From: Bradyrhizobium lupini
Lineage (GTDB): Bacteria; Pseudomonadota; Alphaproteobacteria; Rhizobiales; Xanthobacteraceae
NCBI RefSeq assembly: GCF_040939785.1
Contig: NZ_CP162553.1
Location: 2,480,001 to 2,544,000, forward strand
Direction of reading: 5' to 3'
DNA length: 64,000 bases
The notes beneath the pieces were generated by a model that had not been told where the DNA came from, made no database searches, and was given only the letters and a program-made list of their open reading frames with translations. Each line of letters opens with the position of its first letter. Position 1 is the stretch's first letter. Of the stretch, positions 1 through 64,000 are shown piece by piece. The position numbers were made by a program, and so were the translations under genes.

Positions 1-1626
1 GGAGTGTCGCCTTGGCGGAGGAGCTTCCATTCCCAGGGCAGCAGTTCGTGCAGACGCGATACGGGAAGATCGGCGATACGGGCGACGATATCGGCGAGCC
101 AGGCCTTGGGATCGACATCGTTAAGACGACAGGTGGTGATCATTGTCAGCATGATGGCGGCGCGGTCGGCACCGCGCAGGCTGCCGGCGAAGGTCCAATT
201 GCGCCTTCCCAGGGCGATGCCTCTCAATGCGCGCTCAGCACAATTGTTGGTCAAGCAGATCCTGCCATCGTCGAGGAAGCGGGCGAAGTGGTCCCAGCGC
301 CTGAGCATGTAATTCATGGGCTTCAGGACCTCGGAGGAGCGCGAGAGGGGTTCGCGCTGGAGGAGCAGCCAGGCATGCATGTCCTCGAGAAGCGGCTTGC
401 TCTTTTCGTGGCGCACGGCGCACCGCTCGTCGGCGCCGCGGCCGTTGATGGCGCGCTCGATCTCGAACAAAGCGTCGAGGCGTCTGACCGCCTCCAACGC
501 GATCGGCGAGACGGGTTTGCCCCTGTGGCCTTCCCAGGCGTTCTTCTCGATGTCGGCCAGCTCGAAGAAGCCCCGCCGCGCGTGGGCGAAGCAAAACGCC
601 GGCGTAATCGGCAGCACCTTCTTCTGCGGATCGAACAACGGCTCGAAGCCGTTGTAGCAATCAGCTTGCAGGATACCGGTGAAGGCGGCCAGATGCTTCT
701 GTGGATGCTCGCCTCGACGGTCGCTCGAGGCGTAAAAGACCGCCGCCGGTGGCGCTGGCCCGGCGAAGGGCCGGTCATCCCGCACATATGTCCAGATCCG
801 ACCGGTCTTGCACTTGCCCTTCGCCAGGATGCGGATGGTGTCGTCGCCATGCAGGCGCTCGGCAGCAAGCACATGGCGTTCGATAGTGGAAGAGCGGCAT
901 GACGGCGAAGGTCCCGTGGCCGACCTGGTCGGCCAGCGTCGACAATGGCAGGTCGATCCCCTCGGCCTTAAAGCGCGCACTCTGGCGATTAAGCGGGATG
1001 TGCATGCCGAACTTGTCGAACAGAATCGTCGCCAGCAATTGTGGGCCGATGAAGCCGCGCGGCGTGGCATGGAACGGCGCCGGCGGCTGGCTGATCTTCT
1101 CGCAATCGCGGCAGGTGAACTTCTCGCGCACTGTCTCGATGACCTTGAAGCGGCGCGGGATCTCCTCCAGCGTCTTGGTCACATCCTCGCCGATCTTCGC
1201 CAGCCGCGATCCGCCGCAGCAGGCGCAGCTCGTCGGAGCCTCGATAACGATGCGCTCGTGTTCGATGTCGTCCGGCCAGGGCTTGCGTACCGGCCGCTTG
1301 CGCGTGAAGGCGCGCACGCTCTGGGTCTTCGCCGCCGCGGCCTGAGCCGCAAGCTCATCCTCGCTCGCCGTGGTGGCGAGTTCTTCGAGTTCCAATTCCA
1401 ATTGTTCGATCAGACGCGCCGTGCGCTCGGAGCGCTGCCCGTACAGTTCGCGCTTGAGCTTCTCGATCCGCAGCTCGAGATGCGCGATCAGCGCCGCGTT
1501 GTCCGACAGCTCCGCCCGCGCACTGGCAGCCACCGCCTCGGCGAGCAGCCGCGCCTCACGCTCGCCCTGCAGCGCCGCCAGGGCACTCACAAGGTCCGAT
1601 GGAAGTTCGTCCGGCTTCGATATCAT
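1..1626 (-). pseudogene. tnpC: IS66-family transposase TnpC, frameshifted and cut by the window edge
   Basis: This is the DDE transposase of an IS66 element. The reading frame opens at 1626 (MISKPDELPS) with a leucine/glutamate-rich coiled coil at about residues 30-95 (RIEKLKRELYGQRSER), then the Cys pairs CACC and CRDC of the zinc-binding part. It shifts frame near 880, after AVMPLFHY, and continues in another frame with ERLHGDDTT, LQADCYNGFE and CLTNNCAERALRGIALGRR, which carry the DDE residues, up to position 1. One base change of length is enough to explain the break. The C-terminus lies outside the window. tnpB and tnpA follow upstream in the usual order. Confidence 0.9.
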
Positions 1627-1671
1627 GAAGCCATTGAATCAGATCAAGCAGCAGATTCAAACCCAAAACGG

Positions 1672-2019
1672 CTATCCGATCCGCGTCGGACGCTGGGCTT
1701 CTTGCGGGTTGCGCCAATCGATTCCGGACAACAGGTAGCTCATCTGCGCCGGAGAGATCGTCACTGCTTCGCCGGCAACCGAAGGCCAGATGAACCGCCC
1801 TCTCTCCAGTCTTTTGGTGAACAGGCATGCTCCCTGGCCATCGTGCCAGATCACCTTCACAAGATCGCTTCGGCGACCGCGGAAGACAAACAGATGACCG
1901 CTGAGCGGGTCCTTGCGCAGCACCTCCTGCACCTGGAGTGCCAGCGTTGGAAAGCCTCGGCGCATGTCCGTGTAGCCTGTCGCAAGCCACACGCGCGCGC
2001 CCGTCGGAACCGGGATCAT
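1672..2019 (-). CDS. tnpB: IS66 accessory protein TnpB
   Basis: A 115-aa protein of the IS66 Orf2 (TnpB) family, an accessory factor needed for transposition by many IS66 elements. The family signature is clear: [14 protein letters not shown] near the N-terminus, then [19 protein letters not shown] and [17 protein letters not shown]. Length is normal (110-120 aa). Its ATG overlaps the tnpA stop by four bases (ATGA), which suggests translational coupling. It is intact, unlike tnpC. Confidence 0.92.
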
Positions 2020-2417
2020 CGGCGTACCAAAGCATCGAGAACGCGACGTAGTGCGTCTCCATCAACGTCGCCATCGACCCGGATGCGGTGCCCGCTACCA
2101 AGGTCGATCTCGATGATGCCCAGGCTCTTCCGTCGACGCGCCGCCGTCGTCGTCAGCGGCGCTTCGGCCACCTCCCGCGGCGGCACAGACGGCCCAATCT
2201 CGACCGGCACGAACGGCGCTATACTCGCTTCAGCGTGCTTGCAAAGCTCTTTGCGCCACCTAAACAGCTGGCTCACATGAAGGCCAGCCATGCGAGCCAC
2301 CTCGGAAACGCAGGCTCCGGGCTCGAGCGATGCTGCAACAAGCCGTTCCTTCTCAACCTGCGACCACCGGCGCCGCCGCTCGACCGATGTGATCACCTCC
2401 GCCCTCGAAATCGTCAT
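2016..2417 (-). CDS. tnpA: IS66 accessory protein TnpA
   Basis: IS66 Orf1 protein with a helix-turn-helix DNA-binding region ([19 protein letters not shown] followed by [20 protein letters not shown]). I chose the ATG at 2417 ([11 protein letters not shown]) rather than the longer reading because AGGAGA lies eight bases upstream; this gives about 133 aa. The C-terminal half is low in complexity and ends with [17 protein letters not shown], as in other IS66 TnpA proteins. It is the first gene of the IS transcription unit. Confidence 0.88.
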
Positions 2418-2533
2418 AGCGCTTCTCCTAGGATTACCCCTAGGACCTGCAGCGTTCGCGTCCGTCAAACAAGGCGGCCCTCAACGCAGGAATACCGGGA
2501 AAGCCCCTCGGTGGCACATCGAACGGGGCGATC

Positions 2534-2761
2534 GAGACCAAAGATCTCGAGCGGGTCGTTGTGGACACCACCATCCAGAAAAAGGCGATCTCGCATCCGA
2601 GCGATGCGTGGCTCACGCAACGGGCGATCGAGAAGCCGGTCGATTTGGCCAAACGCGAGTGCGTCGAACTGCGCCAAAGCTATCTGCGCGTGGCCAAGCT
2701 CGCCGCCATCATGGTGTGGCGCTACACGCACGCCCACCAGTTCAAGCGGCGCCGAAGATAA
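2534..2761 (+). pseudogene. IS5-family transposase fragment
   Basis: An open stretch of about 75 codons that starts inside the catalytic core of an IS5-type transposase: DLERVVVDTTIQKKAI (second catalytic Asp region), then SDAWLTQRAIEKPVDLAKR and LRQSYLRVAK, ending THAHQFKRRRR and a stop. It aligns with the transposase in the IS5-family element at 48.6-50.1 kb (VTVDTTVQPKAITFPTDAK). No N-terminal or C-terminal part adjoins it, so this is debris next to the IS66 end. Confidence 0.75.
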
Positions 2762-3107
2762 AACCTACCGACCACCCGACACCCGATCGCGGAATCGCCG
2801 TTGAGGGTTATGGTCATATCAGAGGTAAGGCCCGCCTGATGATCAACAGGACCTCGGACGGCGTATCGTTTTGCACGGTCTTCAGCAAACGCGGTCCGCC
2901 GGTGGACGTTGCCAATGTCAGGCCACGCGCCAGGCCGGTCCGCTTCCGCCTGCAAGTGAATCCTGAATTGGCTGCTCTTAGGAACGACGTAGCCTTCTTC
3001 GCGACACCGCCCTCCAATCTAAGTCCGGAACCTACGAGGAGTTCGGGGCCGAGGTCGAGGTTTTATTCTCAAGCTTTGATGATGCATCGCCCGATTCGGA
3101 GGATCCT
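2762..3107. other. gene-free stretch between IS fragments
   Basis: About 350 bases lie between the IS5 and IS481 fragments. Short open frames exist in several phases, but none shows a family motif or a ribosome-binding site. Probably remnant sequence. Confidence 0.4.
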
Positions 3108-3421
3108 CTATGCCAAATTTTACGCGGGCTGGCCACCACGACGGAGGCAGTCCTCGAGCAATTCAAAAATGGTCAAGGGAGCCTGAGAGCGCTCGCAAGG
3201 CGCAATGGGATCAACGACAGCATGAAACGCACGATCAAAGAAGTGACCGTTCAACGCTACCATTGGGATCGACACGATCAGCTGGAAGCTCAACTTGCCC
3301 CCCTTCAGCGCAATTGCGCTCGGCTGAAGCCCCCCACACCGTACGAATACATCTGCCAAAGGTGGGCCAGCCAGAACGATTCAGCGTGAACCAGCTCCTG
3401 CAAATGGCGGGACTAAACATC
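3108..3421 (+). pseudogene. IS481-family transposase with the catalytic core deleted
   Basis: The N-terminal helix-turn-helix (ATTTEAVLEQF, SLRALARRNGIN) is joined directly and in frame to the C-terminal tail (MKRTIKEVTVQRYHWDRHDQ, then TPYEYICQRW). In intact IS481 transposases about 200 residues with the DDE triad separate these parts. The frame meets TGA at 3387-3389, and the last residues (QPERFSVNQLLQMAGLNI) follow in another frame to 3421. So there is one large internal deletion plus at least one frameshift. It cannot encode an active transposase. Confidence 0.75.
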
Positions 3422-3546
3422 GAGGCCAGCTTCGACCCCCACCCACATCAGTTGCTGGCGCCGTTGTCGGATCCATCGACAGCACGTAGCTCGTTGCCGC
3501 CAAAAGCCGCGCCCCTGATCGGCTCCGTCACCCGCTTTACCCGAGA

Positions 3547-3576
3547 AAGGCCCCCGGCGGGCATGCCGGAGGCCTT
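3547..3576 (-). terminator. Hairpin after the porin gene
   Basis: A 12-bp stem with one mismatch (AAGGCCTCCGGC on the minus strand paired with GCCGGGGGCCTT) and a six-base loop ends about 58 bases past the porin stop and is followed on the minus strand by the pyrimidine-rich TTTCTC. It is likely the Rho-independent terminator of the porin mRNA; the U-tract is short. Confidence 0.6.
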
Positions 3577-3633
3577 CTTGGAGGTTAAACTTAGATCGAA
3601 GAGCCTTCTCTCCTTTCGTTGCGCTTGCAAAAT

Positions 3634-5166
3634 TCAGAAGTTGCGTTGAGCTCGAAGCAGCAACTGAAGGCTGCCTTGATCCTTGAGCTCATATGCCGCG
3701 GCAGGTTTGGCGATGCTCGACTGCAACGGAAGGGTAAAGGTGCTTCCCCCCACGTACTTCTGATCGAGCAACATGTACGAAAGCTCGCCCGTGAACGTGA
3801 GGTTCTTGACCGGACTCCAGGACGTCTTCGTACCAACGACTGCATAGTTGAAGTCGGGATTGCAGCCTGCGACCCCGGTCGAGAGAGCTAGGGTCGTGAC
3901 AAACGTTCCACAGATGTAGCCCTTGGCCGTGTTGTTGTAGCGTACAGCCGCCCACCCACCGAAAAGTGACGTGTTCCAGTATGGGTCCCAGTTGTGCGTG
4001 AAGCCACCATTGAAGCCATAGGTCCTCGTCAGCTGCTGTCCGGCACCGGTGACGAACACAGAATCAGAAACACCGGCAAGTCCGAGGCTTTGGTACGCAC
4101 CCGCGGCACTCGTGCCGCCGTACATCGCGAAGGTGCTCCCCATATAGTCATGGAAGTTGTAGCGGCTCGCACCGTTCGTATACACGGCCGTCAGGTTGAC
4201 CGTATCGCCAGCGCCGGTGGGCAGGTTCTTGATCGACAATGCCAGCTGTCCAGCCCAGCCCCACTTGTCTCCTGCATACCCAGTCGTTTCGTCGGCGCCG
4301 TAGTATCCCGTATGGTTGTCATGCGCGGCGAATGATGCCTGGAAAAGACCCCAAGCCTGATCGACGCGAACACGCGCGACAAGGTCGGGAGCTCGTGACC
4401 CGCCGAGGTCGTTGGCACCGTAGGCGCCGGTTGCAAGACCTGCAGCGGTTGCGCCGCTGACGTTCCAGACGTTACCCTGATAATTGGGAACCTGGTCCTG
4501 GGCCGAGAATGAAGCCGTAATGCCCTGGCCAAAATCCGCAGTGTAAGAGATCTGGTTCACAGGGTCCCAGCCGGCGCTACCCGGCAACTCCATGTTGTTC
4601 GCCGGATATTCGCCCCACGGCGTTCGGAACTGCGATTCCGCTTTGCCGAATGTGAAGCCGGCGAACTGGATGAAGGCGTAGTAGATACCAAGCTTACCGC
4701 CGGCAACCTGGCCGCCACCGCTTCCTGCGGGGTTGCTGCCATTGTACGCGGTCTGGCCATTCACGGCGGTCGTGCCAGCACCAGTATAACTGCCGGACGT
4801 CCAGGTGAACACCAGCTCGGCGAAGGTCCGGACCACACCGTATTCGGTCGCAGTCCGGGTGTCGATCTGAAGGTCCTGACGGGCAAGAGTCCCGTAGTAA
4901 TTGCTCAGTCGGTTCCGCGCCCCGTTAACACCACTGCTGGCAGCATCAAAGTCGGCGTTCGTGCCGAATGTGCCGTCGACACGCAAATAACCACCCAGCT
5001 TGATGCATGTGTCGGTGCCGGGGATATAATAGAAACCTGCACCGTAAAGTGAGCAGATTTTCACGTACTCAACGGCCTTAGCCTTGACAGGCAGATCGGC
5101 TGCCTGTGCCCCGGCGCCCGCGAACAGTGCCGCAGAACCGAGGATGAGACCTTTTGTTAGTTTCAT
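3634..5166 (-). CDS. Porin (Porin_2 family, Bradyrhizobium type)
   Basis: A 510-aa outer-membrane beta-barrel porin for passive diffusion of small solutes. A Sec signal peptide (MKLTKGLILGSAALFAGAGA, cut after AQA near residue 23) precedes ADLPVKAKAVEYVKICSLYG and TCIKLGGYLRVDG, the N-terminal signature of rhizobial Porin_2 proteins. The chain ends in Phe (LRAQRNF), as expected for the BAM-recognised last strand. AGGAGC lies upstream of the ATG. Length is normal for the family. Gene order, with a divergent MarR gene and a terminator and palindrome between them, hints at control at this junction, but nothing shows that MarR acts on the porin. Confidence 0.93.
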   Translation of the reverse strand: MKLTKGLILGSAALFAGAGAQAADLPVKAKAVEYVKICSLYGAGFYYIPGTDTCIKLGGYLRVDGTFGTNADFDAASSGVNGARNRLSNYYGTLARQDLQIDTRTATEYGVVRTFAELVFTWTSGSYTGAGTTAVNGQTAYNGSNPAGSGGGQVAGGKLGIYYAFIQFAGFTFGKAESQFRTPWGEYPANNMELPGSAGWDPVNQISYTADFGQGITASFSAQDQVPNYQGNVWNVSGATAAGLATGAYGANDLGGSRAPDLVARVRVDQAWGLFQASFAAHDNHTGYYGADETTGYAGDKWGWAGQLALSIKNLPTGAGDTVNLTAVYTNGASRYNFHDYMGSTFAMYGGTSAAGAYQSLGLAGVSDSVFVTGAGQQLTRTYGFNGGFTHNWDPYWNTSLFGGWAAVRYNNTAKGYICGTFVTTLALSTGVAGCNPDFNYAVVGTKTSWSPVKNLTFTGELSYMLLDQKYVGGSTFTLPLQSSIAKPAAAYELKDQGSLQLLLRAQRNF

Positions 5167-5402
5167 CGATGAAGCTCCTAGTTGAAAAATCGTTTCCGTC
5201 GTCCAGATCCCGCCGCTACTAGCCTGCCCAGTGGGTCGGCCTTGACGGAACGACTTCGAGGCGCCCCCTCTCCGTCCAACGCCGTATAGCGCTGTTCAAC
5301 AATTGCTTCCATTAATTAATTTAGAGTGCCAATATTTAAGCGCGGATTGTTACATTTTTGCAACATATCAATGGTCCGAGCAGACCTAAATCGAGCAGAA
5401 TC

Positions 5403-5437
5403 AAAAAAAGAACCTCGGGGGGCATCCCAGAGGCTCT
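5403..5437 (-). terminator. Rho-independent terminator between marR and porin
   Basis: On the minus strand AGAGCCTCTGGG pairs with CCCCCCGAGGTTCT through a stem with small interruptions (TCT/AGA, CCTC/GAGG, GGG/CCC) and runs straight into seven U residues (5409-5403). It lies upstream of the porin ATG and downstream of nothing obvious on its own strand, so it either ends a short transcript made here or insulates the porin from transcription coming from the right. Confidence 0.7.
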
Positions 5438-5485
5438 CCTTGGAGATTTCTCATGAACCATCGGCCAAAACGGCCTCGTGGTACT
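5403..5485 (-). ncRNA. Possible small RNA upstream of the porin gene
   Basis: On the minus strand TTGACA (5520-5515) is followed, 17 bases on, by a weak -10 box (TTAAGA, 5497-5492). A transcript starting near 5485 would hold a GGCC-GTTTT-GGCC hairpin and end about 83 bases later in the strong terminator at 5437-5403. It would be an independent small RNA or an attenuated porin leader. The poor -10 box keeps confidence low. Confidence 0.25.
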
Positions 5486-5499
5486 CAGTCTTCTTAAGT

Positions 5500-5516
5500 C
5501 ATATGAATTGCATATG
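5500..5516. promoter_or_regulatory. Palindrome, candidate MarR operator
   Basis: CATATG-AATTG-CATATG is an AT-rich inverted repeat about 100 bases before the proposed marR start. MarR proteins bind such 16-20-bp palindromes, often in their own promoter, so autoregulation is plausible. It also overlaps the TTGACA of the possible minus-strand promoter. Confidence 0.4.
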
Positions 5517-5618
5517 TCAATTAATTTATGCATGACCGGTATACCGCTTCAAATCGTAGCGAGACGGCCGCCCGTATTCCCGCTAATGATCGGATTTGTG
5601 CCTGTCGGGAGCACGGAC

Positions 5619-6119
5619 ATGTGGCGGAAAGACCAAATGGGCGATGAAGATCAATTAGATAAGGCTGTTACGGAGTTCATCTGGAACATCGTTGAGATCC
5701 ACTCCCAGCTGGAGGAGATACACAAGACGTGGGCCGACATGATGGGAATAAGCGAGCCCCAATGGTTGATTCTGATGGCTATCGATGAAATCGATGAGGG
5801 TCGCGGGGTTTCTGGGATTGCGGTAGCAAACAAGCTTCGGATCCACCCGGCGTTCGTTACGAACCAAACGAAAAAGCTTGAAGAGAAGCGATTTCTATCT
5901 CGCGTGACATCCCGTGACGACGCACGTTTCCTGCAGATCTCGCTGACCGAAGAGGCGCGGGCGGAAATTGCGAACCTCTCAAGCAAGAGGCAGGCTCTCA
6001 ATTTGACGATGTTCGCCGGGCTAGACGAGGCATCCCTTGACTATCTTAACAAGCGGTTGGCTTCGATCGCCAAGAACAGCGGGCTGGCCTCTAAAAAACT
6101 GAGTATAGGCGCACTGTAG
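5619..6119 (+). CDS. MarR-family transcriptional regulator
   Basis: A 166-aa winged-helix regulator that should bind DNA as a dimer. The ATG at 5619 (MWRKDQMGDED) is preferred to an upstream start at 5478 because GGGAG lies eight bases before it and the extra 47 residues look unlike protein. The helix-turn-helix is in the middle (SGIAVANKLRIHPAFVTNQT), the wing follows (RVTSRDDARFLQISLTEEAR), and helices at both ends form the dimer interface, as in MarR. Ligand and targets are unknown. Neighbours on either side are the porin and, beyond a transposase remnant, a polyamine-type importer, both on the opposite strand. Confidence 0.88.
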   Translation: MWRKDQMGDEDQLDKAVTEFIWNIVEIHSQLEEIHKTWADMMGISEPQWLILMAIDEIDEGRGVSGIAVANKLRIHPAFVTNQTKKLEEKRFLSRVTSRDDARFLQISLTEEARAEIANLSSKRQALNLTMFAGLDEASLDYLNKRLASIAKNSGLASKKLSIGAL

Positions 6120-6319
6120 GATTGATCCGTGCGGCGTCCCGGAAAAGCCTTGGGTCCCACTTCTTAGGAGCTTCAATGACCGCCTGTCTACGTGAGCAAA
6201 CTGCGCTGATACGTGCATACACCGCTACCGCCTGTGTAAGTTGGGTACGGCCCAAGGGGCGATCCTCGAATCCCAATCGATGCGTCCAGCTTCGTTAATT
6301 GCTTTCAACCCAGCCCCCC

Positions 6320-6510
6320 CGCAAGGTCAGCAACTTGTTGTGGGGTAAGCCCGTGTCGCCGGGAAATCTCGGAAACGACGGCGCCCGGGACCAGCGCCTT
6401 CTCGACGATCCGGCCTGTGTCGCCCTTGGAAATCAACGACGGCGTCCCGGCTCCGTAATCACTTCCAGCCGGCGCGACGTCACGTCCGACTTAAGCGTAT
6501 GGTCAAGCAT
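6320..6510 (-). pseudogene. IS66-type tnpA remnant
   Basis: The reading starts MLDHTLKSDVTSRRLEVITE and PGRRR, meets a stop, and resumes one base away with VEKALVPGAVVSEISRRHG and LTPQQV, the helix-turn-helix of a TnpA/IS3-OrfA-like protein. Two or more mutations and no tnpB or tnpC beside it show that it is a relic. Its tnpA sequence differs from that of the IS66 element at the left edge. Confidence 0.6.
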
Positions 6511-6554
6511 AGACGCAAGCCGATCCCTTCAAAGAGATTGTGAAATCGCGACTG

Positions 6555-8324
6555 TCAGGTCCTTCTTCGATACCTCGATAGGGCATTGGCGGCGATGACA
6601 ATCGCTGCCAATGCAACCTGCAGAGTGGCCACCGCTGATATGGTCGGATTTACACTTTGTCTGATGCTTTGCCACATGAGCATAGGCAAAGTACTGATCC
6701 TCCCGATGCCTAGAAACAGAACATAGACAACATCGTCAAACGAATTCAGAAAGGCGAAAAAGGCGGCTACGACCAACGACGGCATAATCAGCGGTGCGAC
6801 GATGGTTCGGATGGTCGCAACCGGTCCCGCGCCAAGGCTGCGGGCCGCACGCTCATATGCCGGGTTGAGGTCACGAAGATTGGCAGCTACGATCACGACC
6901 ACGAAAGGGATGGAGTAGACCGCCTGACCAAGCGCCAATCCGAACTCTGTGCCTTGAAGCCCCACCCGCGCGAGCAGGAAGTAGGTGGCAACCGCCACCA
7001 CAATCGTTGGTACGATGATTGGGGCGATGACAAGTGCGACAATTGCTTTGCGTCCGGGCACACGACCACGAGCAAGACCGAAAGCCAGCGTGGTTCCAAG
7101 CACTGTTGCTATCGCGGTTGCCATCAACGCGACACGGACGCTGGTCAGCGTAGCGCGTATCCAATGCATGTCAGAGAGATAGGCCTGGTAATTGTGGAGC
7201 GAGTAACCTGGCGCCGGAAATTCGAAATAGGGCGACGAGCTGAACGACAGATAGACCACGCCTAGCACCGGGAGCAGAAGAAGCGCTCCCATCAGGCTCG
7301 AAGCAATCGAGACGCCATAGCCTCCGATCGAGGGAAGCCATCGGTCGAGCGCGTTGGCTGCCGAGCCAATATGCATCAGCCAGGATCTCCCCAGGGGCTG
7401 GCGGACAGCCACAAGCGATGCATTCTCGTCGTCCGACAATCCCAGAAGCCGATCGATGGGAAAGAAGCGGGAACCGATCCACAGAATTGCCAATACCGCC
7501 GCTAGAAGAACCATGGACAGTGCCGATCCAAAGCTCCAATTGAGCTGATCAACCACCTGATTATAAATTTCCATTGTTATCGTGACGTCAGACAAACCTC
7601 CAAGCAATGCTGGCGTTATGTAAAAGCCGAGGCAACTGATAAAGACCAGCAACACGGCGGCCAACACGCCTGGCAAGCTGAGCGGCAGGAAAACGGTTAG
7701 AAAGGCCGCGAGCGCACTCGCGCCGTTCGCCCTTGCAGCACGCAACAGTCTCTGATCAACGCTCGACATGACCGTATAAATAGGCAGGATCATGAGGGGC
7801 ATGATAATTTGGGTCATGCCCATGATTACAGTAAAACGGTTGTAGAGCATCGAGATTGGCTGAGAGACGAAGCCAAGTTTGAGCAGGACGTCGTTGATTA
7901 CCCCGCCTCGTCCCAAAAGAATGATCCAGGCAAAGGTCCGAACCAAGACGCTCGTGAAATACGGCAACACGACTGCCATGAGGAGGAAGACACGCAGGAT
8001 CGATCCTCGCGTGGCCAATGCGTAGGCGATTGGGTACGCCAGCACCAAGGCCAGCGCGGTCACAGGCACACTTATCTCAACTGTTGTACGCAGAACCTTC
8101 ACATAGGCGGGATCCGCGCCGATACGCAAAAAATTCGAAAGGGTCCAATTGGGCATTCCAAGTGAAAGCGCCAACAGTCCTATCAGCGGTAAGATAAAGA
8201 GTACCGCGAGGAAGAGTCCTCCGGGTAGCAGAAGCCAAGCCCACGGCGTGGGTCTCGCTGATCGCAAGACCCACGCGGACTTCGGCTCCCCGTCTCGTGG
8301 TGGGAAGATTATCGTGCCCGCCAC
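6555..8324 (-). CDS. Fused PotB-PotC-type ABC permease
   Basis: A single polypeptide of about 590 aa carries two complete MetI-type permease domains in tandem, where spermidine/putrescine importers normally use two proteins of about 280 aa. The first EAA loop is ARANGASALAAFLTVFLPLS, the second ARSLGAGPVATIRTIVAPLI; each domain has about six membrane segments. Together they would form the whole membrane pore. The start is uncertain: the open frame extends to 8390, but the binding-protein gene ends at 8309, and GTG at 8324 gives a short overlap. No ATPase gene lies beside it. Substrate is inferred only from family (polyamine, or other small cationic or carboxylated compounds). Confidence 0.88.
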   Translation of the reverse strand: MAGTIIFPPRDGEPKSAWVLRSARPTPWAWLLLPGGLFLAVLFILPLIGLLALSLGMPNWTLSNFLRIGADPAYVKVLRTTVEISVPVTALALVLAYPIAYALATRGSILRVFLLMAVVLPYFTSVLVRTFAWIILLGRGGVINDVLLKLGFVSQPISMLYNRFTVIMGMTQIIMPLMILPIYTVMSSVDQRLLRAARANGASALAAFLTVFLPLSLPGVLAAVLLVFISCLGFYITPALLGGLSDVTITMEIYNQVVDQLNWSFGSALSMVLLAAVLAILWIGSRFFPIDRLLGLSDDENASLVAVRQPLGRSWLMHIGSAANALDRWLPSIGGYGVSIASSLMGALLLLPVLGVVYLSFSSSPYFEFPAPGYSLHNYQAYLSDMHWIRATLTSVRVALMATAIATVLGTTLAFGLARGRVPGRKAIVALVIAPIIVPTIVVAVATYFLLARVGLQGTEFGLALGQAVYSIPFVVVIVAANLRDLNPAYERAARSLGAGPVATIRTIVAPLIMPSLVVAAFFAFLNSFDDVVYVLFLGIGRISTLPMLMWQSIRQSVNPTISAVATLQVALAAIVIAANALSRYRRRT

Positions 8325-9442
8325 GCCAGCCACCGCTCCTGAATGTGATCGTAATTGGTTTTGCCGTCCGGCCGCATCGTGCCAAGCCAAGCGGAGTCCT
8401 CAATGATCAAGCTATCGGGGTGGCTGATGCTGAGCAGCGGGACCAGATCGGACGGGAGATATTGGAGCTGATGCACATTCGGACCAGGCTCGGGCAAGCT
8501 CAACGTCCAGCCGGCAGCAATTTTTGCTCGATTCACAAATGCGATCAGCTTTTGCGCATTTTCGTTGTTCGGCCCGCCCTTGAGTACCGTCCAGTACGTG
8601 TAATTGACAGGCGTGTTGTCCCACACCATTCCCAGCGGCGCTCCCTGCCGGGCTAGCACAATTATGGTAGCTTCATAGGCAGTGGTCATCACATACTCGC
8701 GATTGACAAGGAGCTGGCCCGATTCACCACCGGATGTCCACCACTTCGCCACGTGCGGTTTAATTTCGTCGAGCTTTTTGAATGCTCGATCAATTTTGTC
8801 GTCCGTCAGCGGCCAGATGTCGGTCTTAGCGACGCCGTCGGCCAACAATGCGGGAATGATGCTGAACTTGCCGATAGGAGCGTAGAGGCCGCGCGGCCCA
8901 GGGAAAGCCTTGACGTTCCAGAAATCGGCCCAGTTCTTTGGTCCATTCTTTCCGAATACGCGCTCGTCATAAGCCAGCACCTGGCCCGATTGGATCACGG
9001 GGAATGCGTCTTTCATGCGCACGGCTTTAGGTACGCCTTCGATCGATTCGTCGTCCCAGAGGCTATAGTCGATCGGAACGAACATACCGGCCTGGCTCAT
9101 CGCCGGATAGGTGGACGCCTGTATCGGGGCGATGTCCCAATCCACACGGCCGGCTTGGTTCATTGCCTTGACCTGGGGCTCGGCAATATCACCCACCACG
9201 TCGCTAACTTTGATGCCAGTCGTACTGGTGAAGGGTTCGAATACGTTTTTACGTACTGCTTCGGTGGTTGAACCGCCCCACACAAACACAACGACTTCGC
9301 CGCTACCGGAGAGCTTCTCCTTTGCAAAGGCGGCCGTAGCTCGCGCAACCGCAGGGATCGCCATTGCGGCGGCAGCGGCCCGCAGGACACTCCGGCGATC
9401 GAGGCCGGAAGTTTTAGGTGCAGTGTTGGTTTGATCGCTCAT
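8309..9442 (-). CDS. PotD-like binding protein, Tat-exported
   Basis: A 377-aa periplasmic solute-binding protein of the spermidine/putrescine family (SBP_bac type 2). The ATG at 9442 (MSDQTNTAPK) has GGGGAG just upstream and is preferred over 9493. The leader holds a twin-arginine motif (LDRRSVLRAAAAAMAIPAVA), so export is probably through Tat as a folded protein. Mature sequence follows from about residue 40 (GSGEVVVFVWGGSTTEAV). It is the first gene of the unit and overlaps the permease by about 16 bases. The dead gene at 47.7-50.1 kb is a clear paralogue. Confidence 0.9.
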   Translation of the reverse strand: MSDQTNTAPKTSGLDRRSVLRAAAAAMAIPAVARATAAFAKEKLSGSGEVVVFVWGGSTTEAVRKNVFEPFTSTTGIKVSDVVGDIAEPQVKAMNQAGRVDWDIAPIQASTYPAMSQAGMFVPIDYSLWDDESIEGVPKAVRMKDAFPVIQSGQVLAYDERVFGKNGPKNWADFWNVKAFPGPRGLYAPIGKFSIIPALLADGVAKTDIWPLTDDKIDRAFKKLDEIKPHVAKWWTSGGESGQLLVNREYVMTTAYEATIIVLARQGAPLGMVWDNTPVNYTYWTVLKGGPNNENAQKLIAFVNRAKIAAGWTLSLPEPGPNVHQLQYLPSDLVPLLSISHPDSLIIEDSAWLGTMRPDGKTNYDHIQERWLAWRAR

Positions 9443-10928
9443 AGTTCTCCCCTGGTTTGATTCCGAATCGATCACTACGGCGTGTGGATTCACCTCTGGC
9501 TGCGGACCAAGACTTCTCGACTCGCGTCAAGCGAGACCTTAGCACCGCCAAACAGAATGACGTCGGTTGTAGTAGGCAGCGAAAAACGTCGCAGGTGCGC
9601 ATCGCGCGCGAGCACAACTTACTGCGTTCCGCGCACGCAACATCCACAGACACTCAATCACGCTGGCCTCGATTTGCACTAAGCCAGAACAGCGACGTAG
9701 CTTTGAGTAATCGCCCCACGTGGATCAAGATCGGGTTCTCATCGACCGAGAGAACCTCGAGGTGAAATGGGAAGACGTGTGGACATCTGGCCGCGCGACG
9801 CCTGTCAAAGTCATCTCCCTTTACCGGCCAAGAACGTCAAACACCCACGCTGGGTCTCCTCCTAAAGATAACGGGATTTCAATGCCGTTTGATGCAGCAA
9901 ACCGCGCCTTACCGCTTAAATTCTGCAATCAGCCCCTGCAGATCGACTTATTTCAACGCACCACGGGTCAGTCCGGTGGCTTGAAGCAACCGCTCGCTCG
10001 CCAATGCGGCCAATCAAATTCTCATTCGGCTGCCTCGAGAGTATGATCAGATCGCCACTAGGACTGCCAGGATCGGACCAGAGAACGATATCGAGCGCGG
10101 TAGTCATATCGCCAGGATCTAACTCATGAGCCAATGATGCGAGGGACCACGCGCACTAGCTCAGCAGAGATTGCACTCGCTGCTGCGCTACTGCGTACCA
10201 GACCCTGCCACGTATATAGAGCTCATCACCAGAATCACCCCCCGTGCAGCGCGCGATGAAGCCCGCGCATCTCATCAGTAAGCCCGCACACTGCTTCGCA
10301 CGTTGTAACAGAAAACGATCGTTCTCTATCTCTCTACCCGCCCGAGGGGCACATCAGCTGGCGGTCATGTGAGATGGACTGCTCGTGGTGGAGCAAGCGT
10401 CAGCGCGTACTCGAGCGCAAGAATGTCTGTTCGCGCTCGATGGCGACGGTCGAAGCTGGCCACCAGCGCAACTCTATTCGACGTCGCCCGGCTTGAACAA
10501 TCGTCGATCTCAGGTTGGCTCACCACCAATCTTGCACGCATCGCCGCAGGTTAGCCAAACAGCGGCTCGACGTCCTACGCCTGCCCTCGAACAACCAGGC
10601 CAAGCTGAACGGCCCAAACGGATGCCTACAGCCAGTTTGAGGGCGTTCCGCCAGTGCTCGGCTGTCGTGTGAGGCGACAGCGTGCCGAGACAAGTTCGGG
10701 ATCGCGATTGGCGACGTAGAACCGAGCTGCTCACGTAACGTGGGGCGGATCATCGAGCGCGGCGTCGATGACGGAAGTGGGCGACGGGCGCGTAAAATTA
10801 TAGGACGGACGATAGCTGCTAGGGCGACGCTGTCCGGGTTGAATTCGCCCGTTCCTACGAAACACATGACCTTGCCCCTTGGGCTTAATCCAGTTTGAAG
10901 TTCGTTCTGGCCCAAGACTGAAGTGCTC
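9443..10928. other. Long stretch with no recognisable gene
   Basis: About 1.5 kb precedes the importer unit. The promoter of that unit should lie near its left end. The rest has only short open frames on both strands, the longest about 108 and 137 codons, without a Shine-Dalgarno sequence or a motif I recognise. An ATPase gene for the importer is not here. Confidence 0.4.
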
Positions 10929-10972
10929 CCCAAACCTAGGCCAGCCGGCGCTGGAATTTGCCGGGGTTATGC

Positions 10973-11816
10973 TCATGCCGGCTGGGGCGCCGATGAGCCA
11001 TTCAACAGCGATATCGGCGCCTTATTGCCGATCGCGCTGTGGGGCCGGACTTCGTTGTAGTCTCTACGCCAATCCTCCATTTTCTGCCGCGCGTCGTCAA
11101 GGCTCAGGAACCAGTGCGTGTTCAGGCACTCGCTTCTGAACTTGCCGTTGAAAGATTCGATGAAGCTGTCGTCTCGGTTTTCCGGGCCGCGAGAAATCCA
11201 GCACCACGCCCTTGTGGTAAGCCCAGATATCGAGATCGCGGGAGATAAACTCTGATCCGTGGTCGACGCGAATCGTCCTGGGATAGCCAAGGAGCTTGCA
11301 GATACGCTCCAAGGTCAGCACGACATCCTCGCCTCGATAACTGAAGCGCGGATCGACGGCTGGCGAGAAGCGACTGAAGGTGTCCACAATCGTGAGAACA
11401 CGAATCTTGCGGCCTGTGGCGAGCTGGTCGTGAACGAAGTCCATTGCCCAGGTCTCATTGATCTGGCGTGCTTCCGTCCTATCCTCGCGCAGCTTAGCCT
11501 TGACGCTACGCTTCGGCGCCTTGTTGCGTAATTGCAGGCTTAATTCCCGATAAAGACGATAGACGCGTTTGACGTTGATGGCCCAGCCGTCACGTTGCAG
11601 CAGGACATGGACCCGGCGATAGCCGTATCTCACCTGCGTCTCGCAGATGTCCTCGATCCGACTTTTGAGAGCGGCCTGGCCGGCGCGTTTCGACTTGTAG
11701 ACGTACAGTGCGCGATCGATCCGAAGAGCCGAGCAGGCCCGCCTGATCGAGACCTTCCAGTCACTTCGCACCTTGTCGACAAGCTCACGCTTGCGGCCAG
11801 GCTTTAGAGCTTTTTT
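10973..11816 (-). pseudogene. IS3-family OrfB (rve transposase), frameshifted
   Basis: This is the catalytic half of an IS3 transposase, expressed by -1 frameshifting from orfA. It begins with KALKPGRKRELVDKVRSDWK and the HTH_21 part (VRYGYRRVHVLLQRDGWAIN), then the rve core with DFVHDQLATGRKIRVLTIVD and RVDHGSEFIS (the two Asp), and the Glu in FIESFNGKFRSECL. A one-base deletion near 11175 separates DFSRPGKP from DDSFIESFN, so the last catalytic residue is out of frame. The C-terminus (YNEVRPHSAIGNKAP) is intact in the new frame. Confidence 0.85.
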
Positions 11817-12067
11817 GACAGCACATCCTGAAGCATGGCCTTGTCCAACGACAGGTCGGCGACAATCCGCTTCAGCTTGCTGTTCTCTTCCTCAAGCTGA
11901 CGCAGCCGCTTCATCTCTGAGGGCAACAGGCCAGCATATTTCTTCCGCCAATTGTAGAACGTCGCCTCGCTGATCCCGGCCTTGCGGCAGACCTCTGCCA
12001 CTGCCGAGCCATCTTCAGCTTGCAAAACAAATGCGATCTGCGCCTCTGAAAACTTCGATGCCTTCAT
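11804..12067 (-). CDS. IS3-family OrfA
   Basis: An 87-aa transposase subunit with a helix-turn-helix (AQIAFVLQAEDGSAVAEVCR, ISEATFYNWRKKY) and a C-terminal leucine zipper (LRQLEEENSKLKRIVADLSL). The end of the gene holds the classic slippery heptamer A6G (AAAAAAG at 11816-11810, inside TCA AAA AAG CTC TAA), where ribosomes slip back one base to make the OrfAB fusion. It is intact and normal in length for IS407-group elements. Confidence 0.88.
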   Translation of the reverse strand: MKASKFSEAQIAFVLQAEDGSAVAEVCRKAGISEATFYNWRKKYAGLLPSEMKRLRQLEEENSKLKRIVADLSLDKAMLQDVLSKKL

Positions 12068-12335
12068 GGAACTCTCCTCGTCCCGTCAGGGGATCATAAA
12101 TGGAAAATTCCAGTTCAAACTGGCCTAATTTGGCGGGGGCACGTCACCAACGGCACGGGCGAACTCAGGACTGGATAAAACCCGGGGGCAAGGTCACACA
12201 AATTCGACAATATCGACGTTTCCTTCGACGTCACCGCTTCAGATGGCGGCAAGAAGGATCGCGGACGCCATTGCGCCAGATTTAGAGTTCTCAAGATAGT
12301 AAGCATGATCATAGATCAGGAATGCCGCCGTCGGT

Positions 12336-13718
12336 TCAATCGATGCCGAGGGCTTTAATCTGAGCCACAGTGAGAGTCAAAACGCGGTGCATCCGAGCGA
12401 CAATCTCGCTAATTTGGTCCTCAGTCACGATCAACGGTGGACATAGTGCCAGCGTATCGCCGATAGAGCGGAAGATAAGACCTTGCTCGTGGCCAATCTG
12501 CATTGCCAGAGTACCCACTCGTCCAGGCTTCGAGAACGGGCGTTTCGAAGCCTTGTCCGCGACAAGCTCTACGGCACAAATGAGGCCCACACCACGTACC
12601 TCTCCGACAAACGGAAGTTCAGCCAGTTGACTAAGACGGTCCTGGAACTGATCCTGTAGTTTTGCGGCGTTGCCAATCAGGTCGCGCTCCTCGATGATTT
12701 TCAGATTTTCGAGCGCGACAGCTGTAGCGACGGGATGCGCAGATCCAGTATAGCCATGGCCGAATGTACCGATTTTGTGAGAGTTGTCGGCGACGGCGTT
12801 GTAGATACGCTCTCCGAACAGGACTGCACCCAACGGCATATAGCTTGACGTGATCTGCTTCGAGACGGTGACGATGTCGGGCGAGAAACCGAACTTTTTG
12901 TACCCGAACGACGTGCCCAGACGCCCAAAGCCGGTAATAACCTCATCCGCGACTAGGAGAATATCGTACTTGCGGCAAAGCGCTTCGATGCCGGGCCAAT
13001 AGCCTTCCGGCGGCAGCAAGACGCCGCCGGCTGCCATAACGGGCTCGCCGATGAACGCGGCGATCGTCTCAGGCCCTTTTTGCAATATTGTGTGTTCGGC
13101 CTCGACCAGCAGGCGCTGGGTAAACTCGGCCTCAGATTCTCCATCTATCCCGAAGCGGTAGTAGTGCGGACAAGTCAGATGCACTACTGGGATTGCAGGC
13201 AGGTCGAAATCGCGGTGGTTGTTGGGCAGGCCAGTTAGACTGCCCGCGCCGATAGTAATACCATGATAGGCTTTGTTGCGAGCCAAGAACGTTTTCTTTT
13301 GAGGCCGGCCCAAAGCATTGTTCATGAACCAGACAAGCTTAATTATCGTATCGTTCGCCTCGGAGCCGGAGTTAGTATAGAACACTCTTGACAGGCGCTG
13401 ATCGTCCGCAATCTCGACTAGTTTATCCGACAACCTGATAGACGGCTCGTGCGATTTGCCGGCGAAGATGTGATAATATGGCAGCTTTTCCATCTGCTGC
13501 ATAGCCGCGCTGAGCAAGCGCTTTTCACTAAATCCGACGGCAACCGACCACAATCCAGCAAGCGCCTCGATGTACTGCTTGCCGCTAGAATCATAGACAT
13601 AAATGCCGTCCCCCCGATCCATGATCAGAGGCCCCGTCGCCTCAAAGGCGCGTGCATCCGTATACGGGTGCAGCGAAGTCGCGACATCCATTGTGGCGAG
13701 CGAATTTGACAGGGTCAT
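12336..13718 (-). CDS. Class III aminotransferase (omega-aminotransferase type)
   Basis: A 460-aa PLP enzyme that should move an amino group from an amine or omega-amino acid to a keto acid such as pyruvate. Fold type I features are in order: YTNSGSEANDTIIKL (phosphate contact), NKAYHGITIGAGSL, LVADEVITGFGRLG (PLP-ring Asp) and the Schiff-base Lys in TVSKQITSSYMPLGA. The ATG at 13718 (MTLSNSLATM) has GAGGA just before it; a GTG at 13739 is less likely. Subfamily resembles putrescine- or beta-alanine-pyruvate aminotransferases. It lies about 1 kb after the deacetylase/Ehu-like importer unit on the same strand, so a shared pathway is possible but unproven. Confidence 0.9.
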   Translation of the reverse strand: MTLSNSLATMDVATSLHPYTDARAFEATGPLIMDRGDGIYVYDSSGKQYIEALAGLWSVAVGFSEKRLLSAAMQQMEKLPYYHIFAGKSHEPSIRLSDKLVEIADDQRLSRVFYTNSGSEANDTIIKLVWFMNNALGRPQKKTFLARNKAYHGITIGAGSLTGLPNNHRDFDLPAIPVVHLTCPHYYRFGIDGESEAEFTQRLLVEAEHTILQKGPETIAAFIGEPVMAAGGVLLPPEGYWPGIEALCRKYDILLVADEVITGFGRLGTSFGYKKFGFSPDIVTVSKQITSSYMPLGAVLFGERIYNAVADNSHKIGTFGHGYTGSAHPVATAVALENLKIIEERDLIGNAAKLQDQFQDRLSQLAELPFVGEVRGVGLICAVELVADKASKRPFSKPGRVGTLAMQIGHEQGLIFRSIGDTLALCPPLIVTEDQISEIVARMHRVLTLTVAQIKALGID

Positions 13719-14611
13719 ATAATCCTCAAGCTGACACAACCGGCGAAACCTCGAGACTTCCGTCCCCGGCGTGCAATTTCGTTGCGCCTAAACTCGACAT
13801 CCAGGATAGCCGTCAGCCCCGACGGTTCTTTAACGGAATCGAGCCGAGGCCACAGTTCGTTGTCGGCAAGGCTCAACCTCCCGAGTACGCGAGCGAGATT
13901 CAGCTAACTTTTCGGTCATGCACTGAGTAGACCATGCTCAGCGTCGGTATGCTTTTTTTTGGATGGCCGCCCCGCAGGATTAATTCATTGTTTCCGGGAT
14001 TGTGTGGAAAGGCCGCGCCAGGCAATGTGATCGCTACTCCCTGATCCTTCCCACCGATCGCATCCGAATAGCGACTGATGCAGCACGCCAAGCGCGTAGT
14101 CGGCAAGCGTAAGATTGAATACGTGCGATGCATGTTATGCGCAATTGCAGGTGCGGACCATAGGTCCTTGAAACGCTCACGCGACGCCGTCGAATGGCTA
14201 CTCCGGCGGTCGGGCAGTCGCAATCATCAACAAAGGCCCGTCATCGCATGAATTGACCGACGTCTGGATTCGACTACCGCTCGCGTTGTTCAAGGTCGAA
14301 TGCTGCCTGGGCGGTAGGCAGGGCAGCCCAATGCATCCGATTCATCGCATCCGCCATCTAGAGGATCGACAACACGGCTGGAGCTTATAACTAAAGACCG
14401 ATGGTGCTATCTACGGGGATCAAAAAAGCGAAACGAGGCTGCTCACCGGAAAGCTCCATAATTCCGTTCTTCCGATGGGATGGGTACCGCGGCATCTGGG
14501 ATCGGCGATGACTATGAACCGATAGCTTGCGATCCAGATAAGCTTGCTTCGCCGGTTCCTCGCAGCGTTCCCGCCATCACGCTGGAGGAGCCGGTCAAGT
14601 CCATCGCACGT

Positions 14612-14639
14612 AAGAGCTCCCGAAAACAAGTGGGAGCTT
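14612..14639 (-). terminator. Hairpin downstream of the deacetylase unit
   Basis: AAGCTCCC and GGGAGCTCTT form a 7-8-bp stem around a 10-base loop on the minus strand, about 95 bases past the deacetylase stop. No U-tract follows, so a role as terminator is only a guess. Confidence 0.3.
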
Positions 14640-14641
14640 CT

Positions 14642-14686
14642 ACCCTTCTAACCCTTCTAACCCTTCTAACCCTTCTAACCCTTCTA
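14642..14686. repeat. Five tandem copies of ACCCTTCTA
   Basis: Five perfect copies of a 9-base unit (ACCCTTCTA on the plus strand) directly follow the hairpin. On the plus strand they could encode a Thr-Leu-Leu repeat in a short frame with no start signal. The length is a good substrate for slippage, so copy number may vary between strains. Confidence 0.9.
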
Positions 14687-14732
14687 ATGAGTCGGACGGT
14701 GTGCTGCTGCACAACTTAATGCGTGAAAAGGT

Positions 14733-15620
14733 CTAGCACTGCGAAATGGTGCCGTCCTGACCCACCTTGAGGAAAGGTGATATCATTGGTTCGGCGCTCT
14801 GTTTCGGTCCAATCTGTAGCCAAGCATTGGCGACATCCTGGCTCTGCGCAAACCACACATTATCGTGCTTTCTTACGTAGGCAATGAAGTCGCTCAACAT
14901 GCGAACACGAGAAGGACGTCCGGTCACCTGCGGATGCATAAGGAGATTGAAATAGCCGCCCGATAGATAGGCCTCGTGGAACTCGGCTTTCCAGATCGAA
15001 AGGATATGCTCGTTTGTCTGAATGGGGCGATGAGTCTTGGCGTTGCTTAACAAATACTGAGCGTCATCCAAGCTCCAGTGCCAAGGTAGCTCGACGAGAC
15101 TAGGGGATCCATCCTGCAGAAAGTGGCAATAAGGTTCAACATCGTCCGTCATACTGCTGTCGTAAAGGAAGCCGCGCTCACTCAGAAGACGTACCAGATT
15201 GGGGCTGGTTTCCCCCGACGGCGCGCGGTAGCCGACAGGAGCAATACCTACGACACGCTTTATCGCCTCAATACCGGTTTCGAGCTCTTCCAGTTCCAGT
15301 TCAGGGTCCTTCGGATCGACTGCTTTGTGCAAATAGCCATGATGGGCAATTTCATGCCCGGCCTTGATGATTTTCTCTACGACGTGGGTTCGGTTGTCCA
15401 CGACCCACCCAGGAACAAAAAACGTGGCTGGCAGGCCTTCGCTGGAAAGTAGTTCGAGTATCTTCGGAACGCCAACTTTCGCTCCGTAGGTCCCTTGTGA
15501 CAGCGTTCCAGGTCGATCGATATTGGCAGGGTCACGCGACAGCCATAGAGTTTCTGCATCGAAATCAAAAGTCAGATTAACGGCGACCTTAGCGTTGTTG
15601 GGCCACGGGACGTTTGGCAT
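14733..15620 (-). CDS. Polysaccharide deacetylase family protein (NodB fold, PuuE/PgdA-like)
   Basis: A 295-aa carbohydrate-esterase-4 type hydrolase without signal peptide, so cytoplasmic. The ATG at 15620 (MPNVPWPNN) has GGAGG nearby and is preferred to 15653. Metal and catalytic motifs are present: NLTFDFDAET (Asp pair, about residue 19), HEIAHHGYLHK (HxxxxH metal ligands, about residue 88) and GYRAPSGETS. This pattern suits cytoplasmic members that cleave cyclic or N-acyl amides, such as allantoinase PuuE and Helicobacter PgdA-like proteins, more than cell-wall deacetylases. It lies about 105 bases after the Ehu-like permease gene in the same direction and probably acts on the imported compound. 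Confidence 0.88.
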   Translation of the reverse strand: MPNVPWPNNAKVAVNLTFDFDAETLWLSRDPANIDRPGTLSQGTYGAKVGVPKILELLSSEGLPATFFVPGWVVDNRTHVVEKIIKAGHEIAHHGYLHKAVDPKDPELELEELETGIEAIKRVVGIAPVGYRAPSGETSPNLVRLLSERGFLYDSSMTDDVEPYCHFLQDGSPSLVELPWHWSLDDAQYLLSNAKTHRPIQTNEHILSIWKAEFHEAYLSGGYFNLLMHPQVTGRPSRVRMLSDFIAYVRKHDNVWFAQSQDVANAWLQIGPKQSAEPMISPFLKVGQDGTISQC

Positions 15621-15725
15621 TTTCTGCCTCCAGATTGGGGTTACAATTTGCACGCTTCGAAGTTGAGTAAATTGAAGCTGACCTCCAGACGCCGCGGTTA
15701 TGCGGCGTCATATGGCGGCGTCAGC

Positions 15726-16409
15726 TTAGAATATGGACATGTTGCGATGACGCTCACGGCCTGTTCCGTAGTGACGCTCGAGATAGTGCAGGCCAATGAC
15801 GGAAGGTATGCTGACTGCAAGAAAGAAAATGCCAACCATGGTCATCGGTTCAACATAGCGATAGTTCACATTGGCGATTATGCGGGCCTGAGCCATCAGC
15901 TCAATGACTGTGATCGTGGACAGCAGCGGCGTTTCTTTGAACATCGAAACGACGTAGTTGCCAAGCGCAGGCAGCATCGGAGGAACCGCTAGCGGAATGA
16001 TGACATACCGCCAAGTTTGGAGCCTTGTTAGGTTCAGAGCTTTGGCTGCCTCCCAGAATCCGCGATCCACATTATCTATGCCCGCGCGATATACTTCGGA
16101 GGTATATGTTGCATAGTGGATTCCAAGCGTAGCCACGCCAGCACTGAGAGGACTCAACAGAATACCAATGTCCGGTAGTACGTAGAAGACGAAGTAGAGT
16201 TGAACGAGAAGCGGAGTCCCACGTACGAATTCCACATAAGAGTGCAATAGTGCCCGCAAAAGTCGTGAACTAGATCGCCGGCCGATGGCGATCGCAAGTC
16301 CGAACATCATGGCTAACGCAGAGCCGAGCAGGCTAGCAAGCACAGTAATCTCAACCCCTTCGAGTAACTGGGGCAGTATCTCGAAAACTAAGGACCAATC
16401 CCAATCCAT
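15726..16409 (-). CDS. Polar amino-acid ABC permease (second subunit, EhuD-like)
   Basis: A 227-aa HisM/GlnP-type membrane protein. The ATG at 16409 (MDWDWSLVFEILPQLL) has GGGGAA upstream and starts one base after the stop of the other permease gene. Membrane segments start at about residues 18, 55, 90, 145 and 190; the EAA loop is EAAKALNLTRLQTWRYVIIP. With the first permease it should form the heterodimeric pore of an importer for a polar amino acid or ectoine-like compound. Confidence 0.9.
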   Translation of the reverse strand: MDWDWSLVFEILPQLLEGVEITVLASLLGSALAMMFGLAIAIGRRSSSRLLRALLHSYVEFVRGTPLLVQLYFVFYVLPDIGILLSPLSAGVATLGIHYATYTSEVYRAGIDNVDRGFWEAAKALNLTRLQTWRYVIIPLAVPPMLPALGNYVVSMFKETPLLSTITVIELMAQARIIANVNYRYVEPMTMVGIFFLAVSIPSVIGLHYLERHYGTGRERHRNMSIF

Positions 16410-16410
16410 C

Positions 16411-17067
16411 TCAGGTTCCCCTGACCGAGTTCGGCGTGAGACGGAGCTCAACCCGACGCAGCAGCGTGGAAACGGTGATCGCCAGGACGAAGTACACGCT
16501 TAAGATAGTTAGAAACGGCAAAGCACCGTCGCCGGTTTGGGTGCGGACTGTTTGCGCCCGGAAAGTCATGTCTGATAGTGAAATCAGTGAGACGATCGCG
16601 GTAGCCTTCATCAGTTCGACCACGCTGTTGGAGAACGGCAGAATCATCAACCGTAGAGCCTGGGGCAGAAGCACATAGCCCAAGCGTTGCCAGGGGCTGA
16701 AGTTGAGAGCAATACAAGCCTCGAATTGCTCGCGTGGCAGAGCCAGCATGGCGCCACGGACGATTTCGGACATGTAGGCACCGCCGTTTAGCCCGAGAAC
16801 GGTGACCCCCGCCTGAAACGGCGTGAACGAAATGCCAAACAACGGAAGGACAAAATACGCCCAGAAAAGTTGCACGAAGATGGATGTTCCCCGAAAAAAC
16901 TCCATAATGGCTCTGGCCGGAATACGGAGCCAAGCGGAGTTTGAAAGACGCGCAAACGCAACTGTGAACGCGACCACCCCAGCGATGAGGCTACCCAAGA
17001 GTGTGAGTTCTACGGTAAGGACCGCGCCCGCAAGAATGTTAGGAAGATATTCGATAGACTCCGCCAT
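16411..17067 (-). CDS. Polar amino-acid ABC permease (first subunit, EhuC-like)
   Basis: A 218-aa permease of the His/Glu/Gln/Arg/opine family. The N-terminus (MAESIEYLPNILAGAVLTVE) and VRGTP-like loop FFRGTSIFVQLFW are typical; the EAA loop is EACIALNFSPWQRLGYVLLP. It starts one base after the ATPase stop and ends one base before the next permease start, so the three genes are one operon. Resemblance to ectoine/hydroxyectoine permeases is by general similarity and does not prove the substrate. Confidence 0.9.
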   Translation of the reverse strand: MAESIEYLPNILAGAVLTVELTLLGSLIAGVVAFTVAFARLSNSAWLRIPARAIMEFFRGTSIFVQLFWAYFVLPLFGISFTPFQAGVTVLGLNGGAYMSEIVRGAMLALPREQFEACIALNFSPWQRLGYVLLPQALRLMILPFSNSVVELMKATAIVSLISLSDMTFRAQTVRTQTGDGALPFLTILSVYFVLAITVSTLLRRVELRLTPNSVRGT

Positions 17068-17068
17068 C

Positions 17069-17854
17069 TTATAAGCTCAGCCCCGCGGCGACAATCTTGC
17101 GTAGGAAAAGCTTGGTCCTATCTTGCTGGGGATTGCAGAATATCTCAGCCGGCGCTCCATCCTCTACAATTCGGCCGCCGTCCAAAAAGATGATGCGATC
17201 GGCAAAATCGCGAGCAAAGCTCATTTCGTGGGTGACAAGCAGCATTGTCATGTCCGTATCCAGCGCGAGCTTGCGCAAAACGTTGAGCACCTCCTCAACC
17301 AGTTCGGGATCAAGCGCAGAAGTGACTTCGTCGAACAACATGACTTTAGGTTTTAGGGCAAGCGCACGCGCAATCGCCACGCGCTGCTTCTGTCCACCCG
17401 ACAGCTCTGTCGGTACTGCATGTGCCTTATGGGCCATACCGACCAAATCTAATTGATGCATGGCAAGTGCTTCAGCAGCCGACTTGGAGAGGCCTTGAGT
17501 GAGGATAGGCGCGAGGGCAACGTTGCGTAGTACGGTCATGTGCGGGAATAGATTAAATTGCTGGAAGACCATTCCGATGTCTTTGCGCACCTCATGCAGA
17601 TGAGCCTCACGCTCCCGTGGACGTAAGCTAACCGTCTCAGCACTCAACAGCGATCGTCCATTGACGGTAACGCTACCGCCGTCGATTGCCTCTAGGGTCA
17701 TCAAGATGCGCAGAATTGTCGTTTTGCCGGAGCCGGATGCGCCGATCAATGCCAACTTTTCGCCAAGTGACGCGCTGAAAGTTAAATCGCTTAAAACAGG
17801 ATAAGCGCCGTAGAGTTTTCGAACACCATCAAACTGAACCATTGTGGGGATCAT
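17069..17854 (-). CDS. Amino-acid ABC importer ATPase (EhuA/GlnQ-like)
   Basis: A 261-aa ATPase that powers the two permeases just downstream. Walker A is GASGSGKTT (about residues 38-46), signature TELSGGQKQRVAIARAL, Walker B VMLFDEVTSALDP, and H-loop VTHEM. ATG at 17854 (MIPTMVQFDGV) has GGAG five bases upstream; an open frame continues 53 codons further to 18013, but that part is rich in Arg/Ser and unlike the family. A 240-base gap separates it from the binding-protein gene. Confidence 0.92.
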   Translation of the reverse strand: MIPTMVQFDGVRKLYGAYPVLSDLTFSASLGEKLALIGASGSGKTTILRILMTLEAIDGGSVTVNGRSLLSAETVSLRPREREAHLHEVRKDIGMVFQQFNLFPHMTVLRNVALAPILTQGLSKSAAEALAMHQLDLVGMAHKAHAVPTELSGGQKQRVAIARALALKPKVMLFDEVTSALDPELVEEVLNVLRKLALDTDMTMLLVTHEMSFARDFADRIIFLDGGRIVEDGAPAEIFCNPQQDRTKLFLRKIVAAGLSL

Positions 17855-18094
17855 GTCGGCTCCAGAAGACTCATCGCGGGAATGCCGACGACGCAGGACG
17901 AGGCGGCTGTCTGGCAAAAGGACGCTCAAGCTAGCCAACGCGTGAACAGGTGTTTGCGTTCGCGAGGAATTCATAGTGGCTTGGCGAGCAGGCGAACGCG
18001 AGATCGACTGCATCGCGCGTCATGCAAAGAATCGCGACGGCAACTAGGGTTGCAAGAAGCAGCAGTCGCCGTCGCGAAAGTCCCCGCAGATTTC

Positions 18095-18970
18095 TTACTG
18101 TTGGCAGAGCTGAGCGGTAGACCGGCTAGTGACAAGGGTTGCTAGCTCTTCATTTCCAAACTTCTTAAGGATGGCGCTATATTCGCCAGTCTCTTGGATT
18201 TTTCTGAGTCCGACGTTGTATGCATTGCGGAATTCGGCGTCGTCCTTCCTGAACACGGCTCCTGTACAACTCACTGGCGCATCCTTGACCTGGATCAACG
18301 CGGTTAACGAGGGATTGCTGGACGTCGCTCGGACGTGCGCCATGGGACCCGCGCCGCTCGCCAAGACGTCGATACGCTTGTCGAGCAACATCTTAAAGCC
18401 ACTTACGTCGTCCGGGAAAATGACGAGGTTTTCCCGTTTCACACCAGCGCTTAAAGCGAACTTCTCCATCGTGCATCCACCGCAGACCCCGACCCTGAGA
18501 CCGCGATTTGCAAGGTCTTTATATGTCGTGACGGATTGCCCAGCGTCGGCTCGTACTACGAAGGCATCGCCCATGCACGTGGTCGGCTCCGAGAAGAGAA
18601 CCGCCTGGCACCTTTCCGGTGTTATATTCAGGGCTCCTCCCGAGGCGAAAATGATTCGGTTGGCGCGCACCGCGGGAATAAGTGCCCCGTACTCCATGAC
18701 TTGCGCCGCCACAGCGGAAACGCCCATTTGTCCCAAGACAGCTTTGTCAATGCTTGGGCCGATGCCGGCCGGCTTACCGTCCGGGGTCAAGCTCATGAAT
18801 GGGGGATCGTTGGCGATTCCGATAACAACATTTTCACCGCCACGCAGCCGATCGAGAGTAGATTGAGCACGGAGTGTCCGCGCCCCCGCGACAAGGCAGG
18901 TCGCAGCGATAGCGCTAACGCCTAAAACCCGCGCCAAGTTGCCGAGAGCCACCCTAATCGATGTCGGCAT
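18095..18970 (-). CDS. Amino-acid ABC binding protein (EhuB-like)
   Basis: A 291-aa periplasmic binding protein of SBP family 3. Start at 18970 (MPTSIRVALGN) with GGGGA upstream. The signal peptide runs to about residue 36 (ATCLVAGARTLRAQS). The lobe-1 motif GIANDPPFMSLTPDGKPAG is the usual beginning of this family; a CGGC pair near residue 160 may form a disulphide. First gene of the importer operon. The closest function I can suggest is ectoine or a similar zwitterion; an amide substrate for the deacetylase encoded downstream is equally possible. Confidence 0.88.
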   Translation of the reverse strand: MPTSIRVALGNLARVLGVSAIAATCLVAGARTLRAQSTLDRLRGGENVVIGIANDPPFMSLTPDGKPAGIGPSIDKAVLGQMGVSAVAAQVMEYGALIPAVRANRIIFASGGALNITPERCQAVLFSEPTTCMGDAFVVRADAGQSVTTYKDLANRGLRVGVCGGCTMEKFALSAGVKRENLVIFPDDVSGFKMLLDKRIDVLASGAGPMAHVRATSSNPSLTALIQVKDAPVSCTGAVFRKDDAEFRNAYNVGLRKIQETGEYSAILKKFGNEELATLVTSRSTAQLCQQ

Positions 18971-19878
18971 TTTGAAGTCCCCCTGGTTAAGCCTGGCTGG
19001 TCGTGAAATTGACAAAAAGCATTCTCGTGGAGGTCAAAGACGGCCGATATCCTTTAACATCATTGTCTTTTGAGCCCGAGTTTTGAAGAAGAGGCGGACC
19101 TTTTGAGCCAGTAAAGGTAATGATGCATGCAACCTGTTCATTCCGATCCAATATCGTAGAGCGTTGCCTCTCCTATATGGACGCTAGCGCGTCTCGGAGG
19201 CGCAAAATCTTCTTAATGCCCGGCTGCCAAGGAAAAATGTGCAATCTTGATATCGCAACGCAGGATTCCTGCGCGCAAAAGGCCTGAGCACTAGGAACGC
19301 ATGGCCTCAATGGAAACAAAGGCGCGGCCGTTTGCTGCCTAGATGGATGTGGCGCACGAAGGTGAAAGCTCCTGATGATAATAGCGGTTCCCGGGAGATG
19401 ACCGGGCCATCAGGACCTTCATGGAGCGAACCGCGTGGTGGTGCCGTGCCGCTATTTGGTCTTGGGTCACTCCCTCAATATGGCCGCCAGATCGGCAACA
19501 TGGCTGGTGCGATCAAGACGATCTTCTCATCGGCGCGCTAGCAGGACGCGCTCGTCGGCATACTGAGATAAAATCCGAGGACCTCGCGCAGCCGATCGAT
19601 TGCCGCTGGCAACTACTCGATCTGCAATCTCATCGCACAAGTAGCCTCGAACCTCGATCGTATCCCTTTCGCCGAGACTCCGTTGCGGCCAAGAGATGAT
19701 TGCGTCCGTCGCTCAATACTATGAGTCTCGCTGACTTCGGCGCAGTGCTAAGAGAGACGTTTTCCGCGACTAGCTACATTCGCTATCCGAACAAGCGCGA
19801 CAAACCGTTGCCCAAACACTTCGTGAGTGGTTCAAGCGTGGATGGTCCATCGCAAGGTCGTCCTGCCAGCATGCTTGC
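18971..19878. other. Stretch of 0.9 kb with no recognised gene
   Basis: The promoter of the importer operon should lie at its left end. Short frames on both strands (up to 135 codons) lack start signals or motifs; most of the longest one is antisense to the SDR pseudogene. Confidence 0.4.
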
Positions 19879-20624
19879 TCAGATAAACCCGCCTGAGACA
19901 GGAATGTTTGCGCCGGTGATGTCGCTCGAGCCAGGACTCAGCAGGAAGGATACGACTGCGGCGATCTCGGTTGGTTCACCCATCCTCCTCAGTGGGACGC
20001 CGCGTATGCGCTCTGCTTCTTCTTCACCAATTATTTGGCCCATGGGGGTGTTTATCGTCCCTGGACAAACAGAGTTGATGCGAATTTGTCGCTGGGCTCG
20101 TTCATAGCAAAGGTGACGGACTAAGCCATTCACTCCCCACTTACTTGCGATATATTGAGCACCGCCGGTGTAGCTATGATCTAGTCCGGCAGTAGACTAG
20201 ATGATGACAATACTCGCGCCGTCTCGAAGGAATTCATCAGCGGCATGAAGAATCGTGAACACACTGTTCAAATTGGCATCTGGAACCTCTCTCCAATCTG
20301 CGTGAGTGATCTCGCGCAGCTTCCCGCCTCTGAACAAACCATGTGCCAAAACGATGCCGTCTAGTGGACCACCGATACTACGTACACCGGCCGCGAGATC
20401 GCGATCATCCCTGAAGTCTACCAACACGCCATTTGTGGCGACCTCTCGGTGACCAATGGCGCCAGGCATGCGCCCTCAAGCAAGAGCCGGTTTGCAATTT
20501 CAGAACCGATCCCTCCCTCGCTCCCAGATAGAGTTATCGGCCTACTGCTTGTTGGTTTTGGCGAAGCGCGCTCCCAACTCTTCTCCGCGACCTCCAATAC
20601 GCATCTTTTGGGGCCATCCGTCAT
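19879..20624 (-). pseudogene. Short-chain dehydrogenase, disrupted
   Basis: Pieces of one SDR gene lie in order: GSEGGIGSEIANRLLLEGA (Rossmann glycine motif), then, after a frameshift near 20450, DGIVLAHGLFRGGKL and SIVII, an in-frame TAG (about 20196), STAGLDHSYTGGAQYIASKW (Ser-Tyr-Lys site) and RINSVCPGTINTPMG to the C-terminal GANIPVSGGFI. One indel and one stop inactivate it. It is separated from the peptide-importer genes by about 215 bases. Confidence 0.8.
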
Positions 20625-20838
20625 GTGCCTACCCAAATTCTTGAATCAAACGTCGTCGTGCATAAGGGCTCGGTTTCGATGGGACGCAGCCTCAGGCATT
20701 GCCTGAAGTAGCTAGATCCTGATCGAACCGCACGAAGATCTTATTTGGTTCGGCTCGCGTGAAGCGAAGTTCTTTTTCGCTAGAGAGCGATGCAGCGAAG
20801 AGGAGCATTGGCTGGTTCTCCAGGTCGCTTCAACGCGA

Positions 20839-21836
20839 TTACGCGGGCCGCGGCAGCGGCCCTCGATAGCCGTCCTCACGCAGGTGACAGGCGACGAAGT
20901 GGTCTGGCACCACTTCACGCAATTGCGGGTCCTCTCGGCGGCACCTTAAGGTAACGTATGGACAGCGCGTGTGGAAGTGGCAGCCTGAAGGCGGATTCAT
21001 TGGGCTGGGTACGTCCCCTTCAATCAACAGCCGCTCGCGTTTCACGCGCGGGTCAGCGATTGGCGCCGAATCGATGAGCGCCTCAGTGTAGGGGTGCAGC
21101 GGCTCGCCGAAAATCGCTTCTTTGTGGGCGGTCTCGACGATGCCTCCCAGGTACATCACCGCGATCCGATGGCCGATGTGTTCGACCACACCCAAGTCGT
21201 GGCTGATGAACAGATAGGCGAGCTTGAACTCGTCCTGCAGGTCCATCAACAAGTTGAGCACCTGCGCCTGCACCGATACGTCGAGTGCAGACACTGGCTC
21301 ATCAGCAACAATAAGGCCCGGATTTACCGCCAACGCGCGCGCGATCGCGAGGCGCTGTCGCTGTCCGCCCGAAAATTCGAATGGGTAGCGCCGCATCGCA
21401 TCTGAGCGCAGACCCACCTTCTGCAGGATAACCGCCACCCGCTCTTCTCTTTCGGAGGCGGACAGACGCTCAAAGTTCTCGATCGGCTCGCCCACAATGG
21501 TGCTGGCGGTGATCTTAGGATTGAGTGATGCGTACGGGTCCTGGAAGACCATCTGCACGTGTCGCCGGTGCTTCCGCATTTCGCCTTCGTCAAGGTTCGT
21601 CACATCCTTACCATCGAGCCGTATGGTGCCGGCGGTGGGTTTGGAGAGGCGCATGACGAGCTTGGCCACAGTAGACTTGCCGCAACCGCTCTCGCCGACT
21701 AGGCAAAGTGTTTCGCCGCGCGCGACGGAAAACGTGACTCCGGCAACCGCCCTGATCTGCGCAATTTCGCGCCGCAGGATCCCCCGGTGCACGGAGAAGT
21801 ACTTGTGGAGGTTGGAAACTTCGAGGGCTGGTGTAT

Positions 21837-21840
<4 letters not shown>
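20839..21840 (-). CDS. Oligopeptide ABC importer ATPase, DppF type
   Basis: A 333-aa ATPase of the Dpp/Opp family with Walker [10 protein letters not shown] (about 49-57), signature [15 protein letters not shown], Walker [13 protein letters not shown] and H-loop ISHD. The C-terminal oligo_HPY region carries [12 protein letters not shown] and the Cys-rich [14 protein letters not shown]. Its ATG overlaps the previous gene's stop (ATGA), so the five importer genes are translationally coupled. It is the last gene of the unit. Confidence 0.93.
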
Positions 21841-22858
<1,018 letters not shown>

Positions 22859-22862
<4 letters not shown>

Positions 22863-23734
22863 ATCCGGCGGGCGTGGCGGGGGTCGAGGCGGTCGCGCAG
22901 CCCATCGCCCAAGAGGTTAACGGCGAGCACCACGATGGTCAGGAACGCGCCGGGGAAAAAAATGGTCCATGGCGCGCGAGCTAGGTAGAGCCGGTGCTCC
23001 GAGATCATGTTGCCCCAGGTTGGAATCTCGGGGGGCACCCCGACACCGAGAAAGGACAGCGCCGCCTCGGACAACATCGCTGCGGCAATGACGTAGGTTG
23101 CCTGCACGACCAACGATGGAATCGTGCTGGGTAGAAGATGGCGACGGATGATCTTGAAGTCGCGGCTGCCGCAAGCAACGGCGGCTTCCACGAAGGCCGA
23201 CTCGCGTGTCGACAGCACAACCGAGCGCACGAGGCGCACCACGCGCGGGATTTCCGGAATGGTGATGGCGATAACGACGACGGCCAGACCGCCCTTCGTG
23301 ACGGCGACGAGCGCGATCGCGAGCAGGATCGATGGGATCGCCATCATCGCATCCATGAACCGCATGATGAAGGCGTCGATCCATCGATAATAGCCAGCGA
23401 TTAGACCGATCATTAGGCCGAGGATAACCGACAGCACCGCCACCGAAAGCCCAACCGCGAGCGAGATCCGCGCACCATAGAGCGTCCTGGCAAAGACGTC
23501 CCGGCCGAGCGTGTCGGTACCAAACCAATGCTCGGCGTCGGACGCTCGTAAGCGATTGACGGTGGAGATGGCGAGAGGATCTCCAGTGATCAGTGGCGCG
23601 GTAATGGCGACCACGCCGGCGAACGCGAGCAACGCAATGCCTACCATAATCGTCGGGTTGCGGCGCACGAAGTCGCCGATGCCGTTGCGCACTCGCGGCG
23701 CTGCCGCAGCACCTTCGTTAACGAACGCGGACAT
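22859..23734 (-). CDS. Oligopeptide ABC permease, DppC type
   Basis: A 291-aa inner-membrane permease. The N-terminal OppC_N segment ([20 protein letters not shown]) precedes [16 protein letters not shown], the diagnostic DppC/OppC motif, and the EAA loop [20 protein letters not shown]. About six membrane segments. The ATG at 23734 overlaps the TAA of the dppB-like gene. Confidence 0.93.
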
Positions 23735-24675
23735 TAGTAACGGATCCTTGGGTCGAATAGCGGATAGGAAAGATCGACCACGAGATTGACGAGCATGTAC
23801 ACCGCCGAGAACACAAGTGTGACGCCCTGGATCACCGGATAGTCACGCTGGGAGATGGCGTCGACGAGGAGCCGACCAATGCCCGGAATATTGTACACCG
23901 TTTCGGTGATAACGGCTCCGCCGATGAGAAAACCAAGCCCCATGCCAATCACAGTGACGATCGGCAGTGCCGCGTTCTTCAACGCGTGCTTCAGCAGCAG
24001 CGGCCCACCCGCGACGCCTTTGGCACGCGCCGTTCGCATAAAATCCTCGTCGAGCACCTCGAGCAGAGTGGAACGGGTAATGCGGGAAATCAGCGCGATG
24101 AAGATTAAGCCGAGAGTCAGCGTCGGCAACGCTAGGCTGCGCAGCCACGGCCCCAAGCCGTCTGCGATAGACGAATAGCCCTGTACAGGAAGCCATTTCA
24201 GCTTGATTGCGAAAATATAAATGAGCCCGTACCCGACAACAAACACCGGTATCGAGAAATCCAGCACCGCGAACGCCATTACGAGCCGGTCGAACGCTGC
24301 GCCGGCCTTTGCGGCGGCCGCTATGCCGAGTAGCAGCGCCAGGGATACTGCAAAGAACGTGGTCGTGATCGTGAGTGAGAGGGTGGGTTCAATGCGTTGC
24401 GCGAGCAGCGTCGTGACGGGCGTCCCCCAAAGGATCGATTGGCCGAGATCGCCCTGTAGCAGGTTGAGAGCCCAAACACCGAATTGCCACCAAAGCGGTT
24501 CGTCAAGGCCCATCTTGTTGCGCATCTCCGCGATGGTTTGCGGTGTTGCGCTGTTGCCTGCCATGACTGCCGCGGGGTCGCCGGGCGCAAGATGTAGAAG
24601 AACGAAGATGATGATTGCTGCGATCAGCATGACAGGAAGAATCGAAAGCAGACGCCGAATAATATAGCTCAACAT
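23734..24675 (-). CDS. Oligopeptide ABC permease, DppB type
   Basis: A 313-aa permease beginning MLSYIIRRLLSILPVMLIAA, the usual DppB start, with HLAPGDPAAVMAG and the EAA loop RTARAKGVAGGPLLLKHALK. ATG at 24675 with GGAGG about 11 bases upstream; the 63 codons further upstream in the open frame belong to the end of the preceding gene's region and are not family-like. Confidence 0.92.
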   Translation of the reverse strand: MLSYIIRRLLSILPVMLIAAIIIFVLLHLAPGDPAAVMAGNSATPQTIAEMRNKMGLDEPLWWQFGVWALNLLQGDLGQSILWGTPVTTLLAQRIEPTLSLTITTTFFAVSLALLLGIAAAAKAGAAFDRLVMAFAVLDFSIPVFVVGYGLIYIFAIKLKWLPVQGYSSIADGLGPWLRSLALPTLTLGLIFIALISRITRSTLLEVLDEDFMRTARAKGVAGGPLLLKHALKNAALPIVTVIGMGLGFLIGGAVITETVYNIPGIGRLLVDAISQRDYPVIQGVTLVFSAVYMLVNLVVDLSYPLFDPRIRY

Positions 24676-24745
24676 GGATTTGATGCCTCCGGCCTTCTCG
24701 ACCCGATAGCTGTGAGGTTGCTTAGAGTTGTTCGCTATTGCTGAC

Positions 24746-25996
24746 CTATTCGCGCAACCTGCGGGCCAACGCGAGCAGATGTGGCATGAAGGATCCGTCG
24801 CCAGCCCCTCTGTCGATAGGATGCGACGAGAATCGCATCGCCACCATTTCTGCTTTCGGTGCAATGTACAGGCGCTGGCCGTAGGAACCCCGAGCCTCGA
24901 ACGCGCCTAGCTCGTTGTGCGAAATCCACCACATGCTGAGATAGGAATAACCGGGCAGTAGGGTATACTCCGCCCTCGCGAACTTAGCCGGATCGCCGCC
25001 TCGTTTTAAGTCGTATGCGACCGCGGCGGGAATGAGCTGCTTGCCATTCCAGTCGCCTTCTCGCCGCATGAGTTCGCCGAAGCGCGCCACGTCGCGCAGC
25101 GTTGCGAACAGACCGCCGCCGGCGCTCGGCGTTCCAGCTGGATCCACCGTGATGTAGCCGTCCTGCTCGCAGCCAAGCGGCGCCCATAAGCGTTCCTGAA
25201 GCAATTGCGTGAACGAACGGCCGGTCACGCGCGCCAGCACCCACGCCAGCACGTCGGTGTTGACAGTCTTGTAGTCGAAGACCTCGCCATGCTCGCCCTC
25301 CTTCTTCACCGTGCGCATGTAATCGCATAAGGTGACCGGCCCAGCGTAGTCGGCCGGGCGCGGCCAGCTACCGCTCGCGTATGACCAGCCCTCGATTCTG
25401 TCCTCGCGGTAGTCGACTGCGACCTGCATGTCCATCACCTGACGTAGCGTCGCGTCCGCCCAGCCGGATCCCCGCAACTCCGGTACATAGTGGGAGATCG
25501 TCCTGCCACCCTCAAGCTCGCCTTCATGCAGGAGCGAGGCGGCGAGCGTTCCTGCATATGACTTTGTAATCGACATGCAGTGATGTGGCAGGTGCGGCTC
25601 GAGCGCACCGAAGTACCGCTCGTACACGATGCGTCCACGGTGCAGCACCACGATCCCGTCGGCATAGGTATCGGTGAGGGCTTCGTCAAATCGGCGAGTG
25701 CGGCCCTCAGCGTCGGTGGACTTCATCTCGTCGATCTCGGCTTCACGATCGTAGCGCTCGAACAGCGAAGGCGCGCCAGGCCCGCGCCACACGTTTACCG
25801 TGGGTGCAAGTTCGCGCATGTGCGAAAACGACCAACGCCTCCTTGGAAACCCCCTAAAGTTGCCGCTTGCGAACGAAATGCGCTTGTCGTCCGGTGGTGG
25901 CGAACCGAGCATCCAGCCGCACTCGCGTGGATCGGACGCGTGTGGATCTGGATACTGCTTGCTGTCGAATTCGAACATTTGTTCGGGAAGAGTCAC
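24746..25996 (-). CDS. Serine hydrolase, beta-lactamase class C / 6-aminohexanoate-dimer hydrolase type
   Basis: A 416-aa penicillin-binding-protein-fold hydrolase. The nucleophile motif SxxK is S142-I-T-K145 (HHCMSITKSYAGTLAASLL), and a Tyr-containing motif DYKTVNTDVLAWVLARVTG follows. There is no signal peptide, so it works in the cytoplasm, like NylB and related carboxylesterases/amide hydrolases. The GTG start at 25996 has GGAG five bases upstream. It sits between the binding protein and the permeases of a peptide importer, so it probably cuts the imported amide or ester. Confidence 0.88.
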   Translation of the reverse strand: MTLPEQMFEFDSKQYPDPHASDPRECGWMLGSPPPDDKRISFASGNFRGFPRRRWSFSHMRELAPTVNVWRGPGAPSLFERYDREAEIDEMKSTDAEGRTRRFDEALTDTYADGIVVLHRGRIVYERYFGALEPHLPHHCMSITKSYAGTLAASLLHEGELEGGRTISHYVPELRGSGWADATLRQVMDMQVAVDYREDRIEGWSYASGSWPRPADYAGPVTLCDYMRTVKKEGEHGEVFDYKTVNTDVLAWVLARVTGRSFTQLLQERLWAPLGCEQDGYITVDPAGTPSAGGGLFATLRDVARFGELMRREGDWNGKQLIPAAVAYDLKRGGDPAKFARAEYTLLPGYSYLSMWWISHNELGAFEARGSYGQRLYIAPKAEMVAMRFSSHPIDRGAGDGSFMPHLLALARRLRE

Positions 25997-26015
25997 TGGA
26001 GCTCCACAGTTGAGT

Positions 26016-27590
26016 CTAAACCTTGTCCACGTTCCACCAAGGTATGAAATAGCCCGAGGGGCTCTTGAGCATACCTTTGATGTTGGCGCGCATCAGGGAC
26101 GGCTGGACCCACTGGCCGTACCAGGCATAGAGCACGTAATTCCAGGCGTTGTCCTGCATCTCACGAGCGATCTTTTTTCGCTCGTCCATTGCGTCGGACT
26201 GCCCCCACTTCTTACGCAGCTCCTCGTGCTTCGCGTCGCTCGGCCAACCCCACATACCCTTCTCGCCGTTCGCCTGCTGGATAACACCGAGTGGGAAGGC
26301 AGCGTCCGCGACCGCTATCGAGGAAGGAAAGATGTTCCAGCCGCCCTGGTCCTGAGGCCCCCTCACGGCGCGGCGCGCCACGAGCCCGGCCCAAGCCATT
26401 GCGTGGAGCTGCACGTTGACGCCGGCGCGACGCAACTGCGCGGCGAGGATCTCGGCAGCAACTTTTCCGTTCAGCCAATCGGTCGGTTGTAGGATTACAA
26501 CGGGACGTCCGTCGTACCCCCCTTCCTTCAGGAGTTGCTTCGCCTTGTCCACGTTGGGCGCGTCCCTAAACCAGGCGGTATTGGCATCGTTTTCCATCGC
26601 GGTGCCACAGGCGAAGTAAGACGCGCAGGTCTTGTAATAGCCAGGATTGGGGAAATTCACGTTAAGGAATTCGGACTGGTCGACGAGGTGCAGCACCGCC
26701 TGGCGACACTTTACATTGTCAAAAGGCGGCTGCAGAAAATTGAATCGGTAGAATCCGATCTCTCCGCCGTAAAGGGCCTCTAGCTTAACGTTCTCGTCCT
26801 TCGAAAGCTGGTCCAGCAAGTCCATTGGCGTCTCGGGGAGGAAGTCAACCTCGCCCGCCTGCACCGCGGAGACAGCCGTCTGCGGATCCGGGATGTGCAC
26901 AAACATAAACCTGTCGATCTTGACGACTTTGCCGCCAGCCATGCCACTGGGCGGCTCATTGCGGGGCACATAGTCCGGATTGCGGTCATAGACATATTGC
27001 GCTCCCGGCTTTGTTTCGGCTTCGTTGAACTTGAAGGGGCCCGAGCCAACGATCTCGCTGATTTTCACCGTCGGGTCGGTCTCGGCCTCTTTCTTTCGCA
27101 TGATGAATGGCCATGAGAGCGCATCCGGGACCAGACCGAAGCGCTCCTTGAGCTCAAGCGCAAAGGTTTTATCGTCCCTGGGTGTAATGTCCTTCAGGGA
27201 CTCCAATAGCGCGGAACCTAATCCAGACCGCTCCGCCCAACGCCGGATCGAGGGAATGACGTCTGCCGTGGTGACCCTCGTGCCGTCGTGGAACTTGAGC
27301 CCCTCGCGCAATTCGAAGGTCCAGGTGAGCTTGTCGTTCGAAACCTCGTACTTGCCGACCATCTGCGGCCGCGGAATTCCTTGCTGGTCGAACCCGAAGA
27401 GCGTGTCGTAGACTTGGCAGGCGTGGCGGGACGTGGCGTAAGATGTACCCACAACCGGGTCATACACATCGATCTTGCCGACCGCCTTGATAATCTTGCG
27501 ACCCTGGCCCATCGCTATGCGAGGGGTGGCTGCCGTACCGACGGCAGCGAGACCGGCTTGAATGATCGCGCGGCGCGTGAACTCATCCAT
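26016..27590 (-). CDS. Oligopeptide-type ABC binding protein (SBP family 5)
   Basis: A 524-aa periplasmic binding protein. ATG at 27590 (MDEFTRRAII) has GGGAG upstream. The leader TRRAIIQAGLAAVGTAATP has twin Arg and may use Tat. SBP_bac_5 features include LTWTFELREGLKFHDGTRVT and VGSGPFKFNEAETKPG. It is the first gene of the six-gene unit (binding protein, hydrolase, DppBCDF) and should define the substrate, which the sequence does not reveal. Confidence 0.92.
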   Translation of the reverse strand: MDEFTRRAIIQAGLAAVGTAATPRIAMGQGRKIIKAVGKIDVYDPVVGTSYATSRHACQVYDTLFGFDQQGIPRPQMVGKYEVSNDKLTWTFELREGLKFHDGTRVTTADVIPSIRRWAERSGLGSALLESLKDITPRDDKTFALELKERFGLVPDALSWPFIMRKKEAETDPTVKISEIVGSGPFKFNEAETKPGAQYVYDRNPDYVPRNEPPSGMAGGKVVKIDRFMFVHIPDPQTAVSAVQAGEVDFLPETPMDLLDQLSKDENVKLEALYGGEIGFYRFNFLQPPFDNVKCRQAVLHLVDQSEFLNVNFPNPGYYKTCASYFACGTAMENDANTAWFRDAPNVDKAKQLLKEGGYDGRPVVILQPTDWLNGKVAAEILAAQLRRAGVNVQLHAMAWAGLVARRAVRGPQDQGGWNIFPSSIAVADAAFPLGVIQQANGEKGMWGWPSDAKHEELRKKWGQSDAMDERKKIAREMQDNAWNYVLYAWYGQWVQPSLMRANIKGMLKSPSGYFIPWWNVDKV

Positions 27591-28529
27591 GTTATCATCT
27601 CCCATATAAAAATTAGTATTTCACGGTCCCATATCAGAGGATCGAGCCCGCTGCGTTTCGACCAAGCGCCGGCTTCCTGAACAATCCTCCAGTGCACGCG
27701 GCGTATGCGACAGCCATGCTCTGGCTTCGCGCCACGTGGAGAGATCGCTATCAGCGTCACGCGTCAGCTTTCGGGGCTTGTTGGATTTATTACGCTCCAC
27801 AGCTCACTCCTGAATACGCGACATCTCCTGATACGCCCCGCATCCAGCACGCCTGATAGTAGTCAAGATTGCTAACGTGAGGGTGCCAACCCCGGTGCTC
27901 CTGCTATCGGGACGTCAACGGCGGACTTCGCGATCTCGGGTTGAGCTTCTGCTCTCGTGCGGCGCCTCCCACCGTATCCCGAAAGAGGATAATTACCTCG
28001 GAAAGCATGCAACTGCGATCGCTGAGGTTTGGCCGATCAAGTCGGCCGCGTCAGTGATAGATTTGTTTCTTGGATTATTAATATCAGCCTCGGCATCCGC
28101 TTTTGCGCAATATGAAGCGTCACAGAGCAGTAATTCTGCGCGGGATAAAGCAAATGCGAAGCATTTATTGCGAATCTTCGCTGCGGCTTGAAGCACGAGA
28201 GCGACTAGATGGTTTACAGTGGAGTGGCGCTACGGCGGTCTGAAGTCGCCGAACTTCTTGCCCTCTGGATCGGCTTGCGAAGTGGGACGGCGGGCTCCAA
28301 ATTGGCACCTTGCGCCACGTAGGCTCTTTCAATTGCCCTTGCCGATCGTTCGCCGACGCGCGGCGCACGCGAGCTCATTGGCCTGCCGCTTGGAAGCGCT
28401 TGCATTAACGGCGCGGTTTGACTGCGGCAACCTTCTCGCGGAAGATCGCTTGACAACCGCGTCCATCATCGACACCACACGTCGCGGCAAACTCCTAAAG
28501 CGCCATGGCATTAGCTTCGAGAGCCTGAG
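27591..28529. other. Stretch of 0.9 kb with no recognised gene
   Basis: Upstream region of the peptide-importer unit, AT-rich just before the start, followed by anonymous short frames. A plus-strand frame at 27877-28191 (104 codons, with a hydrophobic segment DLFLGLLISASASAFAQ) has no clear ribosome-binding site and no relatives I know. Confidence 0.35.
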
Positions 28530-28989
28530 TTTTTGAGGTCGCGTGCGCATACTTCGGGTGTGAAAGCGTCGAGGAGCTCGCCGATTGCGGCGCACACCGT
28601 ATCGACGGTTCGTTGCCTTGCGGAGCAGATTTTTGAGCTTGGCAAAGACCTGTTCGAACGCGTTCAGGTCGATGTGTATTTTGGCTCCGGCGGAGCGGAT
28701 GAGCTGGCGCACGGCTTTGCTTCTGTGACTGCCGAGATTGTCCAGGACTACGATATCGGCAGGACCAATATCGGCAGGAGGACCTTCTCGACATAGATCC
28801 GAAAGCTTACGCCATCGATTGGTCCCTCGATGAACCATGGCGCATCGATCCGGTCATGGCGTAGGGCCGCCAGGTTGGTCACGGTTTTCCAGCGGCCGTG
28901 AGGAACCTTAGCGGTAAGTCTATGCCCGCATGGGGCCGATCCCTGCAACGGTGCCGTCCGCGTCTAGGTCTCGTCGATGAAGACCGCCG
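28530..28989 (-). pseudogene. IS630-family transposase remnant
   Basis: Pieces of the catalytic half of an IS630 transposase: FIDET (stop right after), RLTAKVPHGRWKTVTNLAAL, RIDAPWFIEGPIDGVSFRIY, DIVVLDNLGSHRSKAVRQLI, SAGAKIHIDLN, FEQVFAKLKNLLRKA and TVCAAIGELLDAFTPE, spread over three frames. The N-terminal half is missing, and the fragment abuts a truncated fadB-like gene. Confidence 0.75.
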
Positions 28990-30401
<1,412 letters not shown>

Positions 30402-30787
30402 GCTGGGTCTCCTTGCGTTGTATTTGCTCTGGCGTTCGCGATAGTACGACCCAGGATTGGGCAGCCAACGGGTGATTCTTCGAGAGAAGCTGTCGTCTAT
30501 GGTCACACTTCATACCCACAAACGGAAGTCTTCGTAATCCGGCAGCAGATCTGGCCGATCGGTAAAAGTTAGATGCTTCCCGCAACATAGCCCGACGCAA
30601 GTAAATCTCACGCATCGGTTCGGTCGATGTACTTTCAAGGTTGTTCGCAATGAGATCTTGCGAACTTAAGCCGGTGTAGACGCCAGCGACCCGGATCTCG
30701 CCGCGATCGAATATTCTGGGCAATTGGCGCTCCGATGGTGAGCGATCCAGCACTGCGGCATTCCACACACAATTGCTTACGTGAAAA
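30402..30787. other. Gap between tesB and the fadB-like pseudogene
   Basis: About 390 bases. A minus-strand frame here runs on from the end of tesB in another phase and has no start signal. Nothing assignable. Confidence 0.35.
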
Positions 30788-31672
30788 TCAGCGGCGCTCG
30801 CGGATTGCGGCTTCCTGGGCGACGGTTGCCACCAGGGCGCCATCGCGCCGAAACAGCGATCCCAGAGCTAGACCGCGACCGTCTTGCGCGCTCGGCGACT
30901 CTTTGACGTAAAGCAGCCAGTCGTCGGCGTGGAACGGGCGATGGAACCACATGGCATGGTCCAGGCTAGCTCCCAAGATGTTATTTCCATTGAGTACCGT
31001 GCGGCCATAACGTGCCAGCACCGCATCGAGCAGTGTCCAGTCAGAGGCATAGGCCAGAGCGGAAATGTGCAGCGCCGCATCGTCGGGAAGCTTCTCAGCA
31101 ATCCTGATCCAGAAATGAATACGATCATCGCAAAGTTTCTGGCCTAGAAAGTGCCCGAACTCAACAGGGCGCAATTCAATCGGAGGGTGGGGTAGCTCTA
31201 TCGGGCGATTAGGTTCGTACCAGTGGCGAACTGCTTTCGGCAATTCCTGAAACCCCGGATGCCTCGCTAGAGTCTCGGCGGTCACCTCTTCAGGCGGTGG
31301 CGCGTCGGGCATCTTGCTTTGGTGGCCAAGGGCGCTCTGCTCGCCCGTGTGAAACGAAACGAAGACGGAGCAGATTTCTCGGTTGCGCTGCATAGCAGTC
31401 ACGCGCCGGGTCGAATAGCTCTTGCTGTCCCGCAGGGCCTCCACTTCATAGAAGATCGGCACCATTGGGTCGCCGGGCTGGACGAAACAGGCATGTAGCG
31501 AGTGCGCCATGCGCTCTTCCACTGTACGGGAAGCCGCTACCATTGCTTGCGCGATCAATTGCCCGCCGAATACCCGGTCCCAGCTTGGACTCGGACTACT
31601 GCCACGAAACAAGTTCCGCCCGATCGGCTCTAGGTCGAGAATGGCTAGCAGCTTGGCCACGCCTTTAGACAT
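30788..31672 (-). CDS. tesB: Acyl-CoA thioesterase II
   Basis: A 294-aa double-hotdog thioesterase that hydrolyses acyl-CoA to free acid and CoA. Family motifs: FRGSSPSPSWDRVFGGQLIA at the N-terminus, YSTRRVTAMQRNREICSVFV, and the second hotdog LGASLDHAMWFHRPF followed by DDWLLYVKESP, which hold the catalytic Asp and neighbours. Length matches TesB (285-295 aa). Start at 31672 with GAGGG seven bases upstream; this start region is duplicated in tandem. It belongs to a beta-oxidation cluster read in the same direction. Confidence 0.93.
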   Translation of the reverse strand: MSKGVAKLLAILDLEPIGRNLFRGSSPSPSWDRVFGGQLIAQAMVAASRTVEERMAHSLHACFVQPGDPMVPIFYEVEALRDSKSYSTRRVTAMQRNREICSVFVSFHTGEQSALGHQSKMPDAPPPEEVTAETLARHPGFQELPKAVRHWYEPNRPIELPHPPIELRPVEFGHFLGQKLCDDRIHFWIRIAEKLPDDAALHISALAYASDWTLLDAVLARYGRTVLNGNNILGASLDHAMWFHRPFHADDWLLYVKESPSAQDGRGLALGSLFRRDGALVATVAQEAAIRERR

Positions 31673-31706
31673 AAAGTGCCCTCAGCAGACATAATGTGCC
31701 CTCAGC
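31667..31706. repeat. 20-bp tandem duplication of the tesB start region
   Basis: Two adjacent 20-base units (AGACATAAAGTGCCCTCAGC and the same with one A-to-T change) carry two copies of ribosome-binding site plus ATG on the minus strand, at 31672 and 31692. The upstream ATG is out of frame and opens a 15-codon frame that ends inside tesB. Confidence 0.85.
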
Positions 31707-32329
31707 TTGGGCGGTGCGTCATAACCAAGAGAGGCCAAAACTTAAGTCGGCCCCTTCGACTCGTTCTGAGCGAATGACTCCGATGTGCGCCCTCTTTCGA
31801 AGCGTCGCACTCAATCGGAGTGGTTCGCTCACATTGTCTTTAGGCGATATTTTATCCCGATTCATGCAACGAGCGGCGTTCTTTCGCTGAAATCCTGCGC
31901 CCGAGTGGCGGCGCTTAAGGAATTCCACGCTGCGCCTCTGAAGTGTGCAAACCGAACTCCGGAAGCGGTCGGCATTGTAGGATCCGGGGTCTCATGAGGC
32001 ATCTGAGAATCCTTTGCGTGACCGCGGACAAACTTCGAGTTCCGGTTTGATGCACGACTTATGCAATACGCGACCTGTTTTTGGGGAATTAAACGCACAT
32101 GGCGGCATATCCTTTCGTGCTGTCGGAACGTCTGGCCTCGAACTCGCCGCCGGCAGCACTCTCCCATCGCTGGCGCTATCCTCCAATGATCTTCGATGCC
32201 CTGCAGATGAGCGAAAGCCGATGCCAACGGCAGTGGCCGGCATTAATGTTTCCTGCGATGCTGAGCATGAGCCTCTGTTGAAGCATGATCGCGTCCGTTT
32301 GATGAGCTAACAAGTAGGAGAGAAACGAA
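31707..32329. other. Stretch of 0.6 kb with no recognised gene
   Basis: Divergent region between tesB (minus) and an SDR pseudogene (plus). Several short frames, none with motif or start signal. Promoters for both directions would be expected here. Confidence 0.35.
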
Positions 32330-32797
32330 TGGCCAAGTTCGAGAATGAGAGCCGGAAACAGCAGTCCCACCCCGGGGGTGGCCGCTGAAGGGCCGAGTGG
32401 CGCTCGTAACTGGAGCGACCGGAGGAAAGGCGATCGCGGCAGAACTATCCGAACGCGGAGCAGACGTGCATGGCGTGGACATCGTTGGCGACGGTGTTTT
32501 CCACGCAGAACCTTGCCACCGTGCGGACCGCCGCACTGGAAGGCGGTCCGCATGGCCTTACCGTCAACGCCGTCGCGCCAGTCTGGATGGATACCGCATT
32601 GATGCGTGGTCAACTGGATGCTCAAGCGAAGAATCGCGGCATGAGCTCATGACGGCCTTCCGCGCATCGCAACCCGGTAATCGCTTTGTTGAAGTGTGTG
32701 ATGTTCGGCGACTATTGGTTTTCTTGCTAGCCCGTCCGCCTCAGGAATCAAGGGCGAGTGCATTACGATTGATCTGGGTGCAAGTGCCAGTGGATAG
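32330..32797 (+). pseudogene. Short-chain dehydrogenase with internal deletion
   Basis: An ATG at 32330 has AGGAG upstream and soon hits a stop. In other frames GRVALVTGATGGKAIAAELS (Rossmann start) and GADVHGVDIVGDGVFHAE are joined directly to LATVRTAALEGGPHGLTVNA and VAPVWMDTALMRG, skipping the catalytic Ser-Tyr-Lys region. The C-terminus (QPGNRFVEV, GIKGECITIDLGASASG) ends at 32797. About 100 residues are deleted and there are several frameshifts. Confidence 0.75.
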
Positions 32798-33247
32798 GTG
32801 TTCTCGTTCCGGATCCGGCGACGAACGCCAATGGCAATCCCTCTTGCCTGGGAACGCGCCGAAAATTGGCCTTGCGGCCTTTCCTTGGCCGATAAGGATC
32901 CTTAGTAGCGTAATGTGGTCGAGCCGTACGTCTTGTTTGAGGTAGAGGGAGGAAGGTGATTTGAGATCAGATTGCTCGATCTCTGGACGCTACCGGACCT
33001 CTCAAACAGGTCCTTTGCGAAGCCTTCGATCATAAATTTGATCATCCCGAGCTTCGCCCGCCGAGGACCTGAGAGGCGCAGCAGCCACGATCAGCGAGGG
33101 CATTCCGCCAAGTCCCCGGTGAAGCGACGCTAGAGGTCAAGCGCCAGCCTAAATCACTTCAGCTCTGCAGGTGTAAGACGAATGGCAATGCTAGCCTAGC
33201 AGGCGTTGATGGCCTACGGGAGGCTACGCCAACGCCAAGCCTCCGAC
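32798..33247. other. Gap with no gene
   Basis: About 450 bases between convergent genes. No motif or convincing start was found; a GGCC-TTGC-GGCC hairpin followed by TTTCCTT near 32865 might end plus-strand transcripts. Confidence 0.3.
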
Positions 33248-34120
33248 TCAAGGTTCCGTGCGTAGTCGCTTCAGCTCCGCTGGAAAGAACACCGAGGATG
33301 CATGGGCCGCCACGTCCTGCGCGGTATAGGATCCTTTGGGATGATAACCTTCGGTCATCAACATCTTGATCTCCGCGACCTCTTCGCCCGATATGGCTAG
33401 GATCTTGCCGGAATGATCTGCCGCCAATTCGGAAGCCATAAAGAGCACGCCGGGAGCCACGTTCTCGGGTCGTAGAATGGAATCGAGTTCGCCATCTCGG
33501 GTACCTGGGACGTTGGCCCACATACGGGTGACCGCGTTGGGCGCCACGCCCATCACGCGGATGCCATACTTGCGGCCCTCGATAGAGAGCACTCGTATCA
33601 AGCCATAGATGCCGGCCTTGGCCGCTCCATAATTGGCCTGGCCGAAATTCCCGAAGAGCCCCGACGTAGAGGACGTCATAATTATTACACCCGGCCGACC
33701 ATTGTCCCTCAGCCACTTCCAAACCGGCAACGTGCAGCAGTAAGTGCCTTTCAGATGAACCTTGGTAACGAGATCCCAATCCTCCTCCGAGATTTTGGCA
33801 AACGTCCGGTCGCGCAGGATGCCGGCGTTGCAGATCAAGATGTCAACTTGACCGAAAGCGTCGATCGCAGACTTGAGGATATTCTCTCCCCCGGCTGGGG
33901 TGGACACGTCATCACCATTGACCACCGCGCGCCCGCCAGCCGCGATAATATCGGTCACGACTTTTTCAGCAGCGACGCTCGTGCCGAAGCCATCCACCGT
34001 GCCCCCGAGATCGTTGACAATGACCGCCGCCCCCTCTTTGGCGAACAGCTTTGCATAAGCCTCACCGAGCCCTCCGCCAGCCCCGGTAATAACTGCCACC
34101 TTGCCGTCCAGCAGTCCCAT
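33248..34120 (-). CDS. SDR-family 3-hydroxyacyl-CoA dehydrogenase-like protein
   Basis: A 290-aa SDR resembling the dehydrogenase part of peroxisomal multifunctional enzyme 2. Glycine motif TGAGGGLGEAYAKLFAKEG (about 12-30), NDLGGTVDG cofactor region, NAG at ILICNAGILRD, and the catalytic set in TSSTSGLFGNFGQANYGAAK (Ser, Tyr, Lys). C-terminal part HSGKILAISGEEVAEIKML is longer than in classical SDRs, as in MFE-2. ATG at 34120 (MGLLDGKVAVIT) with GAGGAG upstream is preferred to 34153. It should oxidise a 3-hydroxyacyl-CoA with NAD(P). Confidence 0.9.
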   Translation of the reverse strand: MGLLDGKVAVITGAGGGLGEAYAKLFAKEGAAVIVNDLGGTVDGFGTSVAAEKVVTDIIAAGGRAVVNGDDVSTPAGGENILKSAIDAFGQVDILICNAGILRDRTFAKISEEDWDLVTKVHLKGTYCCTLPVWKWLRDNGRPGVIIMTSSTSGLFGNFGQANYGAAKAGIYGLIRVLSIEGRKYGIRVMGVAPNAVTRMWANVPGTRDGELDSILRPENVAPGVLFMASELAADHSGKILAISGEEVAEIKMLMTEGYHPKGSYTAQDVAAHASSVFFPAELKRLRTEP

Positions 34121-34417
34121 CCTGTCCTCCTCAACTGTCTGCATCGTGAGCACCGCGGTGTTACCGAAGCACCGTTAAACCACTCGAAATCGATCTCGCT
34201 GCTCGCCGCGAGCCAAGCGGCGCCCTACCAGCCACGAAATTGAATTCGTCGGTAGCTTTCGCCTTCCTGTTCGGCCTTGTCATCCATTGACTGCTCAAGC
34301 CACACTTCGGTCGGCAGTCGGCGTCATCGAAGGGTCAGCAACTATCGTCAATTCACGAGCTGTATCTTCAAAGAACAGCGTCAATCCCGCCGCTTGAATT
34401 GCTGCTACAGCTCTGCT

Positions 34418-35905
34418 CTACGTCCGTCCCTCGCGGATCTTCAGCCGGACGAGGCGCTCGTCCCGCAACCGAGTGCGGCGAACCTTGCCCGCATCGTCGC
34501 GCAAGGGCTCCTCGACGAATTCGATAGTGCGAGGACACTTATAAGGCACCAGTCGGTCAGCCAGATGCGCCAACAACGCCTCAGCCGTTAGCCCCGGTCG
34601 AGCCTGGACGATGGCGTGAATGGATGAGCCCAAATCCTCGTGCGGTAGGCCGACTACGGCACTCGACAACGCAAGCGGGTGCTCATCGATCGCCGCCTCG
34701 ACTTCCGCCGGATAAACATTGGCGCCGCCAACAAGGATCATGTCTGTGCGTCGGTCAGCGAGGTACAGGTAGCCGTCTGCGTCGAAATAGCCGATGTCTC
34801 CGAGGCTCTCCCAGCCGCCAGGCAAGGCGCGGGCAGTCGCGCCGCGATACTGGTAAGAGGGCTGCGAGCCCTCCGAACGTCGCATGTAGACCTCACCCAT
34901 TTCGCCCGCCGGCAGCACCTTGCCGTCCGCATCGAAGACGCTCATTTCACCTACGATGACGCGCCCGACCGAGCCCCGATGCTCGAGCCACTCCCTTCCG
35001 GTGATGTTGGTCCACGCTTGGCTTTCGGTGCCGCCATAGAGTTCCATAATCACGTCGGGTCCAAACCAGCCGATGAAAGCCTCCTTGAGCCAAGGCGGAC
35101 AAGGAGCAGCCAAATGCCAGAGAGTCCTCACCGATGAGACGTCGTACCGGGCTCGCACTTCTTCTGGCAGTCGCCAGATGCGGGTCATCATGGTGGGCAC
35201 CATATAAACCCAGGTTGCCCTACGGCGTTCGATTTCAATCAGCACGCCCTCCGCGTCGAATCGCGGCATTAGCACCAGATGCCCATCCTGAACTATCGTT
35301 TCGAGGGCGCATCCGAACGGGCCATTGTGATAGAGCGGTGCGGGAATCAGAGCAGTCTCCTCCAGCCCGAAGCGCCAGCCGCCGGAGTAATCAGTCGCCT
35401 TGGCTGGAGCGAGGCCTGACGAGCCGGAGAGGATCAGTTTGGGTCGACCTGTCGAGCCGCCCGAGGACGCGGCCTTCAGTATTGGAGCGACGCGCGGCTC
35501 GAGCGGTCGGTCATCGTCGGACAACGCGAGCAGGTCGTCCACTGTGACACGCCGCCGGTTGGTTTCCATGCCCTCCAAGGCGATCACCAGGCGTGGGGCG
35601 GCGAGGTCGACAATGCCCTCGAGTTCGGAACTCGGCAGTCTGAACGATACCGGCTGCGGCGTCGCGCCCAGCTTCCAGACGCCCCAACAGGCTTCAACGA
35701 AGTTGGTTCCGTTGGGCAAGCCGATGGTGATCAGGTCACCGACCTTAACGCCAAGCCGATGCAGCGCGCGAGCAATTCGGTTGGCCCGCGCCTCTAACTG
35801 CCCGCAGGTAAGAGTGATTTCGCCGCAACTGACTGCTGGCGCGTCCGGCGTCGCCCGAGCCCGACGGCGTAGCTTCTCGCCCAAAGGAATCATGTCTTCA
35901 GCCAT
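34418..35905 (-). CDS. Acyl-CoA synthetase (AMP-dependent ligase)
   Basis: A 495-aa ANL-family enzyme that makes acyl-CoA from a carboxylic acid, ATP and CoA. Motifs: ATP loop SSGGSTGRPKLILSG, acyl-pocket MELYGGTES, GDIGYFDADGYLYLADRRTD (adenylate Asp, hinge Arg-Thr-Asp), GGANVYPAEVEAAI and the C-terminal catalytic Lys in DDAGKVRRTRL. Start 35905 (MAEDMIPLGEKLR). About 300 bases upstream of the SDR, same direction, so likely one unit. Substrate unknown; fatty, aromatic or sterol-side-chain acids all fit. Confidence 0.92.
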   Translation of the reverse strand: MAEDMIPLGEKLRRRARATPDAPAVSCGEITLTCGQLEARANRIARALHRLGVKVGDLITIGLPNGTNFVEACWGVWKLGATPQPVSFRLPSSELEGIVDLAAPRLVIALEGMETNRRRVTVDDLLALSDDDRPLEPRVAPILKAASSGGSTGRPKLILSGSSGLAPAKATDYSGGWRFGLEETALIPAPLYHNGPFGCALETIVQDGHLVLMPRFDAEGVLIEIERRRATWVYMVPTMMTRIWRLPEEVRARYDVSSVRTLWHLAAPCPPWLKEAFIGWFGPDVIMELYGGTESQAWTNITGREWLEHRGSVGRVIVGEMSVFDADGKVLPAGEMGEVYMRRSEGSQPSYQYRGATARALPGGWESLGDIGYFDADGYLYLADRRTDMILVGGANVYPAEVEAAIDEHPLALSSAVVGLPHEDLGSSIHAIVQARPGLTAEALLAHLADRLVPYKCPRTIEFVEEPLRDDAGKVRRTRLRDERLVRLKIREGRT

Positions 35906-36273
35906 TTCGGTATAGACCTCGATTCTGTTCGACCCATGCTGCTTGCGCGAGCATTCGCGCAGTACCAACACGGAGGAGAAATGAGATCTACGCTACCCTG
36001 CAGAAGAATATCTCCAAGTTCTGCCCCTGCGACGCATAGATCAGGCGGGATTTGCGGCTTTGGTGCAGAAGGTCATCGGGCTCAATCGCGTTTGCGCCGT
36101 GCAGCCCGAATATCGCTACCCTAAACTCTCGATGGCCCACCGAGACAGGACGTAGTGTCAGATTCGATCATGCCATATCGCTGTGATCAATTGCCTTGGT
36201 TGAGAGTGATCCCGTCCACCGCTCTCTCGCGGGCAGAATTGCTTGGCGAGGGATCTTTGTTGAAGTTGCTGCA
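35906..36273. other. Gap with no gene
   Basis: About 370 bases before the ligase, presumably with its promoter. No recognised frame. Confidence 0.35.
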
Positions 36274-36920
36274 TTACCTTCCGTCCTGAACGTCATCGAC
36301 GCCTATGCGGGGCCGCGGAAATTCCTTGGTGATGACGCCAACGCGTTGGAGCAAGCCCTCCATCATCTCGGACGAAAACGCGCCTGGCGCGATCGTTTGA
36401 CATTGATGTTGAATTTCGCCCATTCGACTGCGAGCACTTCGCTCATGCGCACAACGGCGGCTTTGCTAATCGAATATAGCGCAGCCCCGTTGCCGGCATA
36501 GAAGCAGGCGGACGATGACGCAATATTGACGATGCGGCCGGGAAGCTTTGCCGCGATCAATCGCCGCGCGACTGGCAGGACAGAACGTAGAGCGCTCGCA
36601 CATTCAGGTCCATCGGTATCTTGGTCACGCGCTGGGCGTCTGGAATACCCGGATTGTTGACCAGGATTGTCACGGGACCGAATTGCCGTTCTGCCTCTGC
36701 AACAACCTTCGTCAACTGATCCGCATCAGTCACATCGAGTTGCAGCGGTATCGCCCGGCCGCCGGCCACGTTGATCTCCGCAGCAACCCTCTCGAGACGC
36801 CCGGTCCGCCGCGCTGTCAACACCACCTGAGCACCGCATCACGCGAGCGTCTTGGCAAATCGGAGACCGAGTCCTGACGATGCTCCGGTCACAGCGCGGT
36901 CTGCCCCTTCAGATCGATGG
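36274..36920 (-). pseudogene. Short-chain dehydrogenase, multiply frameshifted
   Basis: IDLKGQTAL, then VTGASSGLGLRFAKTLA and an in-frame stop, then VVLTARRTGRLERVAAEIN, VAEAERQFGPVTILVNNPGI (NAG altered to NPG), IVNIASSSACFYAGNGAALY with SISKAA, and finally IAPGAFSSEMMEGLL in another frame to the stop at 36274. At least three frame changes and one stop. Position suggests a third SDR of the same catabolic cluster. Confidence 0.8.
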
Positions 36921-37085
36921 AAAAGTTGGGCAGCGAAAATGCCTAGTCACTCACTTTTTCCCTCCCGGAATGTCGGGTGATCCGGGGACGCCTGGGCCCC
37001 CATCCGGGGCAGAATCAGAAGAAGAAGCAGTCGACGGCTTGGCGAGAGATCGAGGAGGAAGCCATATTTCTCGAGCGGCGAAGCG

Positions 37086-37970
37086 TCAGAGACGGAGGAT
37101 GGTCTTGGCGATGATATTTTTCTGGATTTCATCGAAGCCGCCGTAGATCGATACCTTCCGAACATTAAAATAGGCGGGCGCGATCGGTGCAGCCCAATCA
37201 GGATCGGTCGGCGTCTTGTTATGGCTCTCGATATCTTCTTCCGACCTAGACGGCAGCGCGTGCGAGCCGGCGGCGCCGAGCAGAAGCTCCGCTATCGCTT
37301 GCTGAATCTCCGAGCCCTTTATTCTGAGAATGGCGCTCGCAGGATCTGCGGTGGAAGCCTGCCGTTTGGACGCGTGGGCGACGACACGAAGCTGGGTCAC
37401 CTCCAGCCCCTTTAGCTGCAGTTCAATTGCAGCGAGCTTCTCGCGGAAGGCACCCCGATCGATCAGCCTCTCGTTGCTGACACGGCACAGCGCGGCTAGG
37501 TGCTTGATGCGCCGGATGCGTTCTTTTGGAGAGCCAACGCTGGCGATGCTGAACCGCTCGTTCCCGAGGAGAAACTTAGCACACTCCCAGCCCTTGCTCT
37601 CCTCACCGACAAGATTCTCGGCGGGGTCGTAACTGCCGTCAATCAGCTGGATCGGACGCACCGTGATGCCGGGCGATTTCATGTAAATCAGGAGGAAAGG
37701 AGATGCCCAGTTGCTTCTTAACATCTGGATTGGTCCTGACCAGGCAGAAAATCTAGTCGGCATATTGTGCGAGCGTCGTCCATGTCTTCTGGCCATTGAC
37801 GATGAAGTGGTCGCCATTCCGCGCAGCCCGGGTCTACAATGAGGCAAGATCTGAGCCCGCACCTGGCTCTGAGAGGCCCTGGCACCACCAATCATCAGCG
37901 TTTGCAATCCGCGGCAGACGATATTTCTTTGTCGCAATTAGCACCGCCATCCCAGGACAATCGGGCCGGC
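37086..37970 (-). pseudogene. Acyl-CoA dehydrogenase, N-terminally truncated and frameshifted
   Basis: The C-terminal two thirds of an acyl-CoA dehydrogenase. [15 protein letters not shown] and NGDHFIVNGQKTWTTLAQYA (FAD and substrate contacts) lie in a different frame from FLLIYMKSPGITVRPIQLID and the C-terminal helical domain, which ends DEIQKNIIAKTILRL. No N-terminal domain is found upstream of about 37970. The intact enzyme would do step 1 of beta-oxidation. Confidence 0.8.
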
Positions 37971-38477
37971 GCGGGAGCTAAACGACGATGAAGGACTGCC
38001 GGTGTTCGGGACTAGCCGCAGGGCTGCTGGCGGCGTGAGCGCCATGATCGCCCTCTAGTTTGCTTTCAGTTCGCTTAGCGGAGATAGCAAGGAGAACGGA
38101 AGTCCTCTCCGCTGATCGGGCTTCTCATACTATACGACATGCTACCCGTCGGTGATCGTGATGTTCATTGGCAGCGGCGAAACCCTCGAAAGATACGCCC
38201 GAACGCACAATTTAGGCGTGGCTTGGGATCCTTTGCAGTTTTCGAGATCCGCACATCATTACCTTGGGGGCTGGATATAAGCTCGTTCGGGCGAAAATGA
38301 CGCAGCCTGGCCCAGCGCATTGAGCGAACCGACCAAACCGGGATATGGCCACTCTTTGGTTCTGCATATGCAAATAAAGCGAGCCAAGAGAGCTTCAGCT
38401 TCTAAGACTAGCGACGCCCATGTCCCTTGGCGTCCCCGAAGCACCGAAAATATAGTCTCTCCACCCACAGGAATGAA
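37971..38477. other. Gap with no gene before the double metallo-hydrolase
   Basis: About 500 bases between divergent units. Only short frames; the promoter of the metallo-hydrolase gene should be here but no clear -35/-10 pair was found. Confidence 0.35.
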
Positions 38478-40403
38478 ATGTCTCTGATCCGACGCTCCGA
38501 AAACGTTTGGGAATTTCAGGATACCTGTAATGTGTACGTTTTGAAAAGTGGCGCAGAGTGCCTGCTGATCGACACGGGATCCGGCGCAGTTATGCAGCAT
38601 CTTCCCGCCCTCGGGATCGAGCGAGTCGACTGGATCCTTCATACACATCACCATAGAGACCAGTGCTGGGGAACACCAATTCTTCAGAAGGCCGGAGCGA
38701 AAGTCGCCGTTCCCGAATACGAACGCCACCTATTCGACAACGTCGAGGCATATTGGCAGGCGCGGCGCATCTATGACAACTATAATGATAGCAACACGTT
38801 CTTCTCACTTGGCGAAAATCTTTCGGTCGACGCAATTTTGGAGGACTACAGCACTTTCATTTGGAAAGAGTACGAATTTCGCGTGCTTCCGGCAAAGGGC
38901 CATACGTATGGCATGGTAAGCCTAATCACAGAAGTGGATGGCAGGAAAGTCGCGTTTACAGGTGACCTAATGAGCAGCGGCGGTAAGCTGTATCAACTTC
39001 ACGCGATGGAATACTGCTATGGCGACCTTCTTGGTATTGAATTTACGATGCAGTCGATTCTCGCCCTGAAAAGAGAAAAAATCGAGATTGCCTTTCCGTC
39101 GCACGGATCGCCTATCAACGAAGTAAACGCGGACATTGCAACCCTTGAATCGCGTTTAGAGGTACTCGCTGGCGTCGGCAGGATTTTCACGTCAGGCCGG
39201 ACCAGCAGTTTTGGGGACATGCAGACCATCCGTGAGAGCAGACTGCAACGGATTTCGGAGCACCTGCTGTGGGCAGGGCCATACACCTGCTCCAATTTTT
39301 ACATCGTCTTAAGTGGAAGCGGCCATGCAATGCTCATTGACTACGGATTGTCCTCTGTAGGACATCTCCATGCGTCGTGCGACCATGACAGTCCGCAGGC
39401 GGTACGTTTCGTCCAGCATCACATTGATCAGCTGCGTGACGACTTTGGAGTGAAGGATATCGAACTTGTCGTACCGACCCACATTCATGACGACCACGTC
39501 TGCGGAATACCTTTCCTGCAGAAGCATTTCAGCACGCAGTGCTGGGCGCTCGATCGTGTAGCCGAGGTCATCGCTGATCCCGCTGCGTGGGCAAGTACGC
39601 CGTGCCTTTTTGACAAACCGATCAAAGTGCAGCGGACTTTAAGGGATGGCGAGGCATTTCAGTGGAGAGGGTTCGACTTTCAAGTTCACTATGCCCCAGG
39701 GCAAACAGAATTTCACTCAATTATCTTGGGCGAAATCGACGGCAAGCGTGTCGTTTTTGGAGGGGACAATCTATTTCTCTTCAATCCTCGGTCAGGAGGG
39801 ATTGATCGCGAAATCCTTGTCCAGAGCACGGTCATGCGCAACAGCTTTCAGTTAGAGATGCATCATCGCTGCGCGGAGGTGATGCGGGCAACAATGCCTG
39901 ATCTCGTTTGCCCGGGGCACGGAGGTCTGATTGCGATGAGTGAATCGAGGGTCGAGGAGTACACAAACTACATCGAACACAAGGAAAGAGCCTTCCGAGA
40001 TATTGTAGCGGAGCCCGCAAACCATTTTATCGATCTATTTTGGGCGAGGATGCTACCATACCTTTCTGATGTTCATCCGGGTCGCCAAGTCGCGTACACG
40101 ATCAAAATTCGCAACAACTTGGAACGCACGGCGACCTACGGCGCTCGCCTTCTTCCGCCGCTCGGTTGGACATCGCACGGAGAAACGGTAAGCGCTGTTC
40201 TTCAGCCGGGAAAGCAGGTGGAGATAGTCCTTTGGACGACAGCGCCGTCAGAGACCGAACCGCGGCGGAGACTCATCACCGCCGAGATCCTGATCGACGG
40301 TGTGTCGCAGGGACCAATCTGCGAGGCCCTCGTCTCGGTTTCCGGCGAAATCCGCCAGGTCCGCCGCTCGGCGAAAGGGAGCAAGAGAGTGACGACGACC
40401 TAG
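38478..40403 (+). CDS. Two-headed metallo-beta-lactamase-fold protein
   Basis: A 641-aa protein with two MBL domains and a C-terminal beta-rich domain. Domain 1 (about 1-240) has HTHHHRDQ (H55 onward), KGHTYG, TGD and PSHGS; the usual DH pair is DQ, so one metal ligand is changed. Domain 2 (about 265-520) has the full set: THIHDDH, TEFH, GGD and PGHGG. Residues from about 540 (VAYTIKIRNNLER) look like an Ig-like domain. ATG at 38478 (MSLIRRSENVW) has AGGA upstream and is preferred to a TTG at 38427. No signal peptide. Monocistronic. Reaction unknown; hydrolases of thioesters, lactones or nucleic acids share the fold. Confidence 0.85.
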   Translation: MSLIRRSENVWEFQDTCNVYVLKSGAECLLIDTGSGAVMQHLPALGIERVDWILHTHHHRDQCWGTPILQKAGAKVAVPEYERHLFDNVEAYWQARRIYDNYNDSNTFFSLGENLSVDAILEDYSTFIWKEYEFRVLPAKGHTYGMVSLITEVDGRKVAFTGDLMSSGGKLYQLHAMEYCYGDLLGIEFTMQSILALKREKIEIAFPSHGSPINEVNADIATLESRLEVLAGVGRIFTSGRTSSFGDMQTIRESRLQRISEHLLWAGPYTCSNFYIVLSGSGHAMLIDYGLSSVGHLHASCDHDSPQAVRFVQHHIDQLRDDFGVKDIELVVPTHIHDDHVCGIPFLQKHFSTQCWALDRVAEVIADPAAWASTPCLFDKPIKVQRTLRDGEAFQWRGFDFQVHYAPGQTEFHSIILGEIDGKRVVFGGDNLFLFNPRSGGIDREILVQSTVMRNSFQLEMHHRCAEVMRATMPDLVCPGHGGLIAMSESRVEEYTNYIEHKERAFRDIVAEPANHFIDLFWARMLPYLSDVHPGRQVAYTIKIRNNLERTATYGARLLPPLGWTSHGETVSAVLQPGKQVEIVLWTTAPSETEPRRRLITAEILIDGVSQGPICEALVSVSGEIRQVRRSAKGSKRVTTT

Positions 40404-40911
40404 TTTGAGGAACTGAGGAAGCCACCGAGCATCTATTCTAGATGCCAGTGTTTGGGCCGACCCGGACTCAGAGAAATGTCGCGTAAGATCGCGTTCTTCG
40501 ACTAGTAAGTGACGATCCCGGCTCTCGCTCGGCCTAAACCTGGAGATCCTTAGCGTCATGGCGTTCGTGGCATTCATCATGCTAAAGCCCAACGTGAACA
40601 CCCGGGACAATCATCAGACAGCCGTAAGCTCATCAAGTCTGTCGTCATTGGCAGCCTCATAGCCTTCGAACCGTTCTCTTGGCCGGCTCGGCGACGGGGG
40701 CGGGCATCTGCAGCCCTGTAGAGTGTTCGATATTGGCGCCAGGTCGACTCTGGTCTTTTGAACCGTGATCACCTCCCCCACCTCTGGTCTCTGGAGGACG
40801 ACGATGGTATTGCCCGCGCAGACGGAGCGCTCGAACGTATCGATGCTCTTGGTGACGCCGTTGACCTTAAGCAAGACCAAATTTCGAACCACGCAAGGTG
40901 CTAGAGGGCGG
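40404..40911. other. Gap between convergent genes
   Basis: It begins with a perfect 7-bp hairpin (GCATCTA-TTC-TAGATGC, 40429-40445) that lacks a U-tract and may end the metallo-hydrolase mRNA. A minus-strand frame at 40931-40614 contains LVLLKVNGVTKSIDTFE, faintly like the start of an ABC ATPase, but no Walker motif follows, so I do not call a gene. Confidence 0.35.
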
Positions 40912-41742
40912 TCAAGTATTGCGGATTCCACGCAGGCGCTCCGAGCGCCACCGCAGTAGCTCGATAGTGGTCAGCACGACGATAGAGAACAATGTTAGTA
41001 TGGTCGCGGCGGCAATGATCGTCGGGCTGATCTCCTCGCGAATGCCGGAAAACATGACTTTTGGCAAGGTCCGCTGCTCGGCGCCAGCGACAAAAAGAGT
41101 GACCACAACCTCGTCGAACGAAGTGAGGAAGGCGAAGAGCGAACCAGAGATCATCCCCGGAAGTATGAGAGGCAAGGTGACCTTAAGGAAGGCGGTGACC
41201 GGCGTCGCACCGAGCCCAGCGGCTGCTCGGGTCAGCGAGTGGTCGAAACCCGTCAGCGTCGCAAGCACTGTGATGACAACGAAGGGTGTGGCCAGGGTGG
41301 TGTGCGCCAGTACTAATCCAGCATAGCTGTTGAGCAATCCCACATCGGCATAAAAGAAATACATCCCGACCGCTGTGATCACGATCGGCACGATGATGGG
41401 CGAGATCAGAACGGTCATCACCGCCGTTCGCCAGGGAAACTTTGGCCGGCTAAGCCCAAGCGCGGCCAGCGTGCCTAGCACGGTCGACAGCAGTGTCACC
41501 GATACAGCGACGAAGATCGAATTGTACAGCGCGCCTTGCCACCGGACGGTAAGAAAGAAGTCCTGATACCACCGCAGCGAGAGCCTCGGCAACGGATAAG
41601 TGAAGAAAGGTACGGAATTGAATGAGAGCGGGACAACCACGAAGATCGGCGCAATCAGAAATAACAGCACCATAGCGCACAACATCCGGTGCAGGCAGTA
41701 CCAGGTCTTCTCCATCGGAGAAGCATAGGCGGACGCAGCCAT
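40912..41742 (-). CDS. PotC-like ABC permease
   Basis: A 276-aa permease of the spermidine/putrescine family with six membrane segments. N-terminus MAASAYASPMEKTWYCLHRM, periplasmic SFNSVPFFTYPLPRLSLRWY (PotC-like), EAA loop AAAGLGATPVTAFLKVTLPL and FAFLTSFDEVVVTLFVAG, which is diagnostic. ATG at 41742 has GGTGA upstream; a GTG at 41751 overlaps the potB-like stop and is an alternative. Last gene of the importer unit. Confidence 0.92.
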   Translation of the reverse strand: MAASAYASPMEKTWYCLHRMLCAMVLLFLIAPIFVVVPLSFNSVPFFTYPLPRLSLRWYQDFFLTVRWQGALYNSIFVAVSVTLLSTVLGTLAALGLSRPKFPWRTAVMTVLISPIIVPIVITAVGMYFFYADVGLLNSYAGLVLAHTTLATPFVVITVLATLTGFDHSLTRAAAGLGATPVTAFLKVTLPLILPGMISGSLFAFLTSFDEVVVTLFVAGAEQRTLPKVMFSGIREEISPTIIAAATILTLFSIVVLTTIELLRWRSERLRGIRNT

Positions 41743-41747
41743 CGTTC

Positions 41748-42995
41748 TCACCCCATCTTAATCCGGTCGACACCGACTAACTTATTGAAGAAGTAGTAGA
41801 GTAGCAGCGTCGCAGTGAGCAGGATCGCGCCGAGCGCTGAGGCCATGCCCCAATTGAGTTCCTCGTTGGTATAGTGAGCGACGAAAGAACTTACCATTTG
41901 GTCCGCCGGTCCCCCGACAAGCGCGGGTGTTATGTAGTAGCCCAAGCATAGGATAAAGGTCAGCAGGCAGCCGGCGGCAATGCCTGGCAGAGTCTGGGGA
42001 AAGTAGACTTTCCAAAAGGCGTAAAAGGGTCCCGCGCCGAGCGAGCGAGCCGCACGGACATAAATCGGTGAGATCGTCTTCATAACGCTGTAGATCGGGA
42101 GGAGTGTCACGGGCAGCTGGATGTGGCTCATAGCCACGATGGTCCCGATCCGGTTATATATGAGCTCGGCTGGCTGCGATATGACGTGCAGGGCCATCAA
42201 CGTGTCGTTGACAACGCCATGCTGCTGCAGGAGCACGACCCAAGCGGTGGTGCGCACCAGCACCGATGTCCAGAACGGCAACACGACCAGGATCATCAGA
42301 AGATTGCTGGACTTGCGCGGCAATGTCGCGAGAAGATACGCCACCGGAAAGCCGAGCAGCAAGGTCACAACGCTTACGGCGATGCTGATGCCAAGGGTAC
42401 GCAAGAAAACGTCGCGAAATATCGCGTTCTCCGGGGGCGAGGCGACGATCCTGCTGTCGGGGCTATATTGGTAGTCGACGGAGCGCAGGAGGTAATAGCC
42501 TGTATAGGCTGAGGTTCCGCGCTTGAGCAGGCTCCAGACGCCGTGCTGGCCCCAGAGTGGGCTGGTTTCGATCAGCGCCTCCCTGTAGGGGCCGTCGGAA
42601 AGTTTGCTCACCTTGCGCGCGCTCGATATCACCTCGCTGAGAGAGCCGGGTAGTTCATAATTTATGCGCTTGCCAATCACGGACGCCGTCCTCTGAGCTG
42701 AAGACTCTTTCAGGTCGCCCGCCAAGGCGGCATAGACAGCCTCGCCTGGAAGATCCGAGCCATCCCAGGCGTCAAGCGCCCTCATGGTTCGTGGCATAAG
42801 CTTCAGGAGCGTATTATCGTGGACCGCGTTGAACATCATCCGGCCGATTGGCAAGACGAAGGTGGTCAGGACGAACAGCAGAAGCGGAAGAACGAGGATA
42901 AAGGCTTTGAGTTTCTGGCGGCGCTCGACCCGCCGCAGCTTTAGGCGCAGAGGCACGTCTTCTAGATTGCCGGTGTGGGCGGCTATCGTCGCCAT
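41748..42995 (-). CDS. PotB-like ABC permease
   Basis: A 415-aa permease, longer than E. coli PotB because about 130 residues sit in the first periplasmic loop (from VHDNTLLKLMPRTMRALDAW to NAIFRDVFLRTLG). The rest is regular, with LPFWTSVLVRTTAWVVLL and EAA loop RAARSLGAGPFYAFWKVYFP. ATG at 42995 (MATIAAHTGN) with GAGAGA upstream. Such long loops occur in rhizobial PotB homologues of unknown substrate. Confidence 0.92.
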   Translation of the reverse strand: MATIAAHTGNLEDVPLRLKLRRVERRQKLKAFILVLPLLLFVLTTFVLPIGRMMFNAVHDNTLLKLMPRTMRALDAWDGSDLPGEAVYAALAGDLKESSAQRTASVIGKRINYELPGSLSEVISSARKVSKLSDGPYREALIETSPLWGQHGVWSLLKRGTSAYTGYYLLRSVDYQYSPDSRIVASPPENAIFRDVFLRTLGISIAVSVVTLLLGFPVAYLLATLPRKSSNLLMILVVLPFWTSVLVRTTAWVVLLQQHGVVNDTLMALHVISQPAELIYNRIGTIVAMSHIQLPVTLLPIYSVMKTISPIYVRAARSLGAGPFYAFWKVYFPQTLPGIAAGCLLTFILCLGYYITPALVGGPADQMVSSFVAHYTNEELNWGMASALGAILLTATLLLYYFFNKLVGVDRIKMG

Positions 42996-43070
42996 CGATT
43001 CTCTCTCAGTTCGACCATTGGAGACGGCGAGGAAGACTGACGCCCTCCCCGCCATTCTTATTCTTTCCCG

Positions 43071-44129
43071 TTACTTTGCGAGCCAGGCGGTAAAGCGTTG
43101 GCGCAGTTCGTCGCCCCTCTCGCTCCAAAAGCTTGAGTCGCTCAGTACAACTCTATCCATATGCTGAGGCGCATTCGGAAGGTTAGGCAGCATGGTCGGA
43201 TCAACAAGTGCGATCGCGTCCCTGTTGCCCGTTCCTGATGCGGTGTTGTTCGCCACGTCGGCCTGTGGCTGGGGCCTACCGGCGAAAGCGAGGAATTTGT
43301 AGGCCGCGTCTAGTCTCGAACTGCCCTTCGGAATAACCCAGGCGTTCCCGGTCAGCACCGCAGCATCCCACATGATCTCAAAATGCTTGCCCGAGTTCTT
43401 GTTGGCATCATAGACTCGAGTGGTCCAGGAGTCAGTCATGACAACCTGACCATCGGCGAGAAGCTGCGGTGCCTGGGCGCCGGCCGTCCACCAGATGATG
43501 TCCTTCTTGATCGTATCGAGCTTGCTGAAAGCGCGGTCCACGCCTTCCGGCGTGCGGAGAACCTTGTAGACATCCTTGATGGGCACACCGTCAGCAATCA
43601 AGGCCCATTCGACGGGAGGACTCTTGTACAGTCCTCTCTTGCCAGGAAATTTCTTCAGATCGAAGAAATCGGCGATTGTCTTCGGGCCATTTGATAGCTT
43701 GTCCCTGTCATAGATAACAATAGTCGCAGCGCCGCCGGCCGGCACTCCGCACTCCGTGTAGTTGGCGTCCTCGAATTTGTCTGGATCGAGGCCCAGCTTC
43801 TTCCAGTCGAGCGTTTCGATAGTACCTTCCGCGCACAATTGCCGGACCCCCGACTCGGTGGCGTAAACCACGTCCCAACTCACGGTCTTGGTTTCGACCA
43901 TCGCGCGGATCTTGGCGAGCCCGTAATCGTACTCGGCTTCATTGACCTTGATCCCGCTCGCCCTTGAGAAGGGGTCGAAAACGACTTTACGCAGGACCTT
44001 CTGAAAGGACCCGCCGCCACCTGTGACCGTGAGTTGATCCTCCGCAAACGCGGGATTCGGGGGCGCGAGCATACCCGCTGTCAGGCCAACCAAGGCCAGG
44101 ACGCTCATACGCATCAATGACTTCCTCAT
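43071..44129 (-). CDS. PotD-like ABC binding protein
   Basis: A 352-aa periplasmic binding protein. Sec signal peptide MRKSLMRMSVLALVGLTAGM to PAFA near residue 29. Mature part starts EDQLTVTGGGGSFQKVLR; RVYDANKNSG and WVIPKGSSRLDAAYKFLAFA are family regions. GGGAGA lies about 10 bases upstream of the ATG. It should capture a small charged compound for the PotABC-like subunits encoded around it. A dead close relative sits at 45.9-46.7 kb. Confidence 0.92.
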   Translation of the reverse strand: MRKSLMRMSVLALVGLTAGMLAPPNPAFAEDQLTVTGGGGSFQKVLRKVVFDPFSRASGIKVNEAEYDYGLAKIRAMVETKTVSWDVVYATESGVRQLCAEGTIETLDWKKLGLDPDKFEDANYTECGVPAGGAATIVIYDRDKLSNGPKTIADFFDLKKFPGKRGLYKSPPVEWALIADGVPIKDVYKVLRTPEGVDRAFSKLDTIKKDIIWWTAGAQAPQLLADGQVVMTDSWTTRVYDANKNSGKHFEIMWDAAVLTGNAWVIPKGSSRLDAAYKFLAFAGRPQPQADVANNTASGTGNRDAIALVDPTMLPNLPNAPQHMDRVVLSDSSFWSERGDELRQRFTAWLAK

Positions 44130-44220
44130 GGTCTATTCTCTCCCCTCTATGCCGCCACCGGATGGAGGCGGCGCCGCCGAAGACCTCGACCAGCGTGCTC
44201 CGACGAAGCCTCGGCCGTCG

Positions 44221-45459
44221 TCACGGTACGTTGAGGGCCCGGCAATCCTCAGTTTTCCAGCCGATGGTAATCACCGCACCGGGCTCGATCAGTACCGCCC
44301 CTTCCGAATTCGGCAGCTTCACCACGAAATCATCATGACCGCAGACCGAAACCCGGGCGCGCACGTGGTCACCCAAATAGATCACTTCCCCAACTTGCGC
44401 GCTGAAGACATTGGGCAACGAGCCTGGCGCCGGGTTCAACTTCACCCGCTCCGGTCGCAATGACAGCACCGTCGGCTGGCCGATCGCCTCGACGTTGATC
44501 GCCAGCGCGTGCACGTTGCCCGCGCCCGGAATTTCTACCTCACAGTTCGCTCCATTCATCGTTACGACCTTGCCGTGCAACCGATTGTTTTCGCCGATGA
44601 ACTGGGCGACGAAAGCGTTCCGCGGCCGCTCGTAGAGCTCAGCGGGCGCAGCGAGCTGCTTGATGGCTCCTTCATTGAACACCGCTATGCGATCAGACAT
44701 GGTCAGGGCCTCGCTCTGATCGTGCGTCACGTAAACTACGGTGACGCCGAGACCCTCATGGATATGCTTGATCTCGAGTTGCATATGTTCGCGCAGTTGC
44801 TTGTCGAGCGCCCCAAGCGGCTCGTCCATCAGCACGAGCTTGGGATCGAATACGAGCGCACGGGCGAGCGCGACGCGCTGCTGCTGTCCGCCTGAAAGCT
44901 GGCCAGGCCGGCGCCCGCCATAAGGGCCAAGCCGGACCATCTCGAGAGCCCGCTTGATCTTAGCCTCTCTCTCCAGCTTTCCAAGTCTTCGCACCTTAAG
45001 TGGGAAGGCGAGGTTCTCCTCGACGGTCATATGCGGAAACAGCGCGTAATTTTGGAACACCATACCGATGTCGCGCTTGTGCGGCGGCATATTGTCGATC
45101 GACCGCCCAGCCAGGAGGATCGAGCCATGGGTGGGAGCCTCGAAACCGGCGAGCATCATGAGGGTGGTCGTCTTGCCAGAGCCAGAAGGCCCAAGCATCG
45201 TCAGAAACTCACCTCGTGCAATGTCCAGGTTGAGATCCTTAACGACCAGCGTATCGCCATCGTATGTCTTTTGAACGCCACGAAACGCCACAAACATATC
45301 ATTCGCGCCTAGCATCACCCCTCTTCCCTCCGCGGCCCGTGGCGCGGCGTCGGTTGCGGCACTCGTGGATGAGCCGACCACAATCTCCTTCTTGATGAAC
45401 TGCAGGTTCTTGCGTGCGCCGCCCACGCCGCGGAGACGGGCCGGCATGACGCTATTCAT
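44221..45459 (-). CDS. PotA-like ABC ATPase
   Basis: A 412-aa ATPase with Walker [10 protein letters not shown] (90-98), signature [16 protein letters not shown], Walker [14 protein letters not shown]-loop VTHDQSEAL and a C-terminal TOBE domain ([25 protein letters not shown]). A 50-residue N-terminal extension precedes the ABC domain; GGGAGA upstream of 45459 supports this long start. First gene of the intact importer unit (potA, potD, potB, potC-like). Confidence 0.93.
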
Positions 45460-45871
45460 TATCTTCTCCCAACCTGCGCTCCTTCCAATCTGCTTTCTTG
45501 ACCCACGTCCCTAGGGTTCGGGGTTTTTTCTTTGTGAAGTACTATCGGGCTACTCGAGGCGAATTCAGTCAATATGACTGCTTGATTGGCCGAAATGCTG
45601 CGCCGAATAGACCGGATGCGAAGATTCGTCTCAAAGGCCCTTTCTGAACCATTAGGATACGATAGCTTGGCTCACGTTGCCCCGAGCACCGCCCGACACC
45701 ATGCGTATTCCGATGCGCCGGCCACTGATTTCGGCACGATGCCGACCAGGCATTTCGAATTATCCGGACGGGATTTCGATCTTCCCGGACCGATTTCGCT
45801 CCGCGCCTGGGTCACCTTGAAGTTTGCGACGGGAGCCGTGAAGCTCATCTGTAGCTGCTGTCCCGCACAGC
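45460..45871. other. Gap before the importer unit
   Basis: About 410 bases between the decayed binding-protein gene and the ATPase gene. The right part is probably the decayed 3' end of that pseudogene. The left part should hold the promoter of the importer unit. No clear boxes. Confidence 0.35.
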
Positions 45872-46662
45872 TTACGCTTGTTGTCGCCATTGAACTCGAT
45901 GCGGTAGGTCTAGGCGGCCGAGGATGGCGTTGACTGTGATGACCGGGATTTGGTCGGTGAGAAGGTAGCGGCGGGTGCCCTGGCCGTCGGCGAGTAGCGG
46001 CGGCGGCTGCGCGCCGGACGTCCACCAGACAGCGTCCTTCTTCCTTGTCGAGCTTTTTAAAGGCGCGGTCGACGTCGTCGGGCGCTTTGAGGAGCTTATA
46101 CACGTCCTCAATGGCCACGCCGTCGGCGATCAGTGCCCATTCGAGGTTGCCGACAGGGGTCTTGTTCCGTCCGCGGGCGCCAGGGATTTTCTTTGTGTCG
46201 AACAGGCCGGCAATTGTCGTCGGGCCATTCGCCAACTTAGCCTTGTCATAGGCGATCACGGTGGCAGACGCCAGTGACGGCACACCGCAGTCCTGCTGAT
46301 CACCGGTCATGAACTTGGTCCGGTCAAGACCCAGCATCTTCCAATCGATGGTCTCGAGAAGACCCTCGGCGCACATTTGGATGGCCTGCCTACCGCTGCT
46401 GTCGACCACATCCCAGCTCACGCCCTTGGACTCGACCATGGACTTTGGCAATCTCGCCGCTCTATTCGTCCTCGATGATCTTTATGCCGGTTGCCTTCGA
46501 GAACGGCTCGAAATAAGAGTTCCCCTCGCTCATCTGCACGGACCCGCCCCAAAAGACGATCGTCAACTGATTGTCCGCAAAAGCAGGGTTTGCCGGCATC
46601 AACGCGCTCGACGCCAAGACTGTCAGGGCCAGGACGCTAGCATTTACTAGGAAGGTCGTCAT
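45872..46662 (-). pseudogene. PotD-like binding protein, disrupted
   Basis: A near copy of the binding protein at 43.1-44.1 kb. Start at 46662 (MTTFLVNASVLALTVLASSA) with a signal peptide to PAFA and DNQLTIVFWGGSVQMSEG; a TAG after IKIIEDE (about 46463) and a frameshift follow; then MVESKGVSWDVVDSSGRQAI and NLEWALIADGVAIEDVYKLL are in a second frame; another shift near 46040 leads to VWWTSGAQPPPLLADGQ. The C-terminal third is unrecognisable. Confidence 0.85.
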
Positions 46663-46807
46663 CGCCGTCTTCCTTTCTCCCGTGTATGCCCCGGGATAGG
46701 AGCGACATTATTTGGACTGCCCCGACATAGCATCGTGTGGATCGAGTGCCCGGCAATCCTCAGTTTTTCAACGCCTCGATGACACTCACCGAGGCGTCAA
46801 ACGATCA

Positions 46808-47179
46808 TCACCCGCGCTTGCGATAAGCCACGCAATCGATCTCAACGAAAGCGTCGGGCACCAGCAGCTGCACCGCAATCGTCGTCCGGGCAGGCTGATT
46901 ATTGGTGAAGACTTTCGCGTACTCCTGGTTCATCGCGTTGTAGTCGGCCGGCGAGGCCAAGGAGACAGTGCACCGGACCACGTCCGATACCGTCAGCCCA
47001 TTCTCCGAGAGCACGCCCGCTATGTTCTTGAGCGACTGCCTGGTCTGCGCAGCGACGCGCTCTTCTCGGGATTCACCTGCGCCGGAGCGATTCGGAATAT
47101 TGAGGCCGAACTGCCCCGAAACAAACACCAAATCGCCGGCAAACACCGCCTCGCGCCAAGTAACCGTAGGGTCAAGCAT
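46808..47179 (-). CDS. RidA-family (YjgF/UK114) protein
   Basis: A 123-aa trimeric enzyme family that hydrolyses reactive enamines/imines formed by PLP enzymes or amino-acid oxidases. Key features: GDLVFVSGQFGLN, Q-rich helix TRQSLKNIAGVLSENGL, and the substrate-carboxylate Arg (R98) in NQPARTTIAV, followed by VEIDCVAYRKR. GGAAAGG lies before the ATG at 47179. It lies between two importer-related genes on the same strand, so it may clear by-products of the imported compound's breakdown. Confidence 0.92.
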   Translation of the reverse strand: MLDPTVTWREAVFAGDLVFVSGQFGLNIPNRSGAGESREERVAAQTRQSLKNIAGVLSENGLTVSDVVRCTVSLASPADYNAMNQEYAKVFTNNQPARTTIAVQLLVPDAFVEIDCVAYRKRG

Positions 47180-47194
47180 AGCGCTTACCTTTCC

Positions 47195-47416
47195 TCATAT
47201 GTTTTGACTGGCGTGCGAAGCAACTGAAATGAGATCGCAAGAGATCAACATTCCGCGTAGGCTATTCCGCGTATCGCGCAGAATTTCAGCGAATTTTCTG
47301 GGCTCTAGCTGATTTTCGAGCGCATTTGCGTGCTTGAACAGAGTTTCGTCACGCGCTCGCGCAATTCGTTTCGAGGCGCCGTCCCATTTATTCTGTTGGA
47401 GCGAGCGGCTCGGCTA
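47195..47416 (-). pseudogene. 3' remnant of an unknown gene upstream of ridA
   Basis: An open stretch of about 73 codons (DGASKRIARARDETLFKHAN, LEPRKFAEILRDTRNSLRGM) ends in TGA at 47195, inside the ridA ribosome-binding region, as would be usual in an operon. A TAG interrupts the frame at its left. I do not recognise the family. Confidence 0.25.
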
Positions 47417-48556
47417 TGCCTCCGACGGAAACCGCCCCTTCTGCCGCACTGGTGTCGTCCGGATGAACCGAACCTCAGACGCTGACGGATGCTTGTCTGC
47501 AACCGCGACCTCGTCAGCCTGAAGCAATCAGCCACGTCGCGGATCCGTGCCGCCCCGCCGATTTGGGTCTGCTGGAGTCGACGGGCACTGGATGTTTGTC
47601 GCTCGCACGAAGAGCTCCCTCGATGGTGGCGCCCGGCGGGCAGAAGCAATCTCTTGCAAAGGTTGATTGCCGCACATAAACCCAATGCCGGCGCAAAGAT
47701 TACTGGGCCCGCCATTCCAGCATACGTTTCCCGATGTGCTCGAGATTCGTCGCACCATCGAGACGCTTGGCCGCAAGCCAACCGGAGTCCTCGTACAAGA
47801 CCTTGGCGGCATTCCCGGACTAATACTGAGCAGCGGAACCAGATCGGCGGGCAAATGATCGAGCTGGTGTGTGTTTGGGCCAGGATATCCGGTTCCCACA
47901 GTAGTTTCTGCAGCGATCGCAGCTCGATTTAAGAAAGCGACCAGCTTCTGCCCATTCTCGCTGTTCGCCCCCCTTGAGCACTGTTATGTACCCGTAATCA
48001 AGATATGCACCATCCCAAGCAATGCCTGTGGGAGCGCCTTGACGAATTGCATTGATCGCGCGACCGTCGTAGCAGCTTGTGATTGCAAGCTCCCGGTTCA
48101 TGAGCAACTGCGGTGGCTCGCCACCCGACGTCCACCGTAGGCGAGCAACTGCGCTGTTCCAAATACTGCTACTCCGTTCTTTAGACGAACCGCCGCGGGT
48201 ACGCGCTCCAGGGACTCGGCGTCCCAAACGCTGTAGTCAATGGGCGCGAACATGCCGGCTGCGTCCATCGTTGGATATTGCGAGCCTTGAATGAAGGCAA
48301 CGTCCCAATCGACGCGTCCTGCTGCGTTCATCGCCTTGACCTGAGGCTCGGCGACGTCGGCAATTAGGTCGATTATCTTGATCCCGGTTGTCTTGGTAAA
48401 GGGGTCCCAGACGTACTTGCGAATGCCCTGGGTAAACCCTCCTCCCACCGACTGAACGATGACTTCGCCGGAACCTGCAAGCCTGTCACTCGCAAAGGCC
48501 GCGGTGTTGCGAGCGACCACGGGAATGGTCATCGCGGCGGCCGCCGCCCGTAAGAC

Positions 48557-50073
48557 GTCGTCCGTTAAGAAGCCGAATTGAGCGGGAGCGGACAGGCAAG
48601 CGTATGCGATAGCTGGATCAGGAAGAGGCACAAGAGTTCTCTGAGCCAGGCGAGGATACGGCGGAAGTTGTGGCCGACTGCTGAGAGCACGACGTTGGCG
48701 GCGTCGCCGGCGCGGCCTTTGAGATAGCAGCGGCCAAGGTGACCTTCGGCCTTCAGATGTCCGATGATGGGCTCGATGGCGGAGCGGCGCCGGAACTCGC
48801 GCTTGATGGCGCCGAACACGCCGCGCTTCCGGCCCGAAATGTAGACGCGACGGGGATTTTGCGTGTCGTGGCCGCGATATCCCTTGTCGACATGGGCCCG
48901 CTCGATCGGACAGCCGGTGAGCGCCCCTTTCGATGACGTCCCGCAGGGTATGACCGTCGTAGGGATTATCGGGCAGCGACCTGGCGTGCAGTACGAACAG
49001 GCCACCGGGCGCCCGGCGGTTGTTGGTGACGATGGAGGCCTTCACGCCGAACTCGTAAGGGGCTGCGGCCTTGCCTTTGCCGATGCATTCCACCTCCGGG
49101 GCATAGAAGGAATAAAGCTTCCAGCCGCGCTGGCGCTGCTGCTGCGAGCGGATTCGCACGGCCCGGCCAAGCGGGAGGGCGAATGCCTCCTCCAGTGCCG
49201 GCTGGCCCTCGATCTTGCGGCGGATGTCGCGGATGATACGGCCGAGCCGGCTGCGCAGAATGCGCAACTGCCGCTGATGCCGGCTGAACTGTTTGGCATG
49301 GGCGTAGCGGCCCGCCATCATCGCGGCGGCCTTGGCCCACGAGAATAGGATTGCCGCAGCCTGACGGCGTGCCTTCTGGCCAGGCGGTTGAGCCCCTTGA
49401 TAGCCGCATGAAGCAGCTTGGCATCAGTCGGAAAGGTGATGGCCTTCGGCTGCACCGTGGTGTCGACGGTGACGCGCTTGAGGTCCTGGCCGCGTAACGC
49501 GCCGGCCTCGTGCGCCACCCGCAGGCTCTCCGCCAGCAGCAGCTCCAACTTGTCGCCGAGCCGCTTGCGCCAATGGCTCAGGTCCGAGCGCTCGTGCGGG
49601 AAGGCATGCTGAAAGAACTCTTGCCCGGTGAAGAACTGGAAATACGGGTCGTGAACCCAGCGCTCGCAAACGCCCTCATCGGACAGCCCGTAAGTGTGCT
49701 TGAGCAACAGCAGCCCGATCATGAACCGGGTCTCGATCCCGGGCCGGCCATTCTCGCTGTAGAGCGGCGCGACCTCGCCGTCGATCCAGTCCCAATCGAT
49801 CTTGCCGGCCAGCTGAACCAGCTCGTGCTTCATGTTGATGATCTGGTCCAGCCGCGCCCGGAACAGATCGTTCGATCCCGTCGTCCTGTGCTTCTTCGGT
49901 CGCATCGGCCCCTCCGATGCACCACAGAATCATGGTCCGCAGCGAAAGGGAATCCACAAACGAAAATTGCAAGGTTTGGGGGCCTCAAGCCCCCAATCCC
50001 TGCAATCTCAAATGCCGCCGCAACCGGAAAACTGACTCCTGCTCAATCGCTTAGAGCCTTGTTCACGGACGAC
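48557..50073 (-). mobile_element. IS5-family element with 6-bp flanking duplication
   Basis: About 1517 bp with inverted ends GTCGTCCGTTAAGAAG (left) and, read inward, GTCGTCCGTGAACAAG (right). TAAGAC flanks both sides (48551-48556 and 50074-50079); removing the element and one copy restores the reading frame of the Tat signal it interrupts. Its transposase is frameshifted twice. Confidence 0.85.
48565..49905 (-). pseudogene. IS5-family transposase, two frameshifts
   Basis: Starts at 49905 (MRPKKHRTTGSNDLFRARLD) and has the IS5 N-terminal domain (FMIGLLLLKHTYGLSDEGVC) and VTVDTTVQPKAITFPTDAK with the first catalytic Asp. Frame changes near 49345 (SYSR to MMAGRYAHAKQF) and again near 48915 (TLRDVIE to KGALTGCPIERAHVDKGYRG); DKGYRGHDT, then IKREFRRRSAIEPIIGHLK with the catalytic Glu, are in the third frame. 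Each break is explained by one base. The intact protein would be about 440 aa. Confidence 0.88.
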
Positions 50074-50139
50074 TAAGACGTTCCTGCGAGTAAGGCCGGA
50101 CCGTTGGTACCCCACATTGAAAAGAACTGGCTATGACAT

Positions 50140-50883
50140 ACCTCTCCAACTTTCATTTCATCGATAGAGCGGCTGCAACCTCTGGCCGAGTCACCATTCT
50201 CTATCCTTTGAGTTGGCGACGAGAGACGTCGAGCCAGCGCCACACATGATTATCCGATAGCAGTCGCCATGCTCGCGGGCTTATCGATCGATTGGCACAC
50301 ACATGGGCAGATCGGCACATTGCGCGCGGAAGCAGTCGGCTCGCCAGTAGTGATGCTATAATACGACATGATTGGCGAAGACGGCATCAAATGCCGATTG
50401 AGCGCACGATAACCCATGCAACCTGATGCACGCTCGATCATCATGCACCTCCCGCTCGCCGCTCGTCCAAGAGTAGCCCCTTGAGCGCACCCAGCCTTCG
50501 TCCCAAGACCGAGCGTAACGACACGTCGATACTCAATCCTGCAATTGGATTGGCACTCGCGCTGAAATCCTGCTTTGTAGCCGCATGTTCGCTGGAACTC
50601 CTCCGGCAAGCGCGAACCAATCGAAAGTCGTGGAGTTCGACTACGTGGTCGTCCCTGAAATACGCTGATTTCGGGCCGGCTTGACTAGGGTCGGACGTCG
50701 CCAGGACTTGCTGCAGGACGCGTGAGCACTAAACGAAGTAGCGGAAGTCCTAGCTAGGCCGCCTGGGGCGAGAACAGCATCGTTGGAAGACCTTGGCGGT
50801 GAATAGCTGACTTGCAATCCGGACGCGGCATTGTGGCCTGTTAACCATTCTGAGCGAGGATGCGCGCTAGATGCTATTGCCGA
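50140..50883. other. Stretch of 0.7 kb with no recognised gene
   Basis: Upstream of the dead binding-protein gene. A 119-codon minus-strand frame (50609-50250, with MSYYSITTGEPTASARN) lacks a start signal and relatives I know. Confidence 0.35.
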
Positions 50884-51080
50884 TCAACGCCTCGCTTTCC
50901 GAGATCGGCGGTTGATGCGCGGAACAAACAGGCCGAGCACGTCAGCCTTGCCTTCAATCTTGCGAGCGGACTCGCGGGCAATACGCCCGAAGTAAGTCGT
51001 AAGCGTCTTCAAGGCGCTGGCGGCACGCCTAAACTGCTTGGCATCGGCAAAGCGCCGGGAGTGATCAGCGCGCAGTGCAC
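50884..51080 (-). pseudogene. IS5-family transposase fragment
   Basis: The segment ADAKQFRRAASALKTLTTYF then GRIARESARKIEGKADV corresponds to HAKQFSRHQRQLRILRSRLG and RKIEGQPALEEAF of the IS5 element to its left. It is a short internal piece without catalytic residues, and the flanks do not continue it. Confidence 0.6.
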
Positions 51081-51511
51081 CTCGCGCGCCGGAATTCGCA
51101 GCGTGATGCCGACGCCATCGGAAACGCCGAAGCCGGCATTTCCGCGGGTTACGATTGAGCGGCAGTGCATCTACGCTTGGGCTAGACGGTGTCATCGATG
51201 AAGCTGCGTTGAGCTCGGATGGGCTTTGTAGCCACATTTTTCTGTCAACGAGAAGCTTTCGTGGAGCCCTGCGCGGCTCCTCGAGGTGCACTCACTCCAT
51301 CCAGCCAACTAGCGCTCGAATACCTGACGGAGCTAAAAAGTTCTGGGCGCGGCAATCTGGATGCGAGGCGTGCGTGGTAATGATTGGCGCGGCATCGTCG
51401 CACACGCGAGGCTCGTTGATCCCTGATTCTTGCGGAGCAACAATCAGGATCCTGGGTCCCGCGTGCGAGGACGAACATTCTGGTCCAGGCAATTCTTTAG
51501 CGCGATTCGCC
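51081..51511. other. Gap with no gene
   Basis: About 430 bases downstream of the D-2-hydroxyacid dehydrogenase gene. A 6-bp hairpin (GGAGCC-CTGCGC-GGCTCC) sits near 51262-51279 without a U-tract. No assignable frame. Confidence 0.35.
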
Positions 51512-52483
51512 TCAGTAGCCTCGCGTCAGGTCGACCACATTCCGCAACGGCTTCTTTTCAAGGTACCGCTGCAGGTTGTCGCCGAAGATCTCGAATACGC
51601 GGGCGGTATAGTCGCTGGGATAGCCGGAGACGTGTGGCGTGATCAGCACGTTCGGCATCGTCCAGAGCGGACTGTCGGTCGGGAGCGGTTCTCGTTCGAA
51701 CACATCGAGGAGGGCTCCAGCGATGGTGCCTGCCTGGAGTTCCTCCACGAGTTCGCTTTCCGCGATTACTGACCCGCGGGCAATGTTAATCAGGAAGGCA
51801 CCGCGCCGCATTTGACGAAGCTGCTCACGACCCATGAGCTTGGTCGTTTCTGGAAGGTGGGGAACGGCAAGCACAACGAAGTCTGAGAGTCGCAAAAGCT
51901 CCGCGATGTCTTTCGGCGGCAGGAGCCTGTCGACATTTTCAAGTGGGCTGGTCAGATCGCGTTTCGAGCCAATCACAGTCATCCCAGCGCTTTTGGCGCG
52001 ACGAGCGATTTCGACGCCGATGGATCCGAGCCCGACCACGCCCAGCGTCTTGTGGGAGATAGGCTGCACTGGTCGCATGTGCCACTCCCGACCAGATTGC
52101 TCCCGCATGAACCGCGGAAAGTCCCAGTGCATCATGCCGATACCCGTCATTACGAAATCCGCAATGGAATCGGCATGGATACCCCGAGCGTTGGTAACGA
52201 TAAGGTCGCTAACGCGGTCGCGGATCGGCAAGATTGCGTCAATGCCGGCGGAGGTCGACTGGAACCAGCGCAGTCGACGTGCCTTGTCGAACAACTGGAC
52301 GGGGAAATCGATGCCGGAGCCCACGATGATATCCGCATCCGCCACCTGGTCTTCTAGCGATGTAAGATCCTTGGCGCTCAGCACGCGCAGATTCGGAAAG
52401 CCTTCACGGGCGAGGCGAGCAATTTCGGAACCATGGACCAGAACAGTGACCGTATCGCTAGCTGTAGATATGGAAGATGTCAT
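51512..52483 (-). CDS. D-2-hydroxyacid dehydrogenase
   Basis: A 323-aa NAD(P)-dependent enzyme that interconverts a 2-keto acid and a D-2-hydroxy acid. The Rossmann motif is GVVGLGSIGVEIARR (151-156 glycines); the catalytic set is R236 (NIARGSV), a Glu in DVFEREPL (263-265) and H284 (ITPHVSGYPSDY). ATG at 52483 (MTSSISTASD) with GAGGA upstream; the longer frame to 52660 is not family-like. Closest subgroup by eye is glyoxylate/hydroxypyruvate reductase A-like. It lies upstream of the PotABCD-like region in the same direction but 1.4 kb from the next functional gene. Confidence 0.92.
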   Translation of the reverse strand: MTSSISTASDTVTVLVHGSEIARLAREGFPNLRVLSAKDLTSLEDQVADADIIVGSGIDFPVQLFDKARRLRWFQSTSAGIDAILPIRDRVSDLIVTNARGIHADSIADFVMTGIGMMHWDFPRFMREQSGREWHMRPVQPISHKTLGVVGLGSIGVEIARRAKSAGMTVIGSKRDLTSPLENVDRLLPPKDIAELLRLSDFVVLAVPHLPETTKLMGREQLRQMRRGAFLINIARGSVIAESELVEELQAGTIAGALLDVFEREPLPTDSPLWTMPNVLITPHVSGYPSDYTARVFEIFGDNLQRYLEKKPLRNVVDLTRGY

Positions 52484-53051
52484 TACTCGTCTTGTCCTCG
52501 TTACTGTGCATGAGTGCACATAATGAACTGAAAGTGATTGCGAAGCGTGATCGCTCGGTGGAGTGGCAACGGATCTCTTGTTGCTCACTCGTTTGCTGCC
52601 GGCGCCTGCCGAGCTTCCGCACGCGAGTTCTCGCCGGCACCCTTCAGTGATGCTAGCCAACAGCTCGATGCCTTACCTAGATAGTACCAACCCGCTTGTT
52701 TGGATTTCGCGCGATGTAGGGCGTCGTATTGCAGATTTGCTGCGCCTGATGTCGCTTCACCCAAGAAACCCTGCGAGTTCACGCCGTGATAAGGCAGTTG
52801 GAGTCCCGAACACGGATAAGCGATCGCAAGTTGGTGTGCCTGGTCAGAGGTCAGAACCTGCTTGCATCGCCGATTTTCTGCGACAGCGGCGCAATAAGAC
52901 GTATCTGCGTCGGGCGCGGTCGAGACGAAGTGTGCACTTTCGAGTTTGAGGCAGGCTGGTTACGAGGTCCATCGAAGTGAGAATGTGAATCTGCGAGGGG
53001 GCTGGCCCTTTGTGCGATTCTTCATGGGAGTTGGCCTTGAGGCGCCACGGA
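52484..53051. other. Divergent region before the defence island
   Basis: About 570 bases between the dehydrogenase (minus) and the left direct repeat. Several short frames on both strands, none with motif or start signal. No transposase or integrase trace was seen here. Confidence 0.35.
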
Positions 53052-53155
53052 CGCAGGCCCTACCAGGCGGGCGGCAAGGGCGCATCGCCCCAGCAGAAAA
53101 GCGCACCTGCAGGAGCGTGAGGAAAGCGACCCCGAGTGCAGCGACGAGACCGGTT
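53052..53155 (+). repeat. Left direct repeat flanking the Hachiman operon
   Basis: CGCAGG...CCAGGCG..., GGGCGCATCGCC, GAAAA, GCACC, GAGCGTGAG, AGCG and CCGAGTGCAGCGACGAGACC then GGTT also occur, in the same order and orientation, at 56701-56820. The two copies differ by scattered substitutions and a 16-base insertion in the right copy. This copy ends about 120 bases before hamA. Confidence 0.8.
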
Positions 53156-53273
53156 ACCTTTTCGGATAAAATAGCCGAGCAAATGCACCAGCATTCCCCC
53201 TCTACCTACGAATGTGCAGTAGGAACCTGTACGAATCTGAAATATGTGTAAGTTTTTGGGGGTAAATATAGCG

Positions 53274-54197
53274 ATGGCCGGCCTGTCATTCGAAATCCTT
53301 ATTGATGACGCCCTTGCCGGCATCACTTCCGTGTCTCAGCTCACCACTTTGGTAAACAAGCGCGTTCTAAGCTTAATTAACGACTTCGAAGACACCGAGT
53401 GGCGGTATCTCAAATTCCAGAGTTACCTCTGGGACAATATAGCTGAAACCGCATTGTCCCAAAGAGAGCGATCCGCACTTGTGGATCAGAGTCACAGCAG
53501 CCTCATAGCAGCGGCTCAGAACCTCAGATTGACTGACAAGGACGAGGTGGGTCAGGGAAGCGAAATAGCCGAAGTATTCTTGTATGGCCTAATGCGCCAT
53601 CGTTTTGGCGCTCTGCCTGTCGTTCCGAAGATATTTTACAAACAGAATGTTCAGGACAACGCCAAGGGAGCAGACAGCGTACACATTGTAGTGAAGGGCG
53701 ACGACTTCACACTGTGGTTCGGCGAAGCGAAATTCTACAACTCCATAGCTGATGCTCGCCTCGATGCAGTAGTGACCTCCGTCTTGAACTCACTATCGAC
53801 CGATAAGCTGAAGAAAGAAAACGCGATCATCACCAGCGTCTCGGACCTGGATGGACTGCCGATCCCCGCACGCCTTCGAGAGAAGATCAAAGCCGCTTTG
53901 AGCAACCGCGAGTCGATCGACAAGCTGAAGGCGAAGATTCATATACCGATCCTTCTATTACACGAATGCCTCACGACGGCCGCTGCCAGCGAGTTATCGG
54001 AGACCTACAAGACGGAGTTGGCCGCCTTTCACAAGGAACGGGCTGAGTCTTACTTTTCAAAGCAGCTCGCAAAATCCAGTTCGGTTCACAAATACGATGA
54101 TCTCAACTTCCACATCATACTCTTTCCGGTTCCAAGCAAGAAGAAGATCGTTGATGCGTTTGTCCACGCCGTCGCCTTCTACAAAGGACAGAAATGA
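53274..54197 (+). CDS. hamA: Hachiman defence protein HamA (DUF1837 nuclease)
   Basis: A 307-aa HamA/DUF1837 protein, the nuclease effector of Hachiman. It has a PD-(D/E)xK-like core: acidic DD near the N-terminus, D134 in KGADSVHIVVKG and the E151-x-K153 pair in LWFGEAKFYNS. In characterised systems HamA is held by HamB and degrades DNA after damage or infection is sensed. The ATG at 53274 (MAGLSFEILID) is preferred to 53244 since GGGGG lies upstream; the choice is uncertain. Its stop overlaps the hamB ATG (ATGATG). Intact, without stops or frameshifts. Confidence 0.9.
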   Translation: MAGLSFEILIDDALAGITSVSQLTTLVNKRVLSLINDFEDTEWRYLKFQSYLWDNIAETALSQRERSALVDQSHSSLIAAAQNLRLTDKDEVGQGSEIAEVFLYGLMRHRFGALPVVPKIFYKQNVQDNAKGADSVHIVVKGDDFTLWFGEAKFYNSIADARLDAVVTSVLNSLSTDKLKKENAIITSVSDLDGLPIPARLREKIKAALSNRESIDKLKAKIHIPILLLHECLTTAAASELSETYKTELAAFHKERAESYFSKQLAKSSSVHKYDDLNFHIILFPVPSKKKIVDAFVHAVAFYKGQK

Positions 54198-56311
54198 TGG
54201 AGATTTTTGAGACCTGTCAGGAGATTAACAGGCTGCTATCGATCCAGAATGAGCTGGCTGCCAGAAATCTATTGATACAGCTGCTGGCAGACCTGGATCG
54301 GGTCAAGACGCCCTACCCGCAGTTGGTGAACCATATGATCCGCGCGACGGGCCTGTTTCCCTACCTGCAGCTTGAGAGCGCGTCGTGGGACCAGAAATAC
54401 GTACATCACGCGTTTGAGGTTGACGTTGGCCGCCGATTGGCAACCCTACACCGAGAGCAATCCTCTGTCCTTGCCAGACTTCTGAACGGGAGGAGCATCG
54501 CGGTAAGCGCCCCAACGAGCTTCGGAAAGAGCTTTATCATTGACGCATTTATAGCCGCAAAGCATCCGGACACGGTTGTGATCATCGTCCCGACAATCGC
54601 GCTCATGGACGAAACACGAAGGCGACTGTTCAAGAAATTCTCCGAACACTACACGATCATAACGGCACCGGATACGCGGCTCGGACCTAAGAACATCCTC
54701 ATCTTTCCACAGGAGCGCGCCTTCGGATACCTGGCATCCCTTAAAACGATCGACCTTCTCGTCGTCGATGAATTCTACAAGGCGAGCCAAGAGCACGATC
54801 CCGAGCGCGCCTCCTCTCTGGTAAAAGCGATCTTAAAACTTTCGAAGAAGGCAAGCCAGCGGTACTACCTTGCACCGAACATCAAGAAACTCAACGATAA
54901 TGCGTTCACGCGCGACATGGAGTTTGTTGAACTCCTCGATTTCAATACCGTGTACTTGAATATCCAAGAACCGTACAAGGAATTTGGAGGAGACGCCGCC
55001 AAGAAGGGCGCGAAGTTGATTGAGCTGATTTCTCCGGGCGATGAAAAATCACTCATCTACGCTGGTACTTACACTGAAATCCGAAAAATAGCCGACCTTG
55101 TCATCAAGAACCTGCCAACCGTAGATCGGATTTACACCTCAGCGTTCGCCAAGTGGCTGAGGGAAAATTACGAAAAAGACTGGCTCTTGGCCGATCTGGT
55201 GGAGCGGGCAGTCGGGGTTCACAATGGCAGCATGCACAGGTGCCTGAGCCAGCTGCAGATCAGGCTGTTTGAGTATGAGGACGGCTTTGACAGCATTGTC
55301 TCCACGTCTTCCATCATTGAGGGCGTCAATACTTCTGCTCAGAATGTGATCGTATGGCGCAGTAAGCTTGGCAGGACTAACCTCAAGGATTTTACCTACA
55401 AGAATATTATTGGCCGCGGCGGGCGCATGTTCAAGTATTTCGTCGGCAACATCTTTCTGTTAGATGCGCCGCCAAAATCGGAAGATGCCCAACTCGAAAT
55501 CTCGTTCCCAGATAACATGCTGGGAACTCTCGACGAAGATGGCGATGCAGACCAGCTGACAGACCGTCAAATTGAAAGGATCGTCGAGTACAGAACCCAA
55601 ATGTCCGACATCATTGGCGAGGAACAATTCGCACGTCTCAAGAGGGAAAGTGTTCTGCAGGACAGCGACGCAGACTTTCTGCTGCGCTTGGCAAAAGACA
55701 TGAGAGACGCTCCAGAGGATTGGAAGGGGTTCGGCTATCTCAACTCGTCAAATCCAGCCCAGTGGGACTCCATGCTGTACAAAGTGCTCAAGCTCAAACC
55801 CGGCGGTTGGGATACAACATGGTCTAACGTGGTGAATGTGACCAAGGAGATTGCGCACAATTGGCGTGATGATTTGTCCCAGATTATTTCGACCTTGAGG
55901 CAAAACGGTATTAGCATAGAGGACTTCTTCAAACTGGAGCGGACTGTTACATTTAAATTGTCTGCTCTCCTCGGCGACACAAATGAGCTTCATAAGATCA
56001 TCGTGAACCCTGCTGTTGATATTTCAGGGTTCGTAGGCAGGATGAGCCGCGCGTTCCTTCCTAGTGCAGTCTACCATCTTGAGGAATACGGCCTACCGCG
56101 CATGATATCGAAGAAGATCCAAGCGGCCGGTCTCATCAATTTTGAAGATCCTGACATGGATCTCCTCAGGGCACTCGACCGATTCAAGTTTTTGGGGATT
56201 AACGCCGTACTAGCGATCAAATCTCTAGGGCCTTTTGATCGCTACGTTGTGCGCTTCTTTTTCGATGGGATTACTCCTGACGAGTCCCAGACACCGGATG
56301 ACGCTTCATAG
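54194..56311 (+). CDS. hamB: Hachiman defence helicase HamB
   Basis: A 705-aa superfamily 2 DNA helicase. Walker A is APTSFGKSF (106-114), motif II is DEFY (192-195, in LLVVDEFYKASQEHD), motif V region STSSIIEGVNTSAQNVI (370-386) and motif VI IGRGGR (406-411). The C-terminal 280 residues have no familiar domain, as in HamB proteins. Start at 54194 overlaps hamA by four bases; ATG at 54197 is an alternative. HamB is thought to track along DNA, sense its integrity and release HamA. It forms a two-gene operon with hamA. Intact. Confidence 0.92.
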   Translation: MMEIFETCQEINRLLSIQNELAARNLLIQLLADLDRVKTPYPQLVNHMIRATGLFPYLQLESASWDQKYVHHAFEVDVGRRLATLHREQSSVLARLLNGRSIAVSAPTSFGKSFIIDAFIAAKHPDTVVIIVPTIALMDETRRRLFKKFSEHYTIITAPDTRLGPKNILIFPQERAFGYLASLKTIDLLVVDEFYKASQEHDPERASSLVKAILKLSKKASQRYYLAPNIKKLNDNAFTRDMEFVELLDFNTVYLNIQEPYKEFGGDAAKKGAKLIELISPGDEKSLIYAGTYTEIRKIADLVIKNLPTVDRIYTSAFAKWLRENYEKDWLLADLVERAVGVHNGSMHRCLSQLQIRLFEYEDGFDSIVSTSSIIEGVNTSAQNVIVWRSKLGRTNLKDFTYKNIIGRGGRMFKYFVGNIFLLDAPPKSEDAQLEISFPDNMLGTLDEDGDADQLTDRQIERIVEYRTQMSDIIGEEQFARLKRESVLQDSDADFLLRLAKDMRDAPEDWKGFGYLNSSNPAQWDSMLYKVLKLKPGGWDTTWSNVVNVTKEIAHNWRDDLSQIISTLRQNGISIEDFFKLERTVTFKLSALLGDTNELHKIIVNPAVDISGFVGRMSRAFLPSAVYHLEEYGLPRMISKKIQAAGLINFEDPDMDLLRALDRFKFLGINAVLAIKSLGPFDRYVVRFFFDGITPDESQTPDDAS

Positions 56312-56700
56312 CATGGTGCGCTCAAGGGACGCCGAATACAGCCCAGGCGGCACCACTCAATTCACCCCTAGAGTGCGGGCGATAATTGGAGAGTTCGACA
56401 TCGATCGTCGGTTGTGCCCCTTGCGCGAACTGTTTCCTCCGACGCGTTGGCGCCCTGGACGGCAACCTCTGAATGCAAAGCACCCTTATGAGAAGCGAAG
56501 AGCAACCAGAAGAAATGTTGCATCGTTCGTGATGGTGATGCGCAGCTTCGTCGATTGAATTAAGGCGATGGAGGCGAGGAGGGGGTGTTCTCGATCTCGA
56601 TCTGCCATCTTTGACGAAGATGCTCAATACGGTGACGTCGCATGGCGTCCGGCTGGCCACCGACCATATGGCCGCCGAATTGCGTTGAGCTACCCAGGGC
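56312..56700. other. Gap downstream of hamB
   Basis: About 390 bases between hamB and the right direct repeat, without a clear terminator or gene. Short frames have no motifs. Confidence 0.35.
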
Positions 56701-56820
56701 CGCAGGGCCGGCCAGGCGTGCGCCAGGGGCGCATCGCCGCGACGGAAAATGGCACCCGGAGAGCGTGAGCATAGCGGCCCGAAGGGGCACGCGGGTCCGA
56801 GTGCAACGACGAGACCGGTT
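56701..56820 (+). repeat. Right direct repeat flanking the Hachiman operon
   Basis: Right copy of the element described at 53052-53155. It carries an extra GGCCCGAAGGGGC hairpin-like insert after GAGCGTGAGCATAGC. The sequence beyond it (TAGCGGCACCCGGG, GATAGCGATCGCCGCAGG) is absent from the left side. Confidence 0.8.
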
Positions 56821-57032
56821 CAATAGCGGCACCCGGGAACGGGGCAGTGATAGCGATCGCCGCAGGCGAGCCCCTTTTCCGAGTGCCCCCGGCGAGGAGT
56901 TCCGCATCCCTTTGCGCGAGGGATCGACACCGCCCGGCCGAGACGCAAAGCTGCTCGGTTCAACGAGAGCGGTGCGGCGGCCGCCGCACGCGCTCTGGCC
57001 GAGCAACTCCACCAAAACTTGAATCAGCGGAC

Positions 57033-57215
57033 CTAGATTTCCTCGCGCGCATGCGTCTGCGCGTCATAGATCCTGATCTGAAGCATGGGAAAACGCTTCT
57101 TCAGTTCTTCGCCACCTGCTCTGGCGCCGTCTCTGGTTGCAAATTCAGCTTTGAACCGGCCGTCCAACTCAAACGCGTAACCAGAGGCCGGCAATTCACG
57201 GGTGGCTGCAACCAT
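57033..57215 (-). CDS. Small conserved protein next to the thermonuclease
   Basis: A 60-aa acidic-basic protein (MVAATRELPASGYAFELDGR ... EELKKRFPMLQIRIYDAQTH). Its ATG starts one base after the stop of the thermonuclease gene and GGGAA lies before it, so the two are coupled. No domain is recognised, though similar small proteins seem common in rhizobial mobile elements; that is from memory and not checked. The predicted fold is beta-beta-alpha-beta-like (VFELDGRFKAEFAT, helix GARAGGEELKK, strand LQIRIYD). Confidence 0.65.
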   Translation of the reverse strand: MVAATRELPASGYAFELDGRFKAEFATRDGARAGGEELKKRFPMLQIRIYDAQTHAREEI

Positions 57216-57216
57216 T

Positions 57217-57868
57217 TCATTCCCATTGTGCAGTGAGGTGACTGGAGTGATCGGTAGCGTGAGTCGCCCAATCCGCGCCAGAGCCATCGGCCCAAATGCG
57301 GTGATAAACAATTGCCTTGTGGGTTGGCGCCTTGCTGGGATGGCAACAAGGATGGGCATTTCCATCATCTGAACAGGCGGACGGCCTTCCACTTGCGCGG
57401 ATGCATGCACGATAGAGCCACGGCTCGACATAGCTGCCCTTCCAGAGACCCTGGCCCGCGCGCTCAGCCTCGCGCTGAGCTTCCTGATATCTGCCCCTCG
57501 AGTATTGAGGCCAATCCAACGCAAGGCCGTTGCGTACAAACCATTCCCCGAGGTCCCTGCCTGCGACCGAGCAGGTCGCGACCGTGCGGCCATATGGGTC
57601 GAGGCTGATTGGAACACAATTGACGGGACGGCGGGCAATGAAGGCGTCAAGGTCGTTCGCGGCCTGCGGACCACATCGATACTGTAAGCTGTCTTCGCCG
57701 CGGCACAGCTGCCTGCTCTCCGGTGCATCGACGCCCCAAAGCCGGATGCGCACGCCATGCATTTCCAGGGTGTCGCCGTCGATCATGCTGGCCTGTCCGA
57801 CAAAAATCGTCGGCCAGCGCCACACTCGACAGAATGGCGAGAATCAGCGCGACAGAGGTTCGACCCAT
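57217..57868 (-). pseudogene. Thermonuclease-family protein with a frameshift after the signal peptide
   Basis: The signal peptide MGRTSVALILAILSSVALA (start 57868, GGGA close before it) is in one frame and the nuclease in the next: SMIDGDTLEMHGVRIRLWGV, DAPES and YGRTVATC carry the staphylococcal-nuclease residues (Asp in DGDT, Arg in RIRLWG, Glu in DAPE, Arg in YGRT). An extra T in GATTTTTGTCGG near 57807 explains the shift. The body to 57217 is otherwise intact. It would be a secreted or periplasmic DNase/RNase. A homopolymer indel is also a common sequencing error, so the gene may be functional. Confidence 0.8.
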
Positions 57869-58020
57869 TCCCTTGACCTTGTAGCTATCGCAAATCTCGC
57901 GGACTGAATGACAAATAGCTATTCGGTACCCGAAAGCTTGGGTTGCCACAAAGCGCAATTGCTGTAGTTCTCGATCGAGGATTGTCGCCCGATTCTCGAT
58001 TCCTTATAGTTCCGCGCATC

Positions 58021-59731
58021 GTGAGCACTGCAGAGCCCATTCCCGCAAACGCCCCGGTTCCCGTTATATTTGCGCGCGACGCGAATACGGCAGCGCTTGC
58101 TCCGATCGCACGACCTGCAGTCGCGGTGATACCACAATACAGTACCTGGAATGATTTCACCTACTATTTCACCGCGCGCCTGCTGGTGCTGCTGCCGCAA
58201 CAACAGCCCGTACCGTTCGATATGCATTTTATGGTTTCTGGGTTCGATCGAACTGACGACTTCTTCAAGCAACTCCTTCTTCACCAACCTTGGGTGCCGA
58301 TCGAGCTTGCGAATGCGAGCTACGTTGGCATTCTCGATAGCATTGAGTCATACGGCTCGCTGATTGAATTGCTTGGCTTCGCGCGCGCTATGACGTCACT
58401 GCGATTGCTCGGTGACGCGGTCGTTCTTCGGACAGAGGGCACGGATACCGCACGTCTGGCGCTTTTCGACACAGACCGATTTCACCTGGGCGCGCTAAGG
58501 GCCAGCTCCAACTATGTCGCGTTCCGCCACGGGCGTCGCTATTTGCGGCCCGAACCGCAAGCTCCAGTCCCTGATGCGGCGACAAGCTTCCACATGGCGA
58601 CGAACCTGCTTGCGGCCGACAATCCCTATGACATCAATTTCGACTTTCGATCGGACGAACTTAATCGTGATCGTGTCGCGGTCCTCATTGGACGAAACGG
58701 AAACCGGCAAGACCCAGCTTTTGCTAAGCCTCATCCATTCGCAACGATCTCCCCAAGTCGGCGAGCCAGCAGTCTCGACCGCTTTCGAAACCACCCCAAC
58801 GTTCAGCCGATTGATGGTCTTTTCATCTGTGGCGTCGGACTCCTACCCACGATCGATCCCGCCTTGGGAAGGCGTCGACTATCAGTATTTTTCGATGATT
58901 GCCAATACGGACACTGAGGCCGATGCATCGACCGGCGCATTGATCGATTGCCTGCGCGATCACAGGCAGTTTGAGCCTTTCTCCCAAAGTATGCCATTTA
59001 GCGGACCGAGTCGGCTGAACATGCTGGAAAGGTCGCTAGCCCCCCTGTCCTTTTCAAAGACGATCCACCTGCCTCTCAGGGATCAATCGGAGCCTCACGA
59101 TCTGTTCGACGTGAGAACCTGGCAGGGTAGAGCCTATTTTCCCCTGTTCAGATCGTTGAACGAGCAGCGCCAGCTGCAGTTGGTTCGCATGGTCGATTGG
59201 TCCAGATCGCCGGTGACGTTCGGCCTGGGCGAAGCGCCCCGTACAATCAGCAGCGGAGAGCAAGCGATGCTGAGGTTTGCGGCCCAGGCCGTTGGGTCGA
59301 TCGAACAAGGCAGTATGCTGTTGTTCGACGAACCGGAAACGCACCTCCACCCGAATTATGTTTCGGACTTCATGTCGATCCTGCACACGCTGCTGGCCGC
59401 GACGAGATCCGTGGCAATTATCGTGACACATTCTGCTTATATCGTAAGGGAAGTCCCTCGGCAGCGTGTCCGAATATTATCACTGAAAGAGAGAGTGATT
59501 TCGATCGATCAACCTAGGCTCCAGACGTTCGGAGCGAGCATTGAGAGCATTTCCCAGTTTGTATTCGGCGATAGCGACATCTCCCACGGTTACCAGGACT
59601 TGCTGGTAGATTGGGTCAATCGTCTCGGCACCGAAGTGACGATCGAGCGCATTGTTCAGGAGCACGGCGAGAGGTTGAATCCAGAAACACTCTCTTGTGT
59701 GGCCCACCTCCTTCGCATGCGACAGCAATGA
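58021..59731 (+). pseudogene. AAA/ABC-like ATPase of a defence pair, frameshifted in the P-loop
   Basis: An ATPase of about 570 aa of the SMC/OLD type. Start is uncertain (GTG 58021 used; TTG 57943 also open). About 225 residues of unrecognised N-terminal sequence (YSTWNDFTYYFTARLLVL, FMVSGFDRTDDFFKQLLLHQ) precede the P-loop, which reads VLIGRNGN and then breaks: an extra A in GGAAACCGGCAAG near 58700 puts GTGKTQLLLSLIHS in another frame. That frame stays open to 59731 with signature TISSGEQAMLRFAAQ, Walker B MLLFDEPETHLHP and H-loop IIVTHS. The stop overlaps the HNH gene's ATG. The composition, ATPase then HNH, is that of Septu (PtuA-PtuB), but the N-terminus differs from what I know. Confidence 0.8.
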
Positions 59732-60557
59732 TAGCGCTAACCGCTCCATCGTCTGCGGAGGACGATGCTTACCTCAACATGATCTGTGCGGAGCCGGCCT
59801 GGGCTAATTACCTTGGCCTGTGGGCATCATGTTATCAGGCCTATCGCGTACATGGCGGCAATCCGTGGTCGATCGTTGGCTCGAAATTCCCGGCGGCAAT
59901 GGGCACGGTTCAGCAGAGGCTTTACGAGAACCGAAAGAGTGTAACTCGCTTCAAGAACCTGCGCAGCCAGCAAGTCGCCAGCCGTCCCATGTGTGGGTCT
60001 TCGGTCACGGGCGCCCTGGACCACTTTCTGCCAAAGGAAACCTTTCCTGAGTTTTCGGTCATGGCGGCGAACCTCGTTCCGGCCTGCACGAGCTGCAACT
60101 CATCGGTCAAGGGCAGTACCTATAAAGGTGAAAGCCCGGAGGAGTGGCTCATTCATCCTTACTTCGACACGCTGGCCAACTCCGACCTCTGGGAGATACG
60201 GATTATCCAACCGTATCCGGCAGCCGTTTTGAAGCTATTCCCAGCTCTCACCATGCACCGTCCGTGCAAAAGCGTATCGCTTTTCATTTGAAGTATGTGC
60301 TCGGTGAGCAGTTTCAGCGCGCCTGTACGAACGCTTGGGCGACGCTACCACAACATATGCGCAACATGGGACCCACGGCTGGCCTCATTTCTGTCGCCGA
60401 TATCCGTGCAGAGCTCATCAAGCTCGTGAGCTATCATTATATCACGACGGGACGAAACGCCTGGTTAGCTGCGTTCCACCGCGGACTGCTGGGGGACTTG
60501 CCGGCTCAGGCATTCGTTGCGGCACAAGCGACGACACTTACAAAGTTGGTTCTCTGA
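59728..60557 (+). pseudogene. HNH endonuclease of a defence pair, frameshifted
   Basis: The ATG at 59728 overlaps the ATPase stop by four bases (ATGA). A treble-clef HNH motif lies at about residues 90-130: RPMCGSSVTGALDHFLPKE (H of LDH), FPEFSVMAANLVPACTSCNS with a second Cys pair. A frameshift at about 60215-60260 separates this from the C-terminal part, which continues open as KRIAFHLKYVLGEQFQRACT and IRAELIKLVSYHYITTGRNA to 60557. Intact length would be about 275 aa. In related pairs the ATPase controls the nuclease, which cuts DNA upon infection. Confidence 0.78.
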
Positions 60558-60905
60558 GCCTCATTGACCACACCTGTGCTCCCTGGGGGAATAAAGGGAC
60601 ACTCGGCTGCCTGTCAGTTGGCGTTGTTGCCGGATGAACTCGAAAAGCCGGCGTGTGCGTCAGCGATCGATACCTCGGCAATTAGACCATTCCTCCCGAT
60701 GACGTCTGAGAGGTCGACACGTGGGTCTGGTCGAAGGCGACGGTCCGCAAATTAATCGGCATGCAAATCGGAAACCCGGCGAGAGCCTCCGATATACGGC
60801 GGATCTGAAACGCACCACGCCAACGGCGGCGCATCGACGGTTTTCTACAAGGTTGGTCACCACGCCAGTCACAACGCCACCCTGCGGGCCGCAGGGCTGG
60901 AGTTA
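60558..60905. other. Gap downstream of the HNH gene
   Basis: About 350 bases without an assignable gene. A GGGCCGCAGGGCTGG run at 60889-60902 resembles a piece of the Hachiman-flanking repeat but is too short to call a copy. Confidence 0.35.
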
Positions 60906-61133
60906 ATGACAAATCCGGGCCTTGTCGCGATGATCCCTGTCCAAGAGGAGTTTGCTCGCAAGACTAAGCACTGGAATATGCCCTTTCCATCACTCTTGGC
61001 CCGACTTCTTGAAAAAACCAAAGGCCGCGTCTTCAGGGCGGACAGATCGCTTTCAGATCTCAAAGCGGACAGCGCCAAAAGAGCGGGAAAGGCCGGCGAG
61101 CTCAGCGAAGATGATTGGAAGGAATTTTTTTAG
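60906..61133 (+). CDS. Small hypothetical protein
   Basis: A 75-aa frame, MTNPGLVAMIPVQEEFARKT to GELSEDDWKEFF, with GGAG just before the ATG (tight spacing of three bases). The sequence is charged, helical in outline and reads like protein, but I recognise no domain. It lies between the HNH gene and the helicase gene, in the same direction, so it might belong to either system. It may also be the tail of a decayed longer gene. Confidence 0.4.
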   Translation: MTNPGLVAMIPVQEEFARKTKHWNMPFPSLLARLLEKTKGRVFRADRSLSDLKADSAKRAGKAGELSEDDWKEFF

Positions 61134-61307
61134 TCGCGTCAGCGAGGGTCCGCCTTCCGTGCACGGCGAGGTACCGTTGTTCGTCGAATACTCCGTACCT
61201 CTCGGTTAATACGCCGCATCTAATTTTTTGAAGCAAGCCCGCCGAGCTGGCAGCTTTGTGGGGTCATCCCACTGCTGCCACCGTAGCAGGCCAAGGGCTG
61301 GACGAAG

Positions 61308-64000
61308 ATGAGCGCAGGAGATCAGCTTCCGGAACTAAGGTATTCGAAGGAGTTTCGGCAGTACCAACGAGCAGCTATTCAGAAGGCCCGGCGCTACCGG
61401 GGCAACTTTCTTAACGCAGTCTCAGCTGGAAAGTCGGCGCCCGGGCTTTTCTCGTGTGCCATCCGACAGGAACGGGCAAAACGGCGGTTATTGCCGGTCT
61501 GTCGCAAGCATCCCCAGAGATAGGGAATGTTTTGGTCCTGACGACGCGCGAAGCGATACGTGACCAACTCACGCGCGAGATCAGCGGCAACATTTTTATA
61601 GAAGAGGACAAAGTCAATCTTGGTCCCAAGATACGGCTCGCAAAGAACACGTATGTCGTTAACGAGAGCCGGATACTGGAAGGGCAGGTGCAAGAGCTCC
61701 ACGAGGCTACCATCAGGCACTTCTCTCCCAAGTTGAAGGACTTCTCTGCGCGGCAATTCGACCGGCTTGTCGAAGACCCGGGGAATATCGTCTTTGGCGA
61801 GCTTAGCAAAAACCGCTCGATCATGCTTATGACCGTGCAGATGCTCATCGGACTCGATATCCGCGGGGCTTGCTACAAAGCTCTTCGTGACCACATTGAT
61901 CTGATAGTGTTCGACGAAGGACATTACGAACCGGCGGCCAAGTACAGTGCGGCTGTTCCGCGGCCTTGTAAAGCCGATCATCCTGCTTTCCGCCACCCCT
62001 TTCCGCAACGATCTGAAACCGTTCAGTATCGAAAAGAGCAGCATTCACCTCTACAGATTCTCCGAAGCAGTTGACGATAAAATCATACGAAAAGTCGAAG
62101 TAATCCAACGGCCGCGGACTTCCGATGCAGAGGTCTTTTGCTTGGATGTCATCAACTTTGCAGAAGAACAATTTGGCTCTGATCGCTCGAAGTGGCCTCG
62201 TATCATTATTCATTGCGAGGACATGGGCGCATCACGAGGCTTGGCGAGCGATTCATCGCCCATGGGTTCGGCGGGAAATTGGTCGCAATACACGACCGCT
62301 ATTCGACGAAAGGCGCCGACCATCAGTCGGCAGCATCGATCGGTGCCTCCGCCAAGGCTACCGACGCCCAAATTTGGATACATCAGTATAAATTGATGGA
62401 AGGTATCGATGATCACCGATTTCGAATTTTAGCGTTCTTCGATCCGCTTGGAAATGTCAGATCGATAGTCCAGCAGGTCGGTCGCGTTATCCGCTTGACG
62501 CCGGGCGAATCTGTGGAGCCGGCATTTGTCCTTGATCATTTCCAGGGACGGATAAGTCGGGCCTGGGAGCTTTTCAGCTCATACGACAAATCGATCAGCC
62601 CGGAATATCTCACCAAGACGATGTCCAAATTCTACCTGGAAAAATTTGCGGCTGTTCAGCCCGAGATCGATTACATCTCGAAGAAATTCAGGGAGCGCCA
62701 CGAACTCAACAAAATTGCTGCGGCAGACAATGAAATTCTGTTCGACCGACGCGTCGTGTTCAAACGCATCTCTGGCGTCCGATACGTTGAAATCACTTGC
62801 GAAACAAGTCGAAGAGGAACTGGTCGTCGAGGATTGCGAATTCAAGCAATACCCCTTTGGTAAGGAAGCTGTCTTATTCGTCTACGCCAAGGTGGCGAGC
62901 CCGGACTTTCTAAACACGCTGTACTTTGCCGAAGTGCGGCATGGTGCCCGGCTCTTGATCCACCTGCCGAAGTACCAGATGCTCGCCGTAGCCGGAGCGG
63001 GTTCGAGTGCCGGTTCGGAGGGGTTGGGCCATCTCGAATCGATAGGGCCGGAAAAGCTTGAATGTCTCCTCATGCCGGGGCAATTGGGTCGCATCAGCAG
63101 CGTCATCCCAGAACACCAATCTAGGAAATCGCGTGGTGCGCAGGCGCATCATCTCCGCGCCCTCAATCGCGGAAGTTCCCCCCATTTTGGATGAACACGG
63201 CCATATCGTTTCAACTGTCACCGGATACAATGGAACCGCCGCGAAAGTCGTCGACGATCTGGAGTACTGTGAATTCGTCGATGAGGAGATGAACATAGTG
63301 GACATCGCGCCTCCCGCGGCCACGAACGTGGGCACCTCGCTGCCCGCAGATTTAATCCGGCGATATATCGGGATTGGGAGCGGAAGAGTTTCTGAACAGG
63401 GCCCGCCACTCCGCCTGAACGCAGTCCGACAATGGGTCGGATCGCTTACTGACCAGATGGATACCGGCGCCCGCTACGACGCCGTTTACGATCGCTATGC
63501 GGCGCTCTCGGCGTCCGCCGTCGCCAACGGAGCGGCAAGGAATCTGCTGCTCGATATTTTCGATATCTCAGACCAATACAGGCACAAAGACACTGGCGAT
63601 CTTATGAGCAGCGACGACCTGTGCGTCGATCGCACCGGCACGTCCGCGGCTTCAGACGGAAAACTTTCCTCGTCGTTCAGAATAGCGATCAATGGTGAAA
63701 CGTATTTGGTGGACGCCATCTTCAACCCGGGCTCCCAGCGATACAAGCTCAAATCGCCCTCTCTCGACACGGCATTCGTGAGTACGGGAGCGAGAACGCG
63801 ACCACTCTGCCGCGCGTTGAATGATCTACAGTCTTTCAGCATAATCCCTGACGATATTAACGTCATTTACGTCCATGGCCGCTTCTACGCGCCAGGACTA
63901 AAGTTCGGATCACGATTTACTCCGACGGGCTTTTTTGTCGGTCACTGCCTCTACCCCTCTGAGACATTCAGGAACATCTCATCGGAGAAAGGAGCTTCCG
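61308..64000 (+). pseudogene. Large SF2 DEAD/DEAH helicase, about five frameshifts, runs off the window
   Basis: Starts at ATG 61308 (MSAGDQLPELRYSKEFRQYQ). The helicase core is spread over several frames: VCHPTGTGKTAVIAGLSQ (motif I, about 61455), LIVFDEGHYEPAAK (motif II), PIILLSATPFRNDLKPF (motif III), and SIVQQVGRVIRLTPGES (motif VI). Frame changes lie near 61450, 61943, 62225, 62790 and 63105. From 63183 (PPILDEHGHIVSTVTGYNG) the frame is open to the end of the window with an unrecognised C-terminal domain (FRIAINGETYLVDAIFNPGS). Over 890 aa would be encoded. It is placed in the same defence island as Hachiman and the ATPase-HNH pair. Confidence 0.75.

Follow-up and report, generated by a model that had tools for sequence, protein, structure and literature searches.

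The question raised by this locus of Bradyrhizobium lupini is whether an ATPase gene and the HNH nuclease gene that overlaps it belong to the Septu system or to a distinct family of phage defence. The window, the whole stretch of 64,000 nucleotides that was analysed, carries the pair at 58021-60557 on the plus strand, where an OLD/ABC-type ATPase gene precedes an HNH nuclease gene and each of the two is broken across two frames. The 5' piece of the ATPase gene (58021..58703, +) starts with a GTG codon at 58021, encodes an N-terminal domain (approximately residues 1-180) and the strands with which the ATPase core begins, and stops at a frame break beside Walker A, past which its open frame continues but out of register. 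The 3' piece (58680..59731, +), listed as an ORF from 58514 with family similarity only from about 58700, provides the rest of Walker A, the ABC-type signature SSGE, the Walker B motif DEPE, the H-loop THS and the C-terminal part, and ends in a TGA stop codon at 59729-59731. When searched separately the two pieces match the same model, PDLC04242 (PDC-M01A, 566 positions), and do so in register, at positions 3-219 (E 8.7e-55) and then 224-561 (E 1.2e-116). The closest named proteins, among the matches listed in the protein search, are from Bradyrhizobium, with 91-93% identity in alignments that span 89% of the query.

The HNH gene begins with an ATG codon at 59728 inside the ATPase stop, which bears out the ATGA overlap (59728..59731, +) that a sequence-only reading had reported for an ABC/OLD-type ATPase and an HNH nuclease. 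Its 5' piece (59728..60290, +), which is PtuB-like and of the PDC-M01B type, contains the HNH motif, and its 3' piece (60222..60557, +; listed ORF from 60144) encodes in the other frame a helical C-terminal part that runs to the gene end at 60557. Both match a single model, PDLC04268 (PDC-M01B, 275 positions), at 2-177 (E 1.9e-58) and 166-268 (E 4.1e-16). Chance could not plausibly produce such collinear matches in both genes. A structural comparison of the predicted HNH protein returned PtuB for all of its closest matches, and the HNH residues and their spacing are those of PtuB; together with the order of ATPase then HNH this upholds the Septu-like character that had been ascribed to the pair. 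When the HNH profile was compared with PDB chains by sequence, PtuB came up at E 0.33-0.42, which is uninformative. In the CxxC motif of the HNH protein the first position, a zinc ligand, is arginine in the window copy and cysteine in 78/78 relatives, while the remaining HNH residues checked are retained.

It is likely that the window pair is a decayed member of PDC-M01, a PADLOC candidate system, and that PDC-M01 is a Septu-like family of ATPase-gated HNH nucleases working like Septu. Confidence in this reading comes from the PADLOC match and from the likeness of the HNH partner to PtuB. The PADLOC-DB 2.0.0 models PDLC04242 and PDLC04268 match both genes, which are adjacent, and cover intact relatives end to end; the window copy differs from these in its two frame breaks, its lost zinc cysteine and its lack of functional open frames.

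The sequence-only reading had placed about 225 residues of unfamiliar sequence ahead of the P-loop, and the length is confirmed by the intact relative P0005, in which the Walker A lysine is residue 230. Approximately 180 of these residues form a separate domain and the remainder already aligns with the ATPase core. The first 180 residues have no Pfam or NCBIfam match among the matches listed, in agreement with the earlier impression that the region resembles no familiar domain, but PDC-M01A models do match it, and in the window they are the only ones to do so. The domain is kept across distant relatives. With the N-terminal region of P0005 as query 14 proteins were recovered, 12 of them with Pfam ATPase domains and two (P0124, P0126) without, the latter having sequences that comprise the N-terminal domain and the first part of the ATPase and then end early; the N-terminal domain of the relative P0077 alone recovered a single fragment of 137 residues, from a contig of 544 bases. 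No joining of the domain to another effector was found in these searches, which reach only relatives sharing exact words and of similar length. An ORF on a Bradyrhizobium barranii plasmid, named 'abortive infection family protein' (L144, 3917-4876), was considered as such a fusion and rejected, since in it the 5' part of a PDC-M01A ATPase passes into a 3' end of unrelated sequence; it is read as a deletion remnant and as another decayed copy in the genus.

A distant counterpart of the pair is found in phage lambda. A tblastn search of phages with P0077 matched 17 of 50,697 records, all 17 containing the lambda ea59-ea31 stretch at ≥99%, with 24.7-24.9% identity (E 8e-22 to 2e-21) in alignments covering 93% of the query. 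In lambda (NC_001416) ea59 (25396-26973, minus strand) and ea31 (24509-25399, minus strand), the latter annotated as an HNH endonuclease, stand in the same order as the window pair and overlap by the same four bases, ATGA. Ea59 matches the PDC-M01A model PDLC04235 at E 3.9e-201 and the PtuA1 model PDLC00282 at 5.4e-184 over its full length, whereas the model of the window ATPase, PDLC04242, reaches 1.1e-25 and leaves the residues before 161 unmatched; Ea31 matches the PDC-M01B model PDLC04256 at 5.8e-113. Conversely, the best PHROG matches of the intact bacterial relatives tried are to phrog_8066, the Ea59 family, which is annotated as of unknown function (5.2e-51 and 4e-48), with the best stretch in the C-terminal ATPase part, and that of the bacterial HNH relative tried is to phrog_10378, the HNH endonuclease family of Ea31 (1e-20), with the best stretch at the HNH motif. 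Profile comparison gave 99.8% for Ea59 and 99.3% for Ea31. The N-terminal stretch of Ea59 alone matches the profile of the N-terminal domain with an E of 9.4e-8, where the best value among 200 shuffles is 0.42, and in hhalign it scores weakly with the near-clade profile (48.1%) and at 93.2% with the far-clade profile (best of 20 shuffles 0.55 and 2.14). Since Ea59 was not among the best 50 of 575 matches in a search of viral structures, the link to lambda rests on these profiles, and judging from them Ea59-Ea31 is a distant homologue of the window pair and the same kind of pair, sharing the two-gene order, the four-base overlap and a detectable N-terminal domain and differing in its identity of about 25%, its phage-borne location and its shorter N-terminal part (Walker A lysine at 201). 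Among 5426 E. coli genomes, 68 contain at least 80% of the ea59-ea31 stretch. Phage records of the DE3 type hold only about 35% of the ea31-ea59 stretch (L142, 2010-4474).

PDC-M01 and Septu are separated by degree rather than by a sharp line. In a comparison of the predicted ATPase that covered residues 181-509, i.e. the core without the N-terminal domain, PtuA was among the best structural matches and other ABC heads of the Rad50/SMC and UvrA-like types scored about equally. Solved PtuA proteins align only with model residues from about 174-186 to 510: the E. coli Septu PtuA begins, with its residue 1, at model residue 186, and in a retron I-A PtuA it is residues 40-62 that fall at model residues 174-184. 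There is therefore no room for a 180-residue domain ahead of the solved PtuA core. The ATPase core and the PtuB-like partner of the type I-A retrons (Ec78/Eco7, Ec83/Eco4) are likewise among the best structural matches, the N-terminal region of the window ATPase being unlike theirs, and no reverse transcriptase was seen among the Pfam and PADLOC matches of the nine ORFs or pieces scanned near the pair.

The alternative that survives best, though it appears rather unlikely, is that the pair is simply Septu, with PDC-M01A a subtype of PtuA and the N-terminal domain a minor elaboration without a sensor role. The resemblance of the HNH model to PtuB and of the core to PtuA and the identical gene order all agree with this, as does PDLC00282, which covers lambda Ea59 in full and matches the C-terminal part of P0005 at 5e-33. 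A Bacillus cereus study (PMC11811056), which in the passages concerned describes PDC systems as unpublished candidates, likewise counted 41 PDC-M01 calls as Septu duplicates and dropped the PDC-M01 label. Against a simple identity stand the additional domain of about 180 residues, for which the region in front of the solved PtuA cores leaves no space and which is conserved in distant relatives, and the position of the Walker A lysine, about 230 in the PDC-M01 ATPase versus K43 in Septu EcB88. Furthermore, the matches of PtuA models to the window ATPase and to its near relatives P0005 and P0077 are confined to the C-terminal part (best 25 matches each). The ATPase thus does not match solved PtuA along its full length, nor, among the matches listed, the PtuA models, but the full coverage of lambda Ea59 by PDLC00282 leaves the border with Septu blurred. 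Similarly, the proposal of a distinct and little-described defence family is right in that the two papers found to name PDC-M01 both give in silico predictions, with no report of experimental work on it found, and too strong in that the family is already catalogued as PDC-M01 and its distance from Septu is one of degree.

Within the decayed PDC-M01 pair, profiles built from intact relatives reveal one frame break per gene, that of the ATPase adjoining Walker A, as the sequence-only reading had surmised in proposing two one-base frameshifts. Because a frame break in each gene is joined by the loss of the zinc-ligand cysteine, the window copy is read as an apparently recent pseudogene pair and the system is most likely dead in this strain. 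The frame offsets would fit one-base changes in length and the identity to intact Bradyrhizobium proteins reaches 93% among the matches listed, so that sequencing or assembly errors in a strain with an intact pair come to mind; this is nevertheless unlikely. The coverage by open frames of ≥100 aa averages 0.92 in 20 stretches of the same genome, no lower than the 0.89 in 20 stretches of another Bradyrhizobium, and the assembly therefore has no general excess of frameshifts; in the 8-kb blocks of the window itself coverage is 0.76-0.94. The invariant zinc cysteine has also given way to arginine, the neighbouring ResIII-type helicase gene appears to be split as well, and in a further Bradyrhizobium (G256/L045) all that is left of the pair is a C-terminal remnant with the HNH gene in two frames.

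The family is widespread and its two genes are consistently neighbours. The protein search found 679 relatives, of which the best 120 were listed, and a scan of GTDB genomes confirmed 375, of which the best 80 were kept. In these 80 a same-family HNH gene follows the ATPase at 79/79 loci with room for it, and the expectation that the pair would be conserved elsewhere is thereby satisfied; the 80th, L085, was left out of the count because it stops at a contig end. The partner was recovered by ORF picking at 78 loci (hmmsearch E 1.5e-34 or better) and at L068 in a longer overlapping frame, and in most of the 80 loci the two genes overlap or are spaced by a few bases. Judged by their record titles and by the higher groups to which the named genera belong, the 80 loci include alpha-, beta- and gammaproteobacteria, Myxococcus, Archangium, Microbacterium, Verrucomicrobia and Elusimicrobia. 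In Bradyrhizobium a match at E 1e-30 is found in at least 6 of 265 genomes, comprising three with a whole ATPase and HNH partner, one cut by a contig end, the present genome and the remnant described above; among 149 genomes sampled from the bacterial family, the present one alone matched PDLC04242 at this threshold. These counts are lower bounds, as scoring was confined to the best 8 or 5 candidates in each genome. A threshold of E 0.001 was positive in 12/14 control genomes by way of generic ATPase similarity, and 1e-30 in none. Plasmid matches occur on 14 of 72,556 records, two of them B. barranii remnants matched over 40% only.

The flanks of relatives are rich in PADLOC matches. The flanking ORFs of 13 relatives (102 ORFs, of 164 around 22 loci) match 117 PADLOC families at E 1e-20 and 100 control ORFs match 7, AbiLi and AbiLii included, counts that are of families and not of defence genes since several families may match one ORF, with the control being a single other Bradyrhizobium genome and the flanks belonging to other hosts. 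The 25 flanking families listed, with one ORF each, include a CBASS cyclase and 2TM effector, AbiEi, AbiEii, GajB, restriction-modification enzymes, ShosA and a DRT-associated helicase. These flanks may be taken as supporting a defence role. A DNA-repair or housekeeping function for the ATPase-nuclease pair, suggested by the Rad50/SMC- and UvrA-like heads that score about as well as PtuA, is quite improbable given the patchy presence in Bradyrhizobium, the carriage on plasmids and phages, the PADLOC-rich flanks and the PtuB-like partner. Least credible by far is a programmed frameshift that would keep the ATPase deliberately in two frames: the break does adjoin a critical motif, but the ATPase frame is unbroken over ≥500 aa in 74/80 related loci (the remaining six have short frames, some of which lie at contig ends) and the partner gene has a second break and a lost cysteine.

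The host genome is a single contig of 7.83 Mb, and the GC content of the window (32 two-kb blocks) ranges over 0.506-0.639, with 30 blocks at ≤0.613, against a range of 0.599-0.658 for 20 stretches sampled from this genome, a pattern consistent with a genomic island; no tRNA gene was found within the 64 kb. An intact Hachiman pair, hamA (53244-54197, +; HamA, 317 aa) and hamB (54194-56311, +; HamB, 705 aa), overlapping by 4 bases, lies 1.7 kb upstream and constitutes a separate system in the same defence neighbourhood. A transposase piece (DUF772) is located at 49318-49905, about 3 kb upstream of hamA. Between Hachiman and the ATPase gene a thermonuclease-like gene (57006-57904, minus strand) occupies two overlapping frames and is possibly broken, with DNA about 87% identical in 9 Bradyrhizobium plasmid records. 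Downstream, at 61308-62863, the ResIII/DEAD-type helicase gene is apparently split over several frames, and of its scanned pieces only 61454-62071 has a Pfam match; 63058-63999 matches PDC-S71 of PADLOC weakly (E 3.9e-6).

Homology to the characterised PtuAB pairs predicts that PDC-M01 is an HNH nuclease held in check by its ATPase and released on infection. The ATPase of an intact copy would assemble with the HNH nuclease and restrain it, and the N-terminal domain, judging from its conservation and its position, probably senses or regulates and may recognise an infection cue. In type I-A retrons this recognition is assigned to the RT-msDNA partner. Once triggered, the HNH subunit could cut host tRNA, as in retron-Eco7 and Septu EcB88, or DNA, and so halt phage growth. 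The passages concerned of PMC11555353 report that tRNA-Tyr is depleted and infection aborted by the PtuAB of retron-Eco7, and cite the Septu of E. coli ATCC25922 as targeting DNA. The pair is probably a phage defence.

Taken alone, the window locus is an ordinary case of decay within a family already catalogued, and its value is that it leads to a widespread, database-named family whose conserved N-terminal domain is an obvious candidate for an infection sensor. In the literature searched, no statement was found of the membership of Ea59-Ea31 or of the family-wide N-terminal domain that is absent ahead of the solved PtuA cores. No report on the function of ea59 or ea31, including any link to defence or Septu, was found in the titles and opening abstracts of the best listed matches, bioRxiv and most subscription journals lying outside this search; a listing in PMC10695390, in the part concerned, gives both genes as non-essential for lambda growth. 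It may tentatively be suggested, as a possibility somewhat short of probable, that PDC-M01 forms a separate branch of ATPase-gated HNH immunity, defined by an N-terminal sensor of its own, and that its member Ea59-Ea31 arms lambda lysogens against other phages. If true, a lambda defence module would account for two long-known genes that are dispensable for growth. The link to Ea59-Ea31 makes PDC-M01 testable in the best-known pair of phage and host.
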